Below, in pieces: positions 1 through 64,000 of a stretch of 64,000 bases of DNA. Each line of letters begins with the position of its first letter. Positions within the stretch are counted from its first letter, which is position 1. Both the position numbers and the translations under genes were made by a program. Location: assembly GCF_000328525.1 (NCBI RefSeq), contig NC_019964.1:2914001-2978000 (forward strand). Direction: 5' to 3'. This stretch comes from Halovivax ruber XH-70. GTDB lineage: Archaea > Halobacteriota > Halobacteria > Halobacteriales > Natrialbaceae. The notes beneath the pieces are model-generated. The model was given only the letters and a program-made list of their open reading frames with translations, was not told where the DNA came from and did not search any database.

Positions 1-764
1 GGAGACGCACCGTGGGCGACGTCCGGGTGCTCGCGGCTCGCGGCGACGAGGTCCAGAATGTACTCCGTGATCGGCTCGGCGACGTGCACCGACTCGACGG
101 CCTCGCGAGCGGATTCGATCGCCACGGGTGAAACGACTGGTTCGACCGCAGCCGGGCCAAGCGTCGGGTCTGCTGCGAACCGGTCCACGATCGCCCGTTC
201 GTCGCTCCGATCCGGGAGGTCGACGGTCAGTTTGAAGGAAAAGCGGTCGCGCTGGGCCTCCGGGAGCTCGAAGACGCCCTCCATCTCGATTGGGTTCTGC
301 GTCGCGACCACCATGAAGGGGGTCGGCAGCGCGAGCGTGTCCCCCTCGAGCGAGACCTGACGCTCCTGCATCGCTTCGAGTAGCGCCGACTGCGCCTTCG
401 GCGTCGCCCGGTTGATCTCGTCGGCGATGACGACGTTCGTAAACACGGGCCCGCGCTGCAGTTCGAACTCGCCGGTCGATTCCCGATACACGTGCGTGCC
501 CGTGATATCGGCTGGCAAGATGTCCGGCGTGAGCTGGATGCGCCGGGATTCGAGCCCCGTCACGCGGGCGAAGAGGGTCGCCATCGTCGTCTTGGCAACA
601 CCGGGGACCCCCTCGAGGAGGACGTGGCCGCGCGTCAGGAGGGCGATCGTCAGGTGTTCGATCTGGCGATCCGCGCCGACGAGTACCTGGCTCGTCTCGG
701 TGCGAATCGCCTCGAAAATCGTCGACGGATCGGCTCCGGCGGGGACGTTCGAAGCGTCACTCAT
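1..764 (-). CDS. MoxR-family AAA+ ATPase (C-terminus cut by window edge)
   Basis: AAA+ chaperone-like ATPase of the MoxR family, a group that usually helps mature or activate a partner protein complex at the membrane. Translation of the minus strand from the ATG at 764 gives MSDASNVPAG, then a Walker A loop (EGVPGVAKTT, about residues 47-56), Walker B (VVIADEINRA), the conserved KAQSALLEAMQE helix and the sensor-1 segment VVATQNPIEMEG, all diagnostic of MoxR. About 254 codons are present and the frame is open to base 1, so roughly the last 60-70 residues of the usual 315-320 are missing. Its start overlaps the end of the DUF4350 gene by 8 bases, so the two are one transcript. In haloarchaea this pair is normally followed by DUF58 and related genes, which would lie outside the window. 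Confidence 0.93.
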   Translation of the reverse strand, partial: MSDASNVPAGADPSTIFEAIRTETSQVLVGADRQIEHLTIALLTRGHVLLEGVPGVAKTTMATLFARVTGLESRRIQLTPDILPADITGTHVYRESTGEFELQRGPVFTNVVIADEINRATPKAQSALLEAMQERQVSLEGDTLALPTPFMVVATQNPIEMEGVFELPEAQRDRFSFKLTVDLPDRSDERAIVDRFAADPTLGPAAVEPVVSPVAIESAREAVESVHVAEPITEYILDLVAASREHPDVAHGAS

Positions 765-1848
765 TCGACCGCCCTTCGGTTTGGCCAGTGTTAAGCGCTG
801 TTATTATTCGCTGTATTCGTTCACTATCCCACTCCGGATGGCGTTCACGGAGGTGGGAACGGAGGGCATCGACGTCGGCCTGACTGCGGGCCGTCGGGTC
901 GCCGGCGGATCGGCCCGGTCGTCCGCGAAAGCGAGCGACGAGGCGGTGGGGCCACCGGCCTGCCACCAACCCGATCACGGCGATCCCGACACCGCCGATG
1001 GCTGCCGCGAGGGGCGACGAGTTGCGGACGGCCAGGAGTGCCACGTGGGCCGGTGGCAGCTCCTCGCTGTGAGAGACGTCGACGATCACGCGATCGGCCG
1101 ATTCGGACAGCGCGGCGAGAAACGCCTCGTTGTTGGCCCGATCGAACATGGCGTTGATCGTCAGGCTCGGATCGCCGATCGTCACGACGGTGCCGTTGCC
1201 GACCGGTTCGGAGACGGCGACGGGATACCGCCCGAAATCGGCCGCCGAACGGTTCGTGTCCGCGGGCCCGAGCGTCGCGTACGGACTCGTCCGACCGAGG
1301 ATCGTCGCGTCGTCGCTCGCGTTGACCGCGGTCGCGTGGTTGAACACCAGCCGATCGACGGGGCGGTCGAGCGTCGACGTGTTGACGTCGGTCGCGATCG
1401 GCATCGCCGGGCCGCGATCGTACTGGTGTTCGTCACGCAGGAGACGCCCGTCGACGCGCGCCTCGGCGCCGACGGACGCGAGCAGATCGTTCCCCGCCGA
1501 GCCGAAGTTCTCGAGGACGACGAGAGTCCCGCCGTTCCTGACGAACTGGCGCACTCGTGAGGCGTCCGTCGAATCGTAGGCGTCTGCTGGCGCCGTGACG
1601 AACGCGACCGACTGGGTCGGATCGCCGGACTCGTAAACGGCCGTCTCTCGAGCGACGACGAGTTCCGTGTCGGCGTCGGCCTCGATCGCGCCGCGGAACT
1701 CGCTCGACCCGTCCCAGGTCGGGTTGAAGAGGCCGAACGCCGACGCGGAGGTCGCACCAGCGATGACGATCGTCAGCACCGTCGCCCCCAACAGTGCGGC
1801 GAGGAGTACCTGCGACCAGGGAACTGCGTCGAGGTCGAGGGCAGCCAT
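757..1848 (-). CDS. DUF4350 domain membrane protein
   Basis: Membrane-anchored protein of about 363 residues with a hydrophobic segment near residues 11-38, a large extracytoplasmic domain and a second helix near residues 270-295 followed by a basic cytoplasmic tail. The middle resembles a DUF4350/GATase-like Rossmann domain (segments such as RNGGTLVVLENFGSAGNDLL), which probably binds a partner rather than acting as an enzyme. I chose ATG 1848 because it puts the first helix near the N-terminus; a GTG at 1896 would add 16 residues. The gene overlaps the MoxR ATPase downstream by 8 bases. DUF4350-MoxR-DUF58 clusters are common in bacteria and haloarchaea and are thought to build or regulate an envelope complex, but the substrate is unknown. 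Confidence 0.8.
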   Translation of the reverse strand: MAALDLDAVPWSQVLLAALLGATVLTIVIAGATSASAFGLFNPTWDGSSEFRGAIEADADTELVVARETAVYESGDPTQSVAFVTAPADAYDSTDASRVRQFVRNGGTLVVLENFGSAGNDLLASVGAEARVDGRLLRDEHQYDRGPAMPIATDVNTSTLDRPVDRLVFNHATAVNASDDATILGRTSPYATLGPADTNRSAADFGRYPVAVSEPVGNGTVVTIGDPSLTINAMFDRANNEAFLAALSESADRVIVDVSHSEELPPAHVALLAVRNSSPLAAAIGGVGIAVIGLVAGRWPHRLVARFRGRPGRSAGDPTARSQADVDALRSHLRERHPEWDSERIQRIITALNTGQTEGRSNE

Positions 1849-2177
1849 CCGGTCGGACGGTCCGGTCACGCGGACCGGCCTCCGGGACCGAGGCACGTTG
1901 GCCCACTGAATCCACGCAGAGGCCGTCTCGACGCTGGCAGCTCGGCTCGGCCGGCACTGGTGAGTCGACCGGGGACTGAGCCTGAAGACTGCCGAGAGGC
2001 TCGTCCGGGCGGATGGGGAATCCGTCGTTCCGCCATAATTGTACTAATAGATCCTGAGTTCGAATATAAGTGTGTCGACTGTCGACGGCTCGAGACGGAA
2101 CCGGCGGTGACGGACGCTGTCGAACTCGTCGGGATGAGAGAAAACAGGAATACCCGGTAGACGAAGAAGCGGAGCGG
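1849..2177. other. Intergenic region between DUF4350 and PCNA genes
   Basis: About 330 bases with no convincing gene. It should hold the promoter of the minus-strand DUF4350-MoxR unit and the 3' end of the PCNA transcript. An AT-rich patch near 2035-2065 contains ATTGTACTAA (2038-2047), similar to the element discussed around 32-49 kb, but it is about 190 bases from the nearest start and not placed like the others. Confidence 0.5.
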
Positions 2178-2921
2178 TCAGTCGCTCTGGATGCGCGGTG
2201 CGAGCATGTACGTGACCTGGCCCTGGCCCTCGGCGAAGCCGAAGTACATCTTGATGGGGAACTCCTCGCCGAGGTCGGCGGCGACCTCCGCGTCCGCGGG
2301 AATGGCCTTGTTCATGTCCTTCAGGTAGTCGAGGCTGAACAGGGAGTGTGCGGACCCGACTTCGAGGTCGATGAGGTCGTCGGCGGTGAGTTCCAGGTGG
2401 ACGTCGTCGGTGTCGCCCTCCGCGTCGACGTAGAAGTACTCTTCGGCCTCGTCCACGCCGAGTGCGATGTGGTCGGAGACCATGTCGGCGGCGGTGACCG
2501 CGCGGTTGACGTCTTTGCCCTCGAGGACGACGCGGGCGGGCAGGTCGAGGTCCGGAATGTCCGGCTCCTGGCGGATGGAGTCGGGGTCGATCAGCGCGAG
2601 GGTGTACTCGAGCCCCTCGATCTGGGCGTGGAGCTTGCGGGTCTCCTCGTCGAGTTCGAGCTGGACGAGCTGGCCGGATTCGGCCATGCCGGCGATGTCT
2701 TCGAGACGAGAGAGGTCGACGCCGATGAGGCCGCCATCGGCCTCGTAGGACTCGAACGCGTCGGCGTCGAGCGAGAGATCGACCATCCCGACGTTTGCGG
2801 GGTCGACCGCCCGGATCCGGAGGCCGTCTTCCTCCAGGTGGATCTTGCACTCCTCGACCAGCACGCTCACCGAATCCAGCGCGCTCGAGAGCGTTTCCGC
2901 ACTCACGATGGCCTTGAACAT
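2178..2921 (-). CDS. pcn: DNA polymerase sliding clamp PCNA
   Basis: Archaeal PCNA, the homotrimeric ring that tethers DNA polymerases, FEN1, ligase and other factors to DNA. The 247-residue product starts [11 protein letters not shown] and shows the clamp signatures [21 protein letters not shown]-type strand pattern, [11 protein letters not shown], the interdomain connecting loop after [17 protein letters not shown], and the C-terminal [10 protein letters not shown]. The open frame extends 59 codons upstream, but ATG 2921 is the start because it matches the family N-terminus, gives the usual haloarchaeal length, and lies about 25 bases downstream of a TATA-like TTTTTATG, giving a leaderless transcript. 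Single gene; the flanking genes are unrelated. Confidence 0.98.
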
Positions 2922-3254
2922 ATGCGTCGGGATACGGAGGGTCCACATAAAAAGCCCTGCGTTCTCGCGCGGGCGACTCGACACCGCCGACCGCGTGGGG
3001 CCTGCCACAACTGGCAGGGCTGGCCCGGCACGAGCCCGAACGGATGGGTTGTCGCCGTGATGGTTCGGGTCGACGACCGTCGACGTCGCGACCTTCATAT
3101 CGGTGGTCCTCGCCGTCGCACCGAGTCGAACCGACCGATTTCGGGAGTAGATTAAACGGGGCGGGCTTCGAACGGATACGGAGATGACGGGGACTTCGGC
3201 GCCTCGATGGCGAGTTTGCCCGGCGACGGCTCACAGAAGTGGTGGTGAGCGGCC
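2922..3254. other. Divergent intergenic region, pcn / membrane protein
   Basis: About 330 bases between two divergent genes. It contains the pcn TATA box close to its start. I see no further gene; open frames here are upstream extensions of the neighbours. A TTAAAC at about 3152-3157 could be part of the rightward promoter. Confidence 0.45.
2946..2953 (-). promoter_or_regulatory. TATA box of pcn
   Basis: Minus-strand TTTTTATG lies 25-32 bases before the PCNA ATG, the spacing expected for an archaeal TATA box driving a transcript that begins at or next to the start codon. Read from sequence only. Confidence 0.6.
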
Positions 3255-4562
3255 GTGAATGCCGGTTCCACGACCCGCGGCTCACGAGCCTTCGTCGCCG
3301 TCGGTGTCTGCTGGTTCGTCGCGTTCAACGCAGCCGTCCTGGCCGGCACCAGCCGCTCGGCCGCGACCGTCCTCGGGCTCTACGGCTTCGTCTTCGCCGT
3401 GATCTTCGGGAAGGCCTACGCGCTCGTTCCCTCGTACTTCGACCGGCAGTTGCACTTCCCGCGGGCGCCGCTGATCCACCTTCCGCTCGCCGTGGTCGGC
3501 GTCGTGGGACTCTTCGCCGGGCGGCTGGCACCCGGCGATCCGCTGTTCGACCTGCTCTCGCGACTCGACATCGCGACGGCCCAGTTGTTCGCGGTCGGCG
3601 CCCTCGCCTGGCTCGCCGGCGTCGGCATCTTCGTCGGCACCCTCGGCTGGAGCCTTCGAGACAATCTCACCGGCGCGGAGACGGGGACGGCGGGGGCGAA
3701 CCAGCACCGACGGCGGGTTGACCGCGCGGCAAACGCCGTCGTCCCGCTCGTCGCTCTCTACCTCGTCTGGGGCAGCCTCCTCCCCGTTCTCGATGCGTTC
3801 GACGTTCGTCCCGATCCGTTCGTGCTCGACCTCGGCCCGCTCTCGTCGGATCCCGTCACGGTGACCCTCGTACCGATCGGTTCGGCAGCTTCACACGTCC
3901 TCGCGGCCGGGGCGGCCACGCTGTTGCTCTTCGGGATCGGCTTCCGGCTCCTCCCGCGATTTCTCGTCGGCACGCCGCGCACGGCGCCGGTCGTCGTGGC
4001 ACTGGCGACGGGTGCCCTCGCACCGCTCTTTCTCACCATCGACTTCTACGGCGGCGCCCTCTTCACCGTCGGCGCGACGCTGCTCGCCGTCGCGATTGGC
4101 GCTTACGCCGTCGTCGTCCTCGAACTCGTGGTCACCAGCGATCGCCGGCGCGTGGGCTTTCCCGCAATCGCGGCGGGTGCCATCTTCGGGCTCGCCGTCG
4201 TCGCGCTGGGCTGGGGGATGGGCGTCCACGGCCTCGACCCGACGCTCGCGGCCGCCCACTACCGACTCGCCCTCGGCGGATTCCTGGGCCTCACGATCGT
4301 CGGGGTTAGCTTCCAGTTCTACCCGCCCGCGATCGGCGAGGCACCCGGCGTCGGGGACCGCGGCGCGACGGTCGTCATCGCGGTCCTCGCGGCCGGGTTC
4401 GCCATCGAGGCGATCGGCGTCGGGCTGGGCACGGTCGATCCGTCGTCCGCGGCGGTCGTTCTCGATCCCGCGCTCGTCCGGACCGTGGGCGCCGGACTCG
4501 CCGTCACCGGGTCGCTCGGCTACGCGTGGGTCGTCCTATCGATCTTCGAACAGCGGCGGTGA
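3255..4562 (+). CDS. Twelve-helix membrane protein, distantly like heme-copper oxidase subunit I/NnrS
   Basis: A 435-residue protein that is almost entirely hydrophobic, with about twelve predicted transmembrane helices and one short hydrophilic loop (near residues 140-160). Segments such as GKAYALVPSYF, GIGFRLLPRFLVG and HYRLALGGFLGLTIVG have the flavour of subunit-I-like or NnrS-like proteins, which are heme/metal membrane proteins connected to NO metabolism, but the full set of heme and CuB histidines is not visible. The start is GTG 3255; no in-frame ATG is near. No operon partner is obvious: the next gene starts 81 bases downstream with its own TATA-like element. Function unassigned; a structural fold search would be the test. 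Confidence 0.6.
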   Translation: MNAGSTTRGSRAFVAVGVCWFVAFNAAVLAGTSRSAATVLGLYGFVFAVIFGKAYALVPSYFDRQLHFPRAPLIHLPLAVVGVVGLFAGRLAPGDPLFDLLSRLDIATAQLFAVGALAWLAGVGIFVGTLGWSLRDNLTGAETGTAGANQHRRRVDRAANAVVPLVALYLVWGSLLPVLDAFDVRPDPFVLDLGPLSSDPVTVTLVPIGSAASHVLAAGAATLLLFGIGFRLLPRFLVGTPRTAPVVVALATGALAPLFLTIDFYGGALFTVGATLLAVAIGAYAVVVLELVVTSDRRRVGFPAIAAGAIFGLAVVALGWGMGVHGLDPTLAAAHYRLALGGFLGLTIVGVSFQFYPPAIGEAPGVGDRGATVVIAVLAAGFAIEAIGVGLGTVDPSSAAVVLDPALVRTVGAGLAVTGSLGYAWVVLSIFEQRR

Positions 4563-4643
4563 GGGCGGCAACTGGGCGAACGGCGAGACAGAACCGAACA
4601 GAGTCGGCCCACCACATATACCGATCGCCACCAAATTACGACC

Positions 4644-4991
4644 ATGACAGCGCAAGACGGCTCCGCTGACAGTCGCCCGGTCGCACCGACGGAACGCGTC
4701 ACGCTCGACGAACTCGACGGACAGCCCCACGCCCACTGCTTCGAGGCAGAGCCAATGACGGTACGACTCTCGCTCGATGCCGGCGACTCGGTCCCGGCCC
4801 ACCAGCATCCCGACAGGCGGATCGTCCTCCACCTCGTCGAGGGAGCGCTCTCGGTGACGCTTGGCGAGGACGCACACGAGGTTCGCGCCGGCGACATCGT
4901 CCGCTTCGACGGCAACCAGGACGTCTCGCCGGAGGCGTTGGAGGACAGTACCGCGCTACTCGTGCTGGCGAAGCGGGACGACGCGGTCTGA
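4644..4991 (+). CDS. Small cupin-domain protein
   Basis: A 115-residue single-domain cupin. The beta-barrel motifs are visible: VPAHQHPDRRIVLHLVEG (two histidines of motif 1) and GDIVRFDGNQDVSPEAL (motif 2). Motif 2 lacks the usual metal-binding histidine, so a bound metal or catalytic role is uncertain; many such proteins bind small ligands or act as sensors. ATG 4644 is about 30 bases after a TATA-like ATATACC (4614-4620), fitting a leaderless transcript. It precedes the photolyase gene by about 110 bases without obvious linkage. Confidence 0.8.
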   Translation: MTAQDGSADSRPVAPTERVTLDELDGQPHAHCFEAEPMTVRLSLDAGDSVPAHQHPDRRIVLHLVEGALSVTLGEDAHEVRAGDIVRFDGNQDVSPEALEDSTALLVLAKRDDAV

Positions 4992-5104
4992 AGCGGGAAG
5001 CCGGCGCGCGGTCCGAAGTGGGAAGCCGGCGCACGGTCCGATAGTAGCGGATGAGACGCCGTTCCCGACCCCACGCTTAGGGTGTCGCCCGTCGTCCGCA
5101 CCGT

Positions 5105-6508
5105 ATGCGCGTTCACTGGCACCGGCAAGATCTCCGAACGGCGGACAACCGCGGGCTCTCGGTCGCGGCCGCCGACGAAGCCCTCCCGGTATTCGTCTTC
5201 GATCCCGACGTGCTGAAGGACGGATCGCCGCCGCGGGTCGCCTTCATGCTCGACGCGCTCGCACGGTTGCGAGCACGCTATCGGGACCTGGAGAGCGACC
5301 TCGTCGTGGCGTGGGGAGACCCCGCCGAAGCGATTCCGGAACTCGTCGCCGAGTACGGTGCCGACGGAGTGGTCTGGAACGAAGACTACACCGGGCTATC
5401 GCGTGCTCGCGACGAGCGCGTCCAGGAGGCCATCACCGACGCCGGTGGCGACGTCGAGCGCGTCCACGACGCCGTCTGTCACGAGCCAGGGGCAATCACG
5501 ACGAGCGACGGCAAGCCGTACGCGGTGTTCTCGTATTACGGAACCAAGTGGCTCGATCGAGAGAAAGACGAACCGGTTCCGGAACCTGACGCGGGGTCGC
5601 TCGCCACCGTCGAACCTGCGGACGAGGCGCTCCCGTCCCTCCGGGATCTCGGGTTCGCGGAACCGGCCGCCGAGATCCCGCCAGCCGGAACCGGGCCAGC
5701 GCGCGACCGACTCGAAACGTTCTGTGCCGGGGATATCTACGAATACGCGGAGAAGCGCGACGATCTCGCGGACGAGGCGACCGCCCGGATCTCGCAGGAT
5801 CTCGCGTTCGGCACGATCGGGATTCGCGAGGTTCACGAGCGGGTCGAGGCGACGCTCGACGGTGCAGACGAAGGTCAGGCTGCATCGGTCGAGGCGTTCA
5901 GACGACAGCTCGCCTGGCGCGAGTTCTACACGCAGGTGCTCTGGGCGAATCCGGAGAACGTCACGCGGTCGCATCGGGAGTTCCCGAACGACATCGACTG
6001 GCGCAACGACGAGGCAGAGTTCGACGCCTGGCGCGAGGGACGAACGGGATTTCCGGTCGTGGACGCCGGGATGCGGCAGTTGCGCGAGGAGGCGTACGTG
6101 CACAACCGCGCCCGACTGATCGTCGGCTCCTTCCTGACGAAGGACCTCCTGTGTGACTGGCGACGCGGGTACGAACACTTCCGGGCGACGCTCGTCGATC
6201 ACGACACGGCGAGTAACAACGGCAACTGGCAGTGGGTCGCCTCGACCGGCACCGACGCGCAACCGTACTTCCGCGTCTTCAACCCGATGAAACAGGGGCG
6301 CGATCACGATCCCGACGCCGAGTACATTCGACGATACGTGCCCGAACTCGAGGGCGTCGACGCCGAGACGATCCACTCGTGGCACGAACTCGATCCGGAC
6401 GAACGGGCCGAGGTCGCTCCTGACTACCCGGCACCCATCGTCGACCACGCCAGCCGACGCGAGGAGGCGATCTCGACGTTCGAACGGGCGCGCGGCGAGG
6501 GCGAGTGA
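5105..6508 (+). CDS. phr: Deoxyribodipyrimidine photolyase (class I)
   Basis: Light-driven repair enzyme for cyclobutane pyrimidine dimers, 467 residues, the normal class I length. The N-terminal photolyase domain starts MRVHWHRQDLRTADN, and the C-terminal FAD-binding domain has RQLAWREFYTQ, FPVVDAGMRQLREEAYVHNRARLIVGSFLTKDLL and DHDTASNNGNWQWVASTG, all canonical for FAD and lesion binding. The run of tryptophans for photoreduction is preserved. Haloarchaea experience intense sunlight and typically keep one or two such genes; this resembles the Phr2 type. It stands alone, with a cupin upstream and a convergent transporter downstream. Confidence 0.95.
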   Translation: MRVHWHRQDLRTADNRGLSVAAADEALPVFVFDPDVLKDGSPPRVAFMLDALARLRARYRDLESDLVVAWGDPAEAIPELVAEYGADGVVWNEDYTGLSRARDERVQEAITDAGGDVERVHDAVCHEPGAITTSDGKPYAVFSYYGTKWLDREKDEPVPEPDAGSLATVEPADEALPSLRDLGFAEPAAEIPPAGTGPARDRLETFCAGDIYEYAEKRDDLADEATARISQDLAFGTIGIREVHERVEATLDGADEGQAASVEAFRRQLAWREFYTQVLWANPENVTRSHREFPNDIDWRNDEAEFDAWREGRTGFPVVDAGMRQLREEAYVHNRARLIVGSFLTKDLLCDWRRGYEHFRATLVDHDTASNNGNWQWVASTGTDAQPYFRVFNPMKQGRDHDPDAEYIRRYVPELEGVDAETIHSWHELDPDERAEVAPDYPAPIVDHASRREEAISTFERARGEGE

Positions 6509-6643
6509 CCGGCTGCGGCTGTCCGGACCACGGGCGGTTCCAGAGGATGAGTCGTGCGGTCGACCGGGCGCTCGAGTACAGTCTGGGCCTCCGGACGGTG
6601 TGACGTCTCCGACCGGACCACCCAGAAGAACGGTTTTCGACGG

Positions 6644-7987
6644 CTAGAGGAACGGAATCGGAGGCGCCGCGTAGATGTCGGTGACGCCGAGGTACAGCGT
6701 GACGAACACGCCGGCGAGCACGTAGGTCCGGATGGACCACAGCCAGGCCGTCGCGAACGTTCCCCCGCCGTCGGTACCCTTCTTGATCTCGTCGACGGCC
6801 TCCGGGCCGTACACCCAGCCGACGAAGATGACGACCAGCAGGACCGAAACCGGGAGCAAGACGCTGTAGGCGAGCGAGTCGAACCAGCCGAGCCAGGCGA
6901 TGTTCCACGCCGACAGCGTCCCCAATGCGAAGATGGCGCCGGCGAAGCCGAACGCGGTGACCGGCCGGTTATAGCCGTAATTATCGACGACGTAGGAGGT
7001 AGCGACCTCCAGTAGACTGATCGCCGAAGAGAGCGCGGCGATGAGCACGACGCCGAAGAACGCGACGCCGAACACCCGGCCGGCGAGGCCGAGATCCGCG
7101 AACACCTGCGAGACGCCGACGAACAGTGCGTCCGGTCCGCCGCCCGCAGCTACGTCGGGGACGCTCCCGAACTGCACGAACAGGAGCGGGATGACGACGA
7201 GGCCAGCGAGCAGGCCGACCGCGGTGTTCAGCACGACGATGAGACTCCCGTCGGCCGGGAGGCTGTCGTCGTCGCCGAGGTAGGAGGCGTAGGTGATCAT
7301 CGCCCCCATCCCCAGCGACAGCGAGAAAAAGGCCTGACTGACGGCGAACGGGACGATGCTCCCGAAGTTGTTCGCCAGGTAGTCGAAGTCCGGCGAGAGG
7401 TAGTAGCCGTACGCCGGTCCGGACCCGTCGAGCGTGAACGCGTAGACGGCGAGCCCGACGAGCATCACGAGGATGGAGGGGACCATCAGTCTGGTCGCCT
7501 TCTCGATACCCTTCTCGACGCCGAACGCCACGATGACGGCGGTCGTCGCCATGAAGAGGCCGTGAAGCCCGATGGCTGCCCAACCCATCGAGACGTCGCC
7601 GAAGTGGCCGCCGGGATCCGTGAAGTAGGCGCCCGTCGCGCTGTCGACGATAAAACGGATGACCCAGCCGCCGACGACGCTGTAGTACGAGAGGATCCAG
7701 AGCCCCGTCAGGAGGCCGATCGCCCCGACGACGGTCCATGCCGGGTGTTTCAGCCGGTCGAACGCCTCGACGGCGTTGATGTTCGCCCGCCGGCCGATCA
7801 CGAACTCACCGAGAATGGCGGGGAGGCCGATGAGGAACGCGGCGATGAGGTAGACGAAGACGAACGCCGCGCCGCCCTCCGCCGAGGTCTTGAACGGGAA
7901 CTGCCAGAGGTTCCCCAGTCCAACTGCGCTTCCCACGGCCGCCAGGATGAATCCCAGCCTGGTGGCCCACGTTTCACGTTCTGCCAT
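6644..7987 (-). CDS. Sodium-dependent symporter of the NSS (SLC6/LeuT) family
   Basis: Na+-coupled symporter of the neurotransmitter:sodium symporter family, 447 residues with eleven to twelve helices. The hallmark helix 1 is complete: WATRLGFILAAVGSAVGLGNLWQFP, which carries the unwound Na+/substrate-binding segment; helices 6-8 show VPFAVSQAFFSLSLGMGAMITYASY. Substrate is probably an amino acid or related amine, but cannot be read from sequence. The open frame extends 39 codons upstream; ATG 7987 is right because it gives the standard MAERETWATRLG start. It lies about 120 bases downstream of, and in the same direction as, the TRIC gene. Confidence 0.93.
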   Translation of the reverse strand: MAERETWATRLGFILAAVGSAVGLGNLWQFPFKTSAEGGAAFVFVYLIAAFLIGLPAILGEFVIGRRANINAVEAFDRLKHPAWTVVGAIGLLTGLWILSYYSVVGGWVIRFIVDSATGAYFTDPGGHFGDVSMGWAAIGLHGLFMATTAVIVAFGVEKGIEKATRLMVPSILVMLVGLAVYAFTLDGSGPAYGYYLSPDFDYLANNFGSIVPFAVSQAFFSLSLGMGAMITYASYLGDDDSLPADGSLIVVLNTAVGLLAGLVVIPLLFVQFGSVPDVAAGGGPDALFVGVSQVFADLGLAGRVFGVAFFGVVLIAALSSAISLLEVATSYVVDNYGYNRPVTAFGFAGAIFALGTLSAWNIAWLGWFDSLAYSVLLPVSVLLVVIFVGWVYGPEAVDEIKKGTDGGGTFATAWLWSIRTYVLAGVFVTLYLGVTDIYAAPPIPFL

Positions 7988-8104
7988 GATATACCACGGC
8001 GTATCCAGAGGGCGGGTAAAAACCACACGCCCGCGACGCCCGTTGCCGGAATCGTGATCGAGGCCGTGTCGGCTTCGATCGCCATGGGGAGATTGGGAAC
8101 CCAC

Positions 8105-8761
8105 TCACCGCTCGAGCAGCCCCAGCTCCTGCATCGACGGAAGGTGCAAGTCGTACGTCACGGCGACGAGCCGTGTCCCGACGGTGACGGCGGCACAGGC
8201 CCCGGCGGCGGTCCCGTCGGCGACCCCGAGGGCCCCGGCGAGCAGGTACGCCGTCCCGCCGAGGACCGCACAGCTCGCGTAGAAGTCCTCGAAGAGGATG
8301 AACGGCGCGCGATCGAGGAGGATATCTGCGGCGGCCCCACCGCCGGCCGCGTTGATCGTCGCGATCGCGACGACGCCGAACGCAGAGACGCCCGCCCCGG
8401 TCGCGACGATCGCACCGGTGGTCGCGAAGGCGGCGAGGCCGATCGCGTCGGCGACGAGCGTGATCGGGTGGGTCTCCGGCGAGGCGAGGACGACACTCAG
8501 GCCGATCGCCAGGCCGACTCCCAGGACGCCGAGGGCGACCTCGACTGGCGACTGGAGCGCGAGGGGTACCCGCATCACGAAGAGGTCCCGTGTCGCACCG
8601 CCGGCGAACGCCATCGTCAGCCCGACGATGGTGATGCCGAACAGGTCGAACTCCGCACGGATCGCCTTCGACGCGCCGACGAAGGCGAACGCGACCAGCC
8701 CGATCGTGTTCATGACGGCGAACGGATCGCCGAACAGGACGGTGACGAGGTCCTGACTCAC
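8105..8761 (-). CDS. TRIC-type (UPF0126) cation channel family protein
   Basis: A 218-residue membrane protein made of two three-helix repeats plus a last helix, the architecture of prokaryotic TRIC channels (formerly UPF0126/YadS). The repeat signature is visible twice: FAGGATRDLFVMRVPLAL and INAAGGGAAADILLDRAPFIL, both with the glycine-rich kink and following Asp/Arg. The family conducts monovalent cations as a trimer. The start appears to be GTG 8761; ATG 8713 would cut into the first helix. Neighbours transcribed the same way are transporters, without evident functional linkage. Confidence 0.85.
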   Translation of the reverse strand: MSQDLVTVLFGDPFAVMNTIGLVAFAFVGASKAIRAEFDLFGITIVGLTMAFAGGATRDLFVMRVPLALQSPVEVALGVLGVGLAIGLSVVLASPETHPITLVADAIGLAAFATTGAIVATGAGVSAFGVVAIATINAAGGGAAADILLDRAPFILFEDFYASCAVLGGTAYLLAGALGVADGTAAGACAAVTVGTRLVAVTYDLHLPSMQELGLLER

Positions 8762-8871
8762 TGTCGCTCGCTACGGACGGTCGTCTCTTGAGTGCACCGT
8801 CCGAGCAGCGTGTTGCCGATATCCGGGCAGGGCTGGGCGATCGGGGCGAAGTTGACGAACGATCCGTCGCC

Positions 8872-10161
8872 TTAGTCCTGCGAAACCGATCCGGCCACCT
8901 GATCGGTCGCGGGTGCCGGCGGCTCGTGCGTGCCGAAGTCGGGGTGAGTCTCCTCCATCCAGATATACACGACTGCTCCAGAGATGAACATCAGAATCGC
9001 AGTCATGTAGAACGCGGCTTCGGCGTTCACGAACTCCATCGAGAGCCCGATCAGGATCGCGCCGACGGCGTAGCCGGAATCGCGCCACATCCGGTAGACG
9101 CCCATACCCGCGGACCGCCACGTCGGGTGAGCGGCGTCGCTGGGTACAGTCATCAGATTGGGATACAGGAGCGCCATACCCAGCCCGGAGGCGGCAGCCA
9201 GAACGGCCCACGGGAGGTAGCCCTCGACGAGCACCATCCCGAGGACGCCCCCGCCTGCGAGGAACATGCCCCAGATGACCGGCGGGCGCCGGCCGATGCG
9301 GTCCGCGAGTCCGCCGGTCGCGATCTGGAAGAAGTACATCGCACTGTGGACGCCGACGACGACCCCGACGGCGGCGATTGGGAGCCCCTCGCTCGTCAGG
9401 TACAGCGGCACGGCGATCCAGAACAGCGTGTCCACGAAGTTCTCGATGTGGCCAGCCTGAGCCGCAGCGAACAGCGTCCTGTCACCGTAGGTCGCTCGCT
9501 TCACCACCTCGTTGAACGGGAGGTTCGCGTCGTGGTGATCGTCGTCACCTTCGGCCTGGGCGTACTGGACGGTCTCTTTGATCAGGAAGATCGAAATGAG
9601 GAATGCCAGCACGACGACGACGGCGAGGAAGTAGAACGGCTCGGGACGGAGACTCCACTGCCCAGCGATGACGCCAGTGAGCCACGCACCGACAGCGACA
9701 CCAGTGTATCCGAACGACTCGTCGATGCCCACCGCAAGGCCACGCTGCTCGGGTCCTGCGAGATCGATCTTCGCGTTGATCGCCATACTCCACGTCAACG
9801 CCTGGTTGATACCCAGCAGGATGTTCCCGACCGTGATCCAGCCCCAGCTGGGAGCGAAGATGAGAATGAGCGGCAGCGGGAGCGCCGTCGCCCACCCGGC
9901 GACGAGAACTGGCTTGCGGCCGTACTCCTCACCCCATTTGCCAGCGTAGAGGTTGAGGATCGACTTCACAATCCCGAACGAGACGACGAACGAACCGATA
10001 ACGAGGAACGACTTGACGCCGAGGACCTCCTCTCCCAGAACGGGGACGACGGTTCGTTCGGACCCGATGGTCAATCCGGTCGCGAACACCAGCAGGACGT
10101 GTAGCGAGAACTGTCCGAGGTGCTCGCGGATTCCCTGTCTGAGGTCGGCTGTGTCACTCAT
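8872..10161 (-). CDS. MFS transporter
   Basis: Major facilitator superfamily permease, 429 residues and about twelve helices, with the loop 2-3 motif present as GKWGEEYGRKP and its repeat after helix 8 as GGLADRIGRRPP. Between the two halves is a short hydrophilic linker rich in Asp/His (AEGDDDHHDANLP). The substrate is not evident; the context (respiratory regulators 250 bases upstream, divergent) does not by itself make it a nitrate/nitrite carrier, and the NarK nitrate signatures are not seen. ATG 10161 starts MSDTADLRQG. Confidence 0.88.
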   Translation of the reverse strand: MSDTADLRQGIREHLGQFSLHVLLVFATGLTIGSERTVVPVLGEEVLGVKSFLVIGSFVVSFGIVKSILNLYAGKWGEEYGRKPVLVAGWATALPLPLILIFAPSWGWITVGNILLGINQALTWSMAINAKIDLAGPEQRGLAVGIDESFGYTGVAVGAWLTGVIAGQWSLRPEPFYFLAVVVVLAFLISIFLIKETVQYAQAEGDDDHHDANLPFNEVVKRATYGDRTLFAAAQAGHIENFVDTLFWIAVPLYLTSEGLPIAAVGVVVGVHSAMYFFQIATGGLADRIGRRPPVIWGMFLAGGGVLGMVLVEGYLPWAVLAAASGLGMALLYPNLMTVPSDAAHPTWRSAGMGVYRMWRDSGYAVGAILIGLSMEFVNAEAAFYMTAILMFISGAVVYIWMEETHPDFGTHEPPAPATDQVAGSVSQD

Positions 10162-10409
10162 CGATCGGTACCGCAGCCTCGACGGTGGCGGTCATCGACG
10201 GCGCTTCCGGGGTGACAGTCGAACCAGGGTGTTCGTCGGTTCCGTCTGTCCCCGCTCCGGTTCGGCTGCGATCGCGTTCGATTGCGATTACGACGTGTGA
10301 CTGGCGAAAGCGCGTGCATCGATATACCAGAAATAACAGGGAGATTCGCATATGGGCACTGCCGGACATGACCGGCACCGTTACGGCTGTACAGTCCAAA
10401 GTGGTTCGT

Positions 10410-11144
10410 ATGAGCCTGTACGAAGCCTCGATCCGGGTCAAACACGAGTGTCCGTATCGGGCGATTTCCGAACGGCATCCGGACCTGACGATTCGCGAGT
10501 GGCCGCTTTCCGACTGCCAGGTGCTCGAACTCACCGCGGAGGGAACGCCGACCGACGCGCTACTCGACGAGATCGACCAGCTCGGAACCGTGCTGCACGA
10601 ATCCGCGGACGACGACGGCTATCACGTCGTCACGCAGTCGTGTCTCTGTTCACTAGAGGAGTCCATCGTCGACCGGTTCGAGGCGCACAACTGCCTGTAC
10701 CAGTCGCCGACGATCTACCGCCAGGGCTGGGAACACTACACGCTGGTCGCCTTCGATAGCGAAGACGTTCGGGCGCTGCTTGGCGATTTGCGTAGCGACA
10801 GAGAGATCGAACTCCTCTCGAAGACCTCGATTTCGGAGACACAGATCCCCCACAGCATGCTGGCCCCGGCGGGTCACCTGTTCGAGGACCTCACGGACCG
10901 CCAGCTCGCAGCGCTCCAGTTCGCGCTGGAGAGCGGCTACTACGAACAGCCGCGAGGGACCTCCCTCCGAGAGCTCGCCGACAGGACGGCCGTCGCCCGC
11001 TCGACGTACGAAGAGCACCTCCGAAAGGCCGAGAACAAACTGCTCACGAACGCGGGGCAGTTCTTGCGCCTCGTCACGGCGACGTCGACGGGTAACCCGC
11101 TGGGCGTCGACCGCTCCCGAAGGGCCGAACGAGCCGCCGACTAG
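10410..11144 (+). CDS. HTH_10 (bacterio-opsin activator type) regulator with N-terminal cysteines
   Basis: A 244-residue transcription regulator. The C-terminal about 55 residues are the HTH_10 domain: LTDRQLAALQFALESGYYEQPRG, then RELADRTAVARSTYEEHLRKAENKLL. The N-terminal half contains five cysteines (about residues 14, 36, 78, 80, 95), including QSCLCS, suggesting a metal, Fe-S or redox sensor as in the NarO/DmsR group of haloarchaeal anaerobic regulators; its spacing (C-x-C-x14-C) differs from the reported NarO motif, which the gene at 25871 matches better. ATG 10410 is chosen for the standard MSLYEASIRVKHECPY start; ATG 10368 would add 14 residues. It diverges from the MFS gene. Confidence 0.85.
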   Translation: MSLYEASIRVKHECPYRAISERHPDLTIREWPLSDCQVLELTAEGTPTDALLDEIDQLGTVLHESADDDGYHVVTQSCLCSLEESIVDRFEAHNCLYQSPTIYRQGWEHYTLVAFDSEDVRALLGDLRSDREIELLSKTSISETQIPHSMLAPAGHLFEDLTDRQLAALQFALESGYYEQPRGTSLRELADRTAVARSTYEEHLRKAENKLLTNAGQFLRLVTATSTGNPLGVDRSRRAERAAD

Positions 11145-11235
11145 CGGACCGGCAGTTTCCGGGAGAACGATCCGAACTGAGCGTCGTCTCGGCGTTCTCG
11201 ACGAGTCGGAGCGGGCCGCCCACGTCGATACCCGG

Positions 11236-11910
11236 CTACGATTCGGCGAGCGCAGCCGCCAGTTCGCCGTCTTCGTCCTCCGTCGGGAGGTCGGCGACGA
11301 AGCGCTTGATGACCGTCTCTTCGGCCCGGTGGAGCGTCTCGCTGCAGGTCGATTTCGCGATGTCGAGGCGTTCCGCGAGTTCCGTGAGGGTACAACAGCG
11401 GGGCGTGTCGTAGTAGCCCTCCTCGACGGCGGCGACGAGAACCTCGCGCTGGCGCTCGGAGAGGAGCTGGCTGTCGTGCAGCCGTTCGCGGACGTGCTCG
11501 ACGCGGTAGGTGAAGCCGAACGCTTCGAGCTGATCGGCCAACTCCGAGAGGCGAGCACGCGAGCCCGTCACGTCGACCTCTGCCTCGCCGTCGCGGATGA
11601 CGATCGGTGGTTCGAGTGGCATCCCCGACTCCTTCGAGGAGAAGAGCAGGAGCGGGGCGGTCGTCTCGAAGTGGACGGTCAATTCGCCCTCGCTCACCTG
11701 CGCGGGCGTCAGTTCCGTGATCTGGTCGTGGGCCGCCATCGACTCGGCCACCGATTCGACGTCGGGGCCGGTGATGTTCACCAGGGCGAACCCGTTATCC
11801 TGGCCGGGAACCCCGGCGAGGACGCGAAACGTCGCCTCCGGATGGTCGCGAGAGATCTGTGCGATCCAGACACGCCTGGGCAGCGTCACCGAAAGCGTCG
11901 CATGTGCCAT
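11236..11910 (-). CDS. HTH_10 regulator divergent from DUF2249 genes
   Basis: A 224-residue regulator with an N-terminal sensor domain of the bacterio-opsin-activator type and a C-terminal HTH_10 domain (LSERQREVLVAAVEEGYYDTPR, TELAERLDIAKSTCSETLHRAEE). The N-terminal half has no cysteines; CC and one more Cys lie in the HTH itself. ATG 11910 gives the family-like MAHATLSVTLPR; the frame extends upstream without support. Two perfect CGAA-N4-TTCG palindromes lie in its promoter, one directly at the start and one 40-51 bases upstream, so it is probably regulated by a NarO-type protein or by itself. It diverges from the DUF2249/heme/oxidase genes and probably controls them. Confidence 0.87.
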   Translation of the reverse strand: MAHATLSVTLPRRVWIAQISRDHPEATFRVLAGVPGQDNGFALVNITGPDVESVAESMAAHDQITELTPAQVSEGELTVHFETTAPLLLFSSKESGMPLEPPIVIRDGEAEVDVTGSRARLSELADQLEAFGFTYRVEHVRERLHDSQLLSERQREVLVAAVEEGYYDTPRCCTLTELAERLDIAKSTCSETLHRAEETVIKRFVADLPTEDEDGELAAALAES

Positions 11911-11911
11911 A

Positions 11912-11923
11912 CGAACACGTTCG
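11912..11923. promoter_or_regulatory. CGAA-N4-TTCG palindrome (site 1)
   Basis: CGAACACGTTCG, a perfect 12-base palindrome one base upstream of the minus-strand regulator start at 11910. It matches the CGAA-N4-TTCG site I recall for the haloarchaeal anaerobic regulator NarO. Its position over the likely transcription start suggests repression or autoregulation. Confidence 0.6.
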
Positions 11924-11949
11924 GGAGGAGATGCCAAAAGCTGTTGGCC

Positions 11950-11961
11950 CGAATATATTCG
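11950..11961. promoter_or_regulatory. CGAA-N4-TTCG palindrome (site 2)
   Basis: CGAATATATTCG, a second perfect palindrome of the same form, 38 bases centre to centre from site 1 and 40-51 bases upstream of the regulator ATG. This is where an archaeal activator would sit upstream of TATA for the leftward gene; it is also 95 bases upstream of the rightward DUF2249 start. Confidence 0.6.
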
Positions 11962-12055
11962 TACAGGGGTCCGTGGCCGGCGTCGCTTGCGTCGGCAACG
12001 TGCCGAACCAGTTCGGCCGAACCCCGATAGGGACCGAGGACGGAGACTGACTCGC

Positions 12056-12289
12056 ATGACAGAACTGGACGTCCGCGACGTGCCGCCGATGGAGCGCCAC
12101 CCGAAGATTCACGACGCGTTCGAGGAACTGGCCGCCGGTGAGAGCCTCACGATCGTCAACGACCACGAACCCAAACCGCTGTTCTACGAGTTCCAGGCCG
12201 AGGTCGAGACGTTCGACGCCGACGGCTACGAGGTCGAACAGGTGGGTGAAGCGGAGTTTCGAGCGACGTTTCCGAAGAGCGAGGCCTGA
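12056..12289 (+). CDS. DUF2249 domain protein (first copy)
   Basis: A 77-residue single-domain DUF2249 protein, a small alpha/beta fold related to TusA/SirA. It has the family features: a start of LDVRDVPPMERHPKIHDAFEEL, the turn GESLTIVNDHEPKPLFYEF and the C-terminal EAEFRATFPK. DUF2249 genes repeatedly sit next to nitric oxide, nitrite and heme-copper oxidase genes and are thought to deal with NO-stressed or metal centres, but no reaction is established. ATG 12056 is clear. The neighbouring gene downstream is a second DUF2249, separated by a direct repeat. Confidence 0.87.
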   Translation: MTELDVRDVPPMERHPKIHDAFEELAAGESLTIVNDHEPKPLFYEFQAEVETFDADGYEVEQVGEAEFRATFPKSEA

Positions 12290-12293
12290 GCGA

Positions 12294-12422
12294 GCGCAGC
12301 GAGCGAAGGTCTCGGATGGCGAACGGCGACCGACGGGAGCCGTGAGCGGCGTGGAGCAGTTCCGGCGCAGCGAGCGAAGGCCTCGGATGGCGAACGGCGA
12401 CCGAAGGAAGCCGTGAGCAGCG
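12294..12422. repeat. Two direct repeats of 58 bases with 13-base spacer
   Basis: Bases 12294-12351 and 12365-12422 match at 54 of 58 positions (start GCGCAGCGAGCGAAGG, end CCGTGAGC followed by G-rich or AGCG). The element fills the gap between the two DUF2249 genes. GCGCAGCGAGCGAAGG-type strings recur between genes in other haloarchaeal genomes as I recall, so it may be a dispersed intergenic repeat that duplicated here. Confidence 0.8.
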
Positions 12423-12460
12423 ATTCGAGCGGGTAACACGGGTGCGAACAACCACACACC

Positions 12461-12472
12461 CGAACTCGTTCG
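12461..12472. promoter_or_regulatory. CGAA-N4-TTCG palindrome (site 3)
   Basis: CGAACTCGTTCG, the third perfect copy of the palindrome, upstream of the second DUF2249 and the heme synthase/oxidase genes. If translation begins at ATG 12511 the site is 39-50 bases upstream, the same distance as site 2 from its gene. Confidence 0.6.
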
Positions 12473-12510
12473 GGGGGATGCACACACGGCTGGCGACCCG
12501 ACGGACGAGC

Positions 12511-12777
12511 ATGTACTCGATCGAGGGCGTGTTCGACCGGACCGACGCACCGGCGGATCGGCCGCGTGACCACCTGGACGTGCGGTCGATGGGGCCGCCG
12601 AATCCGCTCGCGAAGACGCTCGAACGGCTTCCCGAGCTGGACGACGATGTCGTTCTCGTCCAGCGAAACGACCGCGTCCCGCAGTTTCTTCTCCCGAAAC
12701 TCGACGATCGCGGCTACGCGTACGAGTCGGTCGAGCGCGAGGACGACGTCGTGACGCTGATCTGGCGCGATGCGTAG
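12511..12777 (+). CDS. DUF2249 domain protein (second copy)
   Basis: About 88 residues. After a short N-terminal stretch it has the DUF2249 core: LDVRSMGPPNPLAKTLERLPEL, VVLVQRNDRVPQFLLPKLDDRGYAYES and a final VVTLIWRD. It is divergent in sequence from the first copy, so this is an old duplication. I prefer ATG 12511 because ATG 12478 would begin within a few bases of the palindrome at 12461-12472. Its end overlaps the start of the fused heme synthase by 8 bases, showing co-transcription and pointing to a role in making or protecting the heme-copper enzyme encoded further on. Confidence 0.8.
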   Translation: MYSIEGVFDRTDAPADRPRDHLDVRSMGPPNPLAKTLERLPELDDDVVLVQRNDRVPQFLLPKLDDRGYAYESVEREDDVVTLIWRDA

Positions 12778-14263
12778 CGCCCCACTCACCGACCGCGATC
12801 CCCAGGGCGACGGGCGCTTTCGAGTCGCCACGCTGCTCGCGGTCACGACGATCGCGGCGTACGCCCTCGTCGCCCTCGGGACGGCCGTCTCCGCCGGCGG
12901 CGGGACCACGTGTTCGACCTGGCCGAGTTGTGGAACGGATCCGACGCTCGGACCGCTCTCCGGCGAACAGTTCCTCTTCTGGGCCCACCGCGCGGCGGCG
13001 CTGGTGACCGGCCTGCTGGTCGCTGCGTCGGGGCTGGCAGTTCGACGGGCGACGCTCGGTCGGCGTATCCGCGTGGCCGTCTACGCGGCCGTCGTCGCAT
13101 TTCCGGTGCAAGTGGGCCTCGGCGCCGTCATCGTCGTCGGCGGACCGTCGCTGGCGAACGACGTCCACCTCGTGCTCGCGATGGGCATCTTCGCGACGCT
13201 CCTCGTCGCGCTCGTCTGGACGCTCGACGCGGCGGCGGACGCGAGGCGGGATCGGGCGTCCAGCGTGGACCCAGTTGAGCTAGAGCCGGCAGTCGATGCG
13301 GACATCGACCAGCCAGTGGAGGAACCGTCGGTCGATGCGAGCGTCGATCCGGACGCCGAGGTCGACACACCGAACGACGGGCGCTCCCGACTGCGCCGCC
13401 TCGCGGGTGCGTACCTGACGCTGACGAAGCCGCGGCTGATGTGGCTGCTCTGTCTCGTCGCCGTCGCCGGGATGGGACTGGCCACGCTGACCGGCGCGAC
13501 GCTTTCGGCGACGACCGTCCTCGCCACGCTCGCGGGGGGCGTCCTCGCTATCGGCGCGAGCGGGACGTTCAACCACGTCTACGAGCGCGACCGCGATCGG
13601 AAGATGAACCGGACGAACGACCGGCCGCTGGTCCACGAGCTGGTCCCGGTCGGGAACGCGCTGGCGTTCGCCATTGCGCTCGTCGTCGCCTCGATGGCCG
13701 TCCTCGTGACGTGGACGAACGTCCTCGCAGCGGCGCTGACGCTCGCGGCAATCGGCTACTACGCCGTGCTCTACACCGTGGTACTGAAGCCGAACACGGC
13801 GTGGAACACGGTCCTCGGCGGTGGCGCAGGTGCGCTCCCGGCAGTCATCGGGTGGGCCGCCGTCACCGGCGACGTCGGCTGGCCGGCCATCGGCCTCGCC
13901 GCGGTGATCTTCCTGTGGACGCCCGCGCACTTCTACAACCTCGCGATCGCATTCCGTGACGACTACGCGCGTGGAGGCTTCCCGATGTACCCCGTCGTGG
14001 AAGGGGTCGCCGCCGCTCGACGCCAGCTCACACTCTACCTCGGTGCGACGCTGCTCGCGGCGAGCGCACTCGGCTGGGTGGCCGGGCTCGGCTGGCTCTA
14101 CACGGTGACGTCGATCGCACTCGGTGGGGTCTTCCTCCGGTCGGTGCTCCGGCAGTACCGCCACCCCACCGACGAGCGCACGCTCCGCTCGTTCTACGTC
14201 TCGAACTACTACCTCGGCGCGATACTCGTCGCCATCGTCGTCGAGACGCTCGTGTTCGCCTAA
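12770..14263 (+). CDS. ctaB: Fused half-size heme A synthase and heme O synthase (CtaA-CtaB)
   Basis: A 497-residue two-domain membrane protein. Residues about 18-160 form a four-helix CtaA-like half: the cysteine/tryptophan loop CSTWPSCG, a heme histidine in FWAHRAAALVTGLL and another in NDVHLVLAMG, as in the half-size archaeal heme A synthases. After an acidic linker (about 165-205) residues 207-497 are a complete CtaB protoheme IX farnesyltransferase with NHVYERDRDRKMNRTNDRPL (the Mg-polyprenyl diphosphate site), LKPNTAWNTVLGG and WTPAHFYNLAI. The product should convert heme b to heme O and then help make heme A. It overlaps the DUF2249 gene and precedes the oxidase operon, so it serves that enzyme. 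Confidence 0.92.
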   Translation: MRSAPLTDRDPQGDGRFRVATLLAVTTIAAYALVALGTAVSAGGGTTCSTWPSCGTDPTLGPLSGEQFLFWAHRAAALVTGLLVAASGLAVRRATLGRRIRVAVYAAVVAFPVQVGLGAVIVVGGPSLANDVHLVLAMGIFATLLVALVWTLDAAADARRDRASSVDPVELEPAVDADIDQPVEEPSVDASVDPDAEVDTPNDGRSRLRRLAGAYLTLTKPRLMWLLCLVAVAGMGLATLTGATLSATTVLATLAGGVLAIGASGTFNHVYERDRDRKMNRTNDRPLVHELVPVGNALAFAIALVVASMAVLVTWTNVLAAALTLAAIGYYAVLYTVVLKPNTAWNTVLGGGAGALPAVIGWAAVTGDVGWPAIGLAAVIFLWTPAHFYNLAIAFRDDYARGGFPMYPVVEGVAAARRQLTLYLGATLLAASALGWVAGLGWLYTVTSIALGGVFLRSVLRQYRHPTDERTLRSFYVSNYYLGAILVAIVVETLVFA

Positions 14264-14464
14264 ACTCGGTTCCGGCGACGGCCACTTTCCGTCGCAACCG
14301 AGCGAGTCGCCGTTCACCGAATCGTGGCACATCGACACCAGCGACGGCCCGCGTCGATCGTGCCGGATAAACTCCCGCAATTTGGCGGCCACGGGACGCG
14401 ACGGCGGAATATGTGCGGGACAGGGGCTATGCACATACCGTGAGGATCGTCGGACGATTGCACT
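14264..14464. other. Upstream region of the oxidase operon
   Basis: About 200 bases with no gene. Only a weak AT-rich GAATATG (14408-14414) lies about 50 bases before the small-subunit start. I found no CGAA-N4-TTCG site here, so transcription may run through from the heme synthase. Confidence 0.35.
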
Positions 14465-14614
14465 ATGGCTCCCGACGACACGACCGACACCGTCCCCGTG
14501 ATGCAACGGCTCTACGACCGAATCTGGCTGCTCGCAGCCGCAGCACTCCTGTTCTTCGCGATCTCGTACGTCGGCTGGGGCTGGGCAGACGTCTTCTCGA
14601 TTCCCACGGGGTGA
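14465..14614 (+). CDS. cbaD: Small single-helix subunit of heme-copper oxidase (CbaD-like)
   Basis: A 49-residue protein with a short acidic N-terminus (MAPDDTTDTVPV) and one helix, IWLLAAAALLFFAISYVGWGW, near residues 19-41. Single-helix subunits of about this size precede subunit II in ba3-type operons of haloarchaea (cbaD in Natronomonas pharaonis, from memory). It stops 4 bases before the subunit II ATG, so it is translationally coupled. Identification rests on position, size and topology, because such peptides carry no catalytic motif. Confidence 0.72.
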   Translation: MAPDDTTDTVPVMQRLYDRIWLLAAAALLFFAISYVGWGWADVFSIPTG

Positions 14615-14618
14615 TTCG

Positions 14619-15164
14619 ATGACGTCACCACTCAAACCACCCGAAGGCGACTGGTGGAGTCAGCCGGTCAACCGGCGCGAATCGATCTGGCTGGGGCTGG
14701 GTGCCATCTGGTCGGTGATCCTCTTCGGCTGGATGAGCGTCTGGACCACCGCCGGAGAGCAAAACCCCATCGGCGAGACCTATCGGATCGAGGCCGAGGC
14801 GTTTCGCGAGAAGATGTCGGCCTACAAGGATGCGGCGACGGAGACCGACGAGGGGCTCGTCCCGCCAGGGACGGACGTCTACATCCAGGCGATGCGGTTC
14901 TACTGGGACGGCGCGCCGGTCGTCCTCGAGGCCGGCACCGAGTACGACATTCACCTGAACTCGATGGACGTCCAGCACGGCTTCTCGTTGCGACCGGAAG
15001 ACGCGCTCAGCAAGCAGATCAACCTGCAGGTGCTGCCGGGCTACGAGTGGGTCGTCCCGATGACCTTCGACGAGCCGGGCACCTACCACATCATCTGTAA
15101 CGAGTTCTGCGGAGAGGGCCACCGGACGATGCACGGGACGATCGTCGTGACGGAGGGGAGCTGA
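14619..15164 (+). CDS. cbaB: Heme-copper oxidase subunit II with CuA centre
   Basis: Electron-entry subunit, 181 residues: one N-terminal membrane helix (about 25-45) and an extracytoplasmic cupredoxin domain. The CuA ligands are complete: His120 in MDVQHGFSL, then Cys160, Glu162, Cys164, His168 and Met171 in CNEFCGEGHRTM. It therefore receives electrons from a blue-copper protein (halocyanin) or cytochrome c, and passes them to subunit I. It is followed after one base by the catalytic subunit. CuA is found in oxygen reductases and also in some NO reductases, so its presence does not decide the reaction. Confidence 0.95.
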   Translation: MTSPLKPPEGDWWSQPVNRRESIWLGLGAIWSVILFGWMSVWTTAGEQNPIGETYRIEAEAFREKMSAYKDAATETDEGLVPPGTDVYIQAMRFYWDGAPVVLEAGTEYDIHLNSMDVQHGFSLRPEDALSKQINLQVLPGYEWVVPMTFDEPGTYHIICNEFCGEGHRTMHGTIVVTEGS

Positions 15165-15165
15165 G

Positions 15166-16911
15166 ATGGCACACAGATACGACGTCCTCGGCCTGTTCGA
15201 CAACGAGTACGACGACGAGGGCTTCCGGACGTGTTCGGTGACCGGGCTCCGGATCCACCACACCGTCGAGAACCACGTGAAGCTGTTCGGGCTGACGGCG
15301 GTCGTCGCCCTGCTCGTCGGCGGCATCTTCGCGTTCACCGTCGCGACGACCCGGTGGGAGGCGATCGGCCTCCTCGGGCCCGACGCCTTCTACACGCACC
15401 TGAGTATGCACGCCTGGAACCTGCTCATCTTCTGGATGGTGTTCATGGAGGTGGCGATCCTCTACGTCGGCGGGCCGATGGTACTGGGTCGGAGACTGCC
15501 GTGGACGAAGGTGGCGACGGCGGGCTGGCTCACGATGGTCGCCGGTGCGGTCGCCGTCAACTACACCATCTGGACGACGTCGACGCCCAACGAGGCCCCG
15601 CTACTGACCGCGTACGTCCCGATGCCGGTCTCGCCGTGGTTCTACGCCGCGGCCTGTCTCTTCATCGTTGGCACCGTGATCGCGGCACTGCCGTTCTTCG
15701 TCGCGATGTGGCGCGAGAAGCGCGAGTATCCCGGAAAGACGCTCCCGCTCGTCGCGTTCGCCGCGTTCGTCACCTCGATCATCGCCGTCGAGGCGCTCGT
15801 CGGCGGACTCGTCGCGTTCGCGCCGGCGATGCTCTGGCGCTTAGAGATCATCGAGTGGGTCGACGCCGCCTGGTACCGGCAGATGTACTGGATCGTCGGC
15901 CACGGCACCCAGCAGATCAACCTCGTGGCGATGATCACGGTCTGGTACTTCCTCACCCACGTCGTCGCCGGCGCGGAGGTCGTCAGCGAGAAGGTCTCGC
16001 GGACGGCCTTTATCCTCTACCTCTTCTTCATCAACCTCGGGGCGGCCCACCACCTGCTGTCGGACCCCGCAGTCTCGACCGGGTGGCGCATCTGGAACAC
16101 CTCCTACGCCTTTTACGGCGCGACGTTCGCCAGCCTGATCCACGCCTTCGCCATTCCGGCGGGCATCGAGGCCGGTCGCCGCAAGCGCGGCAAGGGCGGC
16201 GGCCTCTTCGGCTGGCTCACCTCCGCTCCCTGGGGCAACCCCGTCTTCTCGTCGACGATCTTCTCGATCATCCTCTTCGGCTTCCTCGGCGGGATCACCG
16301 GCGTCATGATGGGGCAGTTGCAGCTCAACATGACCTGGCACAACACGTTCGCGACGGTGGGGCACTTCCACGCGACGGTCGTCCTCGGCACAACGGTCGC
16401 GTTCATGGGCCTGCTCTTCTTCCTGATCCGGACGATGTTCAGACGCCAGTGGCTCTCGACCCGCCTCGCGGCGGTCCAGCCGTATCTCTACGCGGGCGCG
16501 ATGGGCGTCGCCGTCCTCATGATGATGTACGTCGGCATCCTCTACGGCGTCCCGCGCCGGACCGTCGAAGTCGTGAGCAACATCCAGGGCACCGAGTTCG
16601 ACCTCGCGGCGGCGAGTCCGCTGTTCGCCATCTTCGGGATCTTCGCGCTGCTCGCCATCGCCGCCGGGGTCCTGTTCATCCTGCTAGCCGTCGGCTCGCT
16701 GCTGTTCGGCAAGCGGATCGACGACGGGACCAACGTCTCGGACCTCGTTGCTGATGGTGGGTTAGCGATGGCTGAAGACCCCGACGATCCCGTCCACGCC
16801 TACGAGATGCGCGGGACGTTCGTCCTCTGTCTCGTCTTCCTGGCCGCGTTCGTGATCACGTACCTGCTAAACTGGTATCTGCTGACCCAGCTCTGGTCGA
16901 TCGGCGCCTGA
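15166..16911 (+). CDS. cbaA: Heme-copper oxidase subunit I (ba3-like; possible NO reductase)
   Basis: Catalytic subunit, 581 residues with about 13-14 helices. Metal ligands are present: His78/His82 in HLSMH (low-spin heme), His246 (CuB), His295-His296 in AAHHLL (CuB), and His400/His402 in GHFHATV (active-site and low-spin hemes). The position four after His246, which in oxygen reductases holds the tyrosine cross-linked to that histidine, is Gln250 (GHGTQQ), and the preceding Glu/Pro positions are also changed. From memory, glutamine here is a feature of the eNOR family of NO reductases. No tyrosine substitutes obviously. The operon, its heme A pathway gene and the nearby nirK make NO reduction a serious option; the family label remains ba3-like oxidase. 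Confidence 0.93.
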   Translation: MAHRYDVLGLFDNEYDDEGFRTCSVTGLRIHHTVENHVKLFGLTAVVALLVGGIFAFTVATTRWEAIGLLGPDAFYTHLSMHAWNLLIFWMVFMEVAILYVGGPMVLGRRLPWTKVATAGWLTMVAGAVAVNYTIWTTSTPNEAPLLTAYVPMPVSPWFYAAACLFIVGTVIAALPFFVAMWREKREYPGKTLPLVAFAAFVTSIIAVEALVGGLVAFAPAMLWRLEIIEWVDAAWYRQMYWIVGHGTQQINLVAMITVWYFLTHVVAGAEVVSEKVSRTAFILYLFFINLGAAHHLLSDPAVSTGWRIWNTSYAFYGATFASLIHAFAIPAGIEAGRRKRGKGGGLFGWLTSAPWGNPVFSSTIFSIILFGFLGGITGVMMGQLQLNMTWHNTFATVGHFHATVVLGTTVAFMGLLFFLIRTMFRRQWLSTRLAAVQPYLYAGAMGVAVLMMMYVGILYGVPRRTVEVVSNIQGTEFDLAAASPLFAIFGIFALLAIAAGVLFILLAVGSLLFGKRIDDGTNVSDLVADGGLAMAEDPDDPVHAYEMRGTFVLCLVFLAAFVITYLLNWYLLTQLWSIGA

Positions 16912-16945
16912 CCAGCCTCTCGTCCACTTCGATCGAGTTCCCCAC

Positions 16946-17668
16946 ATGACTCCAGCCACCGACGCCGACGCGACTGTATCGCCGGTCACGACCGTAAAGC
17001 GGAGTCTCGGTCGGGCCTGGCGGGACCTGCTGAGTATCTACTACGCGATCACGCCGATCTGGCGCCTCTTAAAGAGCGTCGGCCTGCTCTTCTTCGGCTT
17101 TTTCTGCTGGTCGGCGAGTAGCCTCGTCCTCTCGTACGGCATCGACTGGGGCGTCCTCCACGTCGTCCGGGCGTACGGGTTCGTCCTCATCCTCTGGGGG
17201 CCGCTGACCCACGCCGTCATCGTCCCGTCGGTGATCAGGCTGCGCCGAACCGCCGACGGCGGCGTCCGCCGGGTGATCGCGCGCCACGGCTCGAAGCTCA
17301 ACCTCTCGATCTTCCTGACGATCGTCCTGCTCCTGACGGCGGCACCGATCTCGCCGATGGTGCTCGACTTCCAGAGCGCGCTGTCGGCCGACTCGGGCCC
17401 CGACATCGATCCCGACCTGACCTGCGAGGGCGTCGACGAGGAGATCAGCTGTGAACTCTCCGATCCCACGGGGATCGAGCGCGTCGTGGTGACCAGCGGT
17501 GACGCCGAGCTCGCGCGCGTCGAGGACCCGCCCTACGAGTTCACGATCCGCGAGGACGAACTCGAGGAGGTCGTCGGCCAGAAGGAGTTCGTCGTCGAGC
17601 TGCAGGACGAAGACGGGGAGACGCTGCGGCGGTATCGGAAGTACGCGTCGTCGATCCCGACGTCCTGA
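16946..17668 (+). CDS. Membrane protein downstream of oxidase operon
   Basis: A 240-residue protein starting 35 bases after the oxidase subunit I gene. It has about four helices in residues 40-155 and then an extracytoplasmic acidic domain with a cysteine pair (LTCEGVDEEISCELSD) that could form a disulfide. The C-terminal domain looks like a small beta domain (IERVVVTSGDAELARVEDPPYEF). I do not recognise the family. Its position argues for an accessory or assembly factor of the oxidase; it is larger than the fourth small subunit reported for ba3 oxidases, so I do not name it so. Confidence 0.7.
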   Translation: MTPATDADATVSPVTTVKRSLGRAWRDLLSIYYAITPIWRLLKSVGLLFFGFFCWSASSLVLSYGIDWGVLHVVRAYGFVLILWGPLTHAVIVPSVIRLRRTADGGVRRVIARHGSKLNLSIFLTIVLLLTAAPISPMVLDFQSALSADSGPDIDPDLTCEGVDEEISCELSDPTGIERVVVTSGDAELARVEDPPYEFTIREDELEEVVGQKEFVVELQDEDGETLRRYRKYASSIPTS

Positions 17669-17724
17669 CCCGGCTCGCTCGCAGCGGATGGGTTCCTCCG
17701 GGAGCACCGCGCGAAGACCATCGT

Positions 17725-17817
17725 GACTTCCGACGTACCGCAGACACCCGATTCGACGCGAGACTCCCGACGTACCGACGGCACCCGATTCGAGTCGCAC
17801 GACTTCCGACACGATGC
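17725..17817. repeat. Imperfect direct repeats of about 38 bases
   Basis: GACTTCCGACGTACCG at 17725 recurs as GACTCCCGACGTACCG at 17762, each followed by ACCCGATTCGA, and a shortened third start GACTTCCGAC occurs at 17800. The repeat sits between the convergent oxidase-accessory and copper ATPase genes and encodes nothing evident. Confidence 0.6.
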
Positions 17818-17905
17818 GTGCGACCCCGATGCAATGCATGCGACCCGGCCGTATCCGCGACCGGACACACCGGTTCGACAGACGAACAGAAGGAACCGTT
17901 ACCGT

Positions 17906-20560
17906 CTACGACCCGTCCGCAAGTACTGGCCGCGAGGAGTTCAAGACGACGATCGCACTGCTCCCCGCCATCGCGAGCGCGGCGAAGAGCGGATTGATGA
18001 GACCCGCAGCGGCGAGCGGGATCGCGACGGCGTTGTACAGCAGCGCCCAGCGAACGTTCTCCCGGATTCGCCGCCGGGTTCCCTCGGCGAGCGCGAAGAC
18101 GTCCGGGACGGTCGCGAGTTCGCCGTCGGCGAGGATCGCGTCGGCGGCGTCGGTCGCACGGGCGGTCCCGCTGCCGAGTGCGATGCCGACGTCCGCCGCT
18201 GCGAGCGCAGGGGCGTCGTTCGTCCCGTCGCCGACCATCGCCGTCACACCCTCCGCGGAGAGGCGGCGAACCGTCGCGACCTTCCCCTCCGGCGGGACGC
18301 CAGCGAAGACGCGGTCGACCGCTTGCTGCTCGCGGAGTTCAGTCGTCGCCGACTCGTCGTCACCCGTGAGGACGACGACCTCGCGGTCGGCGACGGACTC
18401 GAGGACGGCTCGCCACGAGCGCCGGGGCCGATCGCCGACGACCGCCACCGCTCGTGCCCGACCGGCGTAGCCGATCACCACCGGCAGTCGGCCGCGTTCC
18501 CGGGCGTCTTCGATCGCGTCTCCGAGGTCGGCCGGGATCGGGCCGACCAGCCGCTCGATAAGTTCCGGCGTTCCGACGACGACGCGGTCCCCGTCGGTGG
18601 GGCGCTCGTCGACCCCGTCGGTCCCTGTCTCGTTGGCGTCGGCTGGTTCGTGAACGACGGCGCTGACGCCCTCACCGGGACGGCGTTCGAAATCCCGGGC
18701 ATCCAGCGCGGTAGTCTCCGTGGCGTGACCGCCGTTCTCGGCGTCGTGGCCGCTCTCTTCGGACAGGACTGTCGACCCAGCCGCCGTAACGGGCTCGCCG
18801 TCCGAAACGGCCTCGCCGTCACGCTCCGTCCCGCCGTCGGGCGCGACGGCGTTTGCGGACCCCGCCGGCTCGTCGAAGTCTGCACCCGCGGCCGCACGAG
18901 CGACGATCGCGTCGGCGACCGGGTGGGTCGAGTAGCGTTCGACGGCCGCGGCGCGGTCGATCGCCGCCTCCTCGCCGACAACCGTACGGACGGTCATCTC
19001 GCCCGTCGTCACGGTCCCGGTCTTGTCGAAGACGACCGTCTCGACGGCCGGTGCCGATTCGAACAGCGTCGCGTTCGCCACGACGATCCCCCGTTCCAGG
19101 GCATCTCGCAGCCCGGAAGCGACGGCCAGCGGCGTCGCCAGCCCCATCGCGCACGGACAGGAGACGACGAGGACCGTCAACCCGGTCAGGACGGCAGTGT
19201 CCGCCGAAACGCCACTCGCGACCCGCCAGCCGGTGACGGCGACGGCGGTGGCCAGCACGAGCGGGACGAAGACGGCGGCGAGGCGATCGGCGAACCGCTG
19301 GATTCCGGGCGTCTCGCTCTGAATCTCCCACATGAGCGAGGCGATCCGATCGAGCGTGCTCTCCGCGTCGGATCCGACCTCGCAGACGAGCGCGCTGTCG
19401 GTCACGATCGCCCCGCCGACGACCGCGTCGCCTGGTCGTTTCGTGGTCGGCATCGATTCGCCGGTCACGACCGACTCGTCGACGGCGGCCGTCCCCTCAC
19501 GAACCGTCCCGTCGACCGGCACCCGTTCGCCGGGGCGGACGACGACCGCCTCACCGGGTTCGAGGCGATCGACGGAGACGGTCTCGGTCTCGCCGTCGGC
19601 GGTCCGCCGGGTCGCCGCTCGCACGCCGGCGCTCGTCACGTCCGCGAGCAGCCCCGTCGCCCGGCGCTTGATCCGTCCCTCGTAGTACCCCCCCAGCGAG
19701 ACGACCATGATCACGGCGACGGTCACGTCGTAGTAGAGGTGCGTCCGCCCGAAGACGAGCGCGATCGTGCTGTAGACGTAGGCCGACCCCGCAGCGATGG
19801 CGATCAGCAGGTCCATGTTCGGCCGGCCGACCCGCAGGCTGACGTAGGCACCCCTGAGCACCGGATAGCCGGTGTAGCACAGCACGCCCCCGGAGAACAC
19901 CCCGAGGAGCGCCAACGGGACGGAACTCCCGGCGGCCGATCCAGCGCCAGTCGTGAGCACACCCGTCTCGATCCCGACGTAACTCGGGTAGAGGTAGAAG
20001 ACGTACCAGGGCATGACGAGCATCGAGAGAAAGCCACCGACGAGCAATCGCTGGACCAGCGCCTCGTCGGCACGTGCGTCGCGGGCCGTCCCGTCGCGCA
20101 GTCGCGTCTCGTAGCCGTAGCCCGAGAGGACCGCCGGGAGTTCGTCGTGATCGAGCCGATCAGGATCGTAGACCACGCGCGCGGTATCCGTCGCGTAGCT
20201 CGCCTCGACGGTGTGGACGGCCGGTTCGCGCTCGCCTAGCAGCGAGACGAACCCCTCGCAGGTCGCACAGTGCATCCCGTCGACGGCGAGGAAGGCCGTT
20301 TCGAATCCGGTCGGGACGGCGTCCGTGCGAGCCGCCGGAGAGGCCGTCTCGTCGGCGGCATCCTCCCGAGCCGTATCGCCGACGGAATTCTCCCGGGCCG
20401 CCTCGACGCGAACACGAACGTCGCCACGATCGAGGTCGTCGGTGTCGACCAGCGTCCGACTCACCTCGAGACAGCCGCGACAGCAGAAGGTCCCGTCGAC
20501 GTCCGGGTCGCTCACCGGAGGATCGGGCGTCGGGAGTTCACAGAGCGAACAGTCGCTCAT
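17906..20560 (-). CDS. Copper-transporting P1B-type ATPase with CcoI/FixI-like N-terminus
   Basis: Heavy-metal P-type ATPase, 884 residues. Order: an N-terminal cysteine domain (CSLC at 4-7, CCRGC at 26-30) like that of CcoI/FixI ATPases that supply copper for oxidase assembly; a heavy-metal-associated domain with GMHCATC (95-101); transmembrane region with the CPC metal site (Cys468-Pro-Cys470); phosphorylation Asp512 in DKTGT; the HP motif in YSTHPVADAI; and GDGTNDAPAL. Between the HP motif and the hinge is an acidic insert of roughly 90 residues, longer than usual. The CPC motif specifies Cu+. It is convergent with the oxidase operon and close to nirK, fitting copper delivery to CuA, CuB and NirK. 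Confidence 0.93.
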   Translation of the reverse strand: MSDCSLCELPTPDPPVSDPDVDGTFCCRGCLEVSRTLVDTDDLDRGDVRVRVEAARENSVGDTAREDAADETASPAARTDAVPTGFETAFLAVDGMHCATCEGFVSLLGEREPAVHTVEASYATDTARVVYDPDRLDHDELPAVLSGYGYETRLRDGTARDARADEALVQRLLVGGFLSMLVMPWYVFYLYPSYVGIETGVLTTGAGSAAGSSVPLALLGVFSGGVLCYTGYPVLRGAYVSLRVGRPNMDLLIAIAAGSAYVYSTIALVFGRTHLYYDVTVAVIMVVSLGGYYEGRIKRRATGLLADVTSAGVRAATRRTADGETETVSVDRLEPGEAVVVRPGERVPVDGTVREGTAAVDESVVTGESMPTTKRPGDAVVGGAIVTDSALVCEVGSDAESTLDRIASLMWEIQSETPGIQRFADRLAAVFVPLVLATAVAVTGWRVASGVSADTAVLTGLTVLVVSCPCAMGLATPLAVASGLRDALERGIVVANATLFESAPAVETVVFDKTGTVTTGEMTVRTVVGEEAAIDRAAAVERYSTHPVADAIVARAAAGADFDEPAGSANAVAPDGGTERDGEAVSDGEPVTAAGSTVLSEESGHDAENGGHATETTALDARDFERRPGEGVSAVVHEPADANETGTDGVDERPTDGDRVVVGTPELIERLVGPIPADLGDAIEDARERGRLPVVIGYAGRARAVAVVGDRPRRSWRAVLESVADREVVVLTGDDESATTELREQQAVDRVFAGVPPEGKVATVRRLSAEGVTAMVGDGTNDAPALAAADVGIALGSGTARATDAADAILADGELATVPDVFALAEGTRRRIRENVRWALLYNAVAIPLAAAGLINPLFAALAMAGSSAIVVLNSSRPVLADGS

Positions 20561-20620
20561 TGGCGGACGATACGGCCCACCCAGGGGTAGCCGTGGTCCC
20601 GAACATGGTTGACCGCCACG

Positions 20621-21085
20621 CTAGTCAGCCCGGCGCCCAGCTGGAGAACGAGGCTGTCCTCGCCATCGCCGGTGGACGGCAGTCACTACGAGTCGCCACG
20701 CCAGGACGAACGCCAGCCCGAATCCCACGATGACGACCATGAAGATCGGCGTTGCCCCGCCCGGAAAGAGCGACGTCGCTCGGATCGCCCCACCGAGCAG
20801 CGAGGCGACGACCCAGGCGCCGGCGACGACGCCGGCCGTCCAGGCGAACGAACCGAGCGTGCGCTCGCTGTAGGCGCCGAGAAGCGGCGCGACGAGCAGC
20901 CAGCCGATCGCGAACGGCGTCACCGCTTTGACGGTGTAGGTCGGAAACGCCCAGGGATCCAGCCCGTGTCTGGTGAGCCCGTACCCGATGAACGTCGTGA
21001 TGACGACCAGGTCGAGGACCGGCAACACGGGCGAGCGTGGGACGGTACGTGCCAACCGGCGAACGTGCGCGTGTGACTCGGACAT
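20621..21085 (-). CDS. DUF3054 membrane protein
   Basis: A 154-residue integral membrane protein with four helices and the DUF3054 features: a start region ending VLPVLDLVVITTFIGYGLTRHG, a central WLLVAPLLGAYSERTLGS, and SLFPGGATPIFMVVIVG near the end. The function of DUF3054 is unknown. ATG 21085 was chosen over 75 extra upstream codons because it gives the normal family start. It lies 60 bases upstream of the copper ATPase in the same direction, so they may be co-transcribed. Confidence 0.83.
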   Translation of the reverse strand: MSESHAHVRRLARTVPRSPVLPVLDLVVITTFIGYGLTRHGLDPWAFPTYTVKAVTPFAIGWLLVAPLLGAYSERTLGSFAWTAGVVAGAWVVASLLGGAIRATSLFPGGATPIFMVVIVGFGLAFVLAWRLVVTAVHRRWRGQPRSPAGRRAD

Positions 21086-21702
21086 AGGTGGTTCGAGGGA
21101 GTGTCGGCCAGTGGCCCCGGTCGGACCGACCCCGTCGCACGGAGTCTCCGGCCGTCGTCCGGATGAAGGGGATGGGACCGACACAGAACTACTCCCGAAC
21201 GTGTTCCGATCGATCGGTACCGTCTTCGACCGACCACGATAGCTGGTCCGTTCGGTCACGCCACCCGAACACCCGCATTGTCGGTGCCTGTGCTGCTCGA
21301 ACAGTCGCATTCTCGGTGACTGCGCTGTCGCTGGCTGCCCTACTGCTCTGTCGCTGATTGCTCTTGTTGATTCCCGCGTGTCACGTGCGACCTACCAGAG
21401 AACGACCAGGCGAGAACGAGAGCGCGGCCAGCCGAGAACGGTCGCGCCCCAGGCGGACTGAGCGTGTGGAATCGACCGGACCAGTCGGCGTGAGCGTTGG
21501 GTCGAATTGTCCCGAAACCCCGCTACGCCAGAGATCGAGTCCGTGACGACCCACTGGCGGAACACCCGAGCCCTCGGCGGGTTATACTGTGTGTCTTTTT
21601 ATAGGTTTAAGAGGTCAAGCCGAACAGCTCCAGAGCGTTCTCGTTGTCAAGGAATCATCTTCAGGGTTGAACATATGTAGTCCCCTACTACCGCATGTAC
21701 CA
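21086..21702. other. 617-base divergent intergenic region upstream of nirK
   Basis: No gene is supported here. It contains a near match to the CGAA-N4-TTCG site (CGAACGTGTTCC, 21196-21207), an imperfect 32-base direct repeat (CGCATTGTCGGTG at 21274, CGCATTCTCGGTG at 21306), and the nirK promoter elements near 21580-21611. The DUF3054 promoter must also lie here. Confidence 0.5.
21580..21611 (+). promoter_or_regulatory. Probable nirK promoter
   Basis: Two AT-rich cores, TTATACT (about 21581-21587) and TTTTTATAGGTTTAAG (about 21596-21611), stand out in GC-rich surroundings. The second would start a transcript about 65-80 bases before the nirK ATG, so nirK probably has a leader, unlike most neighbours. 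Confidence 0.5.
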
Positions 21703-22791
21703 ATGACTTCCCTCTCAATCGATCGACGACGACTCATGGCTGCGATGGGTGCGACCAGTGCGGTTGCGTTAGCGGGCTGCCTCAGCAGCAGTGGAAACGA
21801 GCAGGAACCGACGAACGATGCGACTGCCAAGACGAGCGACGAGGGGCTCGATCCAGCGAAACCGACGGATGTCGACCGGATCGCGGCCGATCCGACCGAC
21901 CTGCCCGACCCGGTCGACTGGTCGTCCCCGCGGACCCACGAGATCGAAGTGACGACGACCGAACGCATCGCCGAGATCGAACCCGGCGTCACGTTCAAAT
22001 ACATGACGTTCGACGACCAGGTTCCAGGGCCGATGATCCGGGTACGGCGCGGCGACACCGTCCGGCTCACCCTGACGAACGCCGCCGAGTCGGCGGTCGT
22101 CCACAACATCGACCTCCACGCCGTCTACGGACCTGGCGGCGGCGCGGACGACACGATGGTCGACCCGGGCCAGTCGGCGACGATCGAGTTCAAAGCGATG
22201 TACCCCGGCGTCCACGTCTACCACTGTGCGGTCCCGGACATGGACATGCACATCAGCGCGGGCATGTTCGGTGCGATCCTGGTCGAGCCCGAGGACGGTC
22301 TCCCCGAGGTCGACCGCGAGCTGTACTTCGGGCAGAACGAGATCTACACGAACGGTGCCGCTGGCGAGGATGGCCACCACGAGTTCGATTACGACGGGAT
22401 GGCAAGCGAAGAACCCACCTACGTCACGCTGAACGGCGAGGCGTACGCCTTCACCGAGAATGGATACGGGCCAGTCACGGTCCAGAAGGGAGAGCGGGTC
22501 CGCATCTTCCACGCCAACGGCGGGCCGAACCTCACCAGCTCCTGGCACGCCATCGGCAACGTCTGGGAGACGCTCTACCGCGACGGCGACATGGTCTCCG
22601 ACCCCGCCCGATACGTCGAGACGACCCCGGTCGTCCCCGGCTCGGTCGGTGCGGCGGAGATCGACACGCCGGTTCCCGGCCCGATCAAGATCGTCGACCA
22701 CGCACTCAGTCGAGTCGTCCGCAAGGGCATGCTCGGCGTGATCCAGGTCGAGGGCGAGCCGGAACCGGAGATCTTCAACCCGGAGCCCTGA
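21703..22791 (+). CDS. nirK: Copper-containing nitrite reductase
   Basis: Reduces nitrite to nitric oxide outside the cytoplasmic membrane. The 362-residue protein starts with a twin-arginine lipobox signal (DRRRLMAAMG ... ALAGC, Cys26), so it is a Tat-exported lipoprotein. Two cupredoxin domains are complete with the NirK ligands: His134 (type 1), catalytic Asp137 and His139 (type 2) in HNIDLH; His174 (type 2) and Cys175 (type 1) in YHCAVPDMDMH; His183 and Met188 (type 1); catalytic His282 in SSWHAIG; and His333 (type 2) in VDHALS. It heads a same-strand series with a blue-copper protein, Sco and a TlpA-like protein, which look like its electron donor and copper/thiol chaperones. Confidence 0.96.
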   Translation: MTSLSIDRRRLMAAMGATSAVALAGCLSSSGNEQEPTNDATAKTSDEGLDPAKPTDVDRIAADPTDLPDPVDWSSPRTHEIEVTTTERIAEIEPGVTFKYMTFDDQVPGPMIRVRRGDTVRLTLTNAAESAVVHNIDLHAVYGPGGGADDTMVDPGQSATIEFKAMYPGVHVYHCAVPDMDMHISAGMFGAILVEPEDGLPEVDRELYFGQNEIYTNGAAGEDGHHEFDYDGMASEEPTYVTLNGEAYAFTENGYGPVTVQKGERVRIFHANGGPNLTSSWHAIGNVWETLYRDGDMVSDPARYVETTPVVPGSVGAAEIDTPVPGPIKIVDHALSRVVRKGMLGVIQVEGEPEPEIFNPEP

Positions 22792-22901
22792 GCGGGTGAC
22801 GAGCCCGCCGATCCGGGGCGACTGCGGACCGATCGACCGTCCCGCGATCGGGCTATCCTGCAGGAGACCGTGATATTTCGCCGTGACAGTCCGACCACGC
22901 C

Positions 22902-23477
22902 ATGACACCCCACTGCCTCACTCGACGCGACGCACTCGGCACTAGCGTCGGCCTTGCCGGTATCGTTCTCGCCGGTTGTCTCGACCGAGGCGACGAGACG
23001 GCCGAACCGGAAAACGCGGGCGAACTCGGTACCCCGACGGACCGGATCACCGTCACGACGACGTCCCGACCGTTCCCCGAGTTCGATCCCCAGATCGTCC
23101 ACGTGAGCGAGGGGGCCACCGTCGAGTGGGTCGTCGAAACGGGCCGTCACGACGTGGCGGCCTACCACCGCGACACCCACCCACCCCACCGGACGCCCGA
23201 CGGGATCGAACCCTGGGGCAGCGCGCGGCTCAGCCAGCCCGGTGAGACGTTCGAACACACGTTCGAGCGTGAAGGGGTCTACGACTACGTGGACACCCAG
23301 CAAGTCTGTACCTCACACGAGGTCGCGGGCAACATCGGGCGCGTCGTCGTCGGCTGGCCCGATCCCGACGCCGAGCCGGCGATGGACGACCCGCCGGCGG
23401 AGATGCCCCAGCGGGCTATCAACGCGCTCAGTATGTTCAACGAACGAACCCGTCCGGTGCTGGACGCCGGGCCGTGA
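22902..23477 (+). CDS. Halocyanin-like blue-copper lipoprotein lacking the axial methionine
   Basis: A 191-residue exported protein: RR signal and lipobox (LTRRDALG ... VLAGC, Cys26), then one cupredoxin domain. Three type 1 copper ligands are visible (His83 in GRHDV; Cys136 and His139 in VCTSHEVAGNIG), but the residue at the axial position, normally methionine in GM-x-G, is Asn144. A weaker or different axial ligand would raise the reduction potential or change the site. It also has an H-rich turn (YHRDTHPPHR, 88-97). Position 110 bases after nirK suggests an electron donor to NirK or a copper carrier. Downstream Sco follows after 58 bases. Confidence 0.85.
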   Translation: MTPHCLTRRDALGTSVGLAGIVLAGCLDRGDETAEPENAGELGTPTDRITVTTTSRPFPEFDPQIVHVSEGATVEWVVETGRHDVAAYHRDTHPPHRTPDGIEPWGSARLSQPGETFEHTFEREGVYDYVDTQQVCTSHEVAGNIGRVVVGWPDPDAEPAMDDPPAEMPQRAINALSMFNERTRPVLDAGP

Positions 23478-23535
23478 CGATCGATCGGCCAAGCAGTCCA
23501 GACCGACCCGAAACACCCCGACTCGAAGCAAGACG

Positions 23536-24384
23536 ATGAACGTGAACGAAACGACCGTCGACAGACGAACGATGCTGCGGGTGGCCGGAGCGACTGCGAT
23601 CGGCCTGCCGCTCGCGGGCTGCATCGAGCGAATCGGTGACGAGACGGGAGCGACTCGTGAGGACCTCGTATTGGCACCCCCAGCGAGTCACGACCGCGCC
23701 CGTGAAACGGACGTCCCGCACCCGATCTACGGCGACGACCTCCCGGAAGCGACCGTCCAGGCCCCACTACACGACCGCTCGGTGACGACCACCGAGTTCG
23801 TCGGCGATCGGGCGACGATGCTGACGTTCGTCTTCACGAGCTGTACGACCGTCTGTCCAGGCCTCACCTCGACGCTCCGCCGGATCCAGGCCGATTCGAT
23901 CGAGCGGGGCTACGCCGACGAGATCGCGTTCCAGACGGTCACGTTCGATCCCGAGTACGACACCACGGACGTCCTCAGGGAGTACGGGGAGAAACAGGGC
24001 GTCGACTTCGACGTCGGGAACTGGTACTTCCTCAGGCCAGAGACGCCCGCGCGTGCCACGTCGGTCGTCGAAGACACGTTCGGCGTCGCGTTCGAGCGCG
24101 CGGACGAGAGCGACCCGACCGAATCGGAGAACGAGACGACCGATGACGATCACACCGAGAGTGACGGCGAAACGGGCGATACCGACCACGACGGGATGAA
24201 CGAGAGCGACGGTGACACCGACGAGACCCACGACGGACACGGACGCAGCCACCGTCACTTCGTCCACACCTCGCTGGTGTTGCTGGTGAACAGAGACGGG
24301 CTGGTCGAGCGAGCCTACGCTGGCGGGCCGCCAGCCCCGCGAACCGTGCTGGACGACGCCCGCACGGTCGTCGAGGAGGGATGA
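23536..24384 (+). CDS. SCO1/SenC-type copper chaperone
   Basis: Sco protein, 282 residues, which delivers copper or electrons to CuA-type and related sites. It has a twin-arginine lipobox signal (VDRRTMLRVAG ... LAGC near residue 29), the thioredoxin-fold copper motif FTSCTTVCPGL (Cys103, Cys107) and the third ligand His244 in FVHTSLV. Between the motifs is an insert of about 45 residues made almost only of Asp, Glu, Ser, Thr, Gly and His (near 195-238), ending in a short His-rich segment that may bind metal. The 3' end overlaps the TlpA-like gene by four bases. Targets are NirK and/or the CuA subunit at 14.6 kb. Confidence 0.93.
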   Translation: MNVNETTVDRRTMLRVAGATAIGLPLAGCIERIGDETGATREDLVLAPPASHDRARETDVPHPIYGDDLPEATVQAPLHDRSVTTTEFVGDRATMLTFVFTSCTTVCPGLTSTLRRIQADSIERGYADEIAFQTVTFDPEYDTTDVLREYGEKQGVDFDVGNWYFLRPETPARATSVVEDTFGVAFERADESDPTESENETTDDDHTESDGETGDTDHDGMNESDGDTDETHDGHGRSHRHFVHTSLVLLVNRDGLVERAYAGGPPAPRTVLDDARTVVEEG

Positions 24385-24917
24385 TCGTGCGACGACGCGA
24401 GCTGATTGCAGGCGGCGCTGCACTGGCCACCCTTGGCGGTGCAGGCGCGCTGGCCGTCACCGACTGGCAACCCGGGTCTGACGACGGGGGAGTCGAGCCG
24501 GTCGAACTCGCGGCGATCTCCGGGCAGGGCGAGGAGGGGGACACCGTTACCGTCCCCGAGCGCGGTCGAGTGAGTCTGGTCGAGCTGTTCGCGACCTCGT
24601 GTGACGTCTGTTCGCGCCAGATGGCGCCGCTCGGCCGCGTCGCAGAGCGCGTCGGCGACGACGTCCAGGTCGTCTCGGTGACGAACGAGCCCCTCGGCGG
24701 GACGGTCACCCGGGCGGACGTCGCCGACTGGTGGACCGCTCACGAGGGTACCTGGCCCGTCGCCCACGACGCAGACCTCGACCTCACGAGTGCGCTGAAC
24801 GCCGTGAGCGTCCCGTACACGGTCGTTCTCGACGCCGAGAACAGGGTCGACTGGCGCCACAGCGGCTACGCCGACCACGCGACCCTGCTCGCCCGGCTCG
24901 AGGAGGCCCGGGCGTGA
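24381..24917 (+). CDS. TlpA/ResA-like membrane-anchored thioredoxin
   Basis: A 178-residue thioredoxin-fold protein with an N-terminal anchor (about residues 9-28, after MIVRRRELIAGG, an RR signal lacking a lipobox Cys). Active site CDVC (in FATSCDVCSRQMAPL) and the cis-proline segment VSVPYTVVLD are present. Proteins of this type reduce disulfides on the outside, for instance in Sco or the CuA site, so that copper can be inserted. It is translationally coupled to Sco by an ATGA overlap, strong support for that role. GTG 24387 is an alternative start. Confidence 0.88.
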   Translation: MIVRRRELIAGGAALATLGGAGALAVTDWQPGSDDGGVEPVELAAISGQGEEGDTVTVPERGRVSLVELFATSCDVCSRQMAPLGRVAERVGDDVQVVSVTNEPLGGTVTRADVADWWTAHEGTWPVAHDADLDLTSALNAVSVPYTVVLDAENRVDWRHSGYADHATLLARLEEARA

Positions 24918-25029
24918 TGCCCGCCCACCACCGCGACGGGCGGGGCCGACCACGAGCGCACGTGAACTGCCCCACGTATCGAGGGGGAACCCATATGATA
25001 CCCGAGAACGAACCCAGAGTGAAGCCGAC

Positions 25030-25182
25030 ATGGAGAGCGAGTCAATGAAGGAGTACGAGTTCACGTGCCCGGCGTGCGGCCAGCAGATCGAGATCAACGG
25101 GCCGATGCGGACGGCAATCCTGTCGAACGGCTGCCCCATCTGTTCGACATCCGTCAGTGACGACAGTTTCGCCCCCGCGTGA
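25030..25182 (+). CDS. Small zinc-ribbon protein (DUF7560-like)
   Basis: A 50-residue protein with two knuckles, FTCPACGQ and NGCPICST, the pattern of a zinc ribbon. A second, related 46-residue protein is encoded at 26789. Such peptides are abundant in haloarchaea and some act in stress or DNA/RNA binding; no function can be assigned. ATG 25030 or the in-frame ATG 25045 could start it. It lies about 110 bases after the TlpA-like gene. Confidence 0.75.
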   Translation: MESESMKEYEFTCPACGQQIEINGPMRTAILSNGCPICSTSVSDDSFAPA

Positions 25183-25305
25183 GTACCGTCGACTCACCAG
25201 TTCGTTTTACGAAGTACCGTGGCTGCGTCCACACTCACGTTTCCCGGAGTGAACGTCGTCGAACGGAACGATTCTTTGTCGAAAATCGACCGCCAGGCGG
25301 GCGCC

Positions 25306-25770
25306 TCACTCGCTTTCCGTCCGATCGATCTCGGTTCGTCGCCCACTCAGATCCACCGGTTCGAGCGTGTAGAGCTGGATATCGAGATCCGGCTTCGAGT
25401 TCGCCCAGATCTCGAAGAGCGGTCGCTTCGCCTCGCCGTACTGCTCGATTCGGTCGACGGTAAGTTCCTCCGGCGGCACTTCCGTCAGCGAGCCGACGGC
25501 GACGACGCTTCGGTAACTCGATTCGGCGTCCGTCTCGTCGTAGACCACCAGCCTGGCCCGCGGCGACGAGGAGAGGTACTCACGCTTCTCGCTCTCTGGC
25601 GTCGAGACCAGCCGCAGATAGAACACGCGCTCGTCCGGATCGTAGCCGTACGAGATCGGAATCGCGTAGGGTTCGTCGTCGCGAGCGAGCGAGAGGACCC
25701 CGGTCTCCTGCCCGCCGAGGAACTCGTCCAGTTCGCCCGCCGTCATTTCCGTTTCCCGTGCGAGTGACAT
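25306..25770 (-). CDS. Pyridoxamine 5'-phosphate oxidase-like flavin-binding protein
   Basis: A 154-residue protein of the split-barrel FMN family. Visible elements are the start of the barrel (GVLSLARDDEPYAIPISYGYD), the phosphate-binding turn (FYLRLVSTPESEKREYLSSSPRARLVV) and a C-terminal PLFEIWANSKPDLDIQLYTLEP. This is the common haloarchaeal type annotated as PNPOx-like; it is unlikely to make pyridoxal phosphate and more probably binds flavin or F420. ATG 25770 is well supported; the long upstream extension is a shadow. It lies just downstream of the NarO-like gene on the same strand. Confidence 0.85.
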   Translation of the reverse strand: MSLARETEMTAGELDEFLGGQETGVLSLARDDEPYAIPISYGYDPDERVFYLRLVSTPESEKREYLSSSPRARLVVYDETDAESSYRSVVAVGSLTEVPPEELTVDRIEQYGEAKRPLFEIWANSKPDLDIQLYTLEPVDLSGRRTEIDRTESE

Positions 25771-25870
25771 CGTCGTACGTTGCCCGTGCGCCCGGGCCGT
25801 CTTAATCCCACCGTCTGCCCCCGAACCGCCAGTCCGATCGGCGAACCCGAACGAGCGCGCCCTGGATCGC

Positions 25871-26608
25871 TTACGCACTCGGATCGAGCACGTCGTCGAG
25901 CAGTTTGCGCTGGGCGGTGACGAGGTGTTCGGTGAACGTCGACTGTGAGATACCGAGTTCGGCCGCGAGTTCCGACGCGTTGGCTCCCCTGGGCCGTTCG
26001 AAGTAGCCGTTCTCGTAGGCGGTTTCGAGCACCTCCCGCTGTCGGTCGGTGAGTTTCCCCCGGTTGACGAAGACGCCGTCGTCGGGCGTCCCCTCGAGCG
26101 GTGGCTGGAGCAGCCGTCTGACGTCGACCGACGGGAATCGGTCCCTGAGGTCACCCATCACGTCCTGCAACTGGTCGAACGATTCGGCGTGGAAGACGAG
26201 CGTCAACTCCCCGTCGTCCGCGACGTATCGATGGACGGGACAGCCGTGGGACCCGAGACACGCGCACGGACAGTCGTCGGATTCCTCGTGGGACGTGCGG
26301 TAGATCGCGGTCGATCCGTACGAGAATACGGCACCGTCGGTGGGTTCGTCCGCAGTGGACGTCGCGTCTGTGGCGGATTCGGCGTCCGCAGACGCAGTGT
26401 CGGCGTCGGGGCCACCATCCTCTGTCTCGGCGTTGACGGCAGGTTCGTCCGCCGCAGCGAGGTATTCGGTGACGCTCCCACTCGAGGCGGCCGGTGAGAC
26501 GCTCGTCGACGTCTGGTCGATGACCGAGCCCGTCCGCGCCGACTCCCGGGCGATCGGACAGCCGTCGGGCGCCGTGATCGCGACCGTCGCACGTATTCCC
26601 TCGCCCAT
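25871..26608 (-). CDS. narO: NarO-like HTH_10 regulator of anaerobic respiration
   Basis: A 245-residue regulator. The N-terminus has Cys17 (PDGCPIA), followed after an acidic low-complexity stretch by CPCACLGSHGCP; this fits C-Xn-C-X-C-X7-C, the cysteine pattern I recall for NarO of Haloferax, which activates nitrate, nitrite and DMSO respiration genes when oxygen is low. The C-terminus is HTH_10 (LTDRQREVLETAYENGYFERPRG, SELAAELGISQSTFTEHL). The cysteines probably hold an Fe-S cluster or metal. An insert of about 50 Asp/Ala/Thr-rich residues separates Cys17 from the cluster, an oddity. Location 3 kb from nirK and the three CGAA-N4-TTCG sites at 12 kb support the assignment. Confidence 0.8.
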   Translation of the reverse strand: MGEGIRATVAITAPDGCPIARESARTGSVIDQTSTSVSPAASSGSVTEYLAAADEPAVNAETEDGGPDADTASADAESATDATSTADEPTDGAVFSYGSTAIYRTSHEESDDCPCACLGSHGCPVHRYVADDGELTLVFHAESFDQLQDVMGDLRDRFPSVDVRRLLQPPLEGTPDDGVFVNRGKLTDRQREVLETAYENGYFERPRGANASELAAELGISQSTFTEHLVTAQRKLLDDVLDPSA

Positions 26609-26788
26609 TCGTGTCCGGCGTTGGGGTCGCGCTCCCTTTAGTCCAGTGGTGGCACCACGCCGCTGGTCACCCTGGGTGACCGCTCTCCTCGCAGACGGCG
26701 AACGCCGGTGTGCCCGCGTGTGGATTCCAGCCACGCGAGAACGCACCCCAGGGCCTTATCTGTGGGTCGACTACGTTGCAATAGACCC

Positions 26789-26929
26789 ATGGAAACTCCC
26801 CAGCACTCGACGTTCGTCTGTCCGGAGTGTGCGTCGTCGTTCGTCGTGGACGACGACAAGCGAGCGGCGCTCGTCGAACACGGGTGCGTGCGCTGTGGCA
26901 CCGCACTCACCCCCGACGCGTTCGCCTGA
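26789..26929 (+). CDS. Small zinc-ribbon protein (DUF7560-like, second copy)
   Basis: A 46-residue protein with FVCPECASSF and HGCVRCGTAL, two zinc knuckles in the same arrangement as the protein at 25030. Flanked by regulators on both sides (NarO-like and a winged-helix protein). ATG 26789 is chosen because it yields the compact two-knuckle form. Confidence 0.75.
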   Translation: METPQHSTFVCPECASSFVVDDDKRAALVEHGCVRCGTALTPDAFA

Positions 26930-26949
26930 GCGGTCCCGTGACACCGGAG

Positions 26950-26957
26950 TATATAAA
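26950..26957 (+). promoter_or_regulatory. TATA box of winged-helix gene
   Basis: TATATAAA, the strongest TATA match in the window, 56-63 bases before ATG 27013, implying a leader of about 30 bases. Confidence 0.65.
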
Positions 26958-27012
26958 CTACCCCCAATAGCTGTGGTGTCAACTCGTCCCCCTCCGGTCC
27001 CGACAGTGTAGT

Positions 27013-27396
27013 ATGAGCCAATCCATGCAGGCGCCGACCCAGACCCCGAAGACGCCCTACTCGACGACCACTCCCGACTACGACGTCGCCGCCGTCGTCA
27101 GTGCGTTCGACGACCCGGCCTGCCGGCAGATCCTCGAAGCGACCAGCGACGAGGCCCGTTCCGCGAAAGAGATCGCCGAGACCACCGACCTGGCACTCTC
27201 GACGACCTACCGAAAACTCGACGAGCTCGAAGAGACGGGCCTCCTCGAAGACGGACTGCGCCTCCGACGCTCCGGCAACCACACGGCCGAGTACACCGCG
27301 TGTCTCGACGAGTTCGTCCTCTCGGTCTCCCCCGAAGACGGCGTTCAATTGCGCATCGCCGAGGGAGAATCCGTCGACGGCGTCGGCGCAATCTAG
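27013..27396 (+). CDS. ArsR-like winged-helix regulator
   Basis: A 127-residue one-domain regulator. The winged helix covers about residues 25-105: VVSAFDDPACRQILEAT, then AKEIAETTDLALSTTYRKLDELEETGLLED (recognition helix) and a wing. It has two cysteines (37 and near 96) but no clear metal-binding cluster. Similar proteins are common stand-alone regulators in haloarchaea. The strong upstream TATA box suggests high or inducible expression. Target genes are not evident. Confidence 0.82.
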   Translation: MSQSMQAPTQTPKTPYSTTTPDYDVAAVVSAFDDPACRQILEATSDEARSAKEIAETTDLALSTTYRKLDELEETGLLEDGLRLRRSGNHTAEYTACLDEFVLSVSPEDGVQLRIAEGESVDGVGAI

Positions 27397-27562
27397 CACT
27401 CGATTACGTCTCGATCGATTCGTTCCGGTCCATTCATTTTCCGTCCCACGTCGTTCCGGCTGGCCCGATTCATTCGTCCCGATCAGGTAGCAGGAACTGG
27501 TCTGGCACCCAAGGCAAGCACTGGTTTCACACCCGAGCGGATCGTCTCTGACGGTGAAAACG

Positions 27563-27811
27563 ATGGCCGAACACTACGACCGCGTCCTCCTCGCGATCGC
27601 ACTCCTCCTCGCGTCGGGGGTACTCGTCGGGGCACTCACCGCGGTGCCGATGCAACTCGCCCGAGTCGTGAGCGTCCTCGCCGCGACACCGTTCGTCTAC
27701 GACGCACTCTTTCGAAATCCGCCCCGACCGACGGAGCCGGCCCCACGGGTCACCGCGGCTATCGTCTGGCAGGCGGTGGTCGTCTGGGCGATCATCGTCG
27801 CTCTCGGCTAG
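27563..27811 (+). CDS. Small two- to three-helix membrane protein
   Basis: An 82-residue hydrophobic protein (MAEHYDRVLLAIALLLASG start). Three helices can be drawn at about residues 7-25, 30-48 and 63-81, with a proline-rich loop between the last two. GTG 27554 is an alternative start. No family is recognised; it lies convergent with a UspA gene. Confidence 0.6.
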   Translation: MAEHYDRVLLAIALLLASGVLVGALTAVPMQLARVVSVLAATPFVYDALFRNPPRPTEPAPRVTAAIVWQAVVVWAIIVALG

Positions 27812-27865
27812 GGGCAACGATCAGGAACTGCCGCGACGCGATCCGACAACGCAGCGGCCGACAGC

Positions 27866-28288
27866 TCAGTCGTGGTTCCCGCCGGTGACGACGACCGGCC
27901 GATCCGTCTCCAGGATGACCGACTGGGCGACGCTCCCGAAGAGTGCCTTCCCGACGGGGGAGCGTTTGCGACCGCCGAGGACGATCGAGTCGACGTCGTA
28001 CTCGTCGGCGACGCCGAGGATGTCCGCGACCGTGTCCCCGCTATCCTCGACGACCGTCGTCTCGATACCCCGTTCGTCCAGATGCTCGGTCGCCTCCCGC
28101 ACCGACCCGACGCGCGTCGCCGAGTTGAACTGCTTCAGTTCGTCGGGGAGGTCTTCGCCCTCGCCGTGGAAGACGAAGAGCGCGATCGCTTCGACCGACT
28201 CACTCGCGTTCGGGAGGTCGGCGACGTACTGTGCCTGGGCGAGCGCACGGTCTTCGTCTTCGTCGAGTGGTAACAGGACGCGATACAT
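27866..28288 (-). CDS. UspA-family universal stress protein
   Basis: A 140-residue single UspA domain. It starts MYRVLLPLDEDEDRALAQAQ and ends with the nucleotide-binding consensus VDSIVLGGRKRSPVGKALFGSVAQSVILETDRPVVV, i.e. G-2X-G-9X-G(S), so it probably binds ATP. GTG 28294 would add two residues. It is one of five UspA loci in the window. Divergent from the ABC transporter genes. Confidence 0.9.
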   Translation of the reverse strand: MYRVLLPLDEDEDRALAQAQYVADLPNASESVEAIALFVFHGEGEDLPDELKQFNSATRVGSVREATEHLDERGIETTVVEDSGDTVADILGVADEYDVDSIVLGGRKRSPVGKALFGSVAQSVILETDRPVVVTGGNHD

Positions 28289-28413
28289 ACCCACTGATTC
28301 GAGCGGGCCGATATAAAACCAGGCGCCGATTCCGGCCGCCTCGATGGGGTCACCCGGCAGGTCGGCCGGGAACGGCCCCCGACAGTTACGACCCGTCGGC
28401 CCGAACTGGGCGT

Positions 28414-29475
28414 ATGGACGCGGTCACGCTGGACGGACTGACGAAGGATTACGGCGAGGTGCTCGCGAACGACGACGTCTCGTTCGCCGTCGAGACCGGC
28501 GAGATCTTCGGCTATCTGGGGCCGAACGGGGCCGGCAAGACGACGACTATCCGGATGCTCCTCGGTCTCATCTCGCCGACGGACGGCTCGGCGACGGTGC
28601 TCGGCGCCGACGTACGCGACGAATCGGCGCTCATCGAGGCCCGCCGCCGGATCGGCTACCTGCCCGACGACCCGCAGTTCGACGAGACGGCGACCGGCCA
28701 GGAGATTATCGACCTCCACGCCAGCATCAAGGGTGATCAGCGGAGCGACGAACTGGTCGAACTGTTCGAGCCGCCGCTCGATCGCGCCATCCGTGAGTAC
28801 TCCCACGGCAACGTCCGCAAGCTGGGGCTCGTACTCACGTTCATGCACGATCCCGAGCTGGTTATCCTGGACGAGCCGACGGGCGGACTCGACCCACTCA
28901 TGAAACAGCGCTTCGGCGAGTTCCTCCGCCGGGAGAGCGAGAACGGCCTCACCGTGTTGTTCTCCTCGCACATCCTCGGCGAGGTCAGGCGCCTCTGCGA
29001 CCGCGTCGCCATCATCCGGCAGGGCCGGCTGGTTACCGTCGAGCCGGTCGAATCGCTGCTCGAACGCAGCGGCAAGGTCGTCCGGCTGGTCGCCGCAGAC
29101 GCGATTCCACAGTCGGCGCTCGCGGGCGTAGACGGCGTCCACGAGCTGGCGGCTGGCGTCGCCGGGGCGGCGGTCGGACCCGCCACAGGCGACGAGACGG
29201 GCGGGACGGCCTGGACGGACAGCGCGGGTGCTGGTGGTGAGGGGATCGCCGCCGAAGCCGACGCGGACGAGCACTTCCACGAGTATACCTTCACGTACAC
29301 GGGCGAGATGGACGCGCTGCTCGCGCGCCTCGGTGAGTACTCGCTGCACGACTGCACGATCGAGGAGGCGCCGCTCGAGGACGTCTTCCTCAGATTCTAC
29401 GGCGACGAATCCAGTGAGACCGGGTCACGTGCGTCGCCGCCCGCTTCCGACGCCACCGGAGGTGCGTCGCACTGA
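28414..29475 (+). CDS. ABC transporter ATP-binding protein (ABC-2 type)
   Basis: ATPase subunit of an ABC-2-type exporter, 353 residues. Walker A GPNGAGKTT, a degenerate signature YSHGNVRKLG, Walker B VILDEPTGGLDP and the switch SSHILGEV are clear. The C-terminal 130 residues include an acidic, low-complexity stretch (about 255-290) before a final domain typical of Nod/CcmA-like exporters. The stop overlaps the permease ATG by one base, so the two proteins are made together. Substrate unknown; such pairs in haloarchaea are often assigned to drug, copper or lipid export without proof. ATG 28414 removes 61 unsupported upstream codons. Confidence 0.93.
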   Translation: MDAVTLDGLTKDYGEVLANDDVSFAVETGEIFGYLGPNGAGKTTTIRMLLGLISPTDGSATVLGADVRDESALIEARRRIGYLPDDPQFDETATGQEIIDLHASIKGDQRSDELVELFEPPLDRAIREYSHGNVRKLGLVLTFMHDPELVILDEPTGGLDPLMKQRFGEFLRRESENGLTVLFSSHILGEVRRLCDRVAIIRQGRLVTVEPVESLLERSGKVVRLVAADAIPQSALAGVDGVHELAAGVAGAAVGPATGDETGGTAWTDSAGAGGEGIAAEADADEHFHEYTFTYTGEMDALLARLGEYSLHDCTIEEAPLEDVFLRFYGDESSETGSRASPPASDATGGASH

Positions 29476-30257
29476 TGGAGCTCGCTACCTATTACGGACG
29501 GAATCGAGTTCGCGGGAGTGTCTACCTCGCCCTCGCCATGTCGCTGCTCGCGGCGATGGTGATCTGGGTCTACCCCTCGTTCGCCGACGCCTTCGGCGAG
29601 GACGAGTTGCTAGAGGCCTATCCCCCGCAGGTCCTCCAGGTGTTCGACATCGAGACGATGGGATCGATCGAGGGGTTCCTCTCGTTCGAACTGTACACGT
29701 TCGGCTGGGTGATCCTCCTCGGGCTGTACCTCGCGTATCTGGCCGCCGGGACGATCGCCGACGACATCGACCGCGAGCGGACCGACATCCTGCTCACGCT
29801 GCCGATTTCGCGAGCCAGCGTCGTCGCCCAGACGTTCGCCGCGCTGGCCGTCCCGATCGTCGCCGTCAACGTGATCACGCCGATCGTCGTCTACGTCAGT
29901 ACCCGGCTGGTCGACCATCCGATCGGCGCTGCGGACCTCGCCGCAGTGCACGCCCTCTCGATCCCGTACCTCTTCGCCTGCGCGGCGATCGGCCTGCTCG
30001 CCTCCGTCGTCGCCGATCGGGCCGCCATCGCCCAGCGGGTCGCCCTGGGCGCCATCTTCGGGCTCTACATGCTCGAATCGCTCCTGGAAGGGACCGACTA
30101 CGAGGCCGTCGGCGCCATCTCGCCGACGCGGTACTTCGACCCGAACGCGATCCTCCTGGACGCCGAGTACGACCTCGTCGGCGCGGGGATCCTCGTCGCC
30201 GGAACGCTCGTCCTCGTCGTCGTCTCGCAGCTGTGGTTCCGACGGCGGGACGTGTGA
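29475..30257 (+). CDS. ABC-2 type permease
   Basis: Membrane subunit matching the preceding ATPase: 260 residues, six helices, with an N-terminal YYGRNRVRGSVYLALAMSL, the loop TIADDIDRERTDILLTLPISRASVVAQT (contact region with the ATPase) and a final VVSQLWFRRRDV. Coupled to the ATPase by the TGATG overlap. It resembles NosY/ABC-2 permeases in topology, but the substrate is unknown. Confidence 0.9.
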   Translation: MELATYYGRNRVRGSVYLALAMSLLAAMVIWVYPSFADAFGEDELLEAYPPQVLQVFDIETMGSIEGFLSFELYTFGWVILLGLYLAYLAAGTIADDIDRERTDILLTLPISRASVVAQTFAALAVPIVAVNVITPIVVYVSTRLVDHPIGAADLAAVHALSIPYLFACAAIGLLASVVADRAAIAQRVALGAIFGLYMLESLLEGTDYEAVGAISPTRYFDPNAILLDAEYDLVGAGILVAGTLVLVVVSQLWFRRRDV

Positions 30258-30325
30258 CGAATCCGCGGACCGTTCGGGCGACGACGAAGCCGAACGTTGA
30301 CGTGACGGGCCTGCGAAGTATCACT

Positions 30326-30775
30326 ATGTTCGAACGGATTCTGGTGCCGACCGACGGCAGCCCCCACGCGACGACCGCTATCGAGGACGCCATCGAACTC
30401 GCGGCCGATCAGGACGCCACCCTGCACGCACTCTCCGTCGCCGACAGCGGCCCGCTCGGCGACGTGCGCCTGCCCGGCGAGGCGGCGAATCCGAGCGAGG
30501 CACTGGCCGAACGGGCGCAGGGCTTCGTCGACGACGCCGTCGAACGGGCCGAAGCGGCAGGCGTCGAGGCCACCGGAACGATCCGGAACGGCCCGCCGTC
30601 GTCGGAGATCCTCGACTACGCCCGCGAGATCGACGCGGACGTCATCGTCATGGGGAGCCGCGGTCGCGGCGGCCTCCACCGCATGGCCGTCGGGAGCGTC
30701 GCCGATCACGTCATCCGGTTCGGCGAGTTCCGCGTTCTCGTCGTCGACGCCGGCGAGGACGCCACCGACACGTGA
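30326..30775 (+). CDS. UspA-family universal stress protein
   Basis: A 149-residue UspA domain: MFERILVPTDGSPHATTAIEDAI start, ending with the ATP-binding consensus DVIVMGSRGRGGLHRMAVGSVADHVIRF. Begins 68 bases after the ABC permease on the same strand and could share its transcript. Haloarchaeal Usp proteins respond to energy and osmotic stress; the specific partner is unknown. Confidence 0.92.
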   Translation: MFERILVPTDGSPHATTAIEDAIELAADQDATLHALSVADSGPLGDVRLPGEAANPSEALAERAQGFVDDAVERAEAAGVEATGTIRNGPPSSEILDYAREIDADVIVMGSRGRGGLHRMAVGSVADHVIRFGEFRVLVVDAGEDATDT

Positions 30776-30913
30776 ACGGTCGCTGACGCACGTGGAGGAT
30801 GTGAATCGGAGCGAGTGCTATCGCTTTCGGTCGAATCGAACTCACTCGCTACCGGTCGAAGCGCGCGGTGGGTACCGATCGGACGTATCCGATCGCCCGG
30901 CAACTGGTTTTGC

Positions 30914-31327
30914 TTACAGTTCTTCGACGAGTCGGTTGACCGCGCGGGTTCGCTGGCCGAACGACCAGCCCACGAGCGCGAGGCCGACGTACAACGCGAT
31001 CGCGAGGCCGACGTAGAGCCAGGGAACCGCTCGGGGGACGAAGCCGTAGTTGCTCAGCGCTCCGGCCAGGAGCAGCGAGAGGACGACGAGCGCGACACCG
31101 ATGTCGCCGCCGCGCATGCTCGGGAGTTCCGGCGGGTCCGAGAGGACGCGCCCGAGTGCGTAGAAGAGGAGTGTAAAGGAAAGCCAGCCACTGACGACGA
31201 TCGGCGCACCTTCGAGTGTGACGTCGAATCCGTACCGCGGGAGGTACCGAACGTGGGTAAAGAGCGTCCCGACGACGCCGATACCGAGCAGTAGCCAAAG
31301 AACCGTATCCGGACGATCGGTCGCCAT
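30914..31327 (-). CDS. Four-helix membrane protein, unassigned
   Basis: A 137-residue protein with four helices (about 9-26, 42-60, 74-95, 100-120) and short loops. The start MATDRPDTVLWLLLG at 31327 is clear. No motif or family recognised. It lies 64 bases downstream of the thioredoxin reductase gene on the same strand, so it may be the last gene of the trx unit. Confidence 0.65.
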   Translation of the reverse strand: MATDRPDTVLWLLLGIGVVGTLFTHVRYLPRYGFDVTLEGAPIVVSGWLSFTLLFYALGRVLSDPPELPSMRGGDIGVALVVLSLLLAGALSNYGFVPRAVPWLYVGLAIALYVGLALVGWSFGQRTRAVNRLVEEL

Positions 31328-31391
31328 ACTGAACGGTTCGTCGGAGTGTCCGTAAAACGCGCGGTTCGCTCCCGACCGGGCCCGATCCCCC

Positions 31392-32447
31392 TCAGTCGGC
31401 CGAGATCGGGGCCTCGGTCAGCTCGGTCACGGCGTCGACCGTGTCGAGCCACTCCTCGGCGTCGAGTGCGGCCATGCTGCCGGTCCCGGCGGAGGTGATC
31501 GCCTGCCGGTAGTCGGGGTCCATCACGTCGCCGGCGCCGAAAACGCCCTCGACGGCCGTCTCGGTCGTCATGCCCGTGAGCGTGTCGAGGTGTCCGGACT
31601 CCGTGAGCGGCACGGGCGTCTCCGTGAGGAAGTCCGTGTTCGGGACGTGGCCGACGCCGTAGAAGATGCCGCCGACGTCGACGGTCTCTTTCGTGACGTC
31701 CTCGCCGTCCTCGTAGCGTTCCTTCGGGTAGCCCTCGGGGTGAGAGACCAGCGTCGCGCCGGTGACACCGTCTTCCTGGGAGCCACAGATCTCGAGGAGT
31801 TCCGTGTTCCAGCGGAACGAAATGTCGTCGTGCTCGCGGGCGCGATCGGCCATGATGTCGGAGGCGCGCAGTTCCTCGCGACGGTGGACGACCGTCACGC
31901 TCTCGGCGAACTTCGTGAGGAAGAGCGCCTCCTCCATCGCCGAGTCGCCCCCGCCGATCACGAGGACGTCGTCGCCGCGGTGGAACGCGCCGTCACAGGT
32001 CGCACACGTCGAGAGGCCGTAGCCCATCAGCTCGTCCTCGCCGTCGGCGCCGACCCAGCGGGCACTCGCACCAGTGGCGACGATCAGCGCGCGGGTCCGG
32101 AGGTGCTCGCCGGAGGCCAGTTCGAGCGTGAACGGCCGATCGTCGAGCGTCGCGTCCTCGACGGTCTCGTGGGCGAACTCGGCGCCGAATGCCTGTGCCT
32201 GCTCTTTGCCCCGTTGAATCAGCTCCATGCCGCCGACGCCCTCGGGGAAGCCGAGATAGTTCTCGACGTCGGTCGTCAGCGTGAGCTGCCCGCCCGGCTC
32301 CGGCCCTTCGAGGACCAGCGGCTCGAGGTCGGCGCGGGCGGCGTAGACCGCGGCCGAGAGGCCGGCGACGCCGGAGCCGACGATGACGACGTCGCGGACG
32401 GACTCGTCAGTCTCGGCTGACGGTTCGCTCATCGTCTCACCGTTCAT
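31392..32447 (-). CDS. trxB: Thioredoxin-disulfide reductase
   Basis: Flavoenzyme that reduces thioredoxin, 351 residues. FAD dinucleotide fold VIVGSGVAGLSAAVYAARA, redox-active CATC in STCATCDGAF, second dinucleotide fold VIGGGDSAMEEALFLTK with the following VHRREELRASDIM, and the FAD-binding GVFGAGDVMDPDYRQAITSAGTG are all intact. The NAD(P)H loop HRREELRAS has the arginines often used for NADPH. ATG 32447 overlaps the thioredoxin stop by four bases, so reductase and substrate are coupled. Transcribed from the promoter upstream of trx that carries the TTGTGCACAA element. Confidence 0.95.
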   Translation of the reverse strand: MNGETMSEPSAETDESVRDVVIVGSGVAGLSAAVYAARADLEPLVLEGPEPGGQLTLTTDVENYLGFPEGVGGMELIQRGKEQAQAFGAEFAHETVEDATLDDRPFTLELASGEHLRTRALIVATGASARWVGADGEDELMGYGLSTCATCDGAFHRGDDVLVIGGGDSAMEEALFLTKFAESVTVVHRREELRASDIMADRAREHDDISFRWNTELLEICGSQEDGVTGATLVSHPEGYPKERYEDGEDVTKETVDVGGIFYGVGHVPNTDFLTETPVPLTESGHLDTLTGMTTETAVEGVFGAGDVMDPDYRQAITSAGTGSMAALDAEEWLDTVDAVTELTEAPISAD

Positions 32448-32806
32448 GCCGCGGTGTAACCCTCGATCAGGTCGCGGAGCCGGTCCTCCGGCAGCGCGCC
32501 GGTCACCTGCTCAGCCTGCTCGCCGTCGGCGAAGAGTACGAGCGTCGGAACGCCACGGACGCCGTACTCGGCAGCCAGTGGCTGGTGGGCGTCGACGTCG
32601 ACCTTCGCGATTACGGCGTCGGTCTCGGCGGCGAGTTTCTCGAGAGCCGGTTCGATCATCTTGCAGGGCCCACACCAGTCCGCGTAGAAGTCCGTGAGGA
32701 CCACGTCGTTCTCGGCGACGACGCTATCCAGATGCTCCTGGTCGTCGATATAGACGGGTTCGTCGGTGCCTGTCTCGTTGGTTGCGGTCGTCTCGGTTGT
32801 CATCAC
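32444..32806 (-). CDS. trxA: Thioredoxin
   Basis: Cytoplasmic thioredoxin, 120 residues (or 119 from ATG 32803), with an acidic N-terminal extension of about 15 residues, the active site WCGPC in TDFYADWCGPCKMIEP and the cis-proline GVRGVPTLVLF. It forms a two-gene unit with trxB. The promoter has TTTAAA about 25 bases before the start and a perfect palindrome TTGTGCACAA 12 bases further upstream, the arrangement shared with several sulfur-redox genes of this window. Confidence 0.95.
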   Translation of the reverse strand: MMTTETTATNETGTDEPVYIDDQEHLDSVVAENDVVLTDFYADWCGPCKMIEPALEKLAAETDAVIAKVDVDAHQPLAAEYGVRGVPTLVLFADGEQAEQVTGALPEDRLRDLIEGYTAA

Positions 32807-32845
32807 TCACCCGTTGGGGCCGAGCGTGTTTAAAGGTTTTGTGTG

Positions 32846-32855
32846 TTGTGCACAA
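32846..32855. promoter_or_regulatory. ATTGTRCAAT-type element upstream of trxA-trxB
   Basis: TTGTGCACAA, a perfect 10-base palindrome 40-52 bases upstream of the trx start and about 12 bases upstream of the TTTAAA (32828-32833). This is the position of an archaeal activator site. Confidence 0.55.
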
Positions 32856-32994
32856 TACAGCCAAATGCAACCGGCCAGCTGAGCACCACCGCCGCCGCAC
32901 TCAGCACAGAATCGGCCGAAATCTGGTGGGCAAAGCGGTTGTCAGATGTGCACCAGCACCCAAATACTGATGACCCGCTCGGCGGGGCGATCGG

Positions 32995-33384
32995 TCACTC
33001 GAGCAGGACCACGGCCGCGACGAGGAGCAGGTTGATGGCTACGCCGGCTACGCCCTTCTCGACGAGCAGTTCGAGCCGACCGTCCCACATCGCGACGAGG
33101 ACAGCCGTCGAGAGGACAGCAGCCCCGACGACGACCGGCGGCCACCAGTCCGTGCCGAGCGCGACCCCGACGCCACCGAGGACGAACCCCACCGTCACGC
33201 CGACGTACAGAACGCTGGCCGCCGCCAGTATCGTTCCTTCCGAAAACACCGGCGAAAGGAGCCACGACTGGCCGTTCCAGCCCATCTCGTCTTCCACCTC
33301 GATCCAGCCCTGGCTCAGCACGACGTACCACAGGTGGACCAGTCCGTGGGGGACCAGGAAGACACCGACGATGAGTCTACGCAT
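32995..33384 (-). CDS. Four-helix membrane protein, unassigned
   Basis: A 129-residue hydrophobic protein, start MRRLIVGVFLVPHGLVHLWYVV, with four helices and a conserved-looking HGLVHLW in helix 1. It overlaps the end of the CPBP protease gene by 8 bases, so they form an operon. The N-terminal HGLVHLW pattern resembles DoxX-like or similar small membrane proteins, but I cannot place it in a family. Confidence 0.65.
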   Translation of the reverse strand: MRRLIVGVFLVPHGLVHLWYVVLSQGWIEVEDEMGWNGQSWLLSPVFSEGTILAAASVLYVGVTVGFVLGGVGVALGTDWWPPVVVGAAVLSTAVLVAMWDGRLELLVEKGVAGVAINLLLVAAVVLLE

Positions 33385-34228
33385 CCGCGCCCTCCGCGTC
33401 GGGGGCGTAGCCCAGTCGACCGCCGGTCAGCGCGACGATGGCGACGACTCCAGCGAGGAGGACGCCCACCTGAACAGAAAGCAGGGTCGTGTACGTGGGT
33501 CCGAAGACGAGCTCGTCGGAGAACGGGACGAGGTGGACCGTGGCCGTGTTGAAGCCGCCGTGTAGCACCATCATCAGGAGGACGCTCCCCGTATGGTTGT
33601 AGATCCAGGTGTAGAAGAACGCGTAGCCGACGATCCCGACCGCCGTGAGCAGGACCAGCCCGCCGAGGACGACCGGATCGGTGATGCCGTGACTCGATCG
33701 CGGATCGACGAAGAACACCGGCAGGTGCCAGACCGCCCAGACGACCCCCAGCAGCAGCGTCGCGCCGATGGGCCCGTACCGTGACTGCAGTCGCGGCAGC
33801 GCGAACCCGCGCCACCCAGGTTCCTCGCCGAGTCCGGCCAGTAACGAGAGGCCGACGAGGGTCGGCAGGTACGTCGTCAACGGGTCGGGCAGCCGCGCCA
33901 GCACGGGATCGTACCCCAGGAGCGCGAAGCCGACGTCCGTCAGCCCGAAGAGCACCACCGGGGTCGCGAGCGTTGCGATCCACCACCGGACGGGCACGCG
34001 CCAGCGGCCGATACGGCCGATCCAGGCCCGGACGGAGCCGCCCGTGTACCCGAGGACGACGCCACCGGCGATCGCCGGCCCGAACTGGGCGACGAGCAGG
34101 TTCAGCCCCCCGAATACCTCGTCGACGCCGAGGGCCGACGGAAGGAATCCGAGCCAGGAGATGGCGTAGGCCAGCGCGAAGAAGGCCGCGACCGGATGTC
34201 GGCCGACTCGGTCGCGAAGCAGTGACAT
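33377..34228 (-). CDS. CPBP-family intramembrane metalloprotease (CAAX protease-like)
   Basis: A 283-residue protein with about eight helices and the three glutamate/histidine motifs of the CPBP (Abi/Rce1-like) family: EEPGWRGFALPRLQ, then WHLPVFF and, further on, LHGGFNTA. These form a zinc-dependent intramembrane active site. Substrate unknown; in archaea members may process prenylated or signal-bearing proteins. ATG 34228 gives MSLLRDRVGRHP; the extra 54 upstream codons are not supported. Confidence 0.88.
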   Translation of the reverse strand: MSLLRDRVGRHPVAAFFALAYAISWLGFLPSALGVDEVFGGLNLLVAQFGPAIAGGVVLGYTGGSVRAWIGRIGRWRVPVRWWIATLATPVVLFGLTDVGFALLGYDPVLARLPDPLTTYLPTLVGLSLLAGLGEEPGWRGFALPRLQSRYGPIGATLLLGVVWAVWHLPVFFVDPRSSHGITDPVVLGGLVLLTAVGIVGYAFFYTWIYNHTGSVLLMMVLHGGFNTATVHLVPFSDELVFGPTYTTLLSVQVGVLLAGVVAIVALTGGRLGYAPDAEGADA

Positions 34229-34602
34229 GCGGAGATGGTCAACGCACCGAGGCTTAGAACCCCACCGAGCGGGCAGTACACTAGGGAAGGCGGCGGATGG
34301 AACGGCCCATCGAGGAGAGAGAGACGGCCTCGAAGGCCCGCCGATCCAATCGTCGAGCAGTTCCACCGAGGGGATCAGCGGCCGGCGCATGCTGGATCGG
34401 CCGGCGGGCAGCGTCCCGGCGGGCTTGTGAACGGCGAATTGTATTTCGCATCCAATGCCGAGATGGGTGATCGACGAACACGGACCGAACGCTTCGGTTG
34501 TTCAACGAAGGAATCCGTGTTCCAGACCCCGGAACGGTGAAGACCTCCCCGGGAGACGCCCACCAGCAGAGTTAAAGGTGTGAGCCAGCACTATTGTACT
34601 GT
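34229..34602. other. Intergenic region between CPBP protease and rhodanese-MBL genes
   Basis: 374 bases without a supported gene. A locally AT-richer stretch lies around 34430-34460. The final 40 bases hold the promoter of the rhodanese-MBL gene (TTAAA near 34572 and ATTGTACTGT directly before the start). Confidence 0.5.
34593..34602. promoter_or_regulatory. ATTGTRCAAT-like element at the rhodanese-MBL start
   Basis: ATTGTACTGT sits directly before the ATG at 34603, with TTAAA about 30 bases upstream. Here the element overlaps the expected transcription start rather than lying upstream of TATA, which would suit repression. Confidence 0.45.
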
Positions 34603-35763
34603 ATGAGCAAGACAATCGAATCCGATCCGACGATCGACCCCGACGAAGTGGCCGCTCGCCGCGACGACGACGATTTCTACGTCCTCGACGTCCGACGTGA
34701 GGAGGACTTCGACGAGTGGCACGTCGAGGGGAGCACGAACCTCCCGATCTACGACGATCTCCTGGAGAACGACCTCTCGGGACTCGAGGCCGCCATCGAC
34801 GACATCCCGCAGGACGACGAGGTCACCGTCGTCTGTGCCGCAGGCGTCACCTCGGCCACCGCGGCCGCACACCTCCGCGAGCACGGCTTCGACGCCCGCT
34901 CGATGGCCGACGGAATGACCGGCTGGGGCCAGGTCCACGTAGCCTACCCAGTCGACGGTGACGGGACACGCGTCAGCGAGCCGACCACGACCGACGCGCC
35001 GTCGGTCGACGGCGTCACGCAGGTCGTCCGACCCGGAACGGGGTGTGTCTCCTACCTCGTCGAAGCCGGTGACGAGGCCGTCGTCGTCGACCCGAGCCTC
35101 TACGTCGACGAGTACCGCGCCCTCGCCGACGAGCGAGACGTCGAAATCGTCGCCGCAGTCGACACGCACGCCCACGCCGACCACGTCAGCGGCGGGCGCG
35201 TCATGGCCCAGGAGTGGGGAATCCCGTACTACCTCCACGAGGGAGACGGCGGCGAGCTCGAGGACTTCGAGTCGGTCGCAGACGGCGACTCGATCCCCGT
35301 CGGCGACCGCACGCTCGACGTACTCCACACACCCGGTCACACGCCCGGCAGCATCTCGCTACGCTGGGAAGACGGCCTCCTCTCGGGTGACACGCTGTTC
35401 ATCCGCAGCGTCGGCCGGCCCGACCTCGAAGGCAACACGGAGGCCGACGTCCGCGAGGGCGCGACCGAACTCTTCTCGAGCCTCGAGACCCTCGCCGCGT
35501 TACCCGACGACACCGCCGTCCTGCCGGGCCACATGAGCGACGAGGAAATCCGCCCGCTCGCGACGACGCTCGGCGAACTCGAGGCCGAGAACGACCTCTT
35601 CGGCGAAGACGACCAGGAAGCCTTTATCCAGACAATCGTCGACGGCCTCTCCGACGAACCCGCGAACTACAACCGGATCAAGGCGATCAACTGGGGCGAG
35701 GAAGCGCTGACCGAAGAGGCCGAATCGCTCGAACTCGGCCCGAACAACTGCGCGGCGAACTAG
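34603..35763 (+). CDS. Rhodanese-metallo-beta-lactamase fusion (persulfide dioxygenase-like)
   Basis: A 386-residue two-domain sulfur protein. Residues about 8-110 are a rhodanese domain with catalytic Cys78 in VVCAAGVTSA; residues about 125-345 are a metallo-beta-lactamase hydrolase-like domain with the metal motif THAHADH (188-194), LHTPGHTPGS, SGDTLF and LPGHMSDEE, the pattern of ETHE1/Blh-type persulfide dioxygenases. Expected role: transfer sulfane sulfur to a thiol and oxidise the persulfide to sulfite. In the known bacterial fusions the dioxygenase domain comes first; here rhodanese is N-terminal. The promoter carries an ATTGTACTGT element. ATG 34603 is preferred over 34594. Confidence 0.93.
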   Translation: MSKTIESDPTIDPDEVAARRDDDDFYVLDVRREEDFDEWHVEGSTNLPIYDDLLENDLSGLEAAIDDIPQDDEVTVVCAAGVTSATAAAHLREHGFDARSMADGMTGWGQVHVAYPVDGDGTRVSEPTTTDAPSVDGVTQVVRPGTGCVSYLVEAGDEAVVVDPSLYVDEYRALADERDVEIVAAVDTHAHADHVSGGRVMAQEWGIPYYLHEGDGGELEDFESVADGDSIPVGDRTLDVLHTPGHTPGSISLRWEDGLLSGDTLFIRSVGRPDLEGNTEADVREGATELFSSLETLAALPDDTAVLPGHMSDEEIRPLATTLGELEAENDLFGEDDQEAFIQTIVDGLSDEPANYNRIKAINWGEEALTEEAESLELGPNNCAAN

Positions 35764-35805
35764 ACGGCAGTCCGTCGCTACACGTCCCGCGGGAGCGTCG
35801 CCATT

Positions 35806-35925
35806 TCCAGTATCGGCATCGCCTCCAGTAACATCGCCGCGTCCAGGAGCGTGGCCGCTTCCAGCAACGTCGTCGCGTCCAGTAGCGTCGCCGTCTTCAG
35901 TAACGTTGTCGCGTCCAGTTACCGC
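35806..35925. repeat. 18-base tandem repeat, about 6.5 copies
   Basis: Units start at 35806, 35824, 35842, 35860, 35878, 35896 and 35914, consensus TCCAGTAACGTCGCCGCG with 1-5 changes per copy. On the minus strand it continues in the frame of the DUF2243 gene after its stop as a six-residue repeat (TLL[D/E/K]A[T/A]). No spacers, so not a CRISPR. Confidence 0.9.
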
Positions 35926-36434
35926 CCGGAGACGACGGCCGAGTCCGAGCGGACGATCGCGTAACCGCCGACGAGCAAGGCCACGCCGGACAGCACAAAG
36001 AGCGCGTCCCAGAGAATGGGAGGACCCGGCCCCGCCGGCCAGACGCGGTGCAGGACGAGGAGGTGGTGGTCGACGACCCCCTCGACGAGGTTGAAGAGGC
36101 CGAAGCCCATCAGCACGGAGCCGAGGAGTGTTCGCCCGGTCACCGAGACATCCGAGTGCCGCCAGGCGCGAGAGAGCAGGACGACCCCGACGATCGTGAA
36201 CAGGTACGTGCCGACGTGGAAAAGCCCATCGGCGAGGACGTTCACTTCGAGCCCCGCCACGTCGGTTGGGGCGACGCGTGACGACACCATGTGGTGGACC
36301 TGCAGCACCTGATGGAGGACGATCCCGTCGAAGAAGCCGCCGAGACCGACGCCGAGGACGATCCCTGCCCGGATCGACGGTGCCGCCCGCTCGCGAACGC
36401 CCAGCCACGTTTCCTCGGATCGATCGGTCGACAT
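35919..36434 (-). CDS. DUF2243 membrane protein
   Basis: A 171-residue membrane protein with four helices and the DUF2243 features GFFDGIVLHQVLQVHHMVS (histidine-rich helix), NVLADGLFHVGTYLFTIVG, GFGLFNLVEGVVDHHLLVLHRV. The many in-membrane histidines suggest metal or heme binding, and DUF2243 is often found near oxidase assembly genes, but no function is proven. ATG 36434 is used; ATG 36452 is possible. The TAA stop lies within the last unit of an 18-base tandem repeat, and the same frame stays open for about 47 more codons of hexapeptide repeat, so the protein may have lost a repeat tail. Confidence 0.85.
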   Translation of the reverse strand: MSTDRSEETWLGVRERAAPSIRAGIVLGVGLGGFFDGIVLHQVLQVHHMVSSRVAPTDVAGLEVNVLADGLFHVGTYLFTIVGVVLLSRAWRHSDVSVTGRTLLGSVLMGFGLFNLVEGVVDHHLLVLHRVWPAGPGPPILWDALFVLSGVALLVGGYAIVRSDSAVVSGR

Positions 36435-36485
36435 CGGGTTGGAGGACAGCACGAGCGTGGATCAACCCCGAACGTGGGTCTGCAA

Positions 36486-36573
36486 GCCATCATCACCACC
36501 TCATGCAGCCATTACCACCACTTCACGCAGCCATCATCACCACTTCACGAAGCTATCACCCGCCGCCTCACGA
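36486..36573. repeat. 22-base tandem repeat, four copies
   Basis: Units at 36486, 36508, 36530 and 36552, consensus GCCATCATCACCACTTCACGCA, the fourth more diverged and entering the 3' end of the DsbA-like gene. Period 22 is not a codon multiple, so it is non-coding; it lies between the start of DUF2243 and the end of the DsbA-like gene. Confidence 0.9.
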
Positions 36574-37296
36574 CTCGACGTCGTCGATCGCCGCGGTAAA
36601 TCGCTCCAGGGGTTGGGCACCGACGAGAAAACTCTGTTCACGGGTATCGGCGTTCGACACCAGGAACGACGGGGTCCCGGACACGCCGAACGACGCGGCG
36701 AACTCGACGTCCGATTCGACCATCGACTGGTACCGGGCCCGGTCGTCGGCGAGGCAGGTCTGCAGTCGATCGGCGTCGACGCCGTCGACCTCGCGTGTGT
36801 ACGAGACGAGGTTTCCGGCGTCCGCCCAGCCGGTGTTCTTCCCGTCCTGTCGAGCGAAGATCGCCTCGTGCCAGTCCCAGTAGGCGGCAGGGTCGTCTTC
36901 GCGCACGTGTTCCCAGACGCAGCGTGCAGCGATCGCCGCCGTCAACGAGTCCTCGCCGAAGACCGCGATCGGGACGAACACGATGCGAACCTGCCCTGAC
37001 TCGACGTGGGACCTGACCAGGTCGGGAAGCGTCTCCCGTTCGAACGTCTCACAGAACGGACACTGGAAGTCGGTCCAGTAGTACAGTTCGAGCGACGCGT
37101 CCGGCTGGCCGAGGATCGGCTTGCCCGTCAGATCGACACCGACCGGCGTGGTTTCCTCGCTCCCGTGCATCGTCGGTGAGATCGGGTCGGAAGCGGCGTC
37201 CTCCTCGCCGGAACTCGCGAGAAAGAGACCGCTCCCGCCGAGGGCGAGCACACCACCGGCCACGACCGCGCGCCTGGATTTCGAATCGAGCGCCAT
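36568..37296 (-). CDS. Exported DsbA-like thiol oxidoreductase
   Basis: A 242-residue thioredoxin-fold protein of the DsbA/DSBA-like (thioredoxin_4) group. It has an N-terminal signal or anchor (SKSRRAVVAGGVLALGGSG, twin-arginine), then the active site CPFC in YYWTDFQCPFCETFERE, the helical insert with Cys (ARCVWEHVREDDPAAYWDWHEA) and the cis-proline SGTPSFLVS. It should catalyse disulfide exchange in proteins outside the membrane. It is divergent from two membrane proteins with GC-x-x-C motifs, which are good candidates for its redox partners. Its end runs into a 22-base tandem repeat. Confidence 0.9.
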   Translation of the reverse strand: MALDSKSRRAVVAGGVLALGGSGLFLASSGEEDAASDPISPTMHGSEETTPVGVDLTGKPILGQPDASLELYYWTDFQCPFCETFERETLPDLVRSHVESGQVRIVFVPIAVFGEDSLTAAIAARCVWEHVREDDPAAYWDWHEAIFARQDGKNTGWADAGNLVSYTREVDGVDADRLQTCLADDRARYQSMVESDVEFAASFGVSGTPSFLVSNADTREQSFLVGAQPLERFTAAIDDVES

Positions 37297-37405
37297 CTAG
37301 CTAGCTGCAACCTTCGAAACAGGGACGGTAAACGAGTGGGGCGTTTCGCTGACTCGGCAAATCGAGGCAGGCAGTTTTGTCCCCGCCAGCCCTCACTGTC
37401 GGACG

Positions 37406-37969
37406 ATGGACCGTATCGGTCGCACGCGTCGGTGGGCGTCGACAGCCGCGCGAAATCTGGTCGAAGCCGTCACCTACCCCTTCGAGTCGTGGCCCGGCAC
37501 GATCGGGCTCGTCGGCGTGACGGGTGCGACGTACGTGCTCCTCGTGCTGGCGTCGATGCCCGAGTACACCCTGCAGATGCTCGGCGACGGGATCCACTGG
37601 TTCGACACCGTCATCGTCGACCTGACGGACACGATCTATCGAACCGACGGTGCCGTCGGGCTCGGGATCGTCGTCTCCTACGCGCTGCTCACCGGCGTCG
37701 CCGTCGTCAACGCCGTCGCCCAGCTTCGGCTCGTGGGTCTCGGCGGCCTGACGGATCTCACCGGCGTCCTCCCCGGGCTGCTCGCCTCCGGCTGTGCGAG
37801 TTGCGGGGCGGGACTGCTCGGCTTTCTGGGATTCGCCGGCGGCCTCGCCGTGCTTCCCTACGACGGCGCACTCGTGCGGATCGGTGGGCTCGCACTCCTC
37901 CTCTTCTTCCTCGGACGAGCCGGGCACCCGGAACGCTGTGTCGTCTCGCCGGGGGTGACCGACGGATGA
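37406..37969 (+). CDS. Membrane protein with GCASCG motif
   Basis: A 187-residue protein with about five helices. Near residue 133 it has ASGCASCGAGLLGFLGFAGG at the start of a helix, and another cysteine near the C-terminus (ERCVV). A paired in-membrane CxxC suggests exchange of disulfides across or in the membrane, or metal transport; no family is recognised. It overlaps the next gene by four bases, and that protein has a GCPICN motif in the same topological position, so the two are likely distant paralogues working together. Divergent from the DsbA-like gene (110 bases between starts). Confidence 0.7.
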   Translation: MDRIGRTRRWASTAARNLVEAVTYPFESWPGTIGLVGVTGATYVLLVLASMPEYTLQMLGDGIHWFDTVIVDLTDTIYRTDGAVGLGIVVSYALLTGVAVVNAVAQLRLVGLGGLTDLTGVLPGLLASGCASCGAGLLGFLGFAGGLAVLPYDGALVRIGGLALLLFFLGRAGHPERCVVSPGVTDG

Positions 37970-38448
37970 GTGGCATCGGCTCCCGGCTGCGCTGGAGCGT
38001 CCGCCTCGCTCGAACGAACCGACGAGCGATCGGCTGGGGTGCCCTCGCCGCCGTCGGGGTCTTCGCACTGTTCGGTGTCGTAACGGGGCTGATCGAGAAC
38101 CCGCTGTACGTCCGGATGGTCCCGCGAACGCCGGTCGACTACCTGCTCCTCACCGTGACGGCGATCCTCGCGGGCGTCTACGTCGCCCAGCGGCTGGCGA
38201 CCGCGATCCCCGGGTCCGCCGACGCTGCCGGCGAGGACCGGTGGGCGATCGGCGGCCTCGTCGGCGGGTTCCTCGCCGTCGGCTGCCCGATCTGTAACGT
38301 CTTCCTGCTCGCGCTGTTCAGTTCCTCGGCGCTGATGACCTACTTCGACCCGCTACGGCCCATTCTCGGGCTCGTCTCGGTGGCGATGCTGGGCGGGTTG
38401 ATCTACGTCCGGAACCGCCGATCGTGTCTCGCCTGCTCGATCGAGTGA
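37966..38448 (+). CDS. Membrane protein with GCPICN motif
   Basis: A 160-residue protein with about four helices and two cysteine pairs: VGCPICNVFLLALF at the start of helix 3 and SCLAC at the C-terminus (RRSCLACSIE). ATG 37966 is coupled to the upstream gene (ATGA). Helix 3 and 4 resemble those after the GCASCG of the upstream protein. Candidate membrane partner of the DsbA-like oxidoreductase; function inferred only from cysteines and context. Confidence 0.7.
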   Translation: MSGIGSRLRWSVRLARTNRRAIGWGALAAVGVFALFGVVTGLIENPLYVRMVPRTPVDYLLLTVTAILAGVYVAQRLATAIPGSADAAGEDRWAIGGLVGGFLAVGCPICNVFLLALFSSSALMTYFDPLRPILGLVSVAMLGGLIYVRNRRSCLACSIE

Positions 38449-38469
38449 GCGGTCCGCGACCAGTCCCGC

Positions 38470-38739
38470 TCACGCGTTTCGGGACTCGCAAGACGCACAG
38501 CCGGTGCGCCAGCGCACGATGGCGCCGACGACCAAGATTGCGAGTCCGACGAAGAGTGCCTCGACGATGCCGGCACCCATACCGACGGCCGCACCGCCCG
38601 ACGTCGCGGCCGTGCCACCGGCGATCGCAGCCCCACCGGGCCCGAGACAGCAAAAACTCGCCAGGGCGCCGAGGCCGACGATCGATCGTCGCGACGCGGA
38701 CTCGTCGTCCATATCTCGGATCAGGCGAGCGAATCCCAT
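38470..38739 (-). CDS. Small membrane protein with FCC and GCASC motifs
   Basis: An 89-residue protein: a basic N-terminus, SIVGLGALASFCCLGPGG at the start of helix 1, a glycine/alanine-rich segment, helix 2 (about 58-77) and a final GCASCE. The CC in helix 1 recalls mercury and other metal-thiolate carriers (MerT/MerF), but the rest does not match well enough to name it. Convergent with the GCPICN protein (21 bases between stops). A possible ATTGTRC element (ATTGTGGACA) lies directly upstream of its start. Confidence 0.6.
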   Translation of the reverse strand: MGFARLIRDMDDESASRRSIVGLGALASFCCLGPGGAAIAGGTAATSGGAAVGMGAGIVEALFVGLAILVVGAIVRWRTGCASCESRNA

Positions 38740-38743
38740 AGGT

Positions 38744-38753
38744 ATTGTGGACA
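38744..38753. promoter_or_regulatory. ATTGTRCAAT-like half site
   Basis: ATTGTGGACA, four bases from the minus-strand start at 38739. Only one half of the palindrome is conserved and no TATA box lies between it and the gene, so this is a weak member of the set. Confidence 0.25.
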
Positions 38754-38859
38754 GTCCGCATCCGGAGAACGCAGGGCTGCTCCGTCCGCATCAGGAAAAC
38801 GCGAGTGCGCTAGAGGGGAGATCGGCGGGTACTTTTGGCCGGAGATCCACGAAGTGACT

Positions 38860-39216
38860 ATGGCCAGAGAGCCCGATCCGGCGGCGCTCTTCGACGTCCT
38901 CGCGGACGACTACGCCCGCCGGATGCTCGCCGCCGCGGACGGGTCGCCGAAGACGGCGAAGGCACTCAGCGACGCCTGCGACGCCTCACTGTCGACGATC
39001 TACCGGCGGCTCTCGATGCTCGACGAACACGATCTGATCGACGAGCGAACGACCATCGGGCCGGACGGTGCGCACCGACGGGAGTACGAGACCGCTCTGG
39101 AGGGACTGGCCATCGATCTCGCCGACGGTGAGTTCCAGGTCACCGTGGAGACGGCCGACGACCTCGCCGATTCGTTCACCGACCTCTGGACCGACCTTCG
39201 TGACGAAACGCCGTAA
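38860..39216 (+). CDS. ArsR-like winged-helix regulator
   Basis: A 118-residue regulator: LFDVLADDYARRMLAAADG, AKALSDACDASLSTIYRRLSMLDEHDLIDE (recognition helix) and a wing, followed by an acidic C-terminal stretch. One cysteine in the HTH. It is followed after nine bases by a DUF7521 membrane protein, a common haloarchaeal pairing. ATG 38860 is taken; GTG 38854 would add two residues. Confidence 0.82.
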   Translation: MAREPDPAALFDVLADDYARRMLAAADGSPKTAKALSDACDASLSTIYRRLSMLDEHDLIDERTTIGPDGAHRREYETALEGLAIDLADGEFQVTVETADDLADSFTDLWTDLRDETP

Positions 39217-39225
39217 GGAGTGCTC

Positions 39226-39492
39226 ATGATCGAAACACCCGTCCTCGTCGCGAAGTCGCTCACCTTCGTCCTGAGCCTCGTCGTTGCCGCGCTGGCTTAC
39301 CACGGCTACCGCCGAAGCGGGGAGCAACCGATGCTGTACGTCGCCGCCGGCTTCGTCTTCATCGGTGCGGGTGCAATCTGCGAGGGACTCATCCACCTCG
39401 CGTTCGACACCTCGCTCGCCTCGGCCGGCCTCATTCAGGCGGCGATCGTCTCGAGCGGCATGGTGCTCGTGTTGCTCTCGCTCCGTTCCTGA
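39226..39492 (+). CDS. DUF7521-like three-helix membrane protein
   Basis: An 88-residue protein with three helices; starts MIETPVLVAKSLTFVLSLVV, then HGYRRSGEQPMLYVAAGFVFIGAGAICEG. ATG 39226 follows a GGAG (39217-39220) with good spacing. Small membrane proteins of this type follow HTH genes throughout haloarchaea and may act as membrane sensors or anti-regulators for them, but this is inference. Confidence 0.72.
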   Translation: MIETPVLVAKSLTFVLSLVVAALAYHGYRRSGEQPMLYVAAGFVFIGAGAICEGLIHLAFDTSLASAGLIQAAIVSSGMVLVLLSLRS

Positions 39493-39531
39493 TTCGGCCG
39501 GATAGGGGCGCCGCCGACACGATCTGGACGA

Positions 39532-41124
39532 CTACCCGCCGTCGGCCCCGGTGTCGCGCTCGTCGCCCCCGTGACCGTCGCCGTCACCGTGGCTATGATC
39601 GTGGTCGTGACTGCGATCGTGATCGTGGCTGTGCTCGTGCTCGTCACCGTTGCTGTGGTCGTGTTCGTGGCCGCCACCATGGCTATGATCGTGTTCGTGA
39701 TCGTGCCCGGCCAGGACGAACTGGCTCGAGAACGCGCGGTCGACGACCTCGGGGAGCGCAGGGTGGATGTGAACCGACTCGCGGATGTCGTGGACGGTCC
39801 CCGATCCGGCTTTCATGGCGACGACGACTTCCTGAATCAGCGAGGAGGCGTCGGGTCCGACGATGTGACACCCGAGGATGGTCCCGTCGGGATCGATCAG
39901 GACTCGAACGAAGCCCTCGGCGTTCATGGCCGTCCCACGGGCCGTGTCCGCGTAGTCGTAGCTGGTCGTGGCGTACTCGCGGTCGGCCGCGACCAGTGCC
40001 TGTTCGGTCGTCCCGACGCCGGCGACCTCCGGCGAGGCGAACACGGCGTAGGGGATCGCCGTGTAGTCGATCGGGTCGAGGTCGTCGCCGAGAACGTTCC
40101 CGACGACGGTTCTGGCCTCGTGGTTGGCGTTGTGTTTCAGCAGGTACTCGCCGACGATGTCCCCGAGTGCCCAGACGTCGTCGGCCGTGGTCCGGAGGTA
40201 CTCGTCCGTCTCGATGAACCCCTGCTCGTCGGTCTCGACGCCCGGGACGTCGAGCGCAAGCGTGTCCGAGTTGGGTCGGCGGCCCGCCGCGACGAGGAGC
40301 GTGTCGCCGGTGACGGTCACGTCGTCGAGTTCGGAGACGTCGTCCCACGCGGGCGGGTAGGGTCGGGCCTCGACGGTGACCGCGTCGTCGTCCCCCGAGA
40401 CGGTGACGGCTTCGTAGCCGACGTGAACGTCGAATCGGTCTCTGTAGCGCTCGGTGAACGAGATACCGACGGGTTCGTCCGCGTGTGGCAACAGCCGGGG
40501 CCGACGACCGACGATGGTTACGTCGCTGCCGAAGGTGCCGAAGAAGTGCGCGAGTTCGGCCGCAACGTACCCGCCGCCGATTATCACGAGGTGCCCGGGC
40601 GGCGATTCGAGTTGCAGGCCCTCCCGACTCGTCAGGTACGGGACGTCCTCGATTCCCTCGATGTCAGGAATCGACGGTCGCGACCCGGCGGCGAGGAGGA
40701 TGGTCTCCGCGCGGACGCGCTCGCCGGCGTCTCGTCCCTCGACGAGCTCGATCGTGTGGTCGTCGACGAACTGGCCCATCCCCTCGAACAGGGTGTGGCG
40801 GTTCGACGAGCGCAGTCCGCGGCGGATCGACTCGGCGCTGCCCGAGACGTCGTCGTTCACTTCGCGGACGATCTCGGCGAAATCGACGCCGGTGACGTCG
40901 GCGTGGATCCCGAACGCCTCCGCGCGGTCGATCGTCTGGCGCACGGTCGCGTGATACAGCAGCCGTTTCGAGGGGATACAGCCCCGGTTGAGACAGGTTC
41001 CCCCGAGCGGGTCCTTCTCGACGACGGCGACCGATTGGTCCTGGTTCGCCACAGCGTTCGCCACGTCGAGCCCGGATCCAGAGCCGACGACGAGGAAGTC
41101 GACCGCTTCGGTTCCTGACGTCAT
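39532..41124 (-). CDS. Flavin-dependent disulfide reductase with His-rich tail
   Basis: Class I pyridine nucleotide-disulfide oxidoreductase, 530 residues. The redox disulfide is in GGTCLNRGCIPSKRLL, the NAD(P) fold is VIIGGGYVAAELAHFF, FAD contact DDVWALGDIVGEYLL and the dimer-interface base HIHPALPEVVDRA. That last segment and the lack of terminal cysteines argue against mercuric reductase and for a low-molecular-weight thiol reductase, such as mycothione reductase or the bis-gamma-glutamylcystine reductase of Halobacterium (from memory, once annotated merA). The C-terminal 60 residues are a His/Asp/Glu/Gly tail, HDHEHDHSHGGGHEH and similar, expected to bind Zn, Ni, Cu or Co. Such a tail is unusual. 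Confidence 0.9.
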   Translation of the reverse strand: MTSGTEAVDFLVVGSGSGLDVANAVANQDQSVAVVEKDPLGGTCLNRGCIPSKRLLYHATVRQTIDRAEAFGIHADVTGVDFAEIVREVNDDVSGSAESIRRGLRSSNRHTLFEGMGQFVDDHTIELVEGRDAGERVRAETILLAAGSRPSIPDIEGIEDVPYLTSREGLQLESPPGHLVIIGGGYVAAELAHFFGTFGSDVTIVGRRPRLLPHADEPVGISFTERYRDRFDVHVGYEAVTVSGDDDAVTVEARPYPPAWDDVSELDDVTVTGDTLLVAAGRRPNSDTLALDVPGVETDEQGFIETDEYLRTTADDVWALGDIVGEYLLKHNANHEARTVVGNVLGDDLDPIDYTAIPYAVFASPEVAGVGTTEQALVAADREYATTSYDYADTARGTAMNAEGFVRVLIDPDGTILGCHIVGPDASSLIQEVVVAMKAGSGTVHDIRESVHIHPALPEVVDRAFSSQFVLAGHDHEHDHSHGGGHEHDHSNGDEHEHSHDHDRSHDHDHSHGDGDGHGGDERDTGADGG

Positions 41125-41186
41125 GGGGGTCGAACCACGGCGACGGGGATGTAACTAGCAGGCAGTCGGAGAAGCGAGAGACGGCG

Positions 41187-41516
41187 TCAGATCGCGTCGT
41201 CAGGGTCGTGTTCGTCGGCCATGCGCGTCGCCTCGACCGCGTAGCGCTCACGCTCGTCGTCCCGGACGGTTCCGAGGTCGTCGGCCGCCACGTCGAGGGC
41301 GGCCGTCGTCTCGCGGATATCGGTACTGCTCGTCAACGCGCGCTCCTTGCGGAAGTAGCGTTCGCCGTCGGGGGTCGCGTAGACGAGGATGATCAGGTTC
41401 TGCTCGTCGTCGGAGTAGGTTCGCTCGACGAGCCAGACGCGAACTGTCTCGTCGTCGGTCGAACTCGCTGCACTGGGCGCGGAAACTGGATCGGACCTGG
41501 GAGCAGGATCGGACAT
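41187..41516 (-). CDS. Conserved small protein paired with TrmB-like regulator
   Basis: A 109-residue soluble protein with a Ser/Ala/Pro-rich N-terminus (about 1-22) and a compact core: VRVWLVERTYSDDEQNLIILVYATPDGERYFRKERAL followed by a charged helix. No cysteines and no recognised domain. It starts 6 bases after the regulator's stop, so they are one operon; it may modulate that regulator. Confidence 0.65.
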   Translation of the reverse strand: MSDPAPRSDPVSAPSAASSTDDETVRVWLVERTYSDDEQNLIILVYATPDGERYFRKERALTSSTDIRETTAALDVAADDLGTVRDDERERYAVEATRMADEHDPDDAI

Positions 41517-41522
41517 CGTGGC

Positions 41523-41924
41523 CTAGCTGTCGGCGACGGCGATGTCTTCGGGGGCGTCGTACTTGTTCTCGAACTCCTGGATGAGCTGGCCCATCTTCGC
41601 GTACCAGTCGTTCAACTTGCGCTGCATGTCGCTCGCGATCTGGTCGGGATCGGTGGGCCGGTAGACGTGGTAGTAGCCGCCTTGCTCGTAGTTGATCTGT
41701 TCTTTCTGGATGAAGCCACTCTGGAGGAGTCGCTGGATCGACCGGTACGCCGTCGAGCGTTCGCGGTCGACGTCGTCGGCGATCTCGTCGATCGTCAGCG
41801 GTTCGTCGCTCTCGACGACCGCCCTGAAACAGTCCTTGTCGAGTTGCTTGAGTCCGTGGATACACTCCAGCAGGCCCTCACACTCCATGTCCTGCTGAAG
41901 CTGTTCCGCCATCGACTGTGCCAT
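41523..41924 (-). CDS. TrmB-like winged-helix regulator with N-terminal cysteines
   Basis: A 133-residue regulator: a short N-terminus with Cys15, Cys21 and Cys32 (MECEGLLECIHGL, KDCFRAVV), a winged helix of TrmB type (LTIDEIADDVDRERSTAYRSIQRLLQSGFIQKEQ) and a C-terminal helix (QRKLNDWYAKMGQLIQEFENKY) for dimerisation. Cysteine-bearing one-domain TrmB proteins in haloarchaea include the redox regulator OxsR (from memory), so a thiol-based sensor is likely. Its promoter has TTTTAT about 30 bases upstream and a perfect ATTGTACAAT 48-57 bases upstream, suggesting autoregulation and making it the best candidate to bind the same element elsewhere in this window. Confidence 0.85.
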   Translation of the reverse strand: MAQSMAEQLQQDMECEGLLECIHGLKQLDKDCFRAVVESDEPLTIDEIADDVDRERSTAYRSIQRLLQSGFIQKEQINYEQGGYYHVYRPTDPDQIASDMQRKLNDWYAKMGQLIQEFENKYDAPEDIAVADS

Positions 41925-42228
41925 TTTCTACCTGAAGGGTGGGGCCACAGCGATAAAAGGGTTGTGCGTATATTGTACAATCTCGCTGAACCGGTCGAGA
42001 CCAGCTCTCCGCGGAAATTACCGGGTTGGATCGGACGGAACTCGGAGTCGATCGCCGTAGCCGTCCCGGGTTCGTCGCCGCGTGGCGGGCCCGCCGCTGG
42101 CGGGGAAGGAAACGCCGACGAAAATATGTGCGTGAAACCGCGCCGCGACCGGCGACGCCGGCGCGTTCGGTTCGAATAGAATGCGTCGGCGACGAGAAAC
42201 GGACCGTCGCGCGACGAGCCGAAACCGC
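41925..42228. other. Intergenic region with redox regulator promoter
   Basis: 304 bases between two same-strand genes. The half next to 41924 holds the regulator promoter (TTTTAT 41953-41958, ATTGTACAAT 41972-41981). The rest, 42000-42228, contains no gene I can support and should include the end of the TauE transcript. Confidence 0.5.
41972..41981. promoter_or_regulatory. ATTGTACAAT palindrome upstream of TrmB-like regulator
   Basis: Perfect 10-base palindrome, 13 bases upstream of the TATA-like TTTTAT of the regulator gene. Best example of the shared element. Confidence 0.6.
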
Positions 42229-43269
42229 TTAGTCCGCGGCGGGCGCGGTCGATCGTTCGTTCGCCCGCATGGTCGCGATCGTGCTGTAGATCACGGCGCC
42301 GCCGACCATGAACGCCGAGAGTAGGATCAGGGCGAACCCGACCGTGTTCAGCAGTTCAACGGCGAAGTAGTCGCCAGCCTGCTGGAAGGCGACGGCGATC
42401 GATCCACCCAGGAGCATCAGTCCGAAGTAGATCTTGATGTCGTCCTCGTTGACGATGCTGGTCGCGGCCGAGCCGATCCGTGCGCCGAGTGCGCTCCCGG
42501 CCAGCAGCGGGGCGACGATCGAGAGGTCGACGCCGCCTTCCATCCCGTAGAGGAAGGATCCGATCCCGCCCGAGAAGACGATCTCGAACAGGTCGGTCCC
42601 CACGGCCACCGGGACGGGAACACCGATCAGGTAGAACATCGCGGGCATGCGGATGAAGCCGCCGCCGACGCCGAGGAAGCCCGAGAGTAGCCCCGTGGCG
42701 AACGCGACGCCCAGGACCATCCACAGGGAAACCTGGATCCCGCCGGCGATCGTCATCATTGGCGGGACGCGGTAGGACTGGATCTTCTTCGCGATGTCCG
42801 GGATGGCGTCGGGATCGATCTCCCCGTCTGCGGCATCGTGGTGACCGCCGCCGCCATCGTCGCTCCCGTCGTTTTTGAGGGCGTTACGGGTAACGAACAC
42901 GCCGATCGAGCCAAGCAGGAGGACGTAGGTGACGCCGATGACCCCGCCCGCGAGGCCGAGATCCTCGAGGTAGAACACCCCGATTCGCCCGACCTCGATG
43001 CCGACCGTGGTCCCGACGATCATCAACCCGCCCAACTTGTAATCGACCTGTCCGAGGTCGTGGTGTTTCAGCGTCGCGATGACGGCCGTCCCGAAGACGA
43101 ACGCCATCCCGCTCCCGACGGCGACGCGGGCGGGGTACCCCATCACGAGCAGCGCGGGCGTGACGAGGAAGGATCCACCCATCCCGAAGAAGCCGAACAG
43201 GACGCCGACCATAAAGCCGAAGCTCACGAAGAGGATGATCATCGTGAGCGCGATTCCGAATAGCTCCAT
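42229..43269 (-). CDS. TauE/SafE-family anion exporter
   Basis: Membrane permease of the TauE/SafE (TSUP) family, 346 residues. The two half-repeats carry the glycine-rich signature: VGVLFGFFGMGGSFLVTPALLVMGYPARVAVGSGM and GLLSGFLGVGGGFIRMPAMFYLIGVPVPVAVGTDLF. A hydrophilic His/Asp-rich loop of about 35 residues separates them. Members export sulfite, sulfoacetate or import thiosulfate and other sulfur anions; here sulfite export or sulfane-sulfur traffic fits the neighbourhood (rhodanese-MBL, SQR, TusA). Begins one base after a 49-residue membrane protein. An ATTGTGTGGC half site precedes their promoter. Confidence 0.92.
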   Translation of the reverse strand: MELFGIALTMIILFVSFGFMVGVLFGFFGMGGSFLVTPALLVMGYPARVAVGSGMAFVFGTAVIATLKHHDLGQVDYKLGGLMIVGTTVGIEVGRIGVFYLEDLGLAGGVIGVTYVLLLGSIGVFVTRNALKNDGSDDGGGGHHDAADGEIDPDAIPDIAKKIQSYRVPPMMTIAGGIQVSLWMVLGVAFATGLLSGFLGVGGGFIRMPAMFYLIGVPVPVAVGTDLFEIVFSGGIGSFLYGMEGGVDLSIVAPLLAGSALGARIGSAATSIVNEDDIKIYFGLMLLGGSIAVAFQQAGDYFAVELLNTVGFALILLSAFMVGGAVIYSTIATMRANERSTAPAAD

Positions 43270-43419
43270 CTATGTACTCTTGATCGCTTTGATGACTGGT
43301 GGTGCTGCGACTCGTTCGAGGAGCCCGTAGCCGCCGTAGAGGACGATGGCCTCGACGAGGACAGCGCCCACGAGGACGGCCGCCTGTACTTCCGGTGAAA
43401 GTGCGGTTAGCTCAATCAT
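43270..43419 (-). CDS. Small single-helix protein before TauE (DUF7512-like)
   Basis: A 49-residue protein, MIELTALSPEVQAAVLVG start, one helix (about 12-33) and a C-terminal basic end (VIKAIKST). Its TAG is immediately followed by the TauE/SafE ATG, so the two are coupled. Tiny proteins in this position next to TauE/SafE are a repeated haloarchaeal arrangement as I recall; it is probably an accessory subunit. Confidence 0.7.
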   Translation of the reverse strand: MIELTALSPEVQAAVLVGAVLVEAIVLYGGYGLLERVAAPPVIKAIKST

Positions 43420-43880
43420 GGTATCGACCCGACTCGTCTTTCGGTTGTGCGTGAATCATGGGATTCTGCTCACCTCACCGTACCCCAAGAACACGTATAA
43501 CGCTTTTGGGATAGCCACACAATATTACTGCAGAGTATGTGATCGCTAACCGACGAGAATATTCCCGTGGGTTCTCTAAATATAGCGCCTCTCCGCCGGA
43601 TCCACGAGCGAGCAGGCGCGCGGGCAAACGTGACAGTCGCCGAATACTGTGCCCGTGGTGGTCCCGAATCGGAGGCACCGGAGCACGCGCGATACCTTCG
43701 GCTCCGAAGTCCACGGATCCGATCCACGCGCGGGCGTAGCAACGCCCACGACCGACGCGCGATGGGGACGCCCGCCGTTCGACCGTTCCGACCGCCGCGG
43801 CCACGTCGGCGCCGTCCCGACGGGTACCGGTATTGATCTATCCAAACAATATTATACCGTGCGTGCGTAGGAACACCTAT
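43420..43880. other. 461-base divergent intergenic region
   Basis: Holds the leftward TauE promoter (around 43496-43523) and the rightward UspA promoter with ATTATACCG at 43851-43859 preceded by ACAAT. The middle, about 43545-43830, is GC-rich with open frames in several phases but none with a supported start or family match; I see nothing coding in it. Confidence 0.5.
43514..43523. promoter_or_regulatory. ATTGTRCAAT-type half site upstream of TauE unit
   Basis: Minus strand ATTGTGTGGC, about 10 bases upstream of the TATA-like GTTATACG (about 43496-43503). One half of the palindrome matches; spacing to TATA agrees with the trx and regulator promoters. Confidence 0.45.
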
Positions 43881-44726
43881 ATGAAAGCAGTCATCGCAAC
43901 GGACCTCTCGGCCGCAAGCGAAGCCACGATCGAGAACGAAACCTGCCTCGAGTGTCTCGGGAACATCGGCATCGAAGAGATCCACCTCGTCACCGTCATC
44001 CCGTCGAACGTCCACGCGGGCATGCCCGGGATGGACTTCGAGAAGCGACGCCGACAGGCCCTCGACCGGTACAGCACCGTCATCGAGAACGCCGGGTTCG
44101 ACGTCGAGACCCACGTCGTCCGCGGGACGCCCCACCGCCGCATCACGGGCATCGCCGAGACGATCGGTGCGAGCCTGACGGTCGTCGGGTCGCGCGGGAA
44201 GAGCCCGCTCGAGAACCGCGTCATCGGCTCGACCGCGCGCAACCTCGCGCGGACGACGGAGACGCCGCTGCTGGTCAACCGCGTCGAGCGCGAGGCCGAC
44301 GAGCCCGACCTGCTCGAGTCGCACCTGTTCCAGCGGATGCTCTACGCCACTGACTTCTCCGAGAACGCCGAACACGCGTTCGAATTGTTCTCCGTTCTCA
44401 AGAACGCAACCGAGGAGGCCAGGCTGGTCCACGTACAGACCCCGAAGGATCCCGGCCTGCCGGAAGACGCGAACCCCGAGATGCGCCTCGACGAACTGGC
44501 GACCCAGCTCGAAGCGTGGGACATCGAGGTCGAGACCGAGGTTCGCGAGGGCGACCCGGCCGACGAGGTCATGGCCGCCGAAGCCGACTACGAGCCGTCG
44601 ACCACCCTCGTCGGCTCGCGCGGACACAGCCGACTCCGCAGGCTGCTGCTCGGCAGCGTCTCCGAGGACATCGTCGCTCGCGCGAACGGAAACGTGCTCC
44701 TCGTGCCGCCGGGCGCGCACGTCTGA
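43881..44726 (+). CDS. Tandem-domain UspA protein
   Basis: A 281-residue protein with two UspA domains. Domain 1 (1-140) starts MKAVIATDLSAASEATIENETCLECLG, with a CLEC pair, and has the weaker nucleotide consensus VVGSRGKSPLENRVIGSTARNLARTTETPLLV; domain 2 (about 152-280) ends STTLVGSRGHSRLRRLLLGSVSEDIVARANGNVLLV. The CLEC motif is unusual for Usp proteins and could be redox-sensitive. The TATA-like ATTATACCG is about 25 bases upstream of the start. Confidence 0.9.
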   Translation: MKAVIATDLSAASEATIENETCLECLGNIGIEEIHLVTVIPSNVHAGMPGMDFEKRRRQALDRYSTVIENAGFDVETHVVRGTPHRRITGIAETIGASLTVVGSRGKSPLENRVIGSTARNLARTTETPLLVNRVEREADEPDLLESHLFQRMLYATDFSENAEHAFELFSVLKNATEEARLVHVQTPKDPGLPEDANPEMRLDELATQLEAWDIEVETEVREGDPADEVMAAEADYEPSTTLVGSRGHSRLRRLLLGSVSEDIVARANGNVLLVPPGAHV

Positions 44727-44783
44727 AGCGTCTCTCGTCCGTCTACTCCACGTCTCGTGTCGCCTGGCGCGGACGGCTGCGGC

Positions 44784-45248
44784 CTACCCGTTTCGAAGCT
44801 CGATGTCGCCGACCATCGTGGTCGGGTGGACCTCGCAGATGTAGGTCACCATCTCGCTACTGACCTCGAACTCGAGCCACTGGTCGTCGCCCGGTTCCGT
44901 GACGATCTCCGTCTGGAGGTCGTCGACGACCGCCTCGCTCTCGTCGTGGATTGCGATGTTGTGTTGGGCGCCGTCACCTTGCGTCCACCCGATCTCGTAG
45001 GTCTCGCCCTCGACGAGCGAGAGCGTCGGGTTCGTCGACCCCTCGATCGCACTCGGCGCGAGCCCTTCCCACCCGGCCGTGATGCCGTCGAGCTCGATCT
45101 GTGCGCCGGGTTCGAGTTCGGTCACGCTACTCGCACCGTTGCCGCCACCACCCGGTCCACCGCCATCGCCGCCACAACCTGCGAGAGACACCGCTGCAAC
45201 CGCTGCCCCGGCTCGTAACACCGCTCGTCGAGTGAATCGAGCACTCAT
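44784..45248 (-). CDS. Halocyanin-like blue-copper lipoprotein
   Basis: A 154-residue exported cupredoxin: twin-arginine lipobox signal (FTRRAVLRAGAAVAAVSLAGC, Cys about 25), a glycine-rich linker and one blue-copper domain with the ligands His in GAQHNIAIHD and Cys-His-Met in YICEVHPTTMVG. Halocyanins carry electrons to terminal oxidases or nitrite reductase on the outside of the membrane. Unlike the protein at 22902 it keeps the methionine. ATG 45248 chosen; the 59-codon extension is not supported. Confidence 0.88.
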   Translation of the reverse strand: MSARFTRRAVLRAGAAVAAVSLAGCGGDGGGPGGGGNGASSVTELEPGAQIELDGITAGWEGLAPSAIEGSTNPTLSLVEGETYEIGWTQGDGAQHNIAIHDESEAVVDDLQTEIVTEPGDDQWLEFEVSSEMVTYICEVHPTTMVGDIELRNG

Positions 45249-45427
45249 ACCGAACAGACACCGAAACTGGTGATAAAGCGCTGGTGCCGTGCCGATGAGT
45301 CTCTCTCGATCGAGACCGACACCGACGACGGACAGTGGCGCGAATCGACCGATCGTATTTCCCGGTGGCCATCGTAAGCGTGAGATACCACCGTGATCGG
45401 ACCGACGACCACGAAGGGGAGGCAACC

Positions 45428-46309
45428 GTGCTAGCCCTCGTCGACGCGTTCGTCGGCCTCACCGGCGAGAACCCCGTCGTGCAGGGACTCGCCGGCGGCC
45501 TCGTCATCGCCGCGTTGAACCTGTTCGGCGCGTCGCTCGTCTTCGTCTGGCGCGACCCATCCGAACGCGCGCTAGACGGCGCGCTGGGCTTCGCCGCGGG
45601 TGTGATGCTCGCCGCGGCGTTCACGAGCCTCATCATCCCTGGCATCGAGCAGTACTCCGGCGGTGACCCGATTCCGACCCTCGTCGGGGTCGCCCTCGGC
45701 GTCGCTTTCCTCGATCGAGCGGACATCCTCGTCCCCCACGCCCACTACCTCCTGACGGGCAGCAGGCGGCCCGACATCGGGGATCCGATCGCCGACGAGG
45801 GAACTGACCCCGGAGAACCGGCCGAATCGAGAGCGAGCGAAACCGCCGCAGAGCGCTCGGAGCGCCTCGCCCCCGTCGTGCTGTTCATCCTCGCCATCAC
45901 GTTGCACAACATGCCCGAGGGGCTGGCCGTCGGCGTCGGCTTCGGCTCCGGCAACGTCGAGAACGCGGTCGCGCTCATGCTCGCGATCGGTATCCAGAAC
46001 ATTCCGGAGGGACTCGCCGTCTCCGTCGCCGCCATCAACGCGGGGCTGGACCGACGCATCTACGCCGTCTTCGCCGGGCTCCGATCCGGTGTCGTCGAGA
46101 TTCCCCTCGCCGTGCTGGGCGCGCTCGCCGTGGCCACGGTCGAGCCGTTGCTCCCCTACGCGATGGGCTTTGCCGCAGGCGCGATGCTCTTCGTCATCTC
46201 CGACGAGATCATCCCCGAGACGCACACCCGCGGCCACGAGCGGATCGCTACCCTCGGCGTCATGGCCGGGGTGATCGTCATGCTGTACTTGGACGTGAGT
46301 CTTGGGTAA
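45428..46309 (+). CDS. ZIP-family metal transporter
   Basis: Divalent metal transporter (Zn, Fe or Mn), about 293 residues, eight helices. The metal site is seen in helix 4, LAITLHNMPEGLAVGVGFG, and helix 5, IGIQNIPEGLAVSVAAI. The loop 3-4 is acidic. I prefer the GTG at 45428 because a good ribosome site (GGGGAGG, about 45417-45423) precedes it and translation begins right before helix 1; ATG 45335 would add 31 residues that do not look like protein. Confidence 0.9.
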   Translation: MLALVDAFVGLTGENPVVQGLAGGLVIAALNLFGASLVFVWRDPSERALDGALGFAAGVMLAAAFTSLIIPGIEQYSGGDPIPTLVGVALGVAFLDRADILVPHAHYLLTGSRRPDIGDPIADEGTDPGEPAESRASETAAERSERLAPVVLFILAITLHNMPEGLAVGVGFGSGNVENAVALMLAIGIQNIPEGLAVSVAAINAGLDRRIYAVFAGLRSGVVEIPLAVLGALAVATVEPLLPYAMGFAAGAMLFVISDEIIPETHTRGHERIATLGVMAGVIVMLYLDVSLG

Positions 46310-46357
46310 CGACCGCGAGTGTCGCTACCGAGTCGGCCGCACTGGGCGCCGACCACC

Positions 46358-46377
46358 GAGAGAGAGAGAGAGAGAGA
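46358..46377. repeat. GA dinucleotide repeat
   Basis: Twenty bases of alternating GA, 32 bases upstream of the ATTGTGGAAA element of the OsmC gene. Similar to the longer tract at 49256. Confidence 0.9.
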
Positions 46378-46408
46378 CGTCGCCGGGCGACCGTCGGTTA
46401 TTCCCAGT

Positions 46409-46418
46409 ATTGTGGAAA
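46409..46418. promoter_or_regulatory. ATTGTRCAAT-type element upstream of OsmC gene
   Basis: ATTGTGGAAA, ten bases upstream of the TATA-like ATTAAAC (46429-46435). The OsmC ATG is about 95 bases further, so the message would have a leader of about 70 bases. Confidence 0.45.
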
Positions 46419-46530
46419 CTGAACAGGGATTAAACGACCGCGAGCACGACGTGTCGGTACGGACGGAATTCGCCGGCGACACCCCCGACTGGCGGTCGAT
46501 CCGGCGACCGACCGGCACACGAACCCCACC

Positions 46531-46956
46531 ATGACAACGACAGACTCCCTGACGACGTACGAACTGACCGGCGAGCGGTTGAGCCCGCGACGAATGCGAA
46601 TCGACACCGGCGACGCGGAGTTCGTCGTCGGCGCCGACGTAAATCCCGTCGAGTACTTTCTGGGTGCCGTCCTCGGGTGTCTGAACTCCACGGGATCCGT
46701 GGTCGCCCGCGACATGGACGTCACGATCGACGAGCTGACGGTGCAGGTCGCAGGTGACGTCGACTACGCGACCTATCGCGGCGAGCCATCGGACGCGCGA
46801 CCGGGACTTCAGGAGCTCGACGTGGAGATTTCCGTCGAGAGCGACGCCGACGAGGAGACCATAGACGCGTGGCTCGCCGCGGTCGAGAACCGCTGTCCAG
46901 TCACCGACAACGTCGAGAACGAGACGGCCGTCACGGTCAGCGTCGAGTCGGCCTGA
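46531..46956 (+). CDS. OsmC/Ohr-family thiol peroxidase-like protein
   Basis: A 141-residue OsmC-fold protein with the two cysteine motifs: VEYFLGAVLGCLNSTGSV and the C-terminal ENRCPVTDNV. In OsmC/Ohr enzymes these cysteines reduce organic hydroperoxides; the subgroup found beside TusA/SQR genes may act on persulfides. Convergent with the TusA-SQR-DUF1641 operon (12 bases between stops). Promoter element ATTGTGGAAA upstream. Confidence 0.9.
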   Translation: MTTTDSLTTYELTGERLSPRRMRIDTGDAEFVVGADVNPVEYFLGAVLGCLNSTGSVVARDMDVTIDELTVQVAGDVDYATYRGEPSDARPGLQELDVEISVESDADEETIDAWLAAVENRCPVTDNVENETAVTVSVESA

Positions 46957-46968
46957 GCCGGCGCGACG

Positions 46969-47481
46969 CTACCGCGTTTCACGCCCGACCGCCTTCGCCA
47001 GGGAGAGCAAGAAACCCACCCCGGCCTGTACTTCCGGATCCCGCATCGCTTTGACGAGCCCGATCACACCCACGGGTGCTGCCGGCTCCGCGCCCGCCTC
47101 GCCGACAGCCGCGAGCAGGGATTCGAGCGTTCGAGCCACGTCCTCGTCGGCCGCCGTGTCGGCGACCTCGCCCAGGCTGGTCCCGGTGGCCGCCAACTGG
47201 GTGACCATCTCGTCGTCCATCGCCTGCGAGCCCAGCGCGGCGACGTCCGCAAGCGCCGCCAGGTCGTCGAGCGTTCCCGACCGCTGGAGTCGAGCGAGCG
47301 TCTCGACGGCCTCGGCGAGGTCGTCGGCATTCTCACCGGTCGCCGCGCCGAGCCGATCGCGCTCGGTGGTGGCTGTGGCTTCCGCTGACGCCGCCGCGTC
47401 GGCGTCCGGGGTCGGTTCTACGTCGGTCGCGTCGTTGGAGTCGGTGGAATCGGCGTCGGTCGTGTGGTCTGAGTCAGTCAT
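46969..47481 (-). CDS. DUF1641 protein
   Basis: A 170-residue protein: an acidic, low-complexity N-terminus of about 45 residues and a helical DUF1641 domain (LAEAVETLARLQRSGTLDDLAALADV, ending GVIGLVKAMRDPEVQAGVGFLLSLAKAVG). DUF1641 partners sulfide:quinone oxidoreductase in haloarchaea and formate dehydrogenase in bacteria and probably helps membrane attachment or quinone access. Its ATG shares a base with the SQR stop (TGATG). Confidence 0.87.
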   Translation of the reverse strand: MTDSDHTTDADSTDSNDATDVEPTPDADAAASAEATATTERDRLGAATGENADDLAEAVETLARLQRSGTLDDLAALADVAALGSQAMDDEMVTQLAATGTSLGEVADTAADEDVARTLESLLAAVGEAGAEPAAPVGVIGLVKAMRDPEVQAGVGFLLSLAKAVGRETR

Positions 47482-48620
47482 CACAGGAGCCCCCGTGCGG
47501 TGAGCCAGTAGGATTCGTTGTAGCCGAGCTTCGCCCAGTGCAGTGGGCGCGACGGCTCGCGAACGTACGGTTCCTCGCCGTAGGAGAACTCGATGAACGT
47601 CGCTTCGTCCATCCCGGCCTCGAGGAAGCAGACGGTCTTGCCGTCGTAGACGGCCGTCGGCGTCTCGCCGCGAGCGCGGGTGGCGAGACGGTCGGCGACG
47701 ACGCCCGCCTCGTAGTGAGCGACGCTACCGGCCTTGCTCGTCGGCACGTCCGCGACGTCCCCGATCGCGGAGACGTCCTCGGCGTGTTCCGCTTCGAGCG
47801 TGTGCCGGTCGACGTCGACCCAGCCGTCGTCGCCGAGGCCGGCGTCGATCACGAGGTCGCTGCCCGCGTGGGGCGGAATGGCCACGAGCAGGTCGTAGTC
47901 CAGCTCGCTGCCCTCCATCGATTCGACAATCCCGGCGTCGGGGTCGACCGACTCGACGTTGAAGAACGTCTCCACGTCGACGTTACGCGCGTCGAACAGG
48001 TCGGTCGCCCACTCGGCGATCGACTCCAGCCCGTGCGCACGATTGATTGGGTACGTGTAGGTGAGGTCGACGTCCTCCCGGCGCCCGCGCTCGCGGAGCC
48101 AGTCGTCGACCATCAGCGTGAACTCGACGGGCGCGGCCGGGCACATGTGCGGCACGCCGGCGACGCTCAGCACGAGGTGGCCCTCGGTGAAGTCGGCGAG
48201 TTCGTCACGCAGCGTCTCGGCGCCGTCGGGCCCGTAGAAGTGGTGGCCACCCTCGGCGAGGCCGGGCACAGCATCGGGGTCGAGGGAGGCACCCGTCGCG
48301 AGCACGAGGTGGTCGTAACCGAGCCGCGAGCCGTCGGCGAACGTCAGCGCGTGGCCGTCCGTGTCGACGGCGGTCACCTCGGCGACGTCCAGCGCGACCC
48401 GCCGGTCGACGAGTTCGTCGATCGGTCGAGCGGCGTCGTCGACCGTCTTCTTCCCGAACGGAACGTACAGGAAGGTCGGCTTGTACACGTGCTCGGGATC
48501 GGCCGTGATCAGGCGAACCTCGACGTCGCCGGCCGCGAGTTCCGGCGCCAATTCGTCCGCGAGACGGTTCGCGAGCACCGTCCCGCCCGTCCCGCCGCCG
48601 ACGATCGCGATGCGGTACAT
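47481..48620 (-). CDS. Sulfide:quinone oxidoreductase-like flavoprotein
   Basis: FAD enzyme of the SQR/FCSD group, 379 residues. It starts MYRIAIVGGGTGGTVLANRLAD (FAD fold), has DHLVLATGASLDPDAVPGL, Cys in VPHMCPAAPVEFT and a second in GKTVCFLEAGMD, and DVSAIGDVADVPTSKAG (second FAD contact). The C-terminal aromatic region YNESYWLTARGLL is likely amphipathic and membrane-associating. Expected reaction: oxidise sulfide (or a persulfide) to sulfane sulfur and pass electrons to menaquinone. Middle gene of the TusA-SQR-DUF1641 operon. Confidence 0.9.
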   Translation of the reverse strand: MYRIAIVGGGTGGTVLANRLADELAPELAAGDVEVRLITADPEHVYKPTFLYVPFGKKTVDDAARPIDELVDRRVALDVAEVTAVDTDGHALTFADGSRLGYDHLVLATGASLDPDAVPGLAEGGHHFYGPDGAETLRDELADFTEGHLVLSVAGVPHMCPAAPVEFTLMVDDWLRERGRREDVDLTYTYPINRAHGLESIAEWATDLFDARNVDVETFFNVESVDPDAGIVESMEGSELDYDLLVAIPPHAGSDLVIDAGLGDDGWVDVDRHTLEAEHAEDVSAIGDVADVPTSKAGSVAHYEAGVVADRLATRARGETPTAVYDGKTVCFLEAGMDEATFIEFSYGEEPYVREPSRPLHWAKLGYNESYWLTARGLL

Positions 48621-48621
48621 C

Positions 48622-48861
48622 TCAGGTCACCTCCAGATAGATGGTCCACTCGTCGTCGCCCTCGTCGATCTCGACGAGGTCGTGGCCGGCTTCGTCCAGC
48701 CACGCGGGGACGTCGGTCGTCGAGTTGCGTTCCGAGGTCCGGAGCGCGACCGTCGTCCCCGGATCGAGCGTCTTCACCCGGCCGATGAGGTCCATCAGCG
48801 GGCCAGGGCACGTCGCCCCGCGTGAATCGATCGTGACGTCGGCGTCAGATGGGTTCGTCAT
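48622..48861 (-). CDS. tusA: TusA-family sulfurtransferase
   Basis: A 79-residue sulfur carrier. The CPxP motif is intact, RGATCPGPLMDLIGRV, in which the cysteine carries a persulfide. In this operon it likely accepts sulfur produced by SQR. It stops two bases before the SQR ATG. ATG 48861 is chosen over upstream extension (MTNPSDADVTIDSRG matches the family). Its promoter has TATAAC about 45 bases upstream and ATTGCACAAT about 57-66 bases upstream. Confidence 0.92.
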   Translation of the reverse strand: MTNPSDADVTIDSRGATCPGPLMDLIGRVKTLDPGTTVALRTSERNSTTDVPAWLDEAGHDLVEIDEGDDEWTIYLEVT

Positions 48862-48917
48862 TGGAATCACCAGTATCCGTTCGACTGACTGCGGCCGAAC
48901 ACACGTTATACTACAGT

Positions 48918-48927
48918 ATTGCACAAT
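48918..48927. promoter_or_regulatory. ATTGTRCAAT-type element upstream of tusA operon
   Basis: ATTGCACAAT, one mismatch from a perfect palindrome, seven bases upstream of the tusA TATA-like element. Confidence 0.55.
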
Positions 48928-49254
48928 ATAAACAACCACATGGACTCCAGCGCCGTCGGAACGGGCGACGGGTATATACGACCGGAGGCACCCGACGTCA
49001 CGCGGCCGCAGCCGATCGATTCGACAGGGCTGACCCAGTCGACCGCGTCGAGTCGGTGGCCGTCAAGGCGATCGATGGGGTCGTTCAGACCCAGCGGGTC
49101 CGTCCAGTTAGGATCGAGTTGGCCAACGTGACCCGAGCCGGGCGCTCGAGCGATCCGACACGAGCCCGGGCACGGTTCGAACCGCCTCGCCTCACGGCCG
49201 GAGCCGCCAGGCGCGACCGATCACCCACGAGAGATTCCGAAAGCGGCGAGCACT

Positions 49255-49300
<46 letters not shown>

Positions 49301-49372
49301 ACCGTCACCTCCTCGTGGGGCGATTCTGGCCAGTGCGTGTGCACATCGACCCAGGGGCAGCCGACACCCGTT

Positions 49373-49382
49373 ATTGTACCCA
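49373..49382. promoter_or_regulatory. ATTGTRCAAT-type half site upstream of thioredoxin
   Basis: ATTGTACCCA, 44-53 bases upstream of the thioredoxin ATG and about 11 bases upstream of a TATA-like CATTATG. Left half of the palindrome is perfect. Confidence 0.5.
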
Positions 49383-49425
49383 CACCACACAACCATTATG
49401 TCGATCGAGTCCGTACACGTCATCG

Positions 49426-49863
49426 ATGAGCGAATCACTCGACGACGAACGTGCTCGTATTCGCGAGCAGAAGAAACGAGAACTCCAGGAGCGTCTCGAA
49501 AACGGCGCCAGTTTCGACGACACCGGGAGTGAGACGGCCGGGACGCCGACCGAACCGATCCACGTCGACGGCCCCGACCACCTCTCCGAGGTCGTCTCGA
49601 CGAACGACGTCGTCCTCGTCGACTTCTACGCCGACTGGTGTGGCCCCTGCAAGATGCTGGAGCCGACGGTCGAGGCACTGGCCGCCGAGAGCGAGGCGGC
49701 CGTCGCAAAGGTCGACATCGACGCCCACCAGCGCATGGCCCAGCAACACGGCGTCCGTGGCGTCCCGACGCTCGTCCTCTACGCGAACGGCGAACCCGCC
49801 GAACGGACCAGCGGCGTCCAGGACCGCGCCACGCTCGAGCAGCTGATCGGGCAGTACACGTAA
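49426..49863 (+). CDS. Thioredoxin with charged N-terminal extension
   Basis: A 145-residue thioredoxin. The first 40-45 residues are a charged helix (MSESLDDERARIREQKKRELQERL), then a Trx domain with WCGPC in VDFYADWCGPCKMLEP and GVRGVPTLVLYANG. The Trx domain is clearly related to that at 32444 (same VDFYADWCGPCKM core). The helix may bind a partner. Promoter has the same ATTGTRC element as the other thioredoxin. A DUF1684 gene follows after 80 bases. Confidence 0.93.
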   Translation: MSESLDDERARIREQKKRELQERLENGASFDDTGSETAGTPTEPIHVDGPDHLSEVVSTNDVVLVDFYADWCGPCKMLEPTVEALAAESEAAVAKVDIDAHQRMAQQHGVRGVPTLVLYANGEPAERTSGVQDRATLEQLIGQYT

Positions 49864-49943
49864 TCGAATTCCCCGCCCGCCGGAGACGTACGTCCGACCG
49901 TCATCGACCACCCACGACCGACTGCGACACCACACCTTCACCA

Positions 49944-50504
49944 ATGAGCCAGGACTGGAAACGAGCGATCGAGGCCCAGCGCGAGGAGAAATCGCAGTAC
50001 TTCGGCGAGCATCCACACTCACCGATCCCGCCCGCCGAACGCGAGAGCTTCGACGGGCTCTCGTACTACGCGATCGACGCCGACTACCGGTTCGAGGTCC
50101 CGCTCGATCGGTACGACGACCCCGAACCCGTCATCGTCGGGACGAGCACGGACGGTGAACAGACCTACTACCGGTGGGGCGAGTTCACGGTCACGATCGA
50201 CGGCGCGGACGTCGCCATCCAGGCGTACAAGGCGGATCCCGACGACGACCGACTCTGGGTGCCCTTCCGCGACGAGACCAACGGCGACGAAACCTACGGT
50301 GCCGGCCGGTACATCGACCTGGAGACCGACCATCACCGGACGACCGACGGCGAGTGGGTCCTCGACTTCGACGAAGCGTACAACCCGACCTGTGCGTACT
50401 CCGATCAGTACGAGTGTCCGCTCCCGCCGACGGAGAACTGGCTCGACGTCCCGATCGAGGCCGGCGAACGGGCGTACGAACCCGACTCGGGGCGGCCGTT
50501 CTGA
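49944..50504 (+). CDS. DUF1684 domain protein
   Basis: A 186-residue soluble protein of the DUF1684 family: WKRAIEAQREEKSQYFGEHPHSPIP, SYYAIDADYRFEVPLDRY, LWVPFRDETNGDETYGAGRYIDLE and YNPTCAYSDQYECPLPPTENWLDVPIEAGE. These blocks, with the late Cys residues, are characteristic. The function of DUF1684 is unknown; many copies are near redox genes. Same strand as the thioredoxin, perhaps on the same transcript. Confidence 0.9.
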   Translation: MSQDWKRAIEAQREEKSQYFGEHPHSPIPPAERESFDGLSYYAIDADYRFEVPLDRYDDPEPVIVGTSTDGEQTYYRWGEFTVTIDGADVAIQAYKADPDDDRLWVPFRDETNGDETYGAGRYIDLETDHHRTTDGEWVLDFDEAYNPTCAYSDQYECPLPPTENWLDVPIEAGERAYEPDSGRPF

Positions 50505-50535
50505 GGAACCAGCTGGACACCCGTTTTGCAGGCCC

Positions 50536-52179
50536 TTACTCGTCGAGAAACGTCTCTTCGAATCGACGGACACTCTCGTCGGTGCCCGCGAGGACGAGCT
50601 CGTCGTCCGGTTCGAGAACGAACGACGCCGGATCGAACGACGTGATCGTCTCCCCGTCCCGAACGACGGCGAGGACGGTACAGCCGGTCTCGGCGCGCAC
50701 GTCGGCGTCGACGACCGTCGATCCGGCGAGTCGTCCAGCGGGAAGTCTGACGAGGTCGATCCGCGTGTCGAACGTGAGGACCGTCTCGTCGTCGAGGACG
50801 GTCGAGGCCAGCATCCGGCCGCTGACGGTCGCCAGCGACTGCACGTAGTCCGCCCCCGCCCGGTAGAGCTTGGGTTCGCTCTCCGGGTCGTTCGCCCGCA
50901 CGAGCACCTCGGCCTCGGGGTTCAGTTCCGCGACGATGAGCGTCGTGAAGATCGCCGTCGTGTCGTCGTTGACCGCGACGATGACGGCCGACGCGTCCGT
51001 GACGCCGGCCTCGCGAAAGACGTCGGGTTCCCGTGTATCGCCGACCACGTCGACCGCCGGGCCCGCTTCCCTGTCGATCACCGTCACGGCCGCTGCCGTC
51101 TCCTCGAGTTCAGAAGCGGCGGCTGCCCCGGCGTCGCCGTAGCCGGCGACGAGGACGCGACGGCCAGCGAGTGAACGGATGGTAGACGTCGCCTCCTCGC
51201 GCAACGCGGCGATCCGGTCCGGCGCCCCGGCGACCAGCAATCGGACGTCCTCGTCGAGTTCGACGGACGGCGGGATCGAGCTCTCGAAGCTCCCGCCGAT
51301 CCACGCGCCGACGACGTCGACGGCGAAGCGGTCGTCGAGTTCGACCTCGCCGGCGCGGCGGTTACAGAGGTCACTGCCGGGATCGATCGAGAGTTCGATC
51401 AGTTCGAGGTCGTCTCCGAGTTCGACGCTATCCTCGACGACCGTCGTCACGCTGGTCGGCACGTGATGCGCGAGGCTCTCGCCGAGTAACTGGCGCGGTG
51501 AGAGGACGGCGTCCGCGCCGGCGATCCGATGGTAGTCGGTCACGCTGGCGTCCTCGACGAGGGTGACGACCTCGATGTCGGAAACGGCTTCCCGCGCAGT
51601 GAGGACGATACTGGCGCTCGTATCGTCCGGCGCGTCGGAAACGAGGGCCGCCGCTCGCTCGATGCCAGCGTCGCGCAGGACGTCGATCGACTCCGGATCC
51701 CCGTGGACGACCGTCCGTCCGGCGGCGTGTAAGTCGCGTGCACGGGCTTCGTCCGATTCGACGACGACGGCGTCGCGTCCGCGCGAATCGAGTTCGTCCA
51801 GGAACGCCTCGCCGCGCGAGGAGTACGTACAGAGGATCACGTGGTCGTCGGCGTCGGGCGCGGCCGTCGGGAGGCTCTCCTCGAGTGCGCGTTGCAACCA
51901 CGGGACCGCGAAGACATCCACCGCCGTGAGGATGAGTCCGATTCCAGTCAGTTGCATGGTGATCACGAGGACGTTCATCTGTGGCGTGTCCCAGCCCGCG
52001 TCCTGGCCGTAGCCAGTGGTCGTGAACGACTGAAAGACTACCTCGAGTGCCTGATACCACGGACGTGGACGCCCCTCCCACGTCGCCATCCCGTATGCGT
52101 ACAGGAGTGTGAAGAAGACCGTCGTCACGGCTACCAGCACGAGGTAGTAGGCGGTCCGACGGGATCGGAGCAGCGACAT
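50536..52179 (-). CDS. Potassium channel with two RCK (TrkA-N/C) domains
   Basis: A 547-residue protein: two N-terminal helices around a pore helix with the K+ filter TTTGYGQ, then two cytoplasmic RCK units, each with a Rossmann TrkA_N (ILCTYSSRGEAFLDEL; VLVAGYGDAGAAAASEL) and TrkA_C part. The first nucleotide-binding loop deviates from G-x-G-x-x-G. It should open in response to ligand or nucleotides. Haloarchaea keep molar K+, so such channels are common. ATG 52179 gives MSLLRSRRTAYY; an ATG at 52200 is possible. Confidence 0.92.
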   Translation of the reverse strand: MSLLRSRRTAYYLVLVAVTTVFFTLLYAYGMATWEGRPRPWYQALEVVFQSFTTTGYGQDAGWDTPQMNVLVITMQLTGIGLILTAVDVFAVPWLQRALEESLPTAAPDADDHVILCTYSSRGEAFLDELDSRGRDAVVVESDEARARDLHAAGRTVVHGDPESIDVLRDAGIERAAALVSDAPDDTSASIVLTAREAVSDIEVVTLVEDASVTDYHRIAGADAVLSPRQLLGESLAHHVPTSVTTVVEDSVELGDDLELIELSIDPGSDLCNRRAGEVELDDRFAVDVVGAWIGGSFESSIPPSVELDEDVRLLVAGAPDRIAALREEATSTIRSLAGRRVLVAGYGDAGAAAASELEETAAAVTVIDREAGPAVDVVGDTREPDVFREAGVTDASAVIVAVNDDTTAIFTTLIVAELNPEAEVLVRANDPESEPKLYRAGADYVQSLATVSGRMLASTVLDDETVLTFDTRIDLVRLPAGRLAGSTVVDADVRAETGCTVLAVVRDGETITSFDPASFVLEPDDELVLAGTDESVRRFEETFLDE

Positions 52180-52283
52180 ACGAACGAATGGGCACCCCAC
52201 GGAGTTACCGATACCGGCTCTCCTGAGTACCCGTCTCGGAGCGAGCGGACCACGGTCGATCCGACGCGAACGGCGGCCGACGA

Positions 52284-53039
52284 TCAGTGACTGTGGCCGA
52301 GCAGGGCGATCCCGTACATCACGCCGAGGCCGGCGACGAAGACGACGAAGTAGCCGAGTCGATTGCGAACCTCGGCCTCGGCGTTGATCTCCGGGATCAG
52401 GTCCGAGCTCGCGATGTAGATGAAGTTCCCCGCGGCGAACGTGAGGAGTGCGACCGGTGGTTCGCCGACGATGTCGGAAAGCGCGTAGCCGACGAGGCCG
52501 CCGACGACGACCGTGAGCGCGGTCGCGAAGTTGATGGCGAGCGCGCGCACCTTCTCGAACCCGCCGTAGACGAGGATGCCGAAGTCACCGATCTCCTGGG
52601 GGATCTCGTGTAGCGCGATGGCGAACGCGGTGACGAACCCGACTTCCACGTCGATGAGGAACGCGCCGGCGATGACGAGCCCGTCGATGAAGTTGTGCAG
52701 CGAGTCGGAGACCAACACGAGGTAGGTCACCGGTTCGTGTTCGTGGTCGGTGCCGTGGTGGTGGTGCCAGTGGATGAATTGCTCTAACACGTAGAAGAAC
52801 GCGAACCCGACGACGAGCGCGACGAACAGGCCTCGCGTGTGGAGCGAGCCGTGCGAGCGGATCGCCCGCGGGAGCAGGTGGAAGAAGGCGCCCCCGAGCA
52901 GCGCGCCAGCGGCGAACGCGACGAGCCACAGGAGCAGGCGCTCGACGAGGTGGTCTGCCAGGAAGAGCGTGAAGACGCCGATCCAGGCGAACAGGCTGAT
53001 AAGCAGCGTCGTGAGGAGTATCCAGCCGAGCGGACCCAT
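52284..53039 (-). CDS. ZIP-family zinc transporter
   Basis: A 251-residue ZIP transporter, eight helices, with helix 4 SDSLHNFIDGLVIAGAFL and helix 5 AIALHEIPQEIGDFGIL, the H-x3-D / HEIPQE binuclear metal site, and a His-rich loop HWHHHHGTDHEHE between helices 3 and 4. It differs from the ZIP at 45428 (HN-PEG / QN-PEG), so the two have different subfamilies. ATG 53039 gives MGPLGWILLTT; the 105-codon extension is not supported. Confidence 0.92.
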   Translation of the reverse strand: MGPLGWILLTTLLISLFAWIGVFTLFLADHLVERLLLWLVAFAAGALLGGAFFHLLPRAIRSHGSLHTRGLFVALVVGFAFFYVLEQFIHWHHHHGTDHEHEPVTYLVLVSDSLHNFIDGLVIAGAFLIDVEVGFVTAFAIALHEIPQEIGDFGILVYGGFEKVRALAINFATALTVVVGGLVGYALSDIVGEPPVALLTFAAGNFIYIASSDLIPEINAEAEVRNRLGYFVVFVAGLGVMYGIALLGHSH

Positions 53040-53226
53040 ATCGATACCGGGGCTTGCGAGCGGACCGCCATAGCTTCTGCGTGTTCGGTCGAGCCACGAA
53101 GCCGGGCGGTGGGCAGGGAGGTCGTCGCGATGGCGGACGGAACGACGGTCACGACCGTGGTCGAGCCAGACCGTGTCGCCGACGGCGTCCCCTACACGTA
53201 TGTCACTCGCGGCCCAACCGTCTCGT

Positions 53227-54066
53227 ATGTACGACCGAGTGCTCGTCCCCGTCGACGATCGCGAACCGTCGTCAGTCGCCCTCACGTACGCGATCGAGGT
53301 CGCGGCCGCACACGACGCGACGGCCCACCTGCTGTACGTCGCGGACACGAACAAGCCGAGTCAGGTACAGTATCAGGGCGCCGTTCTCGACATCCTCGAG
53401 CAGGAAGGCGAAGAGGTGCTCGCAGACGCCAGCGAGCGGGCGACGAATGCAGGGGTTACCGTCGACGACGAACTCGTGCAGGGCGATCCGCACCACGAGA
53501 TCGTCGCCGCGTCCGAAGGCGCCGACCTCGTGGTGATGGGGACCCACGGCCGGAGCGGGATCGACGGCTACCTCCTGGGAAGCGTCACGGAACACGTCGT
53601 CAGAAAGACCGAGACGCCCGTGGTGACGGTTCGCGAGGAGGCGACGTGGACGTACCCCCACGAGCGGGTGCTCGTCCCGTTCGACGGCAGTCCCCACGCC
53701 CGCGACGCGCTCGAGCTGGCGACGACCGTCGCCGCGGACACCGGAGCGACGCTGCATCTGCTCGGCGTCGTCGACGAACCAACCTTCGGCGCCTTCGGCT
53801 CGTCGACGGGAGACGAAGACGCCCGTGAACTCCTCGACGCCGCAATGGCCGACATCGACGACGTCCCAGTCGAGACAGTCGTCGAAAGCGGCGCCGTTCT
53901 GGAGACGATTCGGGCGGTCGCGACGGACGCGGGGGCCGACCTGATCGTCATGGGCACCCACGGCCGCCAGGGCGTGAACGAGCGGCTCCTCGGCTCGACG
54001 ACCGACCGCGTGCTCCGGAGTGCCCCGGTTCCCGTGCTGACGATCGGGTCCCAGACTGAGGACTGA
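53227..54066 (+). CDS. Tandem-domain UspA protein
   Basis: A 279-residue protein with two complete UspA domains. Both end with the full nucleotide-binding consensus: VVMGTHGRSGIDGYLLGSVTEHVVRKTETPVV and IVMGTHGRQGVNERLLGSTTDRVLRSAPVPVL. Likely ATP-binding stress protein. ATG 53227 chosen (MYDRVLVPVDDRE). Confidence 0.93.
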   Translation: MYDRVLVPVDDREPSSVALTYAIEVAAAHDATAHLLYVADTNKPSQVQYQGAVLDILEQEGEEVLADASERATNAGVTVDDELVQGDPHHEIVAASEGADLVVMGTHGRSGIDGYLLGSVTEHVVRKTETPVVTVREEATWTYPHERVLVPFDGSPHARDALELATTVAADTGATLHLLGVVDEPTFGAFGSSTGDEDARELLDAAMADIDDVPVETVVESGAVLETIRAVATDAGADLIVMGTHGRQGVNERLLGSTTDRVLRSAPVPVLTIGSQTED

Positions 54067-54192
54067 GTCCGTCGAACGAGACGTCACCGCGCTCCCCGGC
54101 CCCCAGTTCGATCCTTCTCAATTCTACCCGAATTCATCGGCGATCCGAACGGTACACACAACCCTATCCCGCTCGGTGTCGTCTCGTTCAGC

Positions 54193-54564
54193 ATGGCAGA
54201 CACGAAGCGCGGTCGAGACAAGCAAGCGCAAGACGAGGAAGAACGCCAGCGCGAGCGGGCGCTCGAGCAGGAACTCGAACGCGGCGACGAGGCCGAGCCG
54301 GCGGCCGATAGCGAGCAGGGAGCAGTGGCCCTCGAAACCGCGGATCCGCCGACGTGTCACCGCCGAGACTGCAACGAGCCGGCGGCGTTTCGCGTGCTCG
54401 AGCGATACGAGGAGGAAACCGGCCACGGCACCGTCGCGGCGGTGGCGGCGCTGTGTCACGATCACACCGCCGAAGAAGGGCCGGCGAACCTCGACGACGC
54501 CACCCCCGACTACGTCTTTCGTATCGATCCGATCACGCCGCCGGACGCTGCGGACGGCGAGTGA
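54193..54564 (+). CDS. Haloarchaeal protein with possible zinc site
   Basis: A 123-residue protein. The first 50 residues are charged and helical (KRGRDKQAQDEEERQRERALEQELERG); the rest has CHRRDCNEPAAFRVLERYEEETG and later ALCHDHTAEE, four Cys/His groups that could bind one zinc. No family name can be given from sequence. Stand-alone gene between UspA and hemG. Confidence 0.65.
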   Translation: MADTKRGRDKQAQDEEERQRERALEQELERGDEAEPAADSEQGAVALETADPPTCHRRDCNEPAAFRVLERYEEETGHGTVAAVAALCHDHTAEEGPANLDDATPDYVFRIDPITPPDAADGE

Positions 54565-54785
54565 GAAACCGTGCTGACTGCGAGTGGCCCTTCTGACGAG
54601 AAATGCGAGGGGTCGGACCGCGAGTGAGACCGCCGCTCGCGACGAGTGTGACGACAGCACCCACGCCGGGTCGGCCGGATCTGGTTTTCGACCGGACGGG
54701 CAACTCGTGAGCAGCCGAGCGGCACGTTGGCATAGCCGCGCGGATGCCGACACACCGAAATGTATCGACTCGAAACTCTCGAGAG

Positions 54786-56084
54786 ATGACCGTCGGAGTC
54801 GTCGGCGCGGGGATGTCCGGACTGGCGCTCGTGCGAGCGGTAGCACAGCGCGGCGAGGAGGTAATCGCGTTCGAGGCCCGGGACGAGCCGGGGGGCGTCG
54901 TCCAGAGTCGCGAGGTTGACGGCCGGATCGTCGAGCTCGGCCCGCAACGGCTGCGCCTGACGCCGGGCCTCGAGTCGATGATCGACGACTACGACCTGCG
55001 CGAGAGCCTCCGGTACGGCGCCGACGACCAGCCGATCTACGTCTACCACGACGGCGACCTGAAGGTCGCGCCGCTGTCGGTCCGCGAGGCGATCACGACC
55101 GATCTCATCAGCCCGCTGGGCAAGCTCCGGATGCTACTCGAACCGCTGTTCGGCCCGCCCAAACCCGGCGAGACCGTCGACGAGTTCCTCGTCCGGAAGT
55201 TCGGGACGCAGGCGGCTCGGCGGTACGCCGGCCCGCTGTACAGCGGCCTCTACGGCACCGACCCGCGCGACATGCTGATGGAATACTCGCTCGGGCGCGT
55301 GCTCGAAAAACGCGGCGTCGAGCGCAGCATCCTCCTGAAAGTACTCGAATCGGTTCGATCCGACCGCGAGACGCCCCCGATCGTCTCCTTCGACGACGGG
55401 ATCGGCGAACTCGTGGACGCTCTGTACGAGGCCCACGCCGATTCGATCCACCTGGGGACGCCGGTCGAGGCGATCCGGCCGGTCGACGACACGAACGGCT
55501 CCGACGCCGCCGGCTACGAACTCGAGACGGCCGACGGAATCGAGCGCGTCGACGATGTCGTCGTGACGACGCCGGCGCCGATCGCGGCCGAACTGCTCGA
55601 ACCGGTCGACACCGACCTCGCTACGGCCCTCGATCGGTTCAACTACAACCCGATCGGGCTGGTCTTTCTCGACGCCGACTTCGGGGGCCGGGGCCTCGGC
55701 ACGCTCGTCCCGCCGGACGCCGACGACGTCTCGATCAGCGGACTGACCTGGAACGCCAGCATCCTCGATCGCGACCGCCTCTACACCGCCTACCTCGATC
55801 CGCTGTCGTACCCGCCGCTGCTGGAGGCGACCGAGGGCGAGCTCGGCCAGGTCGCGGCGCGGGAGTTCGAGCGCATCACCGGCGCATCGGCGGAGCCGAT
55901 CCACGTCCACCGCTGGGAACCGGGCATGCCCGCCTACGACCGCACCTGGACCGCGATGGACGACCTCGAACCCCCAGCAGGGATCCACCTCTGCGCCAGC
56001 TACGTGGGTCGACCCGGGATCCCCGGCCGGATCCGCAACGCCGAGGCGCTCGCCAAGCAACTCGTCGGCGGCACAAGCGAGTAA
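54786..56084 (+). CDS. hemG: Protoporphyrinogen/coproporphyrinogen oxidase (HemG/HemY-type)
   Basis: FAD enzyme that oxidises the porphyrinogen to porphyrin, 432 residues. N-terminal FAD fold VGVVGAGMSGLALVRAVAQRGEEVIAFEARDEPGGVV, middle VDEFLVRKFGTQAARRYAGPLYSGLYGTDPRDM and C-terminal GIHLCASYVGRPGIPGRIRNAEALA are typical of HemY-type enzymes. ATG 54786 cuts 14 unsupported residues. Fifty-five bases upstream of hemH, same strand, so both are one operon for late heme synthesis. Confidence 0.93.
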   Translation: MTVGVVGAGMSGLALVRAVAQRGEEVIAFEARDEPGGVVQSREVDGRIVELGPQRLRLTPGLESMIDDYDLRESLRYGADDQPIYVYHDGDLKVAPLSVREAITTDLISPLGKLRMLLEPLFGPPKPGETVDEFLVRKFGTQAARRYAGPLYSGLYGTDPRDMLMEYSLGRVLEKRGVERSILLKVLESVRSDRETPPIVSFDDGIGELVDALYEAHADSIHLGTPVEAIRPVDDTNGSDAAGYELETADGIERVDDVVVTTPAPIAAELLEPVDTDLATALDRFNYNPIGLVFLDADFGGRGLGTLVPPDADDVSISGLTWNASILDRDRLYTAYLDPLSYPPLLEATEGELGQVAAREFERITGASAEPIHVHRWEPGMPAYDRTWTAMDDLEPPAGIHLCASYVGRPGIPGRIRNAEALAKQLVGGTSE

Positions 56085-56139
56085 CGGACCGGCCTCCGGG
56101 TCCGAAGTGGCTAAACCGCTCCGGCGGCAAGCGTCGAGC

Positions 56140-57207
56140 ATGGAAACCGGGATCGTCCTGCTCAACTTCGGCGAACCGGCGACGCCCGACCGCGAGACCG
56201 TGCTCGAGTACCTGACGCGGATCTTCTTCGACAACGCGGATCTCGAGGCGGCCGACTCGGAGGAAGCAGCCAGGGAGCGCTCGCGTGAACTCGCGGAGCG
56301 ACGCCTCCCGAGCATCATGGAGGAGTACGAGGAGATCGGCGGCTCGCCGCTCCAGGACCAGGCGGTCGCTCAGGCCGACGCGCTGGCCGAGCGCCTCGAC
56401 TCGCGCGGCCACGACGTGACCGTCCGCCACGCGATGCAGTTCACCGAACCGCTGATCCCCGAGGTCGCGGCCGACCTCGCCGCCGACGGCGTCGACGAGA
56501 TCGTCGCCCTCCCCATCTACCCGCTGTGTGGCCCCTCGACGACCGTCTCCTCGATCGACGCGCTCGAATCGGCGATCGACGAGCTCGACGGCTACGACCC
56601 CGAGTTCGCCTCGGTCACGGGCTGGCACCGCGTTCCGGCGTACAACCGCCTGCGAGCGGACGGCATCGCCGCGTACGCCGAGGAGACCGGTGTCGACCTG
56701 CACGATCCCGACACTGCATTCGTCTTCTCGGCTCACGGCACGCCGACGAAGTACCTGGAGGCGGGCAGCCGCTACGACGAGTACGTCGAGGAACACGCGG
56801 CCACGATGGCCCGCCTGCTCGACCTCGAGGACTACCACATCGGCTACCAGAACCACGCCAACCGCGGCATCGAGTGGACCGACCCCGAGACGGAGGACGT
56901 GGTCGAAGAGTTGGGCGACGAGGCCGACCGCGTCGTCGTCGAGCCGATGAGCTTCATGCACGAACAGTCCGAGACCCTCGCCGAACTCGACGTCGACCTC
57001 GCGGAAGACGCTGCCGACGTCGGCCTCGATCTCTACCGGGTGCCGGTCCCGCACGACGACCCGCGCTTCGCCGACCTGCTGGCCGACCTGCTCGAACCCT
57101 TCTGTGCTGGCTTCGACCCGGCGTACTACCAGCTCCGCCAGTGTGAGTGTCGAGCCGAGCCGGGAACCTACTGTCTGAACGCCGGTGTGCGGCCGGAAAC
57201 GCGATAG
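56140..57207 (+). CDS. hemH: Ferrochelatase
   Basis: Inserts Fe2+ into the porphyrin, 355 residues. Conserved blocks: GIVLLNFGEPATPD, PIYPLCGPSTT, catalytic His in FSAHGTPTKYL and the Glu-bearing MSFMHEQSETLAEL. The C-terminus has Cys322, Cys335, Cys337 and Cys345 (LRQCECRAEPGTYCLNAG), which could hold a [2Fe-2S] cluster as in ferrochelatases of several bacteria and animals. ATG 56140 follows hemG by 55 bases. Convergent with hemE. Confidence 0.94.
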   Translation: METGIVLLNFGEPATPDRETVLEYLTRIFFDNADLEAADSEEAARERSRELAERRLPSIMEEYEEIGGSPLQDQAVAQADALAERLDSRGHDVTVRHAMQFTEPLIPEVAADLAADGVDEIVALPIYPLCGPSTTVSSIDALESAIDELDGYDPEFASVTGWHRVPAYNRLRADGIAAYAEETGVDLHDPDTAFVFSAHGTPTKYLEAGSRYDEYVEEHAATMARLLDLEDYHIGYQNHANRGIEWTDPETEDVVEELGDEADRVVVEPMSFMHEQSETLAELDVDLAEDAADVGLDLYRVPVPHDDPRFADLLADLLEPFCAGFDPAYYQLRQCECRAEPGTYCLNAGVRPETR

Positions 57208-57283
57208 TCACCAGTCCTATTTCCACCGAGCGGCCCATCGCTGCGCCGTCCAAAATATTGCGAAACCAGCTTCGTCATCCACA

Positions 57284-58291
57284 CTACCGCGAGACCGACT
57301 GCGCCGCCTCGAAGAAGGCCGCGACGTTCTCGACCGGGGTGTGCCGGTCGACGCCGTGGCCGAGGTTGAGGATGTGCCCCGCCTCGCCGGCGGCGTCGAC
57401 GATCTCCAGGGTGCGCTCGCGGACGGCGTCGGGCTCGCCGTAGAGCAGCGCGGGATCGAGGTTGCCCTGGATCGGTCTGTCGCCCAGTTGCTCGCGAGCC
57501 GCGGCGACGTCGACCGTCCAGTCGAGGCCGACCACGTCGGCGCCGGTGTCGGCGAGTAAGTCGAGGTTACCCGAGAGGTTCCGGGCGAAGACGATCGTGG
57601 GCGCGTCGGTCGCCTCGACGATCTCGCGGTGTAACGGGAGGACGAAGCGCCGGTAGTCTGCGGGCGAGAGGAGGCCAGCGTAGGTGTCGAACAGCTGGAT
57701 CGCGTCGGCACCCGACTCGACCTGGAATTCGACGTAATCGACTATCACGTCCGTGAACGCGCGCAGGAGGCGCTCGAATGCCTCGGGGTGCTCGGCGCGC
57801 AGTCGGCGCACGGCCATGAAGCTCCGCGAGGGCTCGCCCTGGCAGGTGTAGGCGGCGAGGGTGAACGGACCGCCCGTGAAGCCGAGCGTCGCGGCGTCCG
57901 ACCCGAGTTCGGCGGCAAGTCGAGAGAGCAATTCTCCGACGTAGGGGAGGTGCTCGCGGACGTCCTCGACCGTCCGGTCCGTATCGGCCGGCGACTCGAC
58001 CGGGTTCTCGACGACGGGGCCCACGCCCGACTCCAGATGGTACGAGAAGCCGAGCGGTTCGAGCACCGTCAGGATATCCGAGTACATGACGACGGCATCC
58101 GGTTCGAACCGTTCGTAGGGCTGGAGGCTGATCTCGGCCGCGAGGTCGGGCGTCGAGATGGCCTCGAGGAAGGAGTAATCCGCGCGCAGTTCGCGATACT
58201 CGGGAAGGTACCGCCCCGCCTGTCGCATCATCCAGACCGGCGGCCGCTCGGTTCGCTCCCCGCGGGCCGCCCGGAGAAACAGGTCTCTCAT
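57284..58291 (-). CDS. hemE: Uroporphyrinogen decarboxylase
   Basis: Decarboxylates uroporphyrinogen III to coproporphyrinogen III, 335 residues. It shows the N-terminal RPPVWMMRQAGRYLPEYRELR, the GFTGGPFTLAAYTCQG and IQLFDTYAGLLSPADYRRF regions, and GNLDPALLYGEPDAVRE, all family-specific. Convergent with hemH (76 bases between stops). With hemG and hemH this gives three of the late steps of the classical or coproporphyrin-dependent pathway; the coproporphyrinogen step enzyme (HemN/CgdC) is not in the window. Confidence 0.96.
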   Translation of the reverse strand: MRDLFLRAARGERTERPPVWMMRQAGRYLPEYRELRADYSFLEAISTPDLAAEISLQPYERFEPDAVVMYSDILTVLEPLGFSYHLESGVGPVVENPVESPADTDRTVEDVREHLPYVGELLSRLAAELGSDAATLGFTGGPFTLAAYTCQGEPSRSFMAVRRLRAEHPEAFERLLRAFTDVIVDYVEFQVESGADAIQLFDTYAGLLSPADYRRFVLPLHREIVEATDAPTIVFARNLSGNLDLLADTGADVVGLDWTVDVAAAREQLGDRPIQGNLDPALLYGEPDAVRERTLEIVDAAGEAGHILNLGHGVDRHTPVENVAAFFEAAQSVSR

Positions 58292-58402
58292 GGGCGGTGA
58301 TTCGGGGGGAGCGGGCCTAACCCTTGTGACCCGCGACGGGTTCGATCTGAACGGTCGCCGCCCTTCGATTTCAATCGAGCACCGACTATCCGTTGCGACC
58401 GG

Positions 58403-59038
58403 TCACCGCCCGTCGACGGCGCCGGTTTCGAGATACCGGGAGGGGACGTGTACCTTGAGCGGGGCGGGGACGTACCGGACGAGCCTGACGGCGAGGTCGG
58501 CGAGCGACTTGCGAAGGAGGACGTAGACGGTCGAGACCGCGAGGAGACCGCCAACAGGGCCCCAGGCGATCGGGCCGGCGGGCTCGGCAGCCAGGCCGAT
58601 CACGGCGACGCCGGCGACGCTCGCGAGCCCGAGGTCCTCCGGCGAGCCGTCGTAGCGGACCCAGCGCCTGGCCGTGAGCCAGCGGTCGTGGTAGTGGCTG
58701 TAGACCGCGCGGTCGCTGCCGGCCTGCCAGGGCCGGAGTTCGAGGCCGGCGCCGGCGACGTCGGTCGCGGCGTGGAGCGCGGCCGCAGTGAGCGCGATCG
58801 CGACGCCCACCGTCACGGCCGACGGGGCGACCAGCGCAGCGGCGGTCGCGGGAATCGCCGCGAGCCAGCCGTAGATGGGGTAGTGGAGGGTTCGTCGATG
58901 CCCGACGTAGAGGTCGAGATCCGGCAGGAGGCCACCGACGAGGCCCGCCAGGATTGCGACCGGCGCCAGCTCCGGCGCGCCAACAACGACGGGAAGAGCG
59001 AGGGCCATTCCCAGCAACGCGTGCGTCGTCGCCATCAT
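58403..59038 (-). CDS. YdjM-type membrane-bound metal-dependent hydrolase
   Basis: A 211-residue membrane protein of the YdjM/DUF457 group: MMATTHALLGMALALPVV, the metal-binding GGLLPDLDLYVGHRRTLHYPIYGWLA (Asp and His residues), LHAATDVAGAGLELRPW, then VYSHYHDRWLTARRWVRYDG. The conserved Asp/His suggest a zinc hydrolase with unknown lipid or other substrate. ATG 59035 could also start. Four to five helices. Confidence 0.85.
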   Translation of the reverse strand: MMATTHALLGMALALPVVVGAPELAPVAILAGLVGGLLPDLDLYVGHRRTLHYPIYGWLAAIPATAAALVAPSAVTVGVAIALTAAALHAATDVAGAGLELRPWQAGSDRAVYSHYHDRWLTARRWVRYDGSPEDLGLASVAGVAVIGLAAEPAGPIAWGPVGGLLAVSTVYVLLRKSLADLAVRLVRYVPAPLKVHVPSRYLETGAVDGR

Positions 59039-59144
59039 TGTGTACCTGAAATAGGGAGGCTGACCCTATAGCCGTTTCGCGGCCCAAAAGACGGCGATTC
59101 GGTTTTGGCTCCAATGGCAAGGATTAGGGCGCACGCGCCCCGAG

Positions 59145-59870
59145 GTGTGGACAACGGACGTGCCCCTCCTCTCGTCGACCTCCCTCGTGACCGTCGGCCT
59201 CGCCCTCGTCGTGGGCGGGCTAGTGACGTCGCTCTGGCTCGGCGTCGACCGGCGCGAAGCGGACGTCGCCGTCAACGCGGCCGCCGCGCTCGCCGCGACC
59301 GCGAGCCCGCTCGTCGTGGAGTACGGCATCGCCAGTCTCGTCGACACCAGCGTCGACTTCGGACCGATCCTGCCGCTGTGTATCGCCGTGGCCGGCTTTC
59401 TTCATATGCTCGGCATGCACGGGTGGTACGACACGGTCTGGTGGTGGGATCACGTGACCCACACCGTCTCGGCGGCGCTGGTCGCCGCGCTCGTCTACGC
59501 GTGGGTGGTCGTCGCCGGCGCCGACGTGTTGCCGGGCCCGCTTGGCCGGTCCGTCGGGGCGGCGACGATCGGCCTCACCCTCGCTGCCGGCGTCGCCTGG
59601 GAGGTCCTCGAACACGCCGCCAGAGTCGCCAGCGACCGCGCCGGGATCGAACGCGTCCTCGAACACTACGGCCGATTCGACACGCCGCTCGACCTCCTCT
59701 TCGACGGGATTGGTGCAATCGCCATCGTCGCACTCGACGGCCGCATCTTCACGCCGCTGTTCGAACCGATTCCCGGCCTGTCGCGGACGCTACTTTCCTG
59801 GTTCGTCGTGGCCATCGGCGCGATCGCCGCCGCCTCGGCGGTGGTCGTCGTCGCCGGACGCGAGGGGTGA
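59145..59870 (+). CDS. Membrane protein, DUF2238-like
   Basis: A 241-residue membrane protein with about six helices. GFLHMLGMHGWYDTVWWWDHVTHTVSAALVAAL followed by GVAWEVLEHAARV and RFDTPLDLLFDGIGAIA matches the W-WDH-x-H-x3-S pattern of DUF2238-type membrane proteins (in-membrane Asp, His, Glu). Function unknown, possibly hydrolase or metal binding. Start GTG 59145 (or GTG 59160). Confidence 0.72.
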   Translation: MWTTDVPLLSSTSLVTVGLALVVGGLVTSLWLGVDRREADVAVNAAAALAATASPLVVEYGIASLVDTSVDFGPILPLCIAVAGFLHMLGMHGWYDTVWWWDHVTHTVSAALVAALVYAWVVVAGADVLPGPLGRSVGAATIGLTLAAGVAWEVLEHAARVASDRAGIERVLEHYGRFDTPLDLLFDGIGAIAIVALDGRIFTPLFEPIPGLSRTLLSWFVVAIGAIAAASAVVVVAGREG

Positions 59871-60006
59871 CGTGCGGTCGGTGCGCTCGTGTATTTCTGA
59901 TTGACCGCGACGGCCGGGGACGTGACCGCCGGGACAGTCGCCGACGTACTCTTCTGCAACCGGCCGTTCGAAATGTTCTTTTTGCTGTCGGGTGGATCGA
60001 AATTCG

Positions 60007-61185
60007 ATGTCCTCACGGAGAGCCCTCCTGGCGGCTACCGGTACGGCCGCTTCCGTCGGAACAGCCGGCTGTATCGGTCTGATTCGCCGCGAGCTTGCCG
60101 GTTATACCCCGATCGACGGCCCCTGTGACGAGCCCGCTGGCGCGTGGCCGACCGCCGGTGGCGATCCCGGACGCACCGGTCGGACCGACACCGCTCCGCC
60201 GGCGCACGACGCCGCCGCTGTGGACCTGCTCGCCGGTGTCCGTGACGATAGTCAGCAACACTCCTCGTCCCTCCCCGTGGTCGGGGATGGAACGGTGTAC
60301 GTCCCCGCGACCGGAGGACTCGTCGCGATCGACCTCGACGCGCCGCTGGACGGGCCGATCTGGAATCGCGACCTCGACGACGGCATCAATGCCGTCCCGG
60401 TGCTCGCCTGCGGGGCCGTCTTCACCCCGGGAACGAATCGACTGGCCGCCCTCGACCGGGCATCGGGCGACCGGTACTGGCGAGCTGACGCCGTAAGTCA
60501 CCACTACAACGATGTCACTGCCGCGGTTCTCGATGACACCATCTACGTCGCCGGATTGAGTCCCACCGCCGTCGACATATTTACCGGGACGGTCCAGTGG
60601 CTCAAGGGTGCCGGCACGACGCTTTCGCTCGACGACGGAGGCGTCTACACGACTCGCAATGACTCGCGGGTCAGCGGTATCTTCGCGTACGACCTGAACG
60701 GCGAGGAACGCTGGCACGTCTCGGGCGCGTTCGTCGGGTCCCCCACGGTCCTCGACGGAACTGCCTGGGCCGTCGACGACAGCGGGACGGTATACGCAAT
60801 CGACGCCAGGACCGGGGACGTCGACTGGTCCCGCTTGCTTCCGGGTGTCGACAGAGCCGACGCCGGACTCGCGGTGGCCGGCGACGAGGTATTCGTTCCC
60901 GCCGGCACCGGGTCCACGAGCGTGGCTCTCGACGCGACCACGGGCGAGATCCGCTGGACCGCCGGCACCGGGATCGTCACCAGCCGTCCGGTGGTCGGCG
61001 ACGACTGGGTCGCGTTCGGACGGACGAACGACGGAGTCACCGTCTACGACCGATCGACGGGCGAGGAACGGATCACCTGGTCGCGCGCGGCGTATCACCT
61101 CGGGACGATCGATGGGCTCGTCCCGGTTGAAGACGGGTTCGTAATCCGGGAGGGAACCTCCATGGGCCTCTCACTGCTTCGGTAA
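60007..61185 (+). CDS. PQQ-like beta-propeller lipoprotein
   Basis: A 392-residue exported protein: twin-arginine lipobox signal (SSRRALLAATGTAASVGTAGC, Cys 22) and a beta-propeller of about seven PQQ-like repeats (GTVYVPATGGLVAIDL, GTVYAIDARTGDVDW, STSVALDATTGEIRW, TVYDRSTGEERITW). Such haloarchaeal proteins are probably scaffold or cell-surface binding proteins; there is no clear catalytic residue or PQQ ligand set. ATG 60007 is chosen over 59992 so the RR motif is N-terminal. Confidence 0.9.
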   Translation: MSSRRALLAATGTAASVGTAGCIGLIRRELAGYTPIDGPCDEPAGAWPTAGGDPGRTGRTDTAPPAHDAAAVDLLAGVRDDSQQHSSSLPVVGDGTVYVPATGGLVAIDLDAPLDGPIWNRDLDDGINAVPVLACGAVFTPGTNRLAALDRASGDRYWRADAVSHHYNDVTAAVLDDTIYVAGLSPTAVDIFTGTVQWLKGAGTTLSLDDGGVYTTRNDSRVSGIFAYDLNGEERWHVSGAFVGSPTVLDGTAWAVDDSGTVYAIDARTGDVDWSRLLPGVDRADAGLAVAGDEVFVPAGTGSTSVALDATTGEIRWTAGTGIVTSRPVVGDDWVAFGRTNDGVTVYDRSTGEERITWSRAAYHLGTIDGLVPVEDGFVIREGTSMGLSLLR

Positions 61186-61249
61186 CCGACACGCATCCGC
61201 AGGCAGTGTGGACTCAGTAGTCAGAGGCGGAACTGTAGTATAGCGCTCG

Positions 61250-61735
61250 CTACGTTTCCGAGGAGTCGTCACCGAAGGAACGCTCCGCATTCGAGAACTG
61301 GTACGCCGGTCGCACGTCCCCGAGAAGCGTTTCGACGACCTCCCAGAGAATCAGAGAAGGCGTCTCGTGTTCGAACGTGAGGCCCCATCGGTCCGTCTCA
61401 TCGGCGGCGGTGTACTGGAAGTGCGCCCGTCCAAGGTCGGGGTGGTCCTCGTCCTGATGCCAACCAGCGTGAAACCCCGTATTCGGGTCGGTGAAGTCGA
61501 TGCGGAACCAATCGTGTGGATCCTGACGATACCACTTAATCGTCAAGGTCGGAGACTCGGGCCCCGCCGGCGGATCGAGACGAGTCGGGTCGAACGTCGC
61601 CCGTAACTGCGTTGCCTCGATATCGTCCGGCACAAACTCGACCGCCGTTATTTGGGGAACGCGGTCGAGTACGTCACGCTTCAGTTGGGCGTAGAGATTC
61701 GCGTTCGGGTCACTGCCCGGATGCGGAACGGACAT
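61250..61735 (-). CDS. TumE-like putative toxin
   Basis: A 161-residue protein beginning 3 bases after the stop of an HTH gene. Its core, FDPTRLDPPAGPESPTLTIKWYRQDPHDWFRIDFTDPNTGFHAGWHQDEDHPDLGRAHFQY, has the aromatic and His/Asp-rich pattern reminiscent of TumE/DUF6516 toxins, which pair with an HTH antitoxin. The size and operon with an HTH gene fit a toxin-antitoxin pair, but the family match is from memory and not firm; it might be a regulator partner of other kind. Confidence 0.6.
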   Translation of the reverse strand: MSVPHPGSDPNANLYAQLKRDVLDRVPQITAVEFVPDDIEATQLRATFDPTRLDPPAGPESPTLTIKWYRQDPHDWFRIDFTDPNTGFHAGWHQDEDHPDLGRAHFQYTAADETDRWGLTFEHETPSLILWEVVETLLGDVRPAYQFSNAERSFGDDSSET

Positions 61736-61738
61736 CCG

Positions 61739-62281
61739 TCAGCAGTTCGCCCCGGCGGGCTCCGTCGTGGGAGCCAGAAAGTCCCATTCGCGGACGGCGA
61801 ACCCGACGATCTCGATGCGTCGTTGCAGGTGGTCCCACTCGCCGGCGATCTCGCGACGGCGATCCTCCTCGTCGGCGTCGAGGGCCTCGTCGGCGATGGT
61901 ACCGCGAAGCTGGTTCGGTGTTTCGACGTCGAACTCGTCCTGCCACCCTCTGATCCGGGCCTTCATGTCGGTAAGGCGGTCGGTGAGTTCCTCGACAGTG
62001 TGCTCGCCGTCTCGTAGCCGCATCGACTCCTGCATCGCCTGCCGGCGGTAGTCCGGGTAGTACGTCGTGTGCGTGCCGCGGTCGTCACAGTGGAGGACCC
62101 CGTCCTCGACGAGCCGTTCGAGGACGCGGCTTGTGGGGCCGTGCGACCAGTCCGCTTCGGCGGCGATCCAGTTCGCCGTCTGTGGCTCCGACAACTGCCG
62201 GGCGACCATCCGCACGCGGTCCTCGCCGGTGGTCTGCCGGTCTCGTAGTCCCGTGTCCGTATCAAATTCGTCTTCGCTCAT
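61739..62281 (-). CDS. Winged-helix regulator (DUF7342-like), putative antitoxin
   Basis: A 180-residue protein: an N-terminal winged helix (VRMVARQLSEPQTANWIAAEADWSHGPTSRVLERLVEDGVLHC) followed by a long helical C-terminal region (ELTDRLTDMKARIRGWQDEFDVETPNQLRGTI). It is paralogous to the protein at 62536 (same order of motifs: SPGQLR/TPNQLRG, EWDHL/EWEHL). It is followed directly by the TumE-like gene, so it probably is the antitoxin of the pair. TATA-like TTAATATAGG lies about 25 bases upstream. ATG 62281 is chosen. Confidence 0.78.
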   Translation of the reverse strand: MSEDEFDTDTGLRDRQTTGEDRVRMVARQLSEPQTANWIAAEADWSHGPTSRVLERLVEDGVLHCDDRGTHTTYYPDYRRQAMQESMRLRDGEHTVEELTDRLTDMKARIRGWQDEFDVETPNQLRGTIADEALDADEEDRRREIAGEWDHLQRRIEIVGFAVREWDFLAPTTEPAGANC

Positions 62282-62467
62282 ACGCGCTCGTTCGGCCTCT
62301 GTCTTAATATAGGTTGAGATGGTTCGTCGTATATTGAGTGGACCTCGATCCCTATCCAGATGTATTGGGTGAGAGTCGGACCGGACCACAGAACGTTCTC
62401 CACAGTGTACCAGCTTGACCCCGGCCACTGACGGTAACTGAGGGGGAGAAGACTACAGCAGAGCCCC

Positions 62468-62539
62468 CTACTCGTCCACCTGGAATTCCGGCCGGTAGGT
62501 GACAGTGCCGCTCACGTCCTCCAGAGCCCCATCGGTCAC
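62468..62539 (-). pseudogene. 23-residue remnant after second DUF7342-like gene
   Basis: A GTG overlapping the TGA stop of the gene at 62536 opens a 23-codon frame (VTDGALEDVSGTVTYRPEFQVDE, trimmed here as VTDGALED ... QVDE). The overlap is the type used to couple operon partners, so this may be the stump of a lost toxin or partner, or chance. The 62282-62467 stretch that follows holds no gene. Confidence 0.3.
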
Positions 62540-63060
62540 ACGGGGACGGCGTCCCGTTCGGCGGCCCAGTCGTACTCGGAGAGGGCAGCTTTGACGACCG
62601 GAATACGGTCGGCCAGATGCTCCCACTCGCCGGCGACGTCTCGCCGAGCCGTTCGCTCGGACGGATCGTCGACGTCGGAGATGCTGGCACGCAGTTGACC
62701 GGGTGAATCGACGTCGTATTCGACTTTCCAGTCCGCGATCGTCGTCCGCATCGATTCGAGCGCGGTGGTCAACTCCTCGCGGTCGTGTTCGCGCTGGAGA
62801 CTGGCGACCTCTCGGTAGGTGGCCATGAGTTGGTCGACGCAGTAGAGCGTCTGATCACCGTGTTCGAGCCGTCGAAGGACATCGTCTTCGACGAGCTGGT
62901 CGAGGTATTTCTGGGCCGTCTTCTGCGAGACGTCCGTCTCGTCCGCGACCCAGGAAGCGGTACGCGGTGTTCTGAGCGTCCGCGCTGCCGCCCGGACCCG
63001 CTCTCCGCGCGTCATCGACGGGCCGGCCGGATCGTCACCGGTTTCGGTATCGTCGGGCAT
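62536..63060 (-). CDS. Winged-helix regulator (DUF7342-like), second copy
   Basis: A 174-residue paralogue of the protein at 61739: N-terminal winged helix (VRAAARTLRTPRTASWVADETDVSQKTAQKYLDQLVEDDVLRRL) and the helical C-terminal domain (EYDVDSPGQLRASISDVDD, DVAGEWEHLADRI). Unlike the first copy, no intact partner gene follows, only a short remnant. ATG 63060 is chosen over GTG or ATG further upstream. Confidence 0.78.
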   Translation of the reverse strand: MPDDTETGDDPAGPSMTRGERVRAAARTLRTPRTASWVADETDVSQKTAQKYLDQLVEDDVLRRLEHGDQTLYCVDQLMATYREVASLQREHDREELTTALESMRTTIADWKVEYDVDSPGQLRASISDVDDPSERTARRDVAGEWEHLADRIPVVKAALSEYDWAAERDAVPV

Positions 63061-63542
63061 GGCTGGTACTACGGCGGCGGCGGTGAACATATATCCATCG
63101 GGTAGAATATATCTCCTTCATCCGTGCGGATACGATTATTCACTGCGACCGTGAGGTCGCGAGCCCGTTTGCCGACCGAGATACACTCAGAGAGAGAGAT
63201 CGCGTTCGAACTACCGGCAGTGGCTACGGTAAAAGCGTCAGGTGAAAATACCGTCACACCTGCTCGCGGAGTTCGCGGACCGCCGCCACCGAGTCAGCCT
63301 CTGGATCCGGGAGGGACTCGAAGAGAACGGTTCCCAGCGGGACCTTCTCGCTGTTCTCGCCATCGTCGGGATCTCCTGAGGGCGCCCCCATAGGAACCCG
63401 TCCGGTGACAATTGCCATCATTCTGTCGGTACTCAATCGTCAGGTACGATGGCCCCACTAATTCGCGACTCCTGCTGGCTCGAAACGGCAGTGTCCCCAG
63501 ATGACAACCACCATTTGCTACGGTCACAGCTACCACGCTCCC
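63061..63542. other. 482-base region with few features
   Basis: Carries the promoter of the second DUF7342-like gene (AT-rich ACATATATCC and GAATATATCT near 63087-63113). A small minus-strand ORF at 63254-63391 is the only coding candidate; the rest appears empty. Confidence 0.4.
63254..63391 (-). CDS. Possible 45-residue small protein
   Basis: Start MGAPSGDPDDGE and end EADSVAAVRELREQV. Acidic, with GC-rich third codon positions, so it could be a real small haloarchaeal gene, but there is no family match, and alternative ATGs exist at 63418 and 63421. May also be the end of a degraded gene. Confidence 0.3.
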   Translation of the reverse strand: MGAPSGDPDDGENSEKVPLGTVLFESLPDPEADSVAAVRELREQV

Positions 63543-64000
63543 CTACACCGCTCCGACGGCCGCCATCCCGCCGTACCCGAGGACGAACGCGAGGACGAAC
63601 GAGCCGATCCAGGCGAGGACCGTCACGCCGAGCTTTCGGGGGCTGACGGACGCGGCGCCGCCGACGGCGAGGCCGCTGCCGACGATCGCGCTCACGACGA
63701 TCTCGTTGAACGAGACCGGTACGCCAAGCAGGACGGCCGTCTGGGCGATGAGGAACGAGGGGACCAGCGTCGCGATGGAGCGCCGCGGGCCCAGCGAGGC
63801 GTACTCCTGAGAGACCGCCTTGATCATTCTGGGTGCACCGGTCCAGGAGCCGACGAGGATCCCCAGGCCACCGCCGAGGAGGACGACGATCGGCTGGACC
63901 ATCGATACCTCGGAGAGCAGAGGCAACAGCGGTCCGACGGCGAGCCCGACCTGACTCGCACCGGCAGAGAAGGCGACGAGGCCGCCGAGGACGAGCAGGA
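63543..64000 (-). CDS. PiT-family inorganic phosphate permease (5' part cut by window edge)
   Basis: C-terminal part of a PiT-type phosphate transporter. The frame is open to base 64000: LVLGGLVAFSAGASQVGLAVGPLLPLL, then IVVLLGGGLGILVGSWTGAPRMIKAVSQEYASLGPRRSIATLVPSFLIAQTAVLLGVPVSFNEIVVSAIVGSGLAVGG. The S-x-N-E/N-D-like repeat VSFNEIVVSAIVGSG is the C-terminal half-signature of PiT. It should be Na+- or H+-coupled. About 152 residues present; the N-terminal half lies outside the window. Confidence 0.88.
   Translation of the reverse strand, partial: LLVLGGLVAFSAGASQVGLAVGPLLPLLSEVSMVQPIVVLLGGGLGILVGSWTGAPRMIKAVSQEYASLGPRRSIATLVPSFLIAQTAVLLGVPVSFNEIVVSAIVGSGLAVGGAASVSPRKLGVTVLAWIGSFVLAFVLGYGGMAAVGAV

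Follow-up and report, generated by a model that had tools for sequence, protein, structure and literature searches.

A conserved palindromic operator of a predicted denitrification/NO-response regulon in Halovivax ruber and the HTH_10 regulator proposed to bind it

Four perfect CGAA-N4-TTCG palindromes clustered within 561 bp of the 64,000-nucleotide stretch of Halovivax ruber XH-70 DNA analysed here (the window) are, by their position and conservation, predicted to be genuine operators of a known kind. The account as a whole, which we consider probable, is that they belong to a denitrification/NO-response regulon with the consensus CGAAYRYRTTCG, and that a dimeric HTH_10 regulator encoded next to them, REGB, binds the sites and regulates its own gene. 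We infer the binder, the sign of regulation and the signal (NO or low oxygen) from the sites, their spacing, promoter anatomy and co-occurrence across genomes. The motif itself is the published Haloferax denitrification motif, so its kind is known; new here is the predicted service of this motif to heme O/A synthase, DUF2249 proteins, a copper ATPase and, in relatives, the operon of an eNOR-type NO reductase.

The first-pass annotation had reported three of these palindromes, CGAACACGTTCG (11912-11923), CGAATATATTCG (11950-11961) and CGAACTCGTTCG (12461-12472), as the only perfect intergenic copies in the window. All three are exact matches, but they are not the only ones: CGAACCAGTTCG, at 12004-12015, is likewise a perfect copy between genes. 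The window holds seven exact copies in total (shuffled sequence gives a mean of 2.02, sd 1.63, with seven or more in 1 of 100 shuffles); those at 7363, 10760 and 55346 lie inside reading frames and the remaining four are intergenic. A count of the 12-mer over the whole genome, suggested by the same annotation as a check, says little by itself: the 3,223,876 bp contain 258 exact copies (258 in 3.22 Mb, or about 5 per 64 kb), the majority presumably within coding sequence, so that the number found in the window is unremarkable. Beyond chance expectation are the clustering of four copies and their fixed distance from start codons, the latter tested on relatives. Three of the four end 38-40 nt ahead of an ATG (11910, 12056 and 12511); the spacings of 39 and 38 nt already noted for two of them are correct, and the overlooked copy has 40. 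The YRYR centre of the consensus is broken in two of the four window sites. Judging sites by the bare 12-mer was rejected, as specificity arises only from spacing, the YRYR centre and an A at position -33.

The spacing is conserved well beyond this genome. Loci of the neighbouring oxidase were taken from named genomes (55 loci; the window oxidase shares 98% identity with its Halovivax asiaticus counterpart) and yielded 118 starts of orthologs of the regulator, both DUF2249 proteins, CtaAB and oxidase subunit II. Of the 118, 26 have an exact N4 palindrome in the preceding 160 nt, at a gap (site end to start codon) of 37-40 nt in 21 of the 26; no subunit II start has one. Spacers N2, N3 and N5 are absent upstream of the same 118 starts, as is CGAARYRYTTCG at gap 37-40; N6 and N8 spacers occur twice each, and other half-sites once or not at all. 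A test free of gene names, covering 47 haloarchaeal loci with a combined 661,693 bases and excluding Halovivax asiaticus and seven bacterial loci, gives the same geometry: the 80 CGAAYRYRTTCG sites are followed by an ATG at gap 36-41 in 63 cases, against 7.9 expected from other gaps, with a peak at 38, and the 51 exact sites with any other centre yield 12 such ATGs against 5.2 expected. Spacers N3, N5 and N6 produce no peak in these loci. Across 243 genomes of the order, the pattern CGAAYRYRTTCG-N5-A-N30..34-ATG, which misses REGB promoters with gaps of 42-46, returns 615 matches in 190 genomes, compared with 54 matches (a total counted by hand from result rows) in 45 genomes for a composition-matched control pattern with the centre RYRY.

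Alignment of 55 such promoters reveals two further conserved positions, an A 6 nt past the site (0.93) and an A 29 nt past it (0.71), corresponding to -33 and -10 if the transcripts are leaderless. Among promoters with a gap of exactly 38, 29 of 31 carry A at -33 and 27 of 31 carry A at -10. Compared with 290 control genes, most positions between -32 and -22 have a lower A+T content, the exceptions being -29, -27 and -24; copper ATPase orthologs, all of one family, make up many of the sequences behind both the promoter logo and this comparison. From what is known of haloarchaeal promoters, we take the -33 A to mark the BRE and the -10 A the proximal element. The combination of these two elements with a weak TATA box leads us to read the promoters as activator-dependent. 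All three window promoters have A at +6 and +29 after the site, and a score built on relatives places 11910 (24.8), 12511 (18.6), 12056 (17.7) and 20560 (16.4) as the top four starts of the window, followed by a cupin-like gene at 4644 (10.9); no start in the reversed window scores above 3.1. The cupin-like gene (4644-4991, plus strand) has a degenerate site, CGAACAGAGTCG, at gap 37, and three relatives have the operator in front of cupin-like genes. Outside the window, a chosen subset of 50 sites in the same genome was examined; the strongest promoters all fall in a cluster at 3014-3022 kb, and weaker candidates score 8-15, mostly ahead of very short or GTG-started frames. This second cluster (L061 9850-16930; 3014.8-3021.9 kb) has the same operators at five strong starts and encodes a DmsR_N regulator, a radical SAM protein, a DUF2249 protein and a small HTH protein; one of its palindromes is shared divergently by a 132-aa CGCGG-type peptide and a 445-aa membrane protein.

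Each clustered site in the window can be assigned to a gene. REGB (11236-11910, minus strand; 224 aa; PF04967, 3e-19) lies downstream of two of them. Site 2, CGAATATATTCG (11950-11961, minus strand), ends 39 nt before the ATG at 11910, the highest-scoring start of the window, and is the upstream, putatively activating operator of this gene. Site 1, an exact match reading CGAACGTGTTCG on the minus strand (11912-11923), ends 1 nt before the same ATG and spans -2 to -13, including the -10 A; it is a start-proximal, putatively repressing operator. The initially missed site, CGAACCAGTTCG (12004-12015, plus strand), is the putative operator of the first DUF2249 gene (12056-12289, plus strand; 77 aa; PF10006, 5.9e-25), and its gap of 40 is kept in four Natrialbaceae orthologs, two with exact and two with one-mismatch sites. 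Site 3, CGAACTCGTTCG (12461-12472, plus strand), stands 38 nt ahead of the second DUF2249 gene (12511-12777, plus strand; 88 aa; PF10006, 7.3e-13) and would serve the operon formed with a CtaA-CtaB fusion, heme O/A synthase (12770-14263, plus strand; TIGR01473, 7.3e-85, with a weak COX15-CtaA match). Counting one-mismatch sites, 7 of the 8 orthologs found for the second DUF2249 protein have the gap of 38, and an alternative start at 12478 was rejected because relatives conserve both the start at 12511 and this gap. CtaAB orthologs in relatives have a site of their own at gap 37-39.

Downstream of the heme O/A synthase gene, a predicted oxidase operon is headed by a small predicted membrane subunit (14465-14614, plus strand; 49 aa, with a hydrophobic stretch), located between CtaAB and subunit II. 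The start of this subunit carries a site at gap 36-41 in 8 relatives; at the window start 14465, inspection by eye finds only a two-mismatch sequence (14406-14417, gap 47), and the site appears to have been lost here. The oxidase (14619-16911) is a predicted eNOR-type NO reductase. Subunit II (14619-15164, plus strand) is a CuA-type cupredoxin with the motif CNEFCGEGH, matching COX2 at 21.3 bits against a Pfam cut-off of 22, and in subunit I (15166-16911, plus strand) GHGTQQ aligns with GHPIVY of the Thermus ba3 oxidase, placing Gln at the cross-linked active-site Tyr. By the Gln-for-Tyr criterion, as it appears in the accessible parts of PMC8756737, the enzyme is eNOR-type, which supports the "possible NO reductase" of the first-pass annotation. 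Its proposed link of the palindromes to DUF2249 proteins, heme O/A synthase and this reductase is likewise supported. Farther along, a degenerate site with two mismatches, CAACCATGTTCG (20600-20611, minus strand), lies 39 nt before the start at 20560 of a copper P-type ATPase (17906-20560, minus strand; 884 aa; assigned from sequence features), a predicted regulon member; in 18 relatives, genes of an orthologous family are preceded by the exact site at gap 36-40. NirK, the copper nitrite reductase (21704-22791, plus strand), is without an operator though nearby nitrogen-oxide genes have one; a search of the window for an operator serving the start at 21704 gave none.

The genes behind the sites in relatives, 75 in total and named from their sequences, encode copper P-type ATPase (18), CtaAB or CtaA (13), DUF2249 proteins (8), the small predicted membrane subunit (8), the REGB-type regulator (3), CGCGG-type peptides (3) and NnrS-like membrane proteins (2), among others. 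A 24.6-kb region of Haloferax larsenii contains 8 exact sites; there the REGB ortholog neighbours genes for a cbb3/nor-like oxidase, halocyanin, a multicopper oxidase and DUF2249 proteins.

The dual arrangement of operators at the REGB gene was surveyed in 110 REGB genes from 110 genomes, comprising the best 30 matches as loci (own genome plus family) and 80 picked from the listed matches for family spread; one of the picked genes (G043) had been noticed beforehand as having two sites. An exact upstream site at gap 36-47 is present in 83 of the 110 promoters and missing from 27. A second, start-proximal site (gap 0-11) occurs in 28 of the 110 as an exact match and in 49 with one mismatch allowed, compared with none exact and 1 with one mismatch in 70 other regulon promoters. 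Each exact proximal site in this set is accompanied by an upstream site, and 34 REGB genes have the upstream site and no proximal one, as in H. larsenii (single site, gap 42). Dual promoters occur in 12 of the 36 genera and in 6 of the 9 families represented. On the protein tree (109 rows, L295 being omitted for its uncertain start), the arrangement requires 12 changes, or at least 8 going by strongly supported branches, and it has therefore been gained or lost repeatedly, as opposed to being one inherited copy. That site 1 is this second, start-covering site suggests autorepression of REGB; the simplest reading would be that the upstream site activates and the start-covering site shuts the gene off, although the 34 genes lacking a proximal site and the single-site H. 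larsenii gene count against it. The accessible parts of the literature searched contain no description of a regulator of this type with two operators in its promoter.

REGB combines a C-terminal HTH_10 with an alpha/beta domain at its N-terminus, to which the structure model (mean pLDDT 86.3, pTM 0.62) gives a tandem ferredoxin/ACT-like fold. Its recognition-helix residues, S-T-x-S-E-T-L-H-R, are nearly invariant; Cys173 near the HTH is common, being Ser in 14 of 83 REGB proteins, and the N-terminal domain has no conserved cysteine. Homologs of genus g22 (L268, L280, L281 and L284) have Gln for His194 in the recognition helix and an own promoter without the operator, a possible change of specificity. 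A sequence search of REGB against solved structures returned nothing significant. A fold search with the N-terminal 144 residues places Thermoplasma Ta1207 nearest (5m86; Z 10.8, 138 aligned residues, rmsd 3.1), followed by scattered ACT/ferredoxin-like entries at Z 5-6, and the C-terminus is nearest to sigma-4/LuxR-like HTH domains; no ligand follows from these matches of the model.

Co-occurrence across the 243 genomes makes REGB the most likely binder among the candidates. With an E-value limit of 1e-15, 225 genomes encode a REGB-like protein, and 144 of these have at least two promoter sites, and all 18 genomes lacking REGB have 0 or 1. Related genomes are not independent, and the own site of REGB adds one in many REGB genomes; the threshold of two sites was used because part of the counts comes from that promoter. 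The data on sites and regulators were entered by hand for this comparison, and their totals agree with the tallies of 190 and 196 genomes for the promoter pattern and for DmsR_N.

The strongest rival, tentatively held and clearly less probable than the account favoured here, is that several HTH_10 paralogs (REGB, DmsR_N types and perhaps a Cys-rich regulator) share the operator, each responding to a different signal. Genes for three HTH_10 regulators lie no more than 16 kb from the sites, the lack of conserved N-terminal cysteines in REGB implies that Fe-S oxygen sensing would need a partner, and 5 genomes of genus g36 combine 3-8 sites with only weak REGB relatives, an imperfect fit to REGB as reader. 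By eye, however, the recognition-helix residues of REGB (STxSETLHR) differ from those of the other HTH_10 regulators, and the Cys-rich gene has 2 best-match homologs in the 55 oxidase loci, compared with 25 for REGB. This Cys-rich protein (about 10410-11144, plus strand; HVO_A0563_N type), possibly a redox sensor, is encoded convergently with REGB and is rare near the oxidase in relatives.

Rather unlikely is a reading in which a NarO/DmsR-type oxygen sensor, the DmsR_N protein at 25871-26608 or that at 3014929 elsewhere in the genome, reads the sites and REGB is only a target. Genes for DmsR_N proteins are present in 196 of the 243 genomes, NarO is called a DmsR-related regulator in the accessible text of PMC11218638, and the gene at 3014929, in the second cluster, has an exact site 64 nt upstream (3014853). 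That a DmsR_N gene also has a site means that carrying one does not prove being the binder. Against this reading, the DmsR_N gene in the window has no exact site of its own, and 22 of the 47 genomes without DmsR_N have at least two sites, and up to 8, compared with 0 of the 18 without REGB; for at least two sites, with kinship ignored and DmsR_N serving as a stand-in for NarO, the Fisher p is 3.5e-8 for REGB and 0.07 for DmsR_N. The accessible text of PMC10062603 additionally reports Haloferax mediterranei, in which the motif works, to be missing the NarO gene or a homolog. The first-pass annotation had recognized the form of the site, which is indeed that of the published haloarchaeal denitrification motif CGAAYATDKTYG; its attribution to NarO is doubtful, as the sites track REGB better than DmsR_N. 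That the palindromes are products of chance, given how frequent CGAA and TTCG are in haloarchaeal DNA and a window total slightly above the genome density set by the 258 copies, is very improbable and is refuted by a fixed spacing that is kept across families and missing for other spacers.

Under the preferred account, a dimeric HTH_10 regulator, most likely REGB, would bind the palindromes. Most targets have one site, separated by 37-40 nt from the start codon of a presumed leaderless transcript and immediately preceding the BRE. At such promoters, A+T-poor around the TATA position, REGB would activate by recruiting basal factors; at its own promoter, the second site over the -10 element and start codon would allow high levels of REGB to shut the gene off. 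The targets here would be both DUF2249 genes and heme O/A synthase, with the eNOR operon and copper ATPase reached by read-through or bearing relics. Weighing against this account are the 27 REGB genes without an exact upstream site, the single-site promoter of H. larsenii, the broken centre in two window sites, the missing site at nirK and its apparent loss at the eNOR small-subunit start, and the g36 genomes. Low-oxygen control of the sites, proposed in the first-pass annotation, is plausible by analogy with the H. mediterranei studies, and nitric oxide would be an equally good signal. The broader proposal, that REGB is the long-missing class-wide NO/denitrification regulator and that one palindrome at two positions both activates the regulon and represses its regulator, we hold at even odds. 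The analysis names a candidate reader of the motif with a match in most haloarchaea, sharpens the consensus, defines a fixed promoter geometry that can guide the annotation of starts, predicts a REGB feedback loop embodied by site 1, and ties heme O/A synthase and eNOR, an enzyme that PMC8756737 describes in its accessible parts as often misannotated as cytochrome oxidase, to nitrogen-oxide control.

The closest known system is that of H. mediterranei, taken here from the accessible portions of two papers. Mutation of the first base of the motif CGAAYATDKTYG significantly lowers nor and nos promoter activity, with an effect on nir that is not significant and none on nar (PMC10062603), and RNA-seq finds DUF2249 genes and a bacterioopsin-activator gene with the motif to be induced, the regulator being stated as unknown (PMC11218638). 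Common to both systems are the palindrome, the clustering of several sites in one locus (PMC10062603, PMC11218638) and the target classes, namely DUF2249 genes, NO/nitrite reductase neighbourhoods and bacterioopsin-activator-like regulators; in the window these features appear as four intergenic exact copies, a conserved promoter position and DUF2249 targets at 12056 and 12511. The H. mediterranei sites lie 66-79 nt upstream of the nir, nor and nos ATGs, with no binder named in the accessible text, whereas the gap is 38-40 here. Also different in the window are the reductase, an eNOR accompanied by heme O/A synthase, and the presence of two operators at the regulator gene. NarO of Haloferax volcanii (Hattori 2016), known here from citing papers alone, is also HTH_10-type and tied to denitrification with a similar motif. 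As described in those papers, it is set apart from REGB in being cited as an oxygen sensor, whereas REGB is without conserved N-terminal cysteines. For eNOR, already reported in Halobacteria, the accessible text of PMC8756737 gives Gln for the oxygen-reductase Tyr and a cupredoxin subunit II directly upstream, both present here. Its regulation is not described in that text; in the window the enzyme sits in a DUF2249-ctaAB cluster, and the eNOR operon of relatives has the operator.

Follow-up and report, generated by a model that had tools for sequence, protein, structure and literature searches.

The window, a stretch of 64,000 nucleotides from the single-contig, 3.22-Mb genome of Halovivax ruber XH-70, holds a gene whose 581-aa product is a heme-copper oxidase subunit I (PF00115, E 3e-51). 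A 49-aa IIa-like gene, a CuA subunit gene, this catalytic gene and orfX stand in succession, within a neighborhood of heme synthesis, copper transport, nitrite reduction and regulatory genes (Table 1). An earlier note on this DNA had claimed that the motif GHGTQQ has Gln at the site of the Tyr that is cross-linked in oxygen reductases. We found both ends of the open reading frame and the motif as described, residues 245-250 being GHGTQQ (His246-Gly-Thr-Gln249-Gln250), and the CtaA-CtaB fusion and the copper nitrite reductase NirK, at 21.7 kb, likewise lie where the note had placed them.

Table 1. Genes and promoter elements around the candidate NO reductase operon, in window coordinates.
Feature	Position	Strand	Evidence or remark
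HTH_10 regulator (bacterio-opsin-activator / DmsR / NarO type)	11236..11910	-	PF04967 E 4e-19; start inferred from sequence
Perfect element CGAATATATTCG	11950..11961	+	about 51 nt before the probable start of the HTH_10 gene (- strand)
Perfect element CGAACCAGTTCG	12004..12015	+	52 nt upstream of DUF2249 gene
DUF2249 protein, 77 aa	12056..12289	+	PF10006 E 6e-25
Perfect element CGAACTCGTTCG	12461..12472	+	50 nt upstream of DUF2249 gene preceding ctaAB
Second DUF2249 protein, 88 aa	12511..12777	+	PF10006 E 5e-13; overlaps ctaAB
CtaA-CtaB fusion (heme A / heme O synthase)	12770..14263	+	family matches
Degenerate element copy (6/8), GGAATATGTGCG	14406..14417	+	59 nt upstream of IIa ATG
Small single-helix protein, 49 aa, subunit IIa-like	14465..14614	+	directly upstream of CuA gene
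eNOR subunit II (candidate), membrane-anchored CuA cupredoxin	14619..15164	+	adjacent to eNOR in 60/60 haloarchaeal, 83/84 bacterial loci
eNOR subunit I (candidate), heme-copper NO reductase catalytic subunit	15166..16911	+	His246...Gln250, CuB His295/His296, heme His400/His402/His82
orfX, conserved membrane protein, candidate accessory subunit	16946..17668	+	directly after eNOR
Copper-translocating P-type ATPase	17906..20560	-	TIGR01511; near eNOR in 39/60 haloarchaeal loci
Copper nitrite reductase NirK, likely lipoprotein	21589..22791	+	TIGR02376 378 bits, cut-off 296; Met probably at 21703
Halocyanin-type cupredoxin, candidate electron donor	22902..23477	+	TIGR03102 E 1e-9, PF00127
SCO1/SenC family protein, likely CuA maturation	23524..24384	+	PF02630 E 2e-13

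A Gln at the Tyr site defines the E-family nitric oxide reductases (eNOR), whose presence in Halobacteria has already been published (PMC8756737). To place the window's protein among them, we aligned 90 haloarchaeal and 84 bacterial rows with 17 oxidases that bear the Tyr. Some haloarchaeal genes are represented by two rows each (loci L006-L035 and L125-L184), leaving about 61 independent genes; the bacterial eNOR rows were gathered by similarity and all share the Gln, and plasmid rows were left out of one alignment (A3). Gln250 falls on Tyr237 of the ba3 oxidase and His246 on His233. Chance or sequencing error was ruled out as the source of the Gln, because Q249 and Q250 are invariant across the 174 homolog rows. 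In 174/174 eNOR rows, five residues in all never vary (E95, Q249, Q250, N252 and H326), and Tyr oxidases carry other residues there (A/L/I/T, V, Y, W and T, respectively, in the 16 B-type sequences).

The histidines that hold the hemes and CuB are intact in the alignment (H82, H246, H295, H296, H400 and H402). Of the ligands that the earlier note listed, His246, His295, His296, His400 and His402 stood, being present here and invariant in the homologs except for Lys at 402 in 5/84 bacterial rows. His78 did not: the position is H in 74/90 haloarchaeal rows and mostly V/A/I/F in bacteria, and the low-spin heme His is His82, which is invariant and aligns with the conserved His of 17/17 Tyr oxidases. 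The bacterial rows with Lys at position 402, the second heme His and a low-spin ligand, read HFK in place of HFH, as do two Thermus plasmid eNOR rows (L038 and L041).

Neither known cross-link site offers a Tyr. On helix VI, residue 250 is Gln in all 174 eNOR rows; on helix VII, where we take the C-family (cbb3) Tyr to lie six residues before the CuB His pair, residue 289 is Ile here and Ile/Leu across all 174 rows. An oxygen reductase with its Tyr elsewhere was therefore rejected, as were a B-family (ba3) enzyme, which has the cross-linked Tyr at His+4 of helix VI where this protein has Gln250, and a C-family enzyme, for which Ile289 stands at the helix VII site. Identity with the haloarchaeal qNOR (NorZ), likewise an NO reductase of haloarchaeal denitrifiers, was rejected since its NorB cytochrome-c-like N-terminal domain (PF22085) is absent from subunit I; qNOR further differs in being quinol-linked and in having Glu at the site. 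Bacillus bNOR (CuANOR) is, similarly to eNOR, a CuA-type NO reductase related to B-family oxidases, but bNOR and sNOR have Asn, and gNOR has Asp, where this protein has Gln250 (site letters from Table A4, PMC8756737), and these three identities were rejected as well.

Among solved structures, the ba3 oxidase of Thermus thermophilus comes closest in sequence (E about 2e-32), and the search of PDB sequences gave no structure of an eNOR. A predicted model of subunit I (mean pLDDT 86.8) superposed on ba3 1ehk with Z 35.8 and an rmsd of 2.2 A over 475 residues at 25% identity. The window's enzyme shares with ba3 (1ehk/3s8f) the fold, a CuA subunit and an IIa-like subunit, and differs from it in that Tyr237, Val236, Trp239 and Ala85 are replaced by Gln250, Gln249, Asn252 and Glu95.

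Phylogenetic analysis with IQ-TREE (LG+C20), from which the signature columns had been removed and in which the characterized Rhodothermus marinus eNOR sequence was not included, separated the eNORs from the Tyr oxidases with support 98/98. A firm place inside proven O2 reductases, which would have spoken against the earlier note, did not occur; the protein groups with bacterial eNORs. Within the bacterial eNORs, those of haloarchaea make up a single clade (100/100), a nesting that suggests one entry of eNOR into Halobacteria; the clade stands next to a Thermus plasmid eNOR on a long branch (0.93), a placement to be held loosely. Judged by its sequence, the protein is thus an eNOR, a member of a known heme-copper NO reductase family, and the passage of PMC11388526 that cites Murali 2024 reports eNOR as biochemically characterized.

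Subunit II has its CuA ligands in the pattern DVQHGF...CNEFCGEGHRTM, kept in the 60 haloarchaeal copies, and its alignment to subunit II of Thermus ba3 gave E about 4e-18, bearing out the claim that the CuA subunit is complete. The IIa-like gene is present in 61/61 haloarchaeal loci, window included, in the position of ba3 subunit IIa (PMC3128077). The orfX product, in which about three stretches are hydrophobic and the tail is weakly Ig-like (Big_7 E 0.018), matched no family over any cut-off; the gene is found in 59/60 haloarchaeal loci, the single exception being cut by a contig end. CtaA-CtaB lies near eNOR in 40/60 haloarchaeal loci and a CtaB-like gene in 59/84 bacterial loci. The CtaA half of the window's fusion scores below Pfam's own cut-off. 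The fusion aligns to a 600-aa heme o synthase gene that adjoins a Thermomicrobium plasmid eNOR. Other bacterial neighbors are a multicopper oxidase, an Rrf2 regulator and a DUF542 protein beside the Thermus plasmid eNORs and a hemerythrin gene near the Defluviimonas eNOR.

We then considered the association with nitrite reduction. NirK lies within about 10 kb of eNOR in 24/60 haloarchaeal loci, against a chance expectation of <1/60, roughly estimated for genomes of 3-4 Mb that hold one or two copies of NirK. Its arrangement varies by genus, upstream or downstream of eNOR and on either strand, so the eNOR-NirK pairing arose or was rearranged several times. Among 322 Halobacteria genomes, each at least 90% complete, eNOR occurs in 59 (61-100% identity, the next matches reaching at most 32%), NirK over the cut-off in 175 and qNOR in 178. 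NirK is present in 56/59 eNOR haloarchaea versus 119/263 others (OR 22.6, p 7e-14). Stratified by the 14 genera holding both states, the link persists (OR 34, exact p 9e-11), the test being approximate in that the member tables omit some genomes without any match; as a control, ba3 oxidases against NirK gave an unstratified OR of 2.4. Only 1/101 genomes having neither NirK nor qNOR carries eNOR, and of the three eNOR genomes without NirK over the cut-off (G240, G256 and G286), G240 and G286 have qNOR. Since qNOR also occurs in 40/59 eNOR genomes, eNOR is not the sole NO reductase in most hosts; conversely, it is present in 18/43 NirK-bearing genomes without qNOR. Two genomes (G207 and G310) hold two eNOR copies each, at different places.

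In bacteria, 43/46 eNOR genomes have cytochrome d1 (NirS-type) or NirK, as counts without a matched baseline. A cytochrome d1 gene was detected in 39/46 at a threshold of E<=1e-60, the family covering NirN/NirF besides NirS, and NirK occurs in 4 of the remaining 7. NirS-like genes, a few of them weak matches, lie within the fetched flanks of 18/84 bacterial eNOR loci.

The promoter regions pointed in the same direction. CGAA-N4-TTCG is the haloarchaeal denitrification promoter element and, in H. mediterranei, forms part of the promoters of respiratory nirK, nor and nosZ (PMC10062603). Scanning positions -85 to -35 of the IIa ATG, we found the element at a score of at least 7/8 in 42/61 haloarchaeal eNOR operons (15 perfect; control 6.4%), the operons coming from related genomes that are not independent. 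The matches cluster at -50 and -60 (range about -50 to -62), and this fixed spacing upstream of eNOR operons is telling. The copy before the window's own operon, common to its close relatives, is weak, given that a best score of 6 is reached in 27% of random stretches, and no clear copy was found before the window's nirK. The window as a whole holds 7 elements versus a shuffled mean of 2.0. Four perfect copies fall within positions 11236-12472, alongside the HTH_10 regulator and the two DUF2249 genes. Three of the four precede a start codon by 50-52 nt, and this segment resembles a small regulon for denitrification; members of the response include DUF2249 genes and bacterioopsin-activator-like regulators (PMC11218638). 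An HTH_10 gene is located near eNOR in 26/60 haloarchaeal loci.

With the eNOR family (Hemp & Gennis 2008 and Murali et al. 2024, cited in PMC8756737 and PMC11388526) the window's enzyme shares the Gln at the Tyr site, a CuA subunit II gene immediately before it, a neighboring CtaB or CtaA-CtaB gene, a link to nitrite reductase and presence in Halobacteria. The haloarchaeal clade differs from the wider family in having orfX and the haloarchaeal denitrification element and in its pairing with NirK, whereas most bacterial hosts here have NirS-type genes.

The host genome contains four heme-copper subunit I genes: one aa3 (GHPEVY), two ba3 (GHAVVY and GHMVVY) and the eNOR, the first three keeping Tyr. 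The earlier note had proposed that haloarchaeal loci annotated as ba3 oxidase belong to denitrification, which would apply to the GH[GS]xQQ type (59/322 genomes) but not to the usual, Tyr-bearing ba3 genes of the same genome. It had also raised the question of whether qNor is missing, and no qNOR match, PF22085 included, was obtained in this genome, with Haloferax volcanii as the positive control. Nor was there a match to a NarG-type molybdopterin oxidoreductase in the genome (Haloferax volcanii again serving as positive control for the molybdopterin family) or any NosZ over the cut-off, the NosZ model giving only a sub-cut-off match in Haloferax volcanii. The eNOR is the only NO reductase found in the host genome. 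Because qNOR, NarG and NosZ were not detected, the nitrogen-oxide pathway seen runs from nitrite to NO to N2O, and because the sole NO reductase found sits beside an NO-making enzyme, the organism probably turns nitrite into nitrous oxide, a greenhouse gas. Collectively, the signature, tree, operon structure, co-occurrence and promoter element support the assignment made in the earlier note, and the operon very probably encodes an E-family nitric oxide reductase of this haloarchaeon.

On this basis, a reaction path can be proposed. The neighboring NirK would reduce nitrite to NO, as expected of its family. Electrons, probably from halocyanin, would enter at CuA of subunit II and pass through the low-spin heme (His82/His402) to the heme-CuB centre (His400; His246, His295 and His296), where 2 NO would yield N2O; CuA entry, low-spin heme transfer and reduction of 2 NO are drawn from the family (PMC8756737, PMC11388526 and established knowledge). 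With the cross-linked Tyr replaced by Gln250, flanked by Gln249 and Asn252, the Tyr-using chemistry of O-O splitting would be unavailable. The CtaA-CtaB fusion is the putative source of an A/O-type heme. For protons, the K-path of ba3 comprises Glu15(II), Thr315, Tyr248, Thr312, Tyr244, Ser309, the heme hydroxyl and Tyr237 (PMC3141039). Tyr261 (Tyr248 of ba3), Ser323 (Ser309) and the subunit II Glu are kept in eNOR, Ile257 occupies the Tyr244 position and His326 that of Thr312. Aligned in this way, a modified K-type path may remain, consisting of the subunit II Glu, Tyr261, His326 for Thr312, Ser323 and the heme hydroxyl, in which His326 could bridge the gap. We tentatively propose that, in haloarchaea lacking qNOR, eNOR may be the sole respiratory NO reductase, under a NarO/DmsR-type denitrification regulon and conserving energy via such a path, with His326 replacing the lost Tyr/Thr relay.

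It is also conceivable, if rather unlikely, that NO is reduced mainly for detoxification, or by a bifunctional NO/O2 reductase, and not as a respiratory, energy-conserving step. The short pathway of a host with no detectable NarG or NosZ, the qNOR in many eNOR hosts, and the DUF542 and Rrf2 genes in Thermus and hemerythrin gene in Defluviimonas would fit such a role; however, CuA-linked electron entry and the conserved, altered K-type path suggest an electrogenic enzyme, and the element sits in respiratory promoters in H. mediterranei (PMC10062603). We regard it as improbable that the enzyme reduces oxygen for microaerobic life with no cross-linked Tyr, or with another donor, and shares its hosts with denitrification genes by chance. 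The eNOR-NirK link is about tenfold stronger than the moderate ba3-NirK association that such an explanation could invoke, and it holds within genera; the ba3-type fold, the CuA subunit and the heme A synthase fusion within the locus would agree with oxygen reduction, but the denitrification-regulon element in relatives, the lack of Tyr at both known cross-link sites in all rows and the three Tyr oxidases already in the genome speak against it. Another substrate, e.g. in NO dismutation or another N-oxide, is very improbable: NO dismutases are likewise altered members of the heme-copper superfamily, but the known ones are altered qNORs, whereas the window's protein belongs to the B-type side of the superfamily and its family is strongly linked to nitrite reductases.

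If eNOR is indeed the sole respiratory NO reductase of qNOR-less hosts, haloarchaea scored as NO-releasing and NirK-only would often be N2O producers. For the 18 NirK-bearing genomes noted above, the gas predicted to be emitted would change from NO to N2O. Because eNOR genes are labeled as oxidases, denitrification surveys in haloarchaea overlook them: plasmid eNOR homologs bear the annotation of a cbb3- or ba3-type cytochrome oxidase, and the KEGG label for the related bNOR and sNOR is coxA (PMC11388526). One survey counted all haloarchaeal Nor as qNor (PMC8400030). To the occurrence of eNOR in Halobacteria published in PMC8756737, the present analysis adds a quantitative NirK link, a link to the promoter element and regulon, and the conservation of the IIa and orfX genes; it also shows that eNOR is present in many NirK haloarchaea that have no qNOR. 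With NirK and eNOR but no detectable qNOR, NosZ or NarG, a natural strain of this kind offers an archaeon in which a single type of NO reductase stands alone.

Two further observations concern other genes. About 3.4 kb from a ba3 gene, locus L005 (genome C1, about 3017899-3021072) encodes a COX1-like membrane protein with a weak PF00115 match, possibly NnrS-like. A-family oxidases usually have PTGIKVF at one K-channel site; the haloarchaeal aa3 subunit I of locus L001 has LPFDLMVFALIY there, and its K-channel lysine seems to be Met in an alignment made by eye.
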